Source: a virus. From it: a stretch of DNA of 24,585 nucleotides. A model generated the notes under the pieces. It saw only the letters and a program-made list of their open reading frames with translations. It ran no database searches and was not told the origin of the DNA. The stretch's first letter is position 1; each line of letters opens with the position of its first letter. Positions 1 to 24,585 of this stretch are shown here, piece by piece. Where the stretch lies: positions 1 to 24,585 of the IMG/VR virus record IMGVR_UViG_3300034104_001215; one strand, given 5' to 3'. A program made the translations under genes and the position numbers.

Positions 1-155
1 TCCGCAACCGTCGGATCATCCGTGGTCACACGGAACTCCGTCAGCGCCACAGGACGCTTCGAGAGCACATGACCAGAACGGAAGCGACCAACAACGTCGG
101 TAACGGGACGCGTTCCCGTACCCGGCGCAACATCAAAAATTGAACGAATCGGCAT
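1..155 (-). CDS. Partial gene; weak similarity to phage Gp3-like proteins
   Basis: The first 51 codons of a gene that runs off the left edge. The ATG at 153-155 overlaps the TAA stop of the preceding 52-aa gene (TAATG), so it is probably translated by coupling; a weak GAAAGG lies 10 bases upstream. The visible peptide begins MPIRSIFDVAPGTG and continues with the pattern FRSGHxLxxRPVALTEFRVT followed by DDP. From memory this resembles the N-terminal core of phiC31 Gp3-like proteins (a family that includes recombination directionality factors) and related actinophage proteins, but only a third of such a protein can be seen. That it is coding is well supported by codon pattern and coupling. The family assignment is tentative. 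Confidence 0.6.
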   Translation of the reverse strand, partial: MPIRSIFDVAPGTGTRPVTDVVGRFRSGHVLSKRPVALTEFRVTTDDPTVA

Positions 156-313
156 TAGGCATCAGCCTTTCTCGGTTGATTACGAACGGTGACGAACTCA
201 CGGCCACAGGGGCACCACGCCTGGGCTGAAGGCGCGCCATAGATCACGACGCGCTTGTCCTTGTGTGTGCGGCACGCCAACGTCCGTGGCTTGCCATTCG
301 CTGCGCGGCTCAC
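155..313 (-). CDS. Small 52-aa protein with Cys/His zinc-binding-like pattern
   Basis: A 52-codon reading frame with GTG start at 311-313. The start overlaps the TGA of the upstream 26-aa peptide gene by four bases (GTGA), and the TAA stop overlaps the ATG of the next gene by one base (TAATG). The protein is basic and contains CRTH near residue 14 and WCPCG near residue 34, so four potential metal ligands (C, H, C, C) lie about 20 residues apart, as in small zinc ribbons. No family is recognised. The overlaps on both sides are the main evidence that it is a real gene. A role in DNA or RNA binding is only an inference from the metal-ligand pattern and the neighbouring nuclease. Confidence 0.6.
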   Translation of the reverse strand: MSRAANGKPRTLACRTHKDKRVVIYGAPSAQAWCPCGREFVTVRNQPRKADA

Positions 314-390
314 AGGTCACGTCCCGCCATAAGCAGGAACACCGCCAGACCTGCCAGCACGACGAGCAGAACGTCCACGATCCACGTCAT
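310..390 (-). CDS. 26-aa single-span membrane peptide
   Basis: A very short frame whose ATG (388-390) overlaps the TGA stop of the exonuclease gene by four bases (ATGA), and whose own TGA overlaps the GTG of the next gene. A GGGAG sequence sits 6 bases before the start. The product begins MTWIVDVLLVV, is hydrophobic for about 20 residues, and ends in a charged AGRDL tail, so it looks like a single transmembrane helix with a short cytoplasmic end. No family can be assigned. It could be a small membrane effector, or a coupling element that lets ribosomes pass to the next gene. Confidence rests on the linked overlaps on both sides and the clean membrane-helix composition. Confidence 0.5.
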   Translation of the reverse strand: MTWIVDVLLVVLAGLAVFLLMAGRDL

Positions 391-1181
391 GCGGCACTCC
401 CGGTAGTGCGCTTACGCGGCGGGGCCAGAGGCTTACCTAGAACGTCCTTCGAGAACTCCTGCACCCACTCGTACACGTCGTGGCGCAGGGCCAAGAACAC
501 GTCGAAGACCTTGTCATCGACGCGAACAGGGATGAACTCCCACTTGTCCTCGTTGACGTGGAACACCGCGCCAGCCGTGACCTCCGGCAGCGGCACGCTA
601 TTCCCGTCAGGCCGCACAATGCGGTCAGCGTGAGCGTAGGCCGACAACTGAAGTGCCACCTCAGGGTAGGTGGACTTAGTGGTCTTGAAATCCCCGACCA
701 CGGTCTCGCCCTCGATCTTCGCCATGAAGTCGAACGAGCCCGCGTAGCGGTGAGCGTCGGACCAGACCGTCTCTTCGTTGAACAGGAACTCGGGCTGGAA
801 AGCATCAGCCCACTCATTCCACGAATCAACGTACGGCTGAAAGTCAGGGTGGTAGCGACCCAGATCCTCACCACGCGACAACTTCTCGTAGAGGTCGTGA
901 ACCTCCGTACCGATATCGGCACGCTCCTTCGTGTAGCGGCGAGGAGCAGCCTTCAGCAGGTCAATCGCAGCCTGCCGCTGACCATTCATCACCAGGGCGC
1001 TATACGCCCCGAAGTTGTCCACCGCGAACTCGGCAACCATCTTCGCGGACCACGCCTGGAGGAACGGCTTGGGAAGCATGTTGAGAATCGAAGTGACACC
1101 AGGCACCTTCTCGCCCGTTGTCGGCTCGACATAGAAGCGCGAACCGCCACGACTGACGGTCGCGATCTTTGGCACGGTCAT
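387..1181 (-). CDS. PD-(D/E)XK exonuclease (RecB/Cas4-like family)
   Basis: A 264-aa protein predicted to cut or resect DNA. The PD-(D/E)XK core is visible: GTEVH with His95, GSFD with Asp151, then GDFKTTK with Asp164 and Lys166, followed by QLSAYAHA (Gln178, Tyr182), the motif IV signature of RecB/Cas4-type nucleases. In phages such proteins usually act in recombination or replication, often with an annealing protein. The ATG start is preceded by GGAGG four bases upstream. The stop overlaps the next small gene (ATGA), so it leads a compact early-type operon. A long leader with repeat-rich control sequence (1323-1436) lies upstream. No iron-sulphur cluster cysteines of true Cas4 are seen, so a RecB-like phage exonuclease is the better name. 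Confidence 0.85.
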   Translation of the reverse strand: MTVPKIATVSRGGSRFYVEPTTGEKVPGVTSILNMLPKPFLQAWSAKMVAEFAVDNFGAYSALVMNGQRQAAIDLLKAAPRRYTKERADIGTEVHDLYEKLSRGEDLGRYHPDFQPYVDSWNEWADAFQPEFLFNEETVWSDAHRYAGSFDFMAKIEGETVVGDFKTTKSTYPEVALQLSAYAHADRIVRPDGNSVPLPEVTAGAVFHVNEDKWEFIPVRVDDKVFDVFLALRHDVYEWVQEFSKDVLGKPLAPPRKRTTGSAA

Positions 1182-1322
1182 GTGCCCTCCATCCCAGGGA
1201 TGCGGACCTTCCGCGTTAGTTCCCTACAGCCTTCATAGGCAAGATGGTGGGTATGCGAATCGGGGCTCTCGGGCCAAGCACGCCTTGGATAATCCTCAGA
1301 CAGGGGTGATCTAGGTCACGAG

Positions 1323-1436
1323 CCTGACGAAACTCCTGACGAAACCGTCATTTCCTTATAGATGCTTATAGAGCGAACGAAATTGTAGAAGTAATACGGA
1401 TGACGATAAGAACCGTCAGTTCGCCAGGTTTCGTCA
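1323..1436. promoter_or_regulatory. Repeat cluster of TGACG/CGTCA half-sites (operator or iteron array)
   Basis: Directly visible: a perfect 11-bp tandem repeat CCTGACGAAAC at 1323-1333 and 1335-1345 (12-bp period); a palindrome TGACG-AAAC-CGTCA at 1337-1350; a second TGACG...CGTCA pair with an 8-base centre at 1401-1418; and GGTTTCGTCA at 1427-1436, the exact inverse of TGACGAAACC at 1337-1346. Six TGACG/CGTCA copies fall in about 115 bp around an AT-rich core. The layout suits binding of a dimeric regulator to promoters feeding the exonuclease operon. A replication-origin iteron array is the main alternative. Confidence 0.6.
1355..1372 (-). promoter_or_regulatory. Possible promoter -10 elements in a short direct repeat
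   Basis: An 8-bp direct repeat (CTTATAGA at 1355-1362 and 1365-1372) gives, on the minus strand, two copies of TATAAG, five of six matches to the sigma-70 -10 consensus. They sit in the AT-rich centre of the repeat cluster, about 175-190 bases upstream of the exonuclease start. No good -35 hexamer is seen at 16-18 bases. The promoter call is therefore tentative, and an AT-rich unwinding element would look the same. Confidence 0.35.
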
Positions 1437-1456
1437 TCCCGACGTAGATCCGACGC

Positions 1457-1485
1457 CCCGCCTGCGGCGGGAGCCCCTAGCGGGG
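1457..1485 (-). terminator. Tandem hairpins at the end of the 183-aa gene
   Basis: Two adjacent GC hairpins: CCCC-TAGC-GGGG (1474-1485), which overlaps the TAG stop of the upstream gene, and CCCGCC-TGC-GGCGGG (1457-1471). No U-tract follows on the minus strand, so a classic intrinsic terminator is not shown. In a high-GC actinobacterial host such U-less hairpins may still terminate or protect the 3' end. The pair resembles the tandem hairpins before the major capsid gene. Confidence 0.45.
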
Positions 1486-2028
1486 GAGAGCCCCGACGAC
1501 CTGGGTCAGCCGCTCGACGGCCATGAGGTAGACCTGACGCTGCGTCTTGTCCATGCCCTTCGGGTCCACGGCGACGGCCTCGAGCAGGTTCGTGGCGCTC
1601 AGTACGGCTTCGACAGCGTCCATCGGGTCGTCCACGACCTCGCCCGCATCCATCGTCATTCGCCATAGTTTCGCTCGGCGGGCCTGAGCATCAGCGGACT
1701 GCTGGCGCGGGCTGGCCTCGACCAGACCCCACTCAGCCAACTCCTCAGGAGTCAGGCGGGCACGGAGCAGGTTGCCGACGTGGTAGCGCAGAGCCGCCAG
1801 GACGCGGCTGCGGTCCTCGGGGCGAACTCGAGCCTCCGTCAGGATGGTGCCCACCGCCTGTCGGTACGGGTAGGTCGTGCCCGTCAGGTCGGGACGCCCG
1901 TCACGGCGGGTGAACGTCTCCCGCAACTCAAGCAGGCTCTCAGCGGCAGCCAGCATCTCGTTGCTCTCAATGCGCTGGGCAACCGTCTGCATGAGTTGGT
2001 CGCGTGTGCTTCGTGCGGTTGTGTTCAT
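1477..2028 (-). CDS. Unrecognised 183-aa helical protein
   Basis: I do not recognise this family. From the ATG at 2026-2028 the protein is 183 aa, hydrophilic and mostly helix-forming, beginning MNTTARSTRDQLMQ. It has Arg/Glu-rich segments throughout, a central stretch with RSRVLAALRYHVGNLL, and a C-terminal amphipathic helix rich in Val and Leu. No membrane span, signal peptide or metal-ligand cluster is visible. The frame is open further upstream, but the ATG fits best: GAGGT abuts it, and a promoter-like pair lies immediately upstream, with the -10 ending six bases before the ATG, as in leaderless transcripts. It stands alone between the end of the late operon and the control region. A regulatory or DNA-binding role would fit but is only positional inference. 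Confidence 0.65.
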   Translation of the reverse strand: MNTTARSTRDQLMQTVAQRIESNEMLAAAESLLELRETFTRRDGRPDLTGTTYPYRQAVGTILTEARVRPEDRSRVLAALRYHVGNLLRARLTPEELAEWGLVEASPRQQSADAQARRAKLWRMTMDAGEVVDDPMDAVEAVLSATNLLEAVAVDPKGMDKTQRQVYLMAVERLTQVVGALPR

Positions 2029-2034
2029 ACCTCG

Positions 2035-2063
2035 ATAGTACGCGCGCAAATGCGCTACCACAA
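2035..2063 (-). promoter_or_regulatory. Promoter-like sequence before the 183-aa gene
   Basis: On the minus strand TTGTGG (2058-2063) and TACTAT (2035-2040) are separated by exactly 17 bases, matching the sigma-70 -35/-10 layout with three and four of six consensus matches. The -10 ends six bases before the ATG, so transcription would start at or next to the start codon, which fits leaderless expression common in actinobacteria. Confidence 0.4.
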
Positions 2064-2139
2064 GTATCTGACGGTAATGCAAGTCAACACGCCGTGAAAT
2101 CCGTCCGAAATGCGGAAATCGTCCCTATAAACGCCGAAT

Positions 2140-2166
2140 AGCCCCGCAGCACAAGGCTACGGGGCT
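2140..2166 (-). terminator. Strong 11-bp hairpin after the late operon
   Basis: Arms AGCCCCGTAGC and GCTGCGGGGCT (minus strand) close a five-base loop. All 11 pairs form in minus-strand RNA only if one G-U pair is allowed; the same position is a C-A mismatch in plus-strand RNA, which points to function in the leftward transcript. It lies about 115 bases beyond the last late gene. There is no long U-run, so termination or 3'-end protection is inferred. Confidence 0.5.
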
Positions 2167-2236
2167 AGACGGTTGTGGTGTTGTGAAGGAGCGCCCACCA
2201 GGGGCATGAGAGGCAGCATCAGCCGCCAGGGAAAGT

Positions 2237-2277
2237 CCTGGCCCCCAGCCCAGGCTACGGGTGAGCCGGGGGCCAGG
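2237..2277 (-). terminator. Late-operon terminator-like hairpin
   Basis: A perfect 10-bp stem (CCTGGCCCCC at 2237-2246 with GGGGGCCAGG at 2268-2277) around a 21-base loop, starting four bases after the stop codon of the LysM-like gene. On the minus strand it is followed by ACTTTCCC, a weak U-tract. Position and strength make it the best candidate for the end of the roughly 22-kb late transcript. Confidence 0.55.
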
Positions 2278-2280
2278 AGG

Positions 2281-2577
2281 CTAGGGGCAGCGGAGCGTAG
2301 AGCCCGCCACCAGCATCGAATGGATCGTCATCCGATTGAAGTCGGCCAGCGCCGACGGATCCGTGCCGACACGGTCAGCCAGCGTCGCCCAGGTGTCGCG
2401 AGATCCAACAACGACAGTCTTCGGTGAGACAGGCTCAGGAAGCGTCGTCACGGGCTCCTCAGCGGCTGGAGCGGCCTCCTCGACAGCGGGCTCCACCGCC
2501 AAGGTCTCCTCGACCTCGACAGCGACCTCCACCGTCTCCTCGACGGGCTCCTCAACTACATAGTTGCGCTTTGCCAT
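2281..2577 (-). CDS. Small acidic protein with C-terminal LysM-like domain
   Basis: A 98-aa protein in two parts. Residues 8-50 are a low-complexity acidic segment of Glu, Val, Ala and Pro that should be extended and soluble. Residues 54-98 look like a single LysM domain: a GSRDTWATLA opening, then DPSALADFN, and a closing LVAGSTLRCP, matching the family pattern of GDT...LA...L...N...L..G..L. LysM domains bind N-acetylglucosamine in peptidoglycan or chitin. No signal peptide is seen, so it probably joins the virion or acts with lysis proteins rather than being secreted. It is the last gene of the late operon, four bases before a strong hairpin. AGGGCGG lies six bases before the ATG, and the TAG of the tail-collar gene is two bases upstream. 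Confidence 0.75.
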   Translation of the reverse strand: MAKRNYVVEEPVEETVEVAVEVEETLAVEPAVEEAAPAAEEPVTTLPEPVSPKTVVVGSRDTWATLADRVGTDPSALADFNRMTIHSMLVAGSTLRCP

Positions 2578-2579
2578 TG

Positions 2580-3371
2580 CTAACCGCCCTTGATGATGAA
2601 GCCGACCGCCAGGTACGGAGGCATGACATTGACTGCCGCCCCCGTCCCGCTGCCACCGTCGGTGGTGGCTGTGCTCGCCGGGATGTCGAATGTGTGAGTG
2701 TGCGGAGCCGACGCCGCTGCCGTCGAGCCCGACACCGTGTGGGTGTGATTCGGAATCGACAGATTCAGCGTGATCGGGGTGCGGTTACCGCCGTCGCGGG
2801 CAACGTCCACCTTCGCAAACGTCTCGACGCTGCTGACACCGTTGGTGCCTGTCGAGATATTCCACGACCGTGCGTACGCGCCTGCACCGTCCGCAACGAG
2901 TGCCCCCGCTGCGTGCGAATGAGAGGCGTCGGCACTAGCCGTCGTCCCCGTTCGAGCCGGGATTGAGACAGAGTGCGTGTGTGACGGCAGGTTGCTCTGC
3001 GTCAGGGTCACCTGAGCAGCGCCGCCCTTGGCCCCGATGGCCCAGGACTGGCCCGACTCGGTGCCGATGGGGAACCTTCCGCGCAGGTCAGGCAACTTGA
3101 CCATGCCCGACGACGCGGCACCGAAGTTGGTGCCCAGCAGGGCAGCCAGTTTCGGGTTGGTCGCAGCGGACACCTCGGCACCGTTGCAGAGGAACCAGCC
3201 TGTCGGTGCGCTCACGCCCGCGAAGGGCAGGATTGCTCCGACCGGGATGCCGATGAGCGCGTCCACGCTGTTCGCGAATTGGACGAACGCGTCGGGTGCG
3301 TTGGCCGGGTCACTCAACTCAGGCACCGTGTACCTGTTGCTAGAGCCCGGTGGCTGATGGGTTACGGGCAT
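2580..3371 (-). CDS. Tail-collar domain fibre protein
   Basis: A 263-aa virion protein probably at the tail tip or fibre. Residues 40-105 match the phage tail collar domain: IPVGAILPFAG, then PTGWFLCNGAEVS, and LPDLRGRFPIGTE, the pattern found in T4 gp12-type and many other fibre proteins. The rest contains repeated His-Thr-His motifs (SHTHS, HSHA, NHTHT, HTHTF), which in related short tail fibres form metal-stabilised trimers. The end PPYLAVGFIIKGG is also typical of collar-family C-termini. GAAGAGG precedes the ATG. It lies directly after the S74 fibre gene, three bases away, and the two are likely parts of one adhesion apparatus. Trimerisation and receptor contact are family knowledge, not shown here. 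Confidence 0.9.
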   Translation of the reverse strand: MPVTHQPPGSSNRYTVPELSDPANAPDAFVQFANSVDALIGIPVGAILPFAGVSAPTGWFLCNGAEVSAATNPKLAALLGTNFGAASSGMVKLPDLRGRFPIGTESGQSWAIGAKGGAAQVTLTQSNLPSHTHSVSIPARTGTTASADASHSHAAGALVADGAGAYARSWNISTGTNGVSSVETFAKVDVARDGGNRTPITLNLSIPNHTHTVSGSTAAASAPHTHTFDIPASTATTDGGSGTGAAVNVMPPYLAVGFIIKGG

Positions 3372-3374
3372 TGC

Positions 3375-4625
3375 TTACCTCTTCCTTCGGTCGCGCTTGG
3401 CCGTGGTCGTCGTGGTGGGCGTGGCTTCCGCAACGGTGGCGTCTGCCGCCGCGACGGTGGCCGTACCCTCGAGGGCTGCGATCCGCTCAGTCAGCGCGTT
3501 GATCTGCGCCTCCTGCCGCTGGCACAGCGCGACGAGACCAGCCAGGATCGGTCGCTCGGAGTAGTCCACAACGGTCTTGCCGTCCTCGCCGTACACGCCA
3601 GCGCCGGGGCCGTAGTTTGCGACTACGTCCTCAGCGATGAATCCCATCTGGTCGTAGTGCGGGTCTTCCTTCTCGTACAACTCCTCGTTGAAGAGGAAGT
3701 GAACGGGCTCGACAAGCAGCGTCTTGTCGGCCAGATCATCCGCTGGGCGAATGTTGGCCTTGAACACGCGCGATGACGAGAAGTAGCCGACAAGGTTGTC
3801 TGTCGCTCGACGGTGCAGCGGCTGTTGAGCATTAGTGAAGTTCTGAAGAACCGCGCTGATCTCGAGCCCCGTACCACGGATTCGCGTGTTGGGCGTTGCG
3901 GCTGCGGTGACAACAAACTTTGCCGTCGAAGTTGTGGTGTTCTGCTCCACGCCCAGATAGGACGCGCCCCGCAGAATGTTCTCACCGCGCAGCGTTTCCA
4001 CGCCTCGCTCGGCGATGAAGTCGCCTGCCCACATCTGCCCCGTCTGGGTGTCCATCCGGCACGTCGCCGGAACGCCAGAGTTGAGCAGTCCCTGCGTGAA
4101 CTGGATGTAGCGCGTCAGAATGAAGAGGTTGGCGTCGTTTGTCTGGCTCCACGGCCCCAATTGGATCTGGGAAGACGCACCGCTGGCTTCAAGCCAGAGA
4201 TGGTGAGTCGCACCGCTGGTGTTGCTGGACTGGATGCGGGCGATGTTGTCGCCCACACCCTGCATCGCGTTAGCGGTGATATCCAGTTTCGGGCCCGACT
4301 TGGCGGTCGCGTTCTCGTAAAGGCGGTGTGTTCTGCCCTGGTCGAGGTCACCGACAACGTCGATTGGCCCGAAGATCCGCTGCGTAACCCCTCCTGGCTG
4401 CAACCTGACGTAGCGACCGTCAGCCTGCGCCACAGTCATGTAGTTAGCCAGGTCAGCCAGCGTCGCGTAGTTGGCGATGATGTTGTTGAAGTCGGAGATC
4501 AACAGGTACGGATCGAGCGCAGCGTCGATCAGCGCGTTGACCTCCGACTCCGACAACCCACCGCTGCCATCAGCACCCTTGAGGCTCTGCCACGTCGTGC
4601 CGTCGTAGTACATAAGGTCAGACAT
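3375..4625 (-). CDS. Tail fibre with C-terminal S74 intramolecular chaperone
   Basis: A 416-aa fibre or spike protein. Residues 1-20 are a short adaptor shared with the neighbouring 288-aa protein (MSDL..., then SLKGADG). Residues 30-280 are a variable stalk or receptor region. Residues 283-388 are an S74 (endosialidase-type) chaperone: SSSRVFKANI supplies the Ser and Lys289 of the self-cleavage dyad, followed by QMGFIAEDV, VDYSERPILAGL and a coiled coil (about 362-388). In this family the chaperone drives trimer folding and then cuts itself off. Unusually, the coiled coil is followed by a 28-residue Ala/Thr-rich segment with TPTTTTT and a basic tail KRDRRKR. AGGAGG nine bases before the ATG marks the start. 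Confidence 0.9.
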   Translation of the reverse strand: MSDLMYYDGTTWQSLKGADGSGGLSESEVNALIDAALDPYLLISDFNNIIANYATLADLANYMTVAQADGRYVRLQPGGVTQRIFGPIDVVGDLDQGRTHRLYENATAKSGPKLDITANAMQGVGDNIARIQSSNTSGATHHLWLEASGASSQIQLGPWSQTNDANLFILTRYIQFTQGLLNSGVPATCRMDTQTGQMWAGDFIAERGVETLRGENILRGASYLGVEQNTTTSTAKFVVTAAATPNTRIRGTGLEISAVLQNFTNAQQPLHRRATDNLVGYFSSSRVFKANIRPADDLADKTLLVEPVHFLFNEELYEKEDPHYDQMGFIAEDVVANYGPGAGVYGEDGKTVVDYSERPILAGLVALCQRQEAQINALTERIAALEGTATVAAADATVAEATPTTTTTAKRDRRKR

Positions 4626-4650
4626 AGGTGGTGCCTCCTAGGCAGATGGT

Positions 4651-5517
4651 CTACGGAACAATCCAGAAGTCGCCGGGATTGGCGGTGGCAGGCATGTCAG
4701 GCTGCTGGTACACGGTCACGCTGTAACCGTCGAGACCGTCAGCGCCGGGAGCGCCGTCAGCACCAGCAGGGCCAGCAGCACCGTCAGCACCAGCGGGGCC
4801 TGCGGGACCCTCGGGGCCTGCCGGACCCTGGGGGCCCTCGACGAGGACGAAGTCGAGGACTGCCGCCTCGGGCGTTCCGCTGTTCGTGACGCTTGCGGTT
4901 CCACCGCTCGGGACCGATGTGGTCGTGCCGACAGCGATGGTCGCGGCAGCGCCTGCGGGGCCCTCGGGGCCAGCAGCGCCGTCAGCGCCAGCCGGACCAG
5001 CGGGACCCTCGGGACCTGCAACGCCAGCGGGACCCTGCGGGCCCTCTGCACCCTCGAGAGATGCGAGCCATGCGGCCTGATCACCGACGAAGCCGTTCGC
5101 AACCGCGATCTCGTACGCGGACAGACCGTTGGTGCCGTCAGCGCCAGCGGGACCAGGGTCACCCTGCGGGCCCTTGATGGAGCCAGCGTCAACCCAGGTC
5201 TGGTTGTCTTCGTCCCACACCCACAGGTTGCCGTCGATGAGCCAGCCGTCACCAGGCTGACCAGTCGGGGGAAGATCACCGGGAGTAGGAACGGTGCCCT
5301 GGATCGTGATGGACGTACCGTCGGCACCAGCGGGACCCTGAGGACCCTCGGGGCCCTCGAGTGATGCGAGCCACTCAGCCTCGGTGCCGACGAAGCCGTT
5401 GGCAACAGCGATTGCGTAAGCGGAAGCACCGTCAGCACCAGCAGGCCCCGCCGCGCCGTCCGCGCCCTTGAGAGAAACCCAGGTGTTAGGTGCAACGTTG
5501 TAAAGCAGATCAGACAT
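4651..5517 (-). CDS. Collagen-like tail fibre protein (288 aa)
   Basis: A Gly-X-Y rich fibre protein. Order: adaptor 1-20 (MSDLLYNVAPN, then SLKGADG); a SAYxIAVANGFVG...WLASLEG module at 32-54, repeated at 133-155; a VPTPGDLPP...WVDAGSIKG module at 76-115; collagen-like triplets at roughly 18-30, 55-67, 116-130, 156-190 and 228-263; and a C-terminal GDFWIVP. Collagen-like segments in phage fibres form trimers, and the intervening modules occur in many phage and bacterial surface proteins. The stop of the 79-aa gene is fused to this gene's ribosome site (TAGGAGG). It also ends in the same GDFWIVP as that 79-aa protein, so the two are probably related by duplication. The receptor is unknown. 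Confidence 0.85.
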   Translation of the reverse strand: MSDLLYNVAPNTWVSLKGADGAAGPAGADGASAYAIAVANGFVGTEAEWLASLEGPEGPQGPAGADGTSITIQGTVPTPGDLPPTGQPGDGWLIDGNLWVWDEDNQTWVDAGSIKGPQGDPGPAGADGTNGLSAYEIAVANGFVGDQAAWLASLEGAEGPQGPAGVAGPEGPAGPAGADGAAGPEGPAGAAATIAVGTTTSVPSGGTASVTNSGTPEAAVLDFVLVEGPQGPAGPEGPAGPAGADGAAGPAGADGAPGADGLDGYSVTVYQQPDMPATANPGDFWIVP

Positions 5518-5525
5518 GAGTCCTC

Positions 5526-5765
5526 CTAAGGGACGATCCAGAAGTCACCCATCACCGTCGAATCAACGGGGGGCTCGACATAACTCTGTGTGACAGCGAC
5601 GCTGCGACCCGGTGGTCCCTCAGGACCCTGTGGGCCAGCAGGACCCCCCGACGGAACCCAGCGAGTACCGTCCCAGCGATTCCAACTGTCGTCATTCGTG
5701 TTGTACCAAAGGTCGTTCACATTCGGTGCGACAGGCGCAACCGGAGAAATTGTTGCCGGAAACAT
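5526..5765 (-). CDS. Short collagen-like tail protein (79 aa)
   Basis: A 79-aa protein starting at the ATG at 5763-5765, chosen because TAGGAGG lies four bases upstream, with the TAG being the stop of the previous gene. The frame is open further upstream but that part overlaps the neighbour. Order: Pro/Val-rich N-terminus; a Trp/Asn-rich segment (NDLWYNTNDDSWNRWDG, residues 17-33); four Gly-X-Y triplets (41-52); and a C-terminal GDFWIVP identical to that of the following 288-aa protein. It looks like a compressed version of the same fibre architecture. A role as a linker or minor tail-tip fibre is inferred from position. Confidence 0.75.
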   Translation of the reverse strand: MFPATISPVAPVAPNVNDLWYNTNDDSWNRWDGTRWVPSGGPAGPQGPEGPPGRSVAVTQSYVEPPVDSTVMGDFWIVP

Positions 5766-5773
5766 GCGTCCTC

Positions 5774-6031
5774 CTACTGAGCCGTCGTTCCGATGCACAC
5801 CATGAGCGCGCCTTGATGGAGAAGCCATGCGCGGTCACCGACGGTGGCCGTCGGAGTCGCGACACCGAAAGCGCGCATGATCGGAATGTTGGGACACAAG
5901 GCCCCTGCAAGATCGACGGTGACCGTGTCGCCGTTGACCTCAGTAATGGTGCCGAAACGCAGCGTCGTGGACAGCGAGGTCGCTGTATCGACGGCGGCTC
6001 GCAGCACAGCGTCGTACGGGTTCGTGTTCAC
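5774..6031 (-). CDS. Small tail-tip protein (85 aa)
   Basis: An 85-aa protein with GTG start at 6029-6031 that overlaps the TGA of the DUF5047-like gene by four bases (GTGA). Its sequence has a beta-barrel pattern typical of small baseplate or minor tail proteins: FGTITEVNGDTVTVDL, then a Pro-containing turn, then VGDRAWLLHQGALMVCIG. Proteins of this kind commonly follow the DUF5047 gene in actinophages. I recognise the pattern but not a named family. A short OB-like fold in the tail-tip complex is inferred. No transmembrane segment is seen, and the ribosome site is weak, consistent with coupled translation. Confidence 0.7.
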   Translation of the reverse strand: MNTNPYDAVLRAAVDTATSLSTTLRFGTITEVNGDTVTVDLAGALCPNIPIMRAFGVATPTATVGDRAWLLHQGALMVCIGTTAQ

Positions 6032-7131
6032 GGTGTCACCACCGGAACAGTTGAGCGCACCAGGCGCGTCTCACAATTCATCGTTCCGCTCTCCAAGTTG
6101 AACTGGATCGAGTCGATGACATGGTCTTCGTCAAAGCGGCCCACTCGAACGCGAACAACGTCGAAGGGCTCGAGCAGCGGGTTAGCGAGGGCTGTGAAAG
6201 ACACCGAGCGGGCGAAACCCTTGTACTGCTGGAGCAGCCCAGCGGCGGCAACAGTCGCCTCGACGCTGTTGGTGACCGTCGGGATCTGCTGCTCGTCCAG
6301 CGGCTTCCGACCGAAAGTGCCGTCCCAATAGGTAGGTGACTGTGGGTCAGAGTCCACGACGAACGCCAGCCCGCCACCCTCCGGTGATTCCCACCGGACA
6401 GGTACGGCGTTGTACTGGTCGGCGCGGTCACGCACACTCGAGACCGACACGATGACGCCCCCGTCACCAGAGTTGGCCTCCCAGACGGGATCCCCGTCCT
6501 CGATGTAGCGCAGCCGGAATGAACCGTCAGGGTTCGCATACACGACGCCGCCCAGGCCGCTCGCAAGCGTCTGGATCGCCTCCCAGCGTGAGCCCGTGAA
6601 CACGGTGCCAGCAGGCGCATACTGCCCGGTGTTGATCGCAGAGTCGATGGTGATTGTCGGTCGCTGCGCGAACGCCGCACCCACCAACTCTTCAATCGCC
6701 GTCACCGACGTGAGCGGGTTGCTGAACTCGTCGTACGGCGCATACGGAGCCACCAGGCGGTAGTCCTCAATTGCCGAACCGAAGTCGTACGCCTCGACCT
6801 GCACAACCTCACCTGTGTACTGCTGAGTGACGCGCTGGATCTTGAACAGACCCAGCGTCACCCACTCCTCGGTTTGGTCGAAGAAGCGGATGCCTCGCTC
6901 AATCTTGATGGTGTCCCGCACGTCAAGGTTGACCAGATCGGCAGGCTTGTCCGCGACGAGGGTCACGCTTACCTGTCGCCAGATGTTCCGTCGCCCATCG
7001 ACTGACAGGGTTCCGTCTTTCACACGGAACTCGGCCTTCTCGTCCCCGTTGGCGTCGAGCGTCGCTGCCCGCACGATGACCTCGTGCGAGTAGCGCAGCC
7101 CGTCAAGGAAGCGGTCGCTTGCAGTCAGCAT
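6028..7131 (-). CDS. Minor tail protein, DUF5047-like
   Basis: A 367-aa protein starting at the ATG at 7129-7131, which overlaps the TAA of the Dit-like gene by one base (TAATG). The frame continues upstream but would overlap the neighbour by 48 bases. The N-terminus (MLTASDRFLDGLRYSH, then LSVDGRRNIWRQVSVTL) matches my memory of the DUF5047 family of actinophage tail proteins. The middle has many beta strands and GSRWEAIQTLASGLGG, resembling the baseplate hub or tail-associated-lysin-type fold seen in siphophage tail tips. It follows tape measure and Dit-like genes, the usual position of the hub protein. No peptidase or lysozyme motif is visible. The structural role is well supported by position; the hub assignment is inferred. 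Confidence 0.8.
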   Translation of the reverse strand: MLTASDRFLDGLRYSHEVIVRAATLDANGDEKAEFRVKDGTLSVDGRRNIWRQVSVTLVADKPADLVNLDVRDTIKIERGIRFFDQTEEWVTLGLFKIQRVTQQYTGEVVQVEAYDFGSAIEDYRLVAPYAPYDEFSNPLTSVTAIEELVGAAFAQRPTITIDSAINTGQYAPAGTVFTGSRWEAIQTLASGLGGVVYANPDGSFRLRYIEDGDPVWEANSGDGGVIVSVSSVRDRADQYNAVPVRWESPEGGGLAFVVDSDPQSPTYWDGTFGRKPLDEQQIPTVTNSVEATVAAAGLLQQYKGFARSVSFTALANPLLEPFDVVRVRVGRFDEDHVIDSIQFNLESGTMNCETRLVRSTVPVVTP

Positions 7132-7922
7132 TAGATACCCGCCACCTTCTGCCAATTCAGCGTCGTGAGATCCACCCACTTACGGTCAGTCCAGTTGCTC
7201 CACACCAGATCGCCAGGAGCGGGTGGCTCCGTCGGGTCGGTTGGGGTTGCAATCGGCTCTGCCGGACGTGGGGCTTCCACGCGCTGCACCTCGAGCGCCC
7301 AGCGTCGAGCGGGCTCCCACGGGCGCGGTGATGGCCTCGTCTCCGTGATCTTGCCGACCGACAAGTACCAGACGTTGTCGAAGCCGTAGAACGGCTTGTG
7401 TGGTGAGAACGTGATGACAGGAGCCGCCTCGAGCAGAGCCAGTAGTGAGCGGCGCTCATCGTGAGACAGAGTCAGCAGATTCAGCGTTCCGCTCTCGTAC
7501 TGGCGTCGGTTAGAGACCACGACAGGGTCTGGACGCCCGAGAATGCGGACGACCTCCTGGCTAATATCGTGATCGACCGTCGGGAACGACTCGACGGTGA
7601 CCTTCATTCGCTGCCGTGGGTCAGCAGCCCCGAAGAGCACGTCCCCACCGAAGTCCACGAAGTCACCTGTGTCGTACCAGTCCGTCACCGTGTCGGACAA
7701 GGCACCGTGGTGCCGGATTCGGTAAAGCGGTACAGCATTCTGAAGCAGCGTGTAGTCGTAGATGAAGAGGGGCTCGCCCGTAGAAAGGAGCCGTTGGGCT
7801 CCCTTCACCGGGCGAACCACCCCGTCGAACTGCATGCGCTCTAGCGTGAACGTCGTGTCCGGGTCCGTAGAGACGCCTACCGAGAAACCGAACTCTGCCT
7901 TAGTCACAGAGATACTGGTCAC
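7131..7922 (-). CDS. Distal tail (Dit-like) minor tail protein
   Basis: A 263-aa protein directly after the tape measure gene. It starts with GTG at 7920-7922 behind AAGGAGG (seven-base spacing), with the tape measure TGA one base upstream. The beta-rich sequence, the segment TLSHDERRSLLALLEAAPVITFSPH and the C-terminal Pro-rich linker followed by WSNWTDRKWVDLTT resemble siphovirus tail components that join the tail tube to the tip. By gene order it should be the distal tail protein, forming a hexameric ring at the tube end. The Trp-rich C-terminus could be a small carbohydrate-contact module, but that is speculative. Sequence alone does not prove the family. Confidence 0.75.
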   Translation of the reverse strand: MTSISVTKAEFGFSVGVSTDPDTTFTLERMQFDGVVRPVKGAQRLLSTGEPLFIYDYTLLQNAVPLYRIRHHGALSDTVTDWYDTGDFVDFGGDVLFGAADPRQRMKVTVESFPTVDHDISQEVVRILGRPDPVVVSNRRQYESGTLNLLTLSHDERRSLLALLEAAPVITFSPHKPFYGFDNVWYLSVGKITETRPSPRPWEPARRWALEVQRVEAPRPAEPIATPTDPTEPPAPGDLVWSNWTDRKWVDLTTLNWQKVAGI

Positions 7923-7923
7923 C

Positions 7924-10900
7924 TCAGAGCCTCCTTCCGGAACGGACGTAGTTCGCCGCTGTCACGTCACGATTCGTCATCTGCACGTCGATGATGTCCG
8001 TCAACTCGCGGTCACCGATGAATACGCGCACCTCAGGTGCCGACTGGCCCGCCACGTCAGGCACGGCGGCGTTCGCCATGCGAACCGCCGAAGCCTCGAT
8101 GCGTCGAGTCGTCTCATCCATGCCGACCGCGAGCCCCTCACCGACCATCTCACCCATGTAGCGAGTGACCTTGGATGGTGACTGGATCTCGAGCGACTTG
8201 CGGATGATCTTCGCGATCTTGTCTGCCAGCGCCTTAGCCGCCGCAACGACCTTGTCGTCGTTCTCCGTCATGCCGTCGATGAGGCCCTTAGTGACCTCAA
8301 GGCCAGCCGCGTAGGACGACGTGGTCAACTTGCGGAACTGCGCCTGGACGCTGTTGCTGATCTCGACAGCCGTCGCCTCGTTAGCCTTGATCTGCTTACC
8401 GAGAGCGTCGGTGTACTCGTCGTAGGACTTCTCCAGCGCCTCGAGCGCCTGATCGCGCTCCAACTCGAGCCCGTCGTACACGGCCTTCGCTGCATCGACA
8501 GCGGCCTTCGCGTTGTCCACGATGACCTGCTGCTCCGCGATCCCGGCGTTGAACCAGGCATCAGAGGAGAAGGCGCTGAACTCGTCAATCTGTGACCGCA
8601 GTTCCGACTGAATCGTGTTGACCTCAGCGAGCACGTCGTCGGACGCATCCGACAACTGCTTGACCGCCTCAGCCGACGACTCGGGCCCCGCGTTCACCAA
8701 CTGCTGAATCAGGCTGGCGTCGAGACCGCGAGCCTGTAGGCCCTTGATCTTCGCGAACCAGTCCTTCAGCGTCTGAAGCCGCGTCTCAAGGGACTCCTTG
8801 AACGAGGCCGTCCGCTGCTTCTGCTCGGTGACGAACGAGCCCACACCGTCGATGCGAGTGAACTGCTCGTACGTCTCCTGCTCGAGATCCAGCGCGTTGA
8901 CAAACGACGTGGCCGTCTCGCGGATCGAATCCAAGAACGAGTTACGCTCGTCGATGAGGTCGCTCAACTTGTCGTTGGCGGTCTCGTACGCCGACGTAGC
9001 GTCGTCCAGAACCTTGCTCGCGGCCTCAATACGCTTCGCGTAGTCAGCCTCGAGATCGGCCTTCTGGGAATCGAAGAGGGCCTCGCGGCGCTCCTCCAAC
9101 TCCTCGTTCTCGCGGATCAACTTGATGACCGACGCCGTCTGCTTACGCAGCGACTCGAGGTCAGCCTTCATCTTGACCGTGGCAGCCTTAGCCGCCTTGG
9201 ACCCGACCAGCCACTTCGCCGTGGCGGGGCCGTAGAACTTCTTCACAGCCTCCGACAGGTTGTCGTACAGGCCGATGATGGAGTCGATGCTGTCGCCACG
9301 GAAGGTCTTCTGGATATCCGACAACTCACCGAAGGGGCGGCGAACCGCATCACGCATCGTCTTGAGCCCGTCCAGGGCCGCGTCGATGATCTCGCGCAGT
9401 TTCGCCAGCCAGTCCTTCCATTGCTGGATAGCAGGATCGACCTTGGAGCCGCCGCCACCACCGCCACCGCCGCTGCCACCACCGCCGCCACCGATTGCAG
9501 GTGGCTTGAACTCAGGCACCTCAGGAGTGGACGCACCAGGCGTGGCGTATCCACCTGGCGGTGGAGTACCGACGTAGTCACCCTTGTCTGCCGTGTACTG
9601 CACTCGGTAGTACAGCGTCTTATAGATAGGCGTTGACCAGATACGCGCAACCGTTGCCGAAGACGTTGCGATCTGATTGACAGCAGACGTAGCAGCGCCA
9701 GCCGCCGTGTCCGCGACACTCTGCAACGCCGCCACCGCGCCAGCAGACGCGTCCTTGACTGACTGGCTTACAAATGGACTGATCTGAATGATGCTGTTCA
9801 TTCCGTTCGCGATGAGCAGGAAGGCGCTCACCAGCGCAGTCGCACCCGAAGACACGACCAGAACCACACCATTCCAGATGCCGACCATGGCTTCCCACCA
9901 CGTCCGAACAACACGGATGAGAACGCCAAACGCCGCCACCGTAACGTTGAGTGCCTCGGGCAGCGTCTTGTTCCAGAAGTCAGTAGTCGTGGCGTAGTTG
10001 TCCTCGAGGCCCGCGAACGCGCCCTCCAAGTAGTAGCCAAGGTTCTCAAACGCCGCACCGATACCAGCAAACATCTGGTCAAGTTGACCCAGAAACGCCT
10101 CGACACTTTGCAGCGCCTTTGTCAGCCACTTCACGAACGGCTGGAAAGCCTTGCCCATCTGCACGGTGACAATGTCACCAAGGTTCGCCCAGATACCTTG
10201 CAGAGATTGACGCGCCTTCGCGGCACCCTCTTGGTACTTGTCACCCAGAGCGAGAATGGCTGGGATAAGTACATCCGCAGTCATCTTGCCCTGCTCGGTG
10301 AAGTTCTGGGCCTCCTTGACCGACACGCCCTGCTGCTTCGCGACTTCCTTGTACACGTCGGCCAAGTTGATGCCAGCGTTCGCCAACTGGCGAAGGTCGA
10401 TACCGTTGGCTTTGCCTTGCGCGTTGACCTGACCCAGCGCGTACGCCATGTCGTTCAACTTGGCAGCAGAGATACCAGTTGCCGAGCCGAAATCAGAGAA
10501 GAACTTCAACAGGTTCTGGCGCACGCCGTCAGCAGTCACACCGTAGGAGAGAAGCAGGCGGTTGGCGTCGGCAAGATCCTGTGTCGGGACAATGGACTCC
10601 TTGGACAGAGCCTGGAGAAACGCGACTTCCTTGTTCGCGCGCTCGGCAGAACCCAGCAGAGCCTCGTAGCGGATCTTCAGCATCTGAAGATCGCCACCAG
10701 CCTGAGTGCCGAACTTACCTAGCGCCGTAGTAGCAGCCCCAGCCGCGATTGCGACGCCACCCAGCGCGGCACCTGCGGCCAGGAATCCAACCACCATCGG
10801 ATTGACAGCAGCAGGAATCGCCGTCACAGCGCCCAGCAGACCAGACAGAACACCCGCAGGGTTGCTGTACTGAATGTTGGCGAACGCCTGCGACATTCCA

Positions 10901-11379
10901 AAGGTGGACCGTGCAAGCGTCGCGAAGTTGCCAGCGCCGCTACGCGCAGCCTGACCAGACTTGCTGATGGATCGAGCAAGCCGCTCCTGGCTCGCGGCAG
11001 CCTTGTCCGACGCTGTCGCAGACCTGTTCTCTTCACCTGTGAGGGCAGCAATCTGCGCGCGAGTAGCGGCAGCCTTCGTGGCAACGTTCTGATGGGCCGC
11101 AGCCATACGCTGCGCCGCATTCATCTCACCGCCGTGCGCCCTGGCAAGAGCGTCCAAGTGCGACTTAGTTGCAGCAGCGGCCTGCCCCATGCGAGACATC
11201 TCGTTAGTAGCCGCAGACGCCGCACGCCCAGCACCACCGCCGACGCTCATGTTGCCCAGACGCTGCATGTCGCGCGCAACGTTGTTGATCTGGATCTGAA
11301 GATTCTTGATAGCGTTCAAGGCGGGCTGTACATCAGCACCCACGGCGACATACAGCCCGCCAACGCGCCCAACACTCAT
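7924..11379 (-). CDS. Tape measure protein
   Basis: At 1151 aa this is the longest gene and has the composition of a siphovirus tape measure protein. The N-terminal 180 residues are Ala/Gln-rich coiled coil. Two hydrophobic stretches lie at about 183-230 and 485-540. A conserved-looking block between them (LLLSYGVTADGVRQNLLKF, then GIDLRQLANAG and FTEQGKMTADVLIPAI) matches the tape measure domain. Residues about 627-644 are almost pure glycine with serines, followed by a long charged coiled coil to about 1030 and an IQSPSKVTRYMGEMVGEGLAVGM motif near the end, typical of these proteins. Length sets tail length; about 0.15 nm per residue predicts a tail of roughly 170 nm. The start follows GAGGAG nine bases upstream. 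Confidence 0.95.
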   Translation of the reverse strand: MSVGRVGGLYVAVGADVQPALNAIKNLQIQINNVARDMQRLGNMSVGGGAGRAASAATNEMSRMGQAAAATKSHLDALARAHGGEMNAAQRMAAAHQNVATKAAATRAQIAALTGEENRSATASDKAAASQERLARSISKSGQAARSGAGNFATLARSTFGMSQAFANIQYSNPAGVLSGLLGAVTAIPAAVNPMVVGFLAAGAALGGVAIAAGAATTALGKFGTQAGGDLQMLKIRYEALLGSAERANKEVAFLQALSKESIVPTQDLADANRLLLSYGVTADGVRQNLLKFFSDFGSATGISAAKLNDMAYALGQVNAQGKANGIDLRQLANAGINLADVYKEVAKQQGVSVKEAQNFTEQGKMTADVLIPAILALGDKYQEGAAKARQSLQGIWANLGDIVTVQMGKAFQPFVKWLTKALQSVEAFLGQLDQMFAGIGAAFENLGYYLEGAFAGLEDNYATTTDFWNKTLPEALNVTVAAFGVLIRVVRTWWEAMVGIWNGVVLVVSSGATALVSAFLLIANGMNSIIQISPFVSQSVKDASAGAVAALQSVADTAAGAATSAVNQIATSSATVARIWSTPIYKTLYYRVQYTADKGDYVGTPPPGGYATPGASTPEVPEFKPPAIGGGGGGSGGGGGGGGSKVDPAIQQWKDWLAKLREIIDAALDGLKTMRDAVRRPFGELSDIQKTFRGDSIDSIIGLYDNLSEAVKKFYGPATAKWLVGSKAAKAATVKMKADLESLRKQTASVIKLIRENEELEERREALFDSQKADLEADYAKRIEAASKVLDDATSAYETANDKLSDLIDERNSFLDSIRETATSFVNALDLEQETYEQFTRIDGVGSFVTEQKQRTASFKESLETRLQTLKDWFAKIKGLQARGLDASLIQQLVNAGPESSAEAVKQLSDASDDVLAEVNTIQSELRSQIDEFSAFSSDAWFNAGIAEQQVIVDNAKAAVDAAKAVYDGLELERDQALEALEKSYDEYTDALGKQIKANEATAVEISNSVQAQFRKLTTSSYAAGLEVTKGLIDGMTENDDKVVAAAKALADKIAKIIRKSLEIQSPSKVTRYMGEMVGEGLAVGMDETTRRIEASAVRMANAAVPDVAGQSAPEVRVFIGDRELTDIIDVQMTNRDVTAANYVRSGRRL

Positions 11380-11381
11380 GC

Positions 11382-11911
11382 CTAGGCTCTCCTCGCCATC
11401 ATGGCAAACTCGCGCGGACTCATCACGCGCTGTTTCGCCTCGTCATCGCCAGGGCGCGGAACCCTGTGCGGCTTACCGACGTTCTTCGCGCCATGAGCGC
11501 GAGCAGTCAACACATAGAGGGCATTGAGCATGTCCACGACCTGCGCCAGCAACTCGTCCTGACGCGACCACCGTGACTCACGCTCCACAGCGGCTGCCTC
11601 CAGCGCGTCGAAGAGATCAGGATCATCAACGAACGCGCTGGGAGGCAGACCGCTCAGGACGGCGAGGTCCGCTACTCGCCTGTGGTAGGGAGGACAGCCT
11701 CCCCATCAACCTCGGGCTGAATGTCGTCAACAGACTCCATCCACGCGTCGAAGTCGCCGTCACGACCAGACGCGGCGAAAGCCAACTTGTACGTTGCCTC
11801 CACCGTGCTCGCCATGCCGCCACCCGAACGCTCGGCGTTCAGAATGTGGCGGGGCTTCACCTTGTACGTCTCAGTCGTGCCGTCTTCGTATGTAACGTTG
11901 AACTTCATCAT
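11382..11911 (-). CDS. Tail assembly chaperone, frameshifted long form (G-T type)
   Basis: Inferred -1 frameshift product of the 79-aa chaperone gene. The -1 frame opens only after a TGA at 11706-11708 and runs to the TAG at 11382-11384, so the shift must fall between 11705 and the zero-frame stop at 11674. The resulting protein would be 176 aa. Reading this frame from the shift window gives a good protein sequence (DLAVLSGLPPSAF, then DDPDLFDALEAAAVER) that has no ATG or GTG of its own before 11588, so the shift explains it better than separate initiation. In lambda and most siphophages the long form binds the tape measure protein during tail assembly. Alternative: a separate 68-aa protein from the GTG at 11588, which has GGAGG eight bases upstream. 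Confidence 0.65.
11672..11911 (-). CDS. Tail assembly chaperone, short form (G type)
   Basis: A 79-aa acidic protein between the major tail protein and the tape measure gene, the universal siphovirus position for the tail assembly chaperone. It starts at the ATG at 11909-11911 with AGGAGG eight bases upstream; a second in-frame ATG follows at once. The sequence begins MMKFNVTYEDGTTETYKV and contains FAASGRDGDFDAWMESVDD, which resembles the short chaperone of actinophages. Its last 11 codons overlap the region where a -1 frameshift would produce the long form. A 6-bp hairpin (11688-11703) lies within the shift window. It does not enter the virion in studied relatives. Confidence 0.8.
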   Translation of the reverse strand: MMKFNVTYEDGTTETYKVKPRHILNAERSGGGMASTVEATYKLAFAASGRDGDFDAWMESVDDIQPEVDGEAVLPTTGE

Positions 11912-11942
11912 TGCCGTAGCCTCCTAAGATGAAAGTGTCGAA

Positions 11943-12509
11943 CTAGAGCGGAAGTGCAGCGCCGCCGCCGAGCGCGGGGTCGTTGCTGAGAATCTCGTAA
12001 GCCGGGGTAGCGGCGAGCACACCGAAGTTGATCGGGTACGTCACAGCACCGGAACGAGTAAGAGTGAACGAGACCTCGCCCTCAACCTGCACACGCGGGA
12101 AGTAGTAGCGGTAGGTCACGTCACCGTCGGTGAACTCGATGACCATCGAGTGAACAGCGTTCTCGTCGTCACGCGGGGGCGTGAACTTGCTGCCACCAGC
12201 GCCGTCCGACTCCCACGCGCCTCCACCGAGAGCGGTGATGAGGGTCTTGTCGTTCGTCTGCATCAGAGCGAACTCGACGTTCTTCGGGGCGCGCAGCGTC
12301 AGCACACGCACCTTGTCAGCCTGCCAAGCGTTCAGATCCTCGGTCTCGCGACCAAACGTGAAGGCCACACCGTCCTCGGTGACATAGCCAAGATCCGTCC
12401 ACGCTGCGGGCAGCGCAGTCTCAACATCGACAGGGGCCGCAGTTTCGGGCGTAGCAACGTAAACGTGCCCAGCACCAGCAACGCGAACCTGAGTACCATC
12501 CAGAGCCAT
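11943..12509 (-). CDS. Major tail (tube) protein
   Basis: A 188-aa beta-rich protein that should polymerise into the tail tube. It begins MALDGTQVRVAGAGHVYVA, has WTDLGYVTEDGVAFTFGRE near residue 36 and a C-terminal FTLTRSGAVTYPINFGVLA, a pattern I recognise from actinophage major tail proteins. Position agrees: after the tail terminator-like gene and before the chaperone and tape measure genes. The upstream stop TAG is fused to the ribosome site (TAGGAGG) five bases before the ATG, implying strong coupled expression, as expected for an abundant protein. No Ig-like decoration domain is present at the C-terminus. Confidence 0.9.
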   Translation of the reverse strand: MALDGTQVRVAGAGHVYVATPETAAPVDVETALPAAWTDLGYVTEDGVAFTFGRETEDLNAWQADKVRVLTLRAPKNVEFALMQTNDKTLITALGGGAWESDGAGGSKFTPPRDDENAVHSMVIEFTDGDVTYRYYFPRVQVEGEVSFTLTRSGAVTYPINFGVLAATPAYEILSNDPALGGGAALPL

Positions 12510-12518
12510 TGAAGCCTC

Positions 12519-12908
12519 CTAATCTCGCGCCGTGACCGACACGGACACGACGTTGCGATACCTCGTGGGCGTCCAAGTGCCGTCCTCAAAGAACGACGTG
12601 GACTCCACAACAGCATTAGCCACCACGCCATCTGGGTGACTACCAATCTGTTCATTCATTGCCTTCTCGACCGCAAGCGAGATGTCGAACGACTGCGTCG
12701 GGCTCTCGGAATGAACATCAACAGTCAGCGCATGCCGCCACCAGACCGTCGTAGGTCGTGTGAACGGATACCTCGTAACTGATCGAACAAGTACATAAGG
12801 GGGAGGCGTGTCAGGCGGTACTGACTCACCGAACACACGGCCCCCAACAACGCCACCCACGTCAGGGTCAGCGAGCAGAACCTGCGTCATGGCAGCAGTA
12901 ACGTCCAT
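12519..12908 (-). CDS. Tail terminator-like protein
   Basis: A 129-aa protein starting at the ATG at 12906-12908, which has AGGAGG seven bases upstream; an earlier in-frame GTG is only one base from that site and is less likely. It begins MDVTAAMTQVLLADPDVGG, and contains PPYVLVRSVTRYPFT and VDVHSESPTQSFDISLAVEKAMNE, a layout matching tail completion/terminator proteins (DUF3168-like), which cap the tail tube and join it to the head. The gene directly precedes the major tail protein, the usual position. The assignment rests on order and weak pattern similarity. Confidence 0.75.
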   Translation of the reverse strand: MDVTAAMTQVLLADPDVGGVVGGRVFGESVPPDTPPPYVLVRSVTRYPFTRPTTVWWRHALTVDVHSESPTQSFDISLAVEKAMNEQIGSHPDGVVANAVVESTSFFEDGTWTPTRYRNVVSVSVTARD

Positions 12909-12935
12909 ACACACGCCTCCTTGGAACGCCGCGAA

Positions 12936-13343
12936 CTAGCGCGACGAGGTGTTAGCGGAACGTCCGGCTTCCTTGCCACGAAGCATGAAGTGCGTCGCAC
13001 TCGTCTTCTTCGTCCCGTTCTCCCAGCGAACCGTCGCCGGATGGTGAGACACAGCCAGGTACACCTCGATGGTGGATCCCGGCGCGATCTTGTTTCGCGT
13101 GAACTTCGAGTTCGCGCTGATCACACGCACCGCACTCAGCACCTCGGACTTCTCACGAGCCTGCCACGGTGCGCTGGTGGGAGCGGTACTCAGCACCGCT
13201 CGCGCGTTGTCCGCAACCAAGTCAGCCGTGCGACCAATCGCCGCCACCGTGCCTGGATCCGTAGACGCCTTAGTGGCTACCTCGCGAAACGTTTCAGCGC
13301 CACGAAAGCCCTCGGTGCGAGCGCGCACCACAATGCGGGCCAC
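12936..13343 (-). CDS. HK97 gp10-like head-tail joining protein
   Basis: A 135-aa protein starting with GTG at 13341-13343, overlapping the TAG of the upstream gene by one base (TAGTG). The open frame extends further upstream, but that part lies inside the neighbour. It begins MARIVVRARTEGFRG, is basic, and has a C-terminal motif RWENGTKKTSATHFMLRGKEA, which resembles the conserved end of the HK97 gp10 family (a Gly-Thr segment followed by a Pro/His-Phe-Leu/Met-Arg motif). That family acts at the head-tail joint. Gene order (head closure, gp10-like, terminator, tube) supports the call. Confidence 0.75.
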   Translation of the reverse strand: MARIVVRARTEGFRGAETFREVATKASTDPGTVAAIGRTADLVADNARAVLSTAPTSAPWQAREKSEVLSAVRVISANSKFTRNKIAPGSTIEVYLAVSHHPATVRWENGTKKTSATHFMLRGKEAGRSANTSSR

Positions 13344-13693
13344 TAGGAAACCTCGCTCAGAGTGCCGCGACGCAGCAGAAGAGTCTGGTACATGACCTTG
13401 CTTGTCTGCGGATGCCAATGAGGCTGCGCCTGACCGTCGGGCGCGTAACGCTTGCCCTCGATCTGCACCGACTCGATGTGGTCAGTAACCACGTCGGGCT
13501 GAAGGTAGAGGAGCATGCCAGCGACAACCTGCTCACCGCCGTCCACTACCGACTCGGTGCGACGTGGACGGTAGTAGGCCAGCACGGTTTCCGTGCGCTT
13601 AGAGGCACCAGATGGAAGGTTGTAACGGTCCACAGCCACCGTGTCCCGATGCGTCAGCACGACCTCGGCAGTCATCAGATGTGCCGGAATCAT
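13343..13693 (-). CDS. Head closure (stopper)-like protein
   Basis: A 116-aa protein at the head-to-tail junction. The ATG is preceded by TAGGAGG with four-base spacing, where the TAG is the stop of the upstream collagen-like gene. The sequence has mixed beta strands, a central GGEQVVAGMLLYLQPDVV and a His/Pro-rich DGQAQPHWHPQTSKV near the end. Similar small proteins between adaptor and gp10-like genes in actinophages are called head-to-tail stoppers and seal the portal after packaging. What is odd is its distance from the adaptor gene: five or six unrelated genes, including lysis genes, intervene. The call is positional plus general resemblance. Confidence 0.7.
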   Translation of the reverse strand: MIPAHLMTAEVVLTHRDTVAVDRYNLPSGASKRTETVLAYYRPRRTESVVDGGEQVVAGMLLYLQPDVVTDHIESVQIEGKRYAPDGQAQPHWHPQTSKVMYQTLLLRRGTLSEVS

Positions 13694-13701
13694 CGAGCCT
13701 C

Positions 13702-14505
13702 CTATACGTCTACACCTGGCAGCACCGTCGGGAACTCGTCGTCAGTCAGCCAGTAGAACTGGCCGCTGTACAGCACCCCAGGCGCGGACAGATTCACCGA
13801 ACGGATCAGCAGGTCCGAACCGATGACCTCAAGCGCAGCACCACCGATGCCGCCAGTCGCGACAATCGGTGTGGACTCAGCCCAGCCAGCGGGGCGGGTG
13901 AACCCGTGCGGCAGCGTGAACACCTTCGGTGTCGCGCCAGGAGCAGCAGCCAGGTTGCCCAGCCGCACAGCGACAAAGTTGCCGCTGCGACGCAGGAACA
14001 GCCCAGGCATGTTGCCCTCGACAGCAGACCAGCCAGCATCCAGAGTCGCTGACACATCGCGCCAGCCAGAGTCCTGATCAGGGACAGGCGTCGGCCCCAT
14101 GCCACCGATCTGACCCATATCGACGTAGCCGTTCTCACCCGCAGCGGGAGAGTCAGGGTCGTAAACCCAGACGTGACTCGTGGACTGGTCAATGAACACC
14201 GACATATGGTCGGGATTCGGTGGCAGGTCATCCGGCGTCGGAACGACACCCATCGGGTCCAGCGTGTTACCAGGCGGGCCAGGAGGCCCAGGCTGTGACT
14301 CGATGTTGTTGATCGCCTCCCAGATGCGCTCGATCTCAGCCCAGATCGCGTCGATCTGCGCCTGATCACCAGGCGTGAGGCCGTTCTCAAGTGCGTTATT
14401 CAGCAACTCGATCATCTGCGCCAGCAACTTGTGCAGCGTCGTGTGATCGTGGTCGGAGAAAGTGGCGCGCTCTGTCAGCCTAAGAATCTCTTGCAGATCA
14501 GCCAT
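13702..14505 (-). CDS. Neck-region fibre-like protein, paralogue 3
   Basis: A 267-aa protein starting at the ATG at 14503-14505, which overlaps the TAA of paralogue 2 (TAATG) and follows GGGGGTG. Residues 4-47 carry the shared N-terminal module (RLTERATFSDHDHTTLHKLL, then NALENGLTPGD). A short coiled coil (48-70) and only two to three Gly-X-Y triplets (72-80) follow. Then comes a VPTPDDLPP...VWVYD...VDMGQIGG module (88-135) also found in the 288-aa tail fibre. The C-terminal 120 residues are beta-rich (SGNFVAVRLGNL, then YSGQFYWLTDDEFP) and look like a fibre head or carbohydrate-contact domain. It probably forms a trimeric appendage with its two upstream neighbours. The attachment site on the virion is unknown. 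Confidence 0.75.
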   Translation of the reverse strand: MADLQEILRLTERATFSDHDHTTLHKLLAQMIELLNNALENGLTPGDQAQIDAIWAEIERIWEAINNIESQPGPPGPPGNTLDPMGVVPTPDDLPPNPDHMSVFIDQSTSHVWVYDPDSPAAGENGYVDMGQIGGMGPTPVPDQDSGWRDVSATLDAGWSAVEGNMPGLFLRRSGNFVAVRLGNLAAAPGATPKVFTLPHGFTRPAGWAESTPIVATGGIGGAALEVIGSDLLIRSVNLSAPGVLYSGQFYWLTDDEFPTVLPGVDV

Positions 14506-15209
14506 TACGCACCCCCGGCAATCACCGCAGGCTCGTAGGCGATCCAATGCATCCTGTGTGTCGCCGTTGTGACCTGTCCAGTCTTGTGCTGAAGCCCCGC
14601 AACAACACCAGACGTACTCGGAGCGTTGTTCAGAAACGCAATGTAGTTGTTAGTGAAGTAGGGCGTCACAATCACCGCAGGCGGTCGCTGAAAGCCGTAG
14701 CCCGTGAACGGAATGTTCGTCACAGCACGCGATGCAGTCGATACAAGCGAAACAGCCGCGATGCCACATGCGATCCGGCTAATGCCAGAGACACCCGACC
14801 CAGACGTGAAACCACCATTGGCACCGGGCACACCCTGCGGACCCATCGGGCCAACGTCACCGACGGGACCCTTCTGCCCAACGCCGCCAGCGGGTCCCTG
14901 CGGACCCTGCGGACCCACAGCACCCACAACACCGTCGGTCCCCGTGCTTCCCTGCGGCCCAGGAGGGCCTGCGACTCCTGGCGGGCCAGGAGACGACTCC
15001 AACACCGTGATCGCTTCCTGCACCGCCTGGATACGGGCCTCCAACTCAGCCAGATCCATCGGGCCACCCACCTGACCCGAATCAAGCATGGTCTGCAAGT
15101 CGTTCAGCACCGTCGCGAGCGACGTGTGGAGCGTGGTGTGGTCCGCGTCTCCCAGCGTCGTACGCTGAATCAGACGCAGCGTCTCGTCAAGCGAACGCGC
15201 GTCAGTCAT
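14505..15209 (-). CDS. Neck-region fibre-like protein, paralogue 2, with lectin-like C-terminus
   Basis: A 234-aa protein. The ATG at 15207-15209 has GGAGG six bases upstream and overlaps the TGA of paralogue 1 by one base (TGATG); a GTG one codon earlier is too close to the ribosome site. Residues 7-45 are the shared module ([17 protein letters not shown]). A coiled coil (50-72) leads to about 18 collagen-like triplets (74-132). The C-terminal 75 residues ([15 protein letters not shown], then MHWIAYEP) resemble the H-type lectin fold used by phage fibre tips and discoidins: a hydrophobic strand with Pro-Pro and a final Trp-Ile-Ala. Sugar binding is therefore plausible. It sits between two proteins with the same N-terminus and different heads. 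Confidence 0.75.
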
Positions 15210-15919
15210 CACGCACCTCCAGTTGATCCCGTGGACGACGATGCAGAAATCTGAACGGCAGACCAGTTGACGAGCACATCACGCGTCGTGGCCTGCGGAG
15301 ACAGAACCGACACCGTCAACCGCATCGTCGTAGGCGAAGTCGAGTCAATGCTCACCCAGCCAGCCGAAGAGCCCTGCGCCACGCCAGACGCAATGGGAGA
15401 CAACGTGAAGCCTGCGTTGAGCGGGATATCAACCGACAAACCGTATGCGTTTGCCGGAATGCTGACCGCAGTCACTCCATTCTGGAACGCGAACACCGCA
15501 CTCACAGCGTTCGTGCCGTTCACGCCAGGTGGGCCTTGCGGACCAGCAGGACCCGTGTCGCCCTTCGCACCAGCAGGCCCGACAGGGCCCGTAGGCCCAA
15601 CGGGTCCCTGAGGCCCCTCAGCACCCGCAGCGCCGTCCTGCCCAGGAGCGCCAGCAGGCCCAGCAGGACCCTGCGGACCGGGAATCAACTCAATCGACGC
15701 AACCTCCTGCTCAAGGGCAGCCACGTCAGCCTTCAACTCCTCCAGCGACGCAGCGTCCCCAGGAGTGGAGCCGTTCTCAATCGCCGTATTCAACGTCTCG
15801 ACCGACTGCGCCAACTGCTTGTGCAACGCCGTGTGGTCGGAATCGCCAAACGTGGTGCGCTCAGTAAGGCGAAACACCTCATCAAGCGGCAAGTATTCTC
15901 TAGCCTTCTTCTCAGCCAC
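15209..15919 (-). CDS. Neck-region fibre-like protein, paralogue 1, collagen-like
   Basis: A 236-aa protein starting at the GTG at 15917-15919, which lies four bases after GGAGG; an in-frame start 15 bases earlier overlaps that site. Residues 12-55 are the shared N-terminal module ([20 protein letters not shown], then [10 protein letters not shown]). A coiled coil (58-78) precedes about 18 Gly-X-Y triplets (80-134). The C-terminal 100 residues are beta-rich with [20 protein letters not shown] and a Ser/Thr/Gly-rich end. The domain order of anchor, coiled coil, collagen stalk and beta head is that of a trimeric fibre. It follows the holin gene and starts a run of three such genes. The C-terminal domain is not recognised. 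Confidence 0.75.
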
Positions 15920-15958
15920 ACGGCCTCCAATCACACGGCGCGGTCGTGCGCCAAAGAA

Positions 15959-16213
15959 TCAGTCCGACTCAACAGAGTCAGACGGGGGTGCGGGCCGCTG
16001 GCCCTGACGCCGCACAGGCGACGCCAGGCCAGACGACCACAGCAACCCACCGACACCCGCAGACAACGTCGCCATAGCGACAGCCATACGGTCACGGTCA
16101 AGAGTCCACACACCCCAGATGCCCATCACGGCACCCAGCAGAGTCGCAGCAAAGCCGAGACCCCACATCACCCACAGAGCCGCCTCTTCACCGGGCGGTG
16201 GAATCAGACGCAT
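15959..16213 (-). CDS. Holin-like membrane protein (84 aa)
   Basis: An 84-aa protein with two predicted membrane helices: about residues 11-36 (AALWVMWGLGFAATLLGAV) and 43-64 (MAVAMATLSAGVGGLLW), joined by a short charged turn (TLDRDR), followed by a charged hydrophilic tail with Arg and a final acidic end. This is the layout of a class II holin, which makes the membrane lesion that releases the endolysin. It lies 20 bases after the endolysin stop, strongly supporting a lysis role. GAGGAG sits five bases before the ATG. A small virion membrane protein is an alternative, since the gene is inside the structural block. Confidence 0.75.
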   Translation of the reverse strand: MRLIPPPGEEAALWVMWGLGFAATLLGAVMGIWGVWTLDRDRMAVAMATLSAGVGGLLWSSGLASPVRRQGQRPAPPSDSVESD

Positions 16214-16233
16214 GGATACTCCTCACCGCGCGA

Positions 16234-17172
16234 TCAAGGCACGTTTGCACCGAACAGATGCAACTGCGTCTTCTCCGAGAAGTTGCCGTGCGGCTCCTCC
16301 CAGCCAAGCGACGCCTGGAAGTTCTTCACCGCACCCTGCGGGTACGGCTGCTCACCAACGGGCTTCGGCGGGTCCTCACGGAAACCCAGGTCATAAAGCC
16401 TGCAAGCCACCCGCCACGTTGACTTCACGCACAGATCGTTCTTGTCAGCCTCAACGACCTTCTCGCGCGACGGAATCGTCCCGTCCCACGTCGTTCCGCG
16501 AACCGACGACTCCTTGACCTTCTGACGCCAGAACGGAGCGTTGTACTCCTTCGGCTTATCGGAACCAGGCCAAGCGCCCCAATCACCATCAAGCGTGTCG
16601 TTCTTACGCCCAAGAGTGCGAGAAGGCTCGTCGTTCCAGCCGTGGCAGCCGTCGGTGTAGCACTTGTGCGTACCCACAGCCTTATCCACATCCCAGCCGC
16701 ACAGATTCGCCAGAGCAGCGAGCATCTTCGCCGTGTTCTCGATCTGGTAGTCAGTCAGCGTGCCAGCGCGCACACCAGCGTCGTCAATCTCAATGCCCCA
16801 CAGGCGATACTGGCCGTGGTAGCCAGACGCGATATCGAGCGGCAGCACAGGGCCACCGTCACCACAATGGTAAGCAGAGCCAGCCGACAGCAGGTAAGTG
16901 TCGCCAGGGCCACGGCCCACAACGACATTGCACGCCGGGTAGTCATCCCAGCCGTACGGAGCCGCACACCACTCAAGTGTCGGACAGCCGGACGAGCCCG
17001 TCGCAGATGCCGTAGCCGTGTGATGGACAACTGCACCGATCAGACCAGGCGAACCGTCCGGACCCTTCCATTGCCGACCGCGCGTATCCCAGCCGCGATA
17101 GGTCTTGATGTCAACACCACCATCGCGCAGCGCAGCAAGCACCTGCGACGGGGTCGGATTCTTGTTAGCCAT
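16234..17172 (-). CDS. Endolysin: N-acetylmuramoyl-L-alanine amidase
   Basis: A 312-aa cell-wall hydrolase. Residues 20-200 are an Amidase_2 (PGRP-type) domain: AVVHHTATAS supplies zinc ligand His50, YHCGDGG and WGIEIDD follow, GTHK supplies His169, and the GRKNDTLDG loop holds the third ligand or catalytic residue (Asp192). The enzyme cuts the bond between muramic acid and L-alanine. The C-terminal 75 residues (YPQGAVKNFQASLGW, then GNFSEKTQ) resemble a peptidoglycan-binding domain (PG_binding_1-like). No signal peptide, so it needs a holin; a holin-like gene follows by 20 bases. It lies two bases after a 47-aa ORF. Its place between head adaptor and neck genes is unusual, since lysis genes usually follow the tail genes. 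Confidence 0.93.
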   Translation of the reverse strand: MANKNPTPSQVLAALRDGGVDIKTYRGWDTRGRQWKGPDGSPGLIGAVVHHTATASATGSSGCPTLEWCAAPYGWDDYPACNVVVGRGPGDTYLLSAGSAYHCGDGGPVLPLDIASGYHGQYRLWGIEIDDAGVRAGTLTDYQIENTAKMLAALANLCGWDVDKAVGTHKCYTDGCHGWNDEPSRTLGRKNDTLDGDWGAWPGSDKPKEYNAPFWRQKVKESSVRGTTWDGTIPSREKVVEADKNDLCVKSTWRVACRLYDLGFREDPPKPVGEQPYPQGAVKNFQASLGWEEPHGNFSEKTQLHLFGANVP

Positions 17173-17174
17173 GA

Positions 17175-17318
17175 TCAGCCCTCCGGATCATCAGCGAGAT
17201 CGAGAATGTCCTCAGGGTTGGGGAAACCCTCGACAACCTCCGGAACAAAGTTTGGATTCGGTTCAATCTCCACGTCCGCAGCGTCAATATCGCCACGAAC
17301 CTCATCGTTGCTACGCAT
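17175..17318 (-). CDS. Small acidic 47-aa protein
   Basis: A short frame starting at the ATG at 17316-17318, three bases after the TGA of the adaptor gene, with GGGAGGTGA giving a good ribosome site. Its TGA is two bases before the endolysin ATG. The peptide is strongly acidic (about 15 Asp/Glu in 47 residues), starts MRSNDEVRGDIDAAD and has repeated Pro-Asn/Pro-Glu turns. It has no recognisable domain. It fills exactly the gap between two genes, so it is likely translated. A role as a small chaperone or inhibitor for the endolysin, or a minor virion part, is only a guess from position. Confidence 0.7.
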   Translation of the reverse strand: MRSNDEVRGDIDAADVEIEPNPNFVPEVVEGFPNPEDILDLADDPEG

Positions 17319-17321
17319 CAG

Positions 17322-17834
17322 TCACCTCCCGTGAACCCAGCGCGTCTGGAAGCCATTCGCATGCGACGGCTCCTCCCAATGCCCCAGCGGATCGCTGAAC
17401 GGGGCCTCAGGGTTGTCAATGTCAAGCGGCGCAGGAGCAGTCACATGCACCGACTTGAGAGCGCCACCACAGCCCGAAGCGGACGTGATAACGCGAGCCT
17501 CAGCACCAGAGAACGGACCCGTTCCCGTGCCAGAGCCAGAACTGGAGCCCGCCAGCGTGTACGAATACTCGCCAATGGTCTCCTGCCGAATCCCACGAGG
17601 ATTCGACGCCATGCGCGACAACGAAGCCACGCACACAACCTGAACGTCGAGCGGCAGAGCCGCCCACGAAGTCCACTCGCTGCGCTTACACGGCGCAAGC
17701 AGGCGAACGTACGTCAGCGTCTCCGCAGCCGCGACAGCCAACCACTCAGGGTCAACATCAACACCGGAGCGCGCCTCAACAGCCTGCTCAAGAGCAGCCA
17801 ACTCGTCCGGCGTCATCACGGTACGTCCACTCAC
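17322..17834 (-). CDS. Head-tail adaptor-like protein
   Basis: A 170-aa protein starting at the GTG at 17832-17834, chosen because AGGAGG lies five bases upstream. The frame runs upstream into the major capsid gene, but that segment is not typical. It opens with MTPDELAALEQAVEARSG shortly after the start, has a helical middle (WLAVAAAETLTYVRLL, LDVQVVCVASLSRMASNP) and then GEYSYTLAGSSSGSGTGTG with a Gly/Ser loop. That pattern of helices plus a YSY-G element is characteristic of HK97 gp6/SPP1 gp15-like adaptors that dock on the portal. It follows the capsid gene directly, as in most siphophages. Confidence 0.8.
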   Translation of the reverse strand: MSGRTVMTPDELAALEQAVEARSGVDVDPEWLAVAAAETLTYVRLLAPCKRSEWTSWAALPLDVQVVCVASLSRMASNPRGIRQETIGEYSYTLAGSSSGSGTGTGPFSGAEARVITSASGCGGALKSVHVTAPAPLDIDNPEAPFSDPLGHWEEPSHANGFQTRWVHGR

Positions 17835-17899
17835 GACGGCCTCCTCAGCCCGCGCCAAGGAGGGGGCCGAAGCCCCCTCCCTAGCAGCGAGAACGGTTA

Positions 17900-18805
17900 C
17901 TACTTGCTCGACTTGGTCGAGGTGGTCGTGGTCGCCAGCGGCGCAGCCCCACCAAGGGTCAGCGCAACGAGGCACTCGTCGCGGATGACCTCAGCCTGGA
18001 GGTAAGCGTCGAAGGACACAACGTCCTGCTTACGCGGCTGGTCGTAGCCGAACACCACGCGCATCGCCTGCGAGTCGTACGACTCCACGGCAGCGTTCGC
18101 CACGCCACGCGGCATCTGCGGCGTGATCGAGATGAACGTGACGGCGTCCTTCTGGACGAGGTAGGCGGCGTCGGGATCGACAACCACAGACTCGACAACG
18201 GGCGAGCCAAGAATGCGACCGATGGTCGCGTTCCGCAGAGCGCCAGCGTCGCCAGCCTGGTCGAACTTCAGCAACTGGTCGCTCGAGAGAGCAGACGCAG
18301 CGACGTTCGAGCCAAGGACCCAGACGCGGTTGTCGGCGGGAACTTCCTTCATGTTCATGCGCTTGCGCGCCTCGATGAAGGACGGGATCGGGTTAGCCGG
18401 ATCGGCAATCGAGACAACGTCAGTCGCCTTAGCGAGCGCGTCAGCAATGATCTCCTCGGACTTGCGAACCATCGCCTTGCCAGCGGGCTCGGCCACCTGG
18501 AAAGCGAAGTCGGTGAGGTGCAGATCCCACTGCTCCTGCGTGATGACAGCAGACACGTCCCAGATGTCCTTGACGGTCAGAGTCATCTTGTCCTCGATCA
18601 CGTCCTGCGTGACAATGCCAGCGGCACGGTCGAACAGGTTCGTGGTCAGAGTCGCCTGCTTGCGAATGGTGATCGTGTCACCGGACCCGCCACCGAACTC
18701 GGTGACGAACGTACGGTTGACAACTCGCGGCAGAACAGCGTTGTACTGGAAAGTTGCAAGCGCAGTACGAGCGACGTTCTGCGGAGTGATGAAGGTGTTA
18801 GCCAT
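17900..18805 (-). CDS. Major capsid protein
   Basis: A 301-aa protein that should form the icosahedral shell. It begins MANTFITPQNVARTALATFQ, contains VNRTFVTEFGGGSGDTITIRK and later VWVLGSNVAASAL and SFDAYLQAEVIRDECLVAL, a pattern I associate with the P22 coat/Gp5-like branch of HK97-fold capsid proteins. It follows a separate scaffold gene, so no N-terminal delta domain is needed. The C-terminus ends in a Thr/Ser/Lys tail (LATTTTSTKSSK), similar in style to the end of the S74 fibre. AAGGAGA lies five bases before the ATG, and tandem hairpins fill the gap upstream. Confidence 0.9.
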   Translation of the reverse strand: MANTFITPQNVARTALATFQYNAVLPRVVNRTFVTEFGGGSGDTITIRKQATLTTNLFDRAAGIVTQDVIEDKMTLTVKDIWDVSAVITQEQWDLHLTDFAFQVAEPAGKAMVRKSEEIIADALAKATDVVSIADPANPIPSFIEARKRMNMKEVPADNRVWVLGSNVAASALSSDQLLKFDQAGDAGALRNATIGRILGSPVVESVVVDPDAAYLVQKDAVTFISITPQMPRGVANAAVESYDSQAMRVVFGYDQPRKQDVVSFDAYLQAEVIRDECLVALTLGGAAPLATTTTSTKSSK

Positions 18806-18818
18806 TGTTATCTCCTTC

Positions 18819-18852
18819 CCCCGCTATCGGGGCAGTAAGCCCCTCGCGGGGC
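18819..18852 (-). terminator. Tandem hairpins between scaffold and capsid genes
   Basis: Two hairpins in the 52-base gap: GCCCC-GCGA-GGGGC (18839-18852, with a GNRA tetraloop on the minus strand) and CCCCG-ATAG-CGGGG (18819-18832), ending just before the capsid ribosome site. No U-tract follows. Known roles for such elements are RNA processing and protection of the abundant capsid message; partial termination is less likely since there is no evident capsid promoter. Confidence 0.5.
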
Positions 18853-18857
18853 GTGCG

Positions 18858-19388
18858 TCAACTCCTCGACTTGAGGATGTTGAGGAACTCGTCGGCGCTA
18901 ATGTCCTTGGCCTCGCCAACAACACCCGCGCCTGTCTGATCGGGAGTCGGCTTCTGCTTCGCAACAAACTGGCTCTGTAGCCCAGCCAGCAGCGCATCCG
19001 CGTCTGCCTCCATCTCCTCCAGCGTGCCGCCGCGAAGTCGATCCGCGAGGGGGCCGGGGAGGTTCTTGGCCGAAGCAACCTTCAGACGCAGCATCTCCGT
19101 CTTGAGCGCATCACGCTCTTCCGAAGCCGCCTTGAGTGCATCGGCCATCTTCTGAGACTCAGACTTCTGAGACTCGACGTACTCGTCGTACGCCTTCGCC
19201 TTCTCTGCCATCTCCTTCGCCTGAGTGCGGTACTTAGCCGCCTCCTGGCGCAGAGACTTCACATAGTCGGCATCGAACTTGCCCTCCGAAGAGGACTCAT
19301 CAGGAGTTGGGGCCGTCTCCTTCACAGTCGTGTCCACAGCCTCAGCAGCCGGGGCCACAACCTCATTCACCACAGTCGTTTCGCTCAT
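18858..19388 (-). CDS. Scaffold protein
   Basis: A 176-aa protein directly upstream of the major capsid gene, the usual scaffold position. Residues 1-40 are acidic and Thr/Val/Ala-rich. Residues 42-107 are a continuous charged coiled coil (LRQEAAKYRTQAKEMAEKAK, then SESQKMADALKAASEERDAL). The C-terminal part has LADRLRGGTLEEMEADADALL and ends DEFLNILKSRS, a short basic helix like those that contact the capsid inner face. Scaffolds direct procapsid assembly and leave before maturation. TGGAGGG precedes the ATG by five bases. No protease motif is present, so removal probably occurs by exit or by another protease. Confidence 0.88.
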   Translation of the reverse strand: MSETTVVNEVVAPAAEAVDTTVKETAPTPDESSSEGKFDADYVKSLRQEAAKYRTQAKEMAEKAKAYDEYVESQKSESQKMADALKAASEERDALKTEMLRLKVASAKNLPGPLADRLRGGTLEEMEADADALLAGLQSQFVAKQKPTPDQTGAGVVGEAKDISADEFLNILKSRS

Positions 19389-19425
19389 ACAACCCTCCAG
19401 GGGAATACACCGACACCGGGTCGGG

Positions 19426-19439
19426 CCCGCGCACGCGGG
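19426..19439 (-). other. Short hairpin before the scaffold-to-MuF junction
   Basis: CCCGC-GTGC-GCGGG (minus strand) in the 55-base gap between the scaffold start (19388) and the MuF gene stop (19444). It resembles the capsid-upstream hairpins in size and position, so the scaffold and capsid messages are each preceded by one or two small stems. Confidence 0.35.
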
Positions 19440-19443
19440 AGAA

Positions 19444-20475
19444 CTACGCAGTCAGAACGAAGTCGTCCGGCTGCAAACGCAGATCCGTACGGACCTGCGC
19501 CACCTGGGAACCAAACACCGACACGTCGTACTCGACACCGCGATGGTTCTTCCAGATAAGACCCTTCACCGTGCTCGGGTCATACAGGATCACGTTCCTG
19601 TAAGCACCCGGCTTCGGCTCAGGGAAGACAACACACTTGCAATGCACATGCCCAGCGCGCGTCGCCGTCTGGCGGGTGTAGAACACCGCACCACGCGACG
19701 CCTGCAAGATGCACCACGGACACGCATTCGCGCTCGGCTGACGGATCCAGCGAACAGGCCGCTGCGCCTGCAACGGATCCCACCCAGGCAGGAACCGCTC
19801 GGCGTCGAGATCACGCGGAGGCCGAACGACATACACGCCGTCACCACGGTCTACAAGATCGGAGGTCTTGGACTCTTCAATCAGACGCTGCATCGTCACC
19901 GAATACTTGTCCACGTCCTTCGGGCGAACCTCGACCTTCGCCTCAGGAATCAGGTCGTCCTCGATGCCGCTCCGCGCCGTAGCGTCGAGCAGATCAGAAG
20001 CCGTCCAACGGAACTCGGCATGCGCCTCAGAGTTCACCGCGCCGATGATCGTCATCTTCGACGCCTGCAACGCCTGGTCGATACTCATCCCGTTCTCCAC
20101 ACGATGAGCAATCGCCTGCGGCACCGTCGAGATCAAACGAGCCCACGGCATACCCGAAGGCAGCCGCCCGTCACGATACGAGACATAAGGCGTCAGATTC
20201 GGCCTCGACAGCGCGTCCACGATGATGCCAGCAGCCAACGCCGAAGCGACGAGGTATCCCTGCATCATCGAGCGTGCCCCCTGCTGCTGCATCGTCATCA
20301 ACTGAGCAATCAGCGGCGCAATCAGCGGCCACACCTCGCGGTAGTTCTCCGTCGTCACCATGTTCAGCAGATCACGCGCCTGCACAACACCCTGACGTGA
20401 CAACCACTCCAACTGACGGACAACCTCAGCCCTCGACGTGGCCGCGAACTCAGAACCCGTTGCCGCCATCGCCAC
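19444..20475 (-). CDS. MuF-like minor capsid protein
   Basis: A 343-aa protein next to the portal. The long helical N-terminal part (10-200) is followed by a MuF-type C-terminal domain: ANACPWCILQASRGAVFYT (Cys252, Cys255) and AGHVHCKCVVFPEP (His276, His278, Cys279, Cys281), the conserved metal-ligand-like cluster of Mu gpF/SPP1 gp7 proteins in actinophages. Such proteins sit inside the head near the portal and enter the cell or aid assembly. No toxin or protease domain is fused at the C-terminus. The GTG at 20473-20475 overlaps the portal gene by 26 bases; an ATG two codons later is also possible, and the ribosome site is weak for both. Confidence 0.88.
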   Translation of the reverse strand: MAMAATGSEFAATSRAEVVRQLEWLSRQGVVQARDLLNMVTTENYREVWPLIAPLIAQLMTMQQQGARSMMQGYLVASALAAGIIVDALSRPNLTPYVSYRDGRLPSGMPWARLISTVPQAIAHRVENGMSIDQALQASKMTIIGAVNSEAHAEFRWTASDLLDATARSGIEDDLIPEAKVEVRPKDVDKYSVTMQRLIEESKTSDLVDRGDGVYVVRPPRDLDAERFLPGWDPLQAQRPVRWIRQPSANACPWCILQASRGAVFYTRQTATRAGHVHCKCVVFPEPKPGAYRNVILYDPSTVKGLIWKNHRGVEYDVSVFGSQVAQVRTDLRLQPDDFVLTA

Positions 20476-21886
20476 TCATCTCAACCTGAGCATCGCCACC
20501 AGGCTGCGTGCCGAACGGAGCAGAGCCAGGAGCCAGACCAAACGCCGCAGCAGACTGCTCCGCAGAGCGACGCTGCTCGGCCTTCATCTCGTCCATCACA
20601 CGCTCAATCGACATAGGCGACAGACCCAGACGCTCAAGAATGAACGGCATCGGCAGACCCATCGAACGCAACTTCATGGCCCCATCAACCTTCTGTGCGT
20701 CCGAACGGCGCTCAAGATCAGCCCACACGACCTCAGACGCATCGTCCACGTCGTAACCGACCATCGAACCGCCAATGCGGATCACGCGCTCCCACGCCTC
20801 ACCCCACACAAGTTGACGCTCCTGCACCTTCGCCGTCAGACCAGCCTCAAGAGCGACCAGAGCCTCAGCAGAGATATTGGAGATCGTGTGCGGAGCCAGC
20901 AGATGCGGAGGCGTCTGCGAGATCGCAGCAGCCTGACGAATGTCATCCTCCACCGCGCGCAGATGCGCGTCGAACGGAGACTCAGACCACTCACCAAACT
21001 TCGTGTCGGGATTCTCAGCGACAACGAGTTGGTCAACACCAACGCGGAACGGAGGAATCGGGTTACCGTTCTCATCCGTCTCGATCTCGATACCCGAGAT
21101 CCACCGCTGACGCCACGACGCAGCACGCTGCACCATGAGGCGGTCAGCAATAGTCTGAACGATGCGGCGCTGCGGACCAGCAATCAGGCTGATCTCACTC
21201 TGCGTGCGCCCACGAGAATCCATGCGATTCCCGAAACGCACCAGCGGAGTCTCACCAGACGGGTTCTCCACAAACGAGATCACATCCCAGCCCTTGACCG
21301 CGTCACGGTTACGCTTCAGCGCGTAGATGCCCTCAGGGGCATACAGCCAGCCACGGTCACGCACCAACTTCGCCGCCAACTCTACCTTCGTCGGATCGGC
21401 AGGGTCATACTGCGCGACAACGTTCAGCGGCGACTCCACCGTGAACTTCGGCATCTCACCATCCGGTGTCACAGCAACGAAGCCGTCGCCAAACACCATC
21501 GAGTCCGTGTACACCAGATCCTGACGCGAATCCATGTGCGACGACTGCCACCACGACCACACGCTGTCGTCAATCAGACCGCTATCGGGAGAGCGGAAGC
21601 CCTCAACCTGACAACGATCCACGACAGCCGACACCACCAGCGCACAGATCGGAAGATCCGACCGAGACAACAGATCGCTGTACTCCTGCGCGATGGCATT
21701 GTGATTCACAGACGGCAGATACGGAGGCTCGAACTCGCCCCTGTGGTAGCGGTCCCACCGCTCCAACTGGCCCCAACGATTACGGTCGAGTAGATCCACG
21801 AACTGCTTCGTGACATCACCGCTGCGCTCAACAATGTCCATGCGAGCGTCCGTGGAACCGTTCCACGAGTAGATACGGGCTGACAT
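20450..21886 (-). CDS. Portal protein (SPP1 gp6-like)
   Basis: A 478-aa protein forming the dodecameric DNA gate of the head. It begins MSARIYSWNGSTDARMDIVE and contains LLDRNRWGQLERWDRYHRGE, then LPICALVVSAVVDRCQVEGF, SMVFGDGFVAVTPDGE and AISQTPPHLLAPHTISNISA, motifs typical of the phage_prot_Gp6 portal family. The C-terminus is Gln/Gly-rich and low-complexity. The start at 21884-21886 is chosen because TAGGAGG lies four bases upstream, where the TAG is the stop of the HNH gene; an open extension upstream lies inside that gene. It lies between the terminase and MuF genes, separated from the terminase by the HNH insertion. Confidence 0.92.
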   Translation of the reverse strand: MSARIYSWNGSTDARMDIVERSGDVTKQFVDLLDRNRWGQLERWDRYHRGEFEPPYLPSVNHNAIAQEYSDLLSRSDLPICALVVSAVVDRCQVEGFRSPDSGLIDDSVWSWWQSSHMDSRQDLVYTDSMVFGDGFVAVTPDGEMPKFTVESPLNVVAQYDPADPTKVELAAKLVRDRGWLYAPEGIYALKRNRDAVKGWDVISFVENPSGETPLVRFGNRMDSRGRTQSEISLIAGPQRRIVQTIADRLMVQRAASWRQRWISGIEIETDENGNPIPPFRVGVDQLVVAENPDTKFGEWSESPFDAHLRAVEDDIRQAAAISQTPPHLLAPHTISNISAEALVALEAGLTAKVQERQLVWGEAWERVIRIGGSMVGYDVDDASEVVWADLERRSDAQKVDGAMKLRSMGLPMPFILERLGLSPMSIERVMDEMKAEQRRSAEQSAAAFGLAPGSAPFGTQPGGDAQVEMSGDGGNGF

Positions 21887-21894
21887 TCGGCCTC

Positions 21895-22422
21895 CTAGGC
21901 TGCTACGCGCACCCGGCGCTGATACCGCCACTCGACAAGCAACTTCGCCCCCTTGGAGGAGTTGCACGACTGGCAGAGAGGTTGAAGATTCCCGATGCCA
22001 TGAGTCCCGCCCTTGGCAATGGGAATGATGTGGTCAAGCGTTATGCGGTCGTCGGAGCCGCAAGCCGCACACGGACTCGCCAGGAGTCGATGTAGATCGC
22101 GGTCTGTGACCAAGTAGACGCCGTTACGACGCTTGAGCGCTCGTCGGCGTCGTACAATCTCTGCGTCGAACGCGTTGCGTGACCTTCGATAGTCAGTGAT
22201 CTTCTTGGTGTTCGCCGTTCTATACTCACGCTGATACTCGATGCAGCGAGCAGAGTTTGCGGCGTAGTACGCCCTCGCCATTGACCTGAGCGCGTCTCGA
22301 CGCGAGTCTCGATAGTCTGCTTGGCATGAGCGACACCATTTCTGAAGGCCGTCGCGAGTCGCTGCGTTCCGATTGAAGTCCTGTGTCGGTCTCACGGCCT
22401 CACACTTCGTACAAGTTTTCAC
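21895..22422 (-). CDS. HNH endonuclease between terminase and portal
   Basis: A 175-aa nuclease. Start taken as the GTG at 22420-22422, with AGGGGG five bases upstream; longer frames begin inside a hairpin or abut the ribosome site. Residues 4-33 hold a Cys4 zinc-finger-like pattern (CTKC, then CRSC). The middle is Arg/Tyr-rich and helical. The HNH core lies at 118-157: CAAC, then LDHIIPIAKGGTHGIGNLQP and CQSCNSSKG, with His131, Asn145 and Asn154 and a Cys4 structural zinc. HNH proteins beside terminases are known to assist cos cleavage and packaging in HK97-like phages; free-standing homing nucleases also occur here. Base composition looks somewhat lower in GC than its neighbours, suggesting separate acquisition. 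Confidence 0.88.
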   Translation of the reverse strand: MKTCTKCEAVRPTQDFNRNAATRDGLQKWCRSCQADYRDSRRDALRSMARAYYAANSARCIEYQREYRTANTKKITDYRRSRNAFDAEIVRRRRALKRRNGVYLVTDRDLHRLLASPCAACGSDDRITLDHIIPIAKGGTHGIGNLQPLCQSCNSSKGAKLLVEWRYQRRVRVAA

Positions 22423-22451
22423 GTTCACCCCCTGTGGATGCAGCACGAAGC

Positions 22452-22479
22452 AGCCCCCAGGCATCCACTCCTGGGGGCT
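22452..22479 (-). terminator. Perfect 10-bp hairpin after the terminase gene
   Basis: Arms AGCCCCCAGG and CCTGGGGGCT with an eight-base loop, in the 72-base gap between the large terminase stop and the HNH start. There is no U-tract. It could end or weaken transcription, or mark the edge of the HNH insertion. Confidence 0.5.
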
Positions 22480-22494
22480 ACTCCGTAGGGACTG

Positions 22495-24042
22495 TTAGAA
22501 AGCCACCGTCCGTGGCTTAGGGCGACTCAACTGATTGCGCCACCAAAGAGCGCGGTCAAGCGCCATGATCGCTGACACGCAAGCGTCGATCTTCCGCGAC
22601 GAACCCTTGCTGTCCTTCACGACACGGCTGCCACGCGAATCGACCTTCAACACCGCATTAGAGACGTGGCGTGCCAGACGCTTATCGCCGTCATGCGTGA
22701 TGCTTTCAGCCATAACGGCCTCATACATATTCGTCGTCGCAGGCGTCATACGCGCAGGCGACTGAGGAAAGACCATCATCGGAATGCGCTCCTCCGTCAG
22801 GTCTTGAATCGTTCGCGTCAACCGATAAGGGTCAGCCGCGACCTCATGCACCTTCCAGTACGAGCAGCACTCACGGATACGGTTCTCGACCTCCGTCATA
22901 TCGACAGTCCAGTCATCACCAGCGTGACCCTGCGGCTTCTCCCACAGGCCCGCCACGACAATGTGAGGCTTACCGTCCTCACCACGCGGAACCTCGACAG
23001 CAATCAACGCCGTCGAGTCATTGGAATACGACCCGTCCAGGGCCATGACAACATCAGCACCCTTCGGGATCTCACGCTCCACCGCGCAGGCGTCCCAAGC
23101 GCCATGAGGCATCCACGCCGTCGCCGCGTCCACGAACAGGTTCAATCTCTTCGTGCGGAACTCAGCCTCAGGCGTGCGCTTCACCGCCGAACGGAAGTCC
23201 TCAGCATCCAGCAAGTCATCGAAGCCAGGGTTGGCAGAAGCCCAGACCTTCTCGTCACGGTGATCAGCAGAAGGATCTGTCGCCTCCCACCAGGCCATAC
23301 CGAAAGCAGGGTCATCAACCTCGCCGCTCGCCACCTTCTTCCCGTACTGATACAGGCCATACGCCAACGAGTCCGAACCGAAGCGGTCAAACCTCACACC
23401 CGCCGTAGTGATACCGACAAGTTGAGGATCAGGACGTGCGCCCATAGCCAGAGAGAACACGTCATACAGCGTGCGGTCAGGAAGAGCATGCACCTCGTCA
23501 ATGATCGTGAACGTCGGAGACAAACCCTCTAGCGACGGGGCATCAGCGGACATAACCCGCATCACAGAACCCGTCGAAGGAACCTCAATCGCGTCCTTGA
23601 ACAGGCGCGTCATCTCCGACAACTCAGGGTCCATCTCGACCATGCGACGCGTCGTACCGAACACGATGCGGCCCTGGTCACGCGTCGTAGCAACCGTGTA
23701 AACCTCACCGCCGTCAGGACCCATCAGCAACTCGTACAGGGCCAGCGACGACAGAATGGCACTCTTCCCATTCTTACGCGGCATGCCGATCAACGCCTGA
23801 CGATGCCTCCGCTTACCCGAAGCCGAACGCGCCAACGTCCACTTCAACAACTCGCGCTGCCAGGGGCGAACAACGATCAGTTCACCGCTCTTGCCGCCGA
23901 CGCTCTCCTTGACTACACGGCAGTAGCCCTCAATGAACGTCGCGGCAAGGTCACCGTCTCCTCGCTCCCGCTCCTTGGCCGTAGTCGGCGTAAGCCAGCG
24001 AGGAGGCCAACCCTGCACCTTGCGACTAGCCACGGTTCTCAC
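22495..24042 (-). CDS. Terminase large subunit
   Basis: A 515-aa DNA packaging motor. The N-terminal ATPase has Walker A GMPRKNGKS (86-94), Walker B FTIIDE (178-183) and the coupling motif VGITTAG (209-215). The C-terminal nuclease domain begins with VVMALDGSYSNDSTAL (Asp336), has a later AADPYR segment (near 407), and ends in a helix with IDACVSAIMALDRALWW (near 490), matching the RNase H-like terminase nuclease with three acidic residues. It cuts concatemeric DNA and pumps it through the portal. The GTG start at 24040-24042 overlaps the small terminase gene by 17 bases, and no strong ribosome site is seen, so coupled translation is likely. Confidence 0.95.
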   Translation of the reverse strand: MRTVASRKVQGWPPRWLTPTTAKERERGDGDLAATFIEGYCRVVKESVGGKSGELIVVRPWQRELLKWTLARSASGKRRHRQALIGMPRKNGKSAILSSLALYELLMGPDGGEVYTVATTRDQGRIVFGTTRRMVEMDPELSEMTRLFKDAIEVPSTGSVMRVMSADAPSLEGLSPTFTIIDEVHALPDRTLYDVFSLAMGARPDPQLVGITTAGVRFDRFGSDSLAYGLYQYGKKVASGEVDDPAFGMAWWEATDPSADHRDEKVWASANPGFDDLLDAEDFRSAVKRTPEAEFRTKRLNLFVDAATAWMPHGAWDACAVEREIPKGADVVMALDGSYSNDSTALIAVEVPRGEDGKPHIVVAGLWEKPQGHAGDDWTVDMTEVENRIRECCSYWKVHEVAADPYRLTRTIQDLTEERIPMMVFPQSPARMTPATTNMYEAVMAESITHDGDKRLARHVSNAVLKVDSRGSRVVKDSKGSSRKIDACVSAIMALDRALWWRNQLSRPKPRTVAF

Positions 24043-24493
24043 GCGCCGCGCGCAACTTCTCCAACGTGGACTGCGCCTTCACCTCAGCCAGCCCAAGCCT
24101 GGAGCGGTCGGTCGGAGTCAGACCAAGGACCGACAGCAACTTTGCCATGTCAGTCTCAATGGTCGAGAGCATGCCCACCAGCGGATTGCTGTAGTGAAAG
24201 CCCGTGCGCTCAGCCACCAGCACCAGAGGCTGCGTCCTCAGCGCCTCCATCATCTCCGCGCGACGGTCAGCCTTCTCGCACAGCATCATCAGCGTCGGAG
24301 CGTCGGAGTCACTCAGCCAGGGGGCCGTCGCCAGGGTGCGAGTCCAAGCCTCGCGGCCAGCAGGACCAAGGTTCGCGGGCACGTCACTCTCGGAGAGCGG
24401 AGCCACGGCGTGCGTGTCGCTCATCGACGGGAGTGCGCGCTTTCCAGGGTTGCCACGAGCGCGCTTTCGCTCGAGGGGGACGGGTGCAGGCAT
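24026..24493 (-). CDS. Terminase small subunit (P27-like)
   Basis: A 155-aa DNA-recognition subunit of the packaging enzyme. The start at 24491-24493 is preferred because AGGAGG lies five bases upstream; an in-frame start 48 bases earlier has no such site. The N-terminus (MPAPVPLERKRARGNPGKRAL) has the RxxGNPGKR element of P27-family small terminases, and the C-terminal part (LSVLGLTPTDRSRLGLAEVKA) is also typical, with the final helix rich in Arg, Glu and Lys. It binds DNA at the packaging start site and activates the large subunit, whose gene overlaps its 3' end. It is the first visible gene of the late operon. Confidence 0.88.
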   Translation of the reverse strand: MPAPVPLERKRARGNPGKRALPSMSDTHAVAPLSESDVPANLGPAGREAWTRTLATAPWLSDSDAPTLMMLCEKADRRAEMMEALRTQPLVLVAERTGFHYSNPLVGMLSTIETDMAKLLSVLGLTPTDRSRLGLAEVKAQSTLEKLRAARENRG

Positions 24494-24585
24494 GTTGACC
24501 TCCTGGGTCGGGGTGCTCGCTCCTGGCGAGGCTGTGGACAACCTGTTGAAGGGTGGGGTGTGCGTTGCGGCGGCATGTTTCGTGT

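Follow-up and report, generated by a model that had tools for sequence, protein, structure and literature searches.

Three paralogous fibre-like proteins with a common N-terminal anchor, encoded beside lysis genes in a virus related to actinobacterial siphoviruses

In the late region of this virus, a relative of actinobacterial siphoviruses, three adjacent genes encode fibre-like proteins, here called G1, G2 and G3, which we consider likely to be paralogous trimeric adhesion fibres that dock to the virion through a common anchor. The window, i.e. the whole stretch of 24,585 nucleotides that was analysed, comprises positions 1-24,585 of the IMG/VR record IMGVR_UViG_3300034104_001215, and the fibre genes lie at its positions 13,702-15,919, in a late region that is encoded on the minus strand. 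The order and the coordinates of the three ORFs in the original prediction are real. G1 (15209..15919, minus strand, 236 aa) and G2 (14505..15209, minus strand, 234 aa) consist of anchor, coiled coil, Gly-X-Y shaft and head, the head of G2 being a predicted beta structure of low confidence. In G3 (13702..14505, minus strand, 267 aa), anchor and coiled coil are followed by a short Gly-X-Y stretch, a VPTP/VWV module and a head of the phrog_3971/phrog_6614 type.

Anchor, shaft and heads of the three proteins

The pattern RxxxRxTxxDxDHTxLHxxLA is present without deviation in all three proteins, at residues 17-37 of G1 (15809..15871, minus strand), 12-32 of G2 and 9-29 of G3, and these are the only three matches in the six reading frames of the window. 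Its presence had been correctly predicted; the limit of 35 residues that was given with it does not hold for G1, where the motif ends at residue 37, off by two. Pairwise alignments of the first 75 residues, a check that the original prediction had proposed, revealed shared sequence among all three proteins, with scores of 123, 174 and 120 compared to approximately 25 +/- 5 for shuffled sequences (0/200 shuffles in each case). Between the N-termini of G1 and G3, the identity is 52% over 66 residues (E 2e-22). These alignments support the proposed tandem duplication of one N-terminal module and identify the N-termini of G1, G2 and G3 as true paralogues at the sequence level. The anchor DNA of the copies is only 57-63% identical, which indicates that the duplications are old.

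An AlphaFold model of the anchor alone, built for the three sequences, had a mean pLDDT of 73 and contained helices at residues 4-13, 19-40 and 45-69. The single-chain model resembles a helical hairpin, and fold searches returned matches such as Rop, none of which was significant; the hairpin may differ from the state of the anchor in a trimer. Nothing significant was detected for the anchor in Pfam, PHROGs, NCBIfam and PDB sequences, by tblastn in 50,697 phage records, in viral contigs scanned by pattern and by profile and in one scan of genome contigs, or with a profile in 795 sampled actinobacterial genomes, and no significant homologue of known virion location was found. The viral-contig scans used short patterns that would miss diverged members, and the anchor is therefore an orphan within these searches. 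In Pfam, PHROGs, NCBIfam, phages and viral contigs it did not turn out to be a common tail-tip domain. Some weak matches were helical stretches that we attribute to release factor 2, or lay inside a long reading frame, and were not fibre homologues, and a Pfam match to YfcL was rejected at 20.6 bits (cut-off 25).

Directly behind the shared module, the predicted coiled coil was recovered in all three proteins as a perfect three-heptad a/d pattern, with 7 to 31 out of 2000 shuffled sequences doing equally well. It ends each anchor and runs directly into the first GPxG; in G3 all a and d positions are isoleucine. By analogy with EPclA, SPP1 gp12 and other fibres, we infer that G1-G3 trimerise through this coiled coil. 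The predicted Gly-X-Y triplets are well supported for G1 (19 consecutive triplets) and G2 (20) and weakly for G3, which has only 3; correspondingly, the Pfam Collagen model scored above its cut-off for G1 and G2 and below it for G3. The VPTP/VWV module that had been noted in G3 was likewise confirmed, and it recurs in a collagen-rich protein from the tail region of the same window (4651..5517, minus strand; 0/500 shuffles).

The heads had been described as unrelated, which is correct for G3 compared to G1 and G2 but less certain for the latter two. The head of G3 matched neither of the other heads in alignments against shuffled sequences. In a profile search it matched phrog_3971 (4.1e-10) and phrog_6614 (2.4e-6), matches that were restricted to G3, and it is 27-35% identical to the heads of Arthrobacter phage minor tail proteins (tblastn E down to 6e-8). 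Its similarity to Kalizoi gp2, GantcherGoblin gp18, Shepard gp23 and MooKitty gp14 was reached by 0/100 shuffles. By sequence relationship, the G3 head is thus a member of a known actinophage family annotated as "minor tail protein". The heads of G1 and G2 align collinearly over 88 residues with one two-residue gap and a score of 49 compared to 30.8 +/- 5.8 for shuffles, 13/1000 of which reached it. This weak similarity hints at one diverged head type. The fibre set thus comprises at least two types of head, and a third is uncertain. No relative of the G1 and G2 heads was found in the phage collection (50,697 records), and there was no Pfam or PHROG match in G1 and G2 outside the collagen part. 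With a pLDDT of 39.7, confidence in the full-length model of G2 was low, and a search for related folds was uninformative. A lectin-like H-lectin fold of the G1 and G2 heads is not claimed, as it rests on a sequence pattern only and had no Pfam match.

Gene order and the Ad1/Hc1 junction

On the minus strand, the late region begins with TerS, TerL, HNH, portal, MuF/VG15, scaffold, P22-type capsid protein and the head-tail adaptor Ad1 (17322..17975, minus strand; phrog_137, 7.7e-6). The real start of Ad1 is probably downstream of 17975, since the start at this position overlaps the capsid gene. Ad1 is followed by an amidase, an 84-aa membrane protein, G1, G2, G3, the head closure protein Hc1 (13343..13693, minus strand; phrog_501, 1.6e-6) and a 160-aa neck gene, and then by tail terminator, major tail protein, chaperones, tape measure, Dit, tail proteins and fibres. 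The 160-aa neck gene, terminator, chaperones and Dit had no profile match and were named based on gene order and matches in related contigs.

This confirms the position of the fibre genes between Ad1 and Hc1. To place it in context, we compared eight related contigs that cover the Ad1/Hc1 junction and whose TerL, where present, and capsid protein are 56-65% and 54-62% identical to those of the window, respectively. The distance from the Ad1 stop to the Hc1 start is -1, +6, -13 and -13 bases in L040, L045, L046 and L048, and tblastn placed both genes similarly close to each other in L047, L049 and L050. In L038 the junction spans +334 bases with a single 115-aa membrane protein (8023-8356). The junction of the window (13694-17321) spans 3628 bases with six ORFs. 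No counterpart of G1-G3 was detected between Ad1 and Hc1 in 8/8 related contigs, and in three more distant prophages, the stretch that follows the capsid gene was likewise free of collagen ORFs. Searches for further relatives based on the amidase and on the tail end returned no additional contigs.

Compared to these relatives, the six ORFs form one extra block at the Ad1/Hc1 junction. It begins with a 47-aa acidic ORF (17175..17318, minus strand) that fills the gap between Ad1 and the amidase. The amidase (16234..17172, minus strand), the endolysin of the block, was recognised as Amidase_2 by profile (phrog_880, 4.6e-15; PF01510, 1e-6) and had no tblastn relative among the 50,697 phage records at E 1e-5. 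The following 84-aa protein (15959..16213, minus strand) has two hydrophobic stretches, which suggest a holin-like protein; it had no family match above chance in Pfam, PHROGs and NCBIfam. The block is completed by G1-G3. With a GGAGG just upstream, the GTG at 15919 is a better candidate for the G1 start than position 15934, from which the extended ORF would begin. G2 starts with ATG at 15209 (GTG at 15212 in the ORF list), and the ATG of G3 overlaps the stop of G2. Given that the genes of the block are tightly packed or overlapping and that no excess of promoter- or terminator-like sites was found around them, the fibre, endolysin and holin-like genes are probably transcribed as one block together with the surrounding late genes.

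Since Ad1 and Hc1 abut in seven relatives, the position of the fibre genes says nothing about the attachment site of the fibres. The suggestion that they might sit on the neck or capsid because of their place in the neck module is consequently not supported: the genes belong to an inserted block with an amidase and a holin-like gene. The case thus shows that being encoded within the neck module is an unreliable indication of the location of a protein. Phage TP901-1 teaches the same lesson in reverse: there, the gene for the neck passage structure lies downstream of that for the receptor-binding protein (PMC9692632). Genes between capsid and head-to-tail connector genes have been described in Microbacterium cluster ED phages (PMC7302621), and the Pontimonas phage phiPsal1, a distant relative, carries two glycosyltransferases and a methyltransferase between its capsid and neck genes (L086, 6979-9351). 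Fibre and endolysin genes are often neighbours, for instance in phiC31 (gp49 collagen fibre followed by gp50 endolysin) and in MooKitty (gp14 followed by gp15 endolysin and membrane proteins).

Proposed function and docking site

Based on these data, we propose that each chain would start with the small helical anchor defined by RxxxRxTxxDxDHTxLHxxLA, behind which the coiled coil would join three chains. In G1 and G2 the coiled coil would continue into a collagen triple helix of approximately 57-60 residues per chain, and in G3 into a short Gly-X-Y stub with the linker module. Shaft or short linker would keep the distal head, which would bind the cell surface, at a distance from the particle. 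The common anchor could plug every trimer into one kind of virion site, so that one particle, or a population, could display different heads. Presence on the virion and receptor binding of G1-G3 are proposed by analogy with known fibres. Diverged or swapped tips would probably let the virus grip different putative features of host surfaces; alternatively, length or expression may be all that distinguishes the three copies. As to the site of the anchor, our estimate assigns about half of the probability to tail tip or tail shaft and about a fifth each to neck or collar and to the capsid, the remainder being a location off the virion.

That G1-G3 are ordinary side-tail or tail-tip fibres and only happen to be encoded beside lysis genes has not quite an even chance. 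The phage has a second group of fibre genes in the tail region, and the protein at 4651-5517, with which G3 shares its linker module, belongs to it. The head of G3 is furthermore shared with proteins annotated as minor tail proteins, although this is annotation only, and the PHROG matches of the fibres are mostly tail fibres but are driven by the collagen repeats. Against this reading, the N-terminal module was not found in any tail-tip protein and is unlike the start of the phage's own tail-region fibres: the protein at 4651-5517 and an S74-type protein at 3375-4625 share the start MSDLxY...W.SLKGADG (15/23 aligned residues identical), which differs from the G1-G3 anchor. By their sequences, the phage thus has two fibre groups with different N-termini, which fits two docking sites and would fit two separate acquisitions equally well. 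Close to its C-terminus, the S74-type protein contains a Peptidase_S74 chaperone domain. A short collagen-like relative is encoded at 5526-5828. The window also encodes a Phage tail collar domain protein (2580-3371; PF07484, 3.7e-20) and, following the latter, a small LysM protein (2281-2577; PF01476, 2e-5).

It is unlikely that the fibres are neck or collar appendages whose anchor binds the portal, adaptor or head-closure rings in the manner of the Andhra receptor-binding proteins (RBPs). Their layout matches that of the Andhra RBP (PMC9710869), and the difference between the anchor and the N-terminal start of the tail-region fibres would agree with a separate site. In addition, the best, non-significant lead for the anchor was a collar-adjacent protein of Eggerthella phage LE1-1 (E 2). 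In hhalign, the anchor and the LE1-1 family reached a probability of 44% and a score of 25.7 compared to <=17.4 in 200 column shuffles, for a lead that had been picked from a database; the LE1-1 family shares a D-x-S/T...LL...LN..hE helix and a coiled coil. An HMM of the LE1-1 family ranked the Andhra RBP first among approximately 12,000 ORFs, with G1 and G3 next, but G1 and G3 dropped into noise once LE1-1 and its nearest relative were left out of the profile. Homology between the anchor and the collar-adjacent family is thus an unproven lead. Moreover, the insertion accounts for the gene position, and Andhra is a podovirus while the virus here is related to siphoviruses. Within the LE1-1 family itself, LE1-1 gp13 (L088, 3929-4387), which adjoins the lower collar gene, and L089-L094 carry the N-terminus PFRxWxQxVLPxVYDDSLSYYELLxKVxxxLNxxIE on different C-terminal parts, and this N-terminus may be a collar anchor that is common among small podophages.

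Less likely again is a role as capsid decoration, with trimers at the centres of capsid hexamers. The precedent is SPP1 gp12, and a dispensable decoration would fit a block that is missing from near relatives; on the other hand, gp12 is a single 6.6-kDa protein. Lysis-linked proteins that are freed upon bursting, e.g. as free adhesins or decoys, would explain the tight block with endolysin and holin-like gene, but they are very improbable considering that the genes are embedded in a late structural operon, that their layout is the same as in known virion fibres and that the head family of G3 is found in proteins whose annotation places them on the virion.

Trimeric adhesion fibres with a common virion anchor hence remain our preferred reading. 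A more specific version, in which the neck or capsid of a siphovirus would carry interchangeable collagen fibres through the orphan anchor, which moved with lysis genes as a block and gave the virion a second, multi-headed adhesion set, is tentative and rather doubtful. If true, this adhesion set would be distinct from the tail-region fibres. Phage host range depends on fibres. The short orphan anchor, which occurs in three diverged copies and bears two or more types of head, is a natural case of head exchange, and two anchor classes in one phage make the docking site of each directly testable.

Comparison with known systems

The original prediction knew of no named system with such an arrangement, yet tandem fibres with a common N-terminal module exist in the Arthrobacter phages GantcherGoblin and Shepard. 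Similar to G1-G3, the fibre genes of GantcherGoblin (gp17-19), Shepard (gp22-24) and Kalizoi (gp1-2) are adjacent. GantcherGoblin gp18/19 and Shepard gp23/24 have a common N-terminal module of approximately 37-40 residues, as G1-G3 have their own, and the heads of the Arthrobacter fibres are homologous to the G3 head. The Arthrobacter genes also lie outside the usual place behind the tape measure, namely upstream of the tape measure, as for GantcherGoblin gp18/19 and Shepard gp23/24, or of the terminase. Their anchor, TPxDPxKAxxxIxG, is unrelated to the RxxxRxTxxDxDHTxLH of G1-G3 and, unlike G1-G3, these fibres contain little collagen and do not form a single block with lysis genes.

The collagen fibres EPclA and EPclB of E. 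coli prophages resemble G1-G3 in their succession of anchor, coiled coil, Gly-X-Y shaft and head. EPclA, with the architecture PfN-PCoil-Col-PfC, is trimeric by experiment (PMC3368898). The modules of these proteins recombine between prophages, their genes are of the side-tail-fibre type, and the consulted part of that source describes no shared-anchor triplet (PMC3368898). Pfam and PHROG searches revealed no link of PfN and PfC to G1-G3. SPP1 gp12 is a collagen-like, non-essential trimer at the centres of capsid hexons (PMC6813328, PMC7602432); like this protein, G1-G3 would be collagen-like, dispensable trimers on a siphovirus of a Gram-positive host. SPP1 gp12 differs in being a 6.6 kDa, hexon-bound product of one gene, and no sequence link to G1-G3 was found.

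The Andhra RBP consists of an N-terminal loop of 36-38 residues, a coiled coil of 34-38 residues and a head, its N-terminus binds portal and collar, and Andhra and P68 combine similar N-terminal loops with heads that differ (PMC9710869). A short conserved N-terminus and coiled coil with exchangeable heads is a layout like that of G1-G3, in a portal- and collar-bound podovirus protein whose homology to G1-G3 is unproven. CBA120 and other Ackermannviridae display several receptor-binding proteins of different specificity per virion, as tailspikes that are held in a branched baseplate complex via the N-terminal domains of TSP4 and are not collagen fibres (PMC8825819, PMC11414711). Compared to these systems, the novel elements are the anchor, its presence in three diverged copies, and its place in a lysis-plus-fibre block inserted at the Ad1/Hc1 junction.
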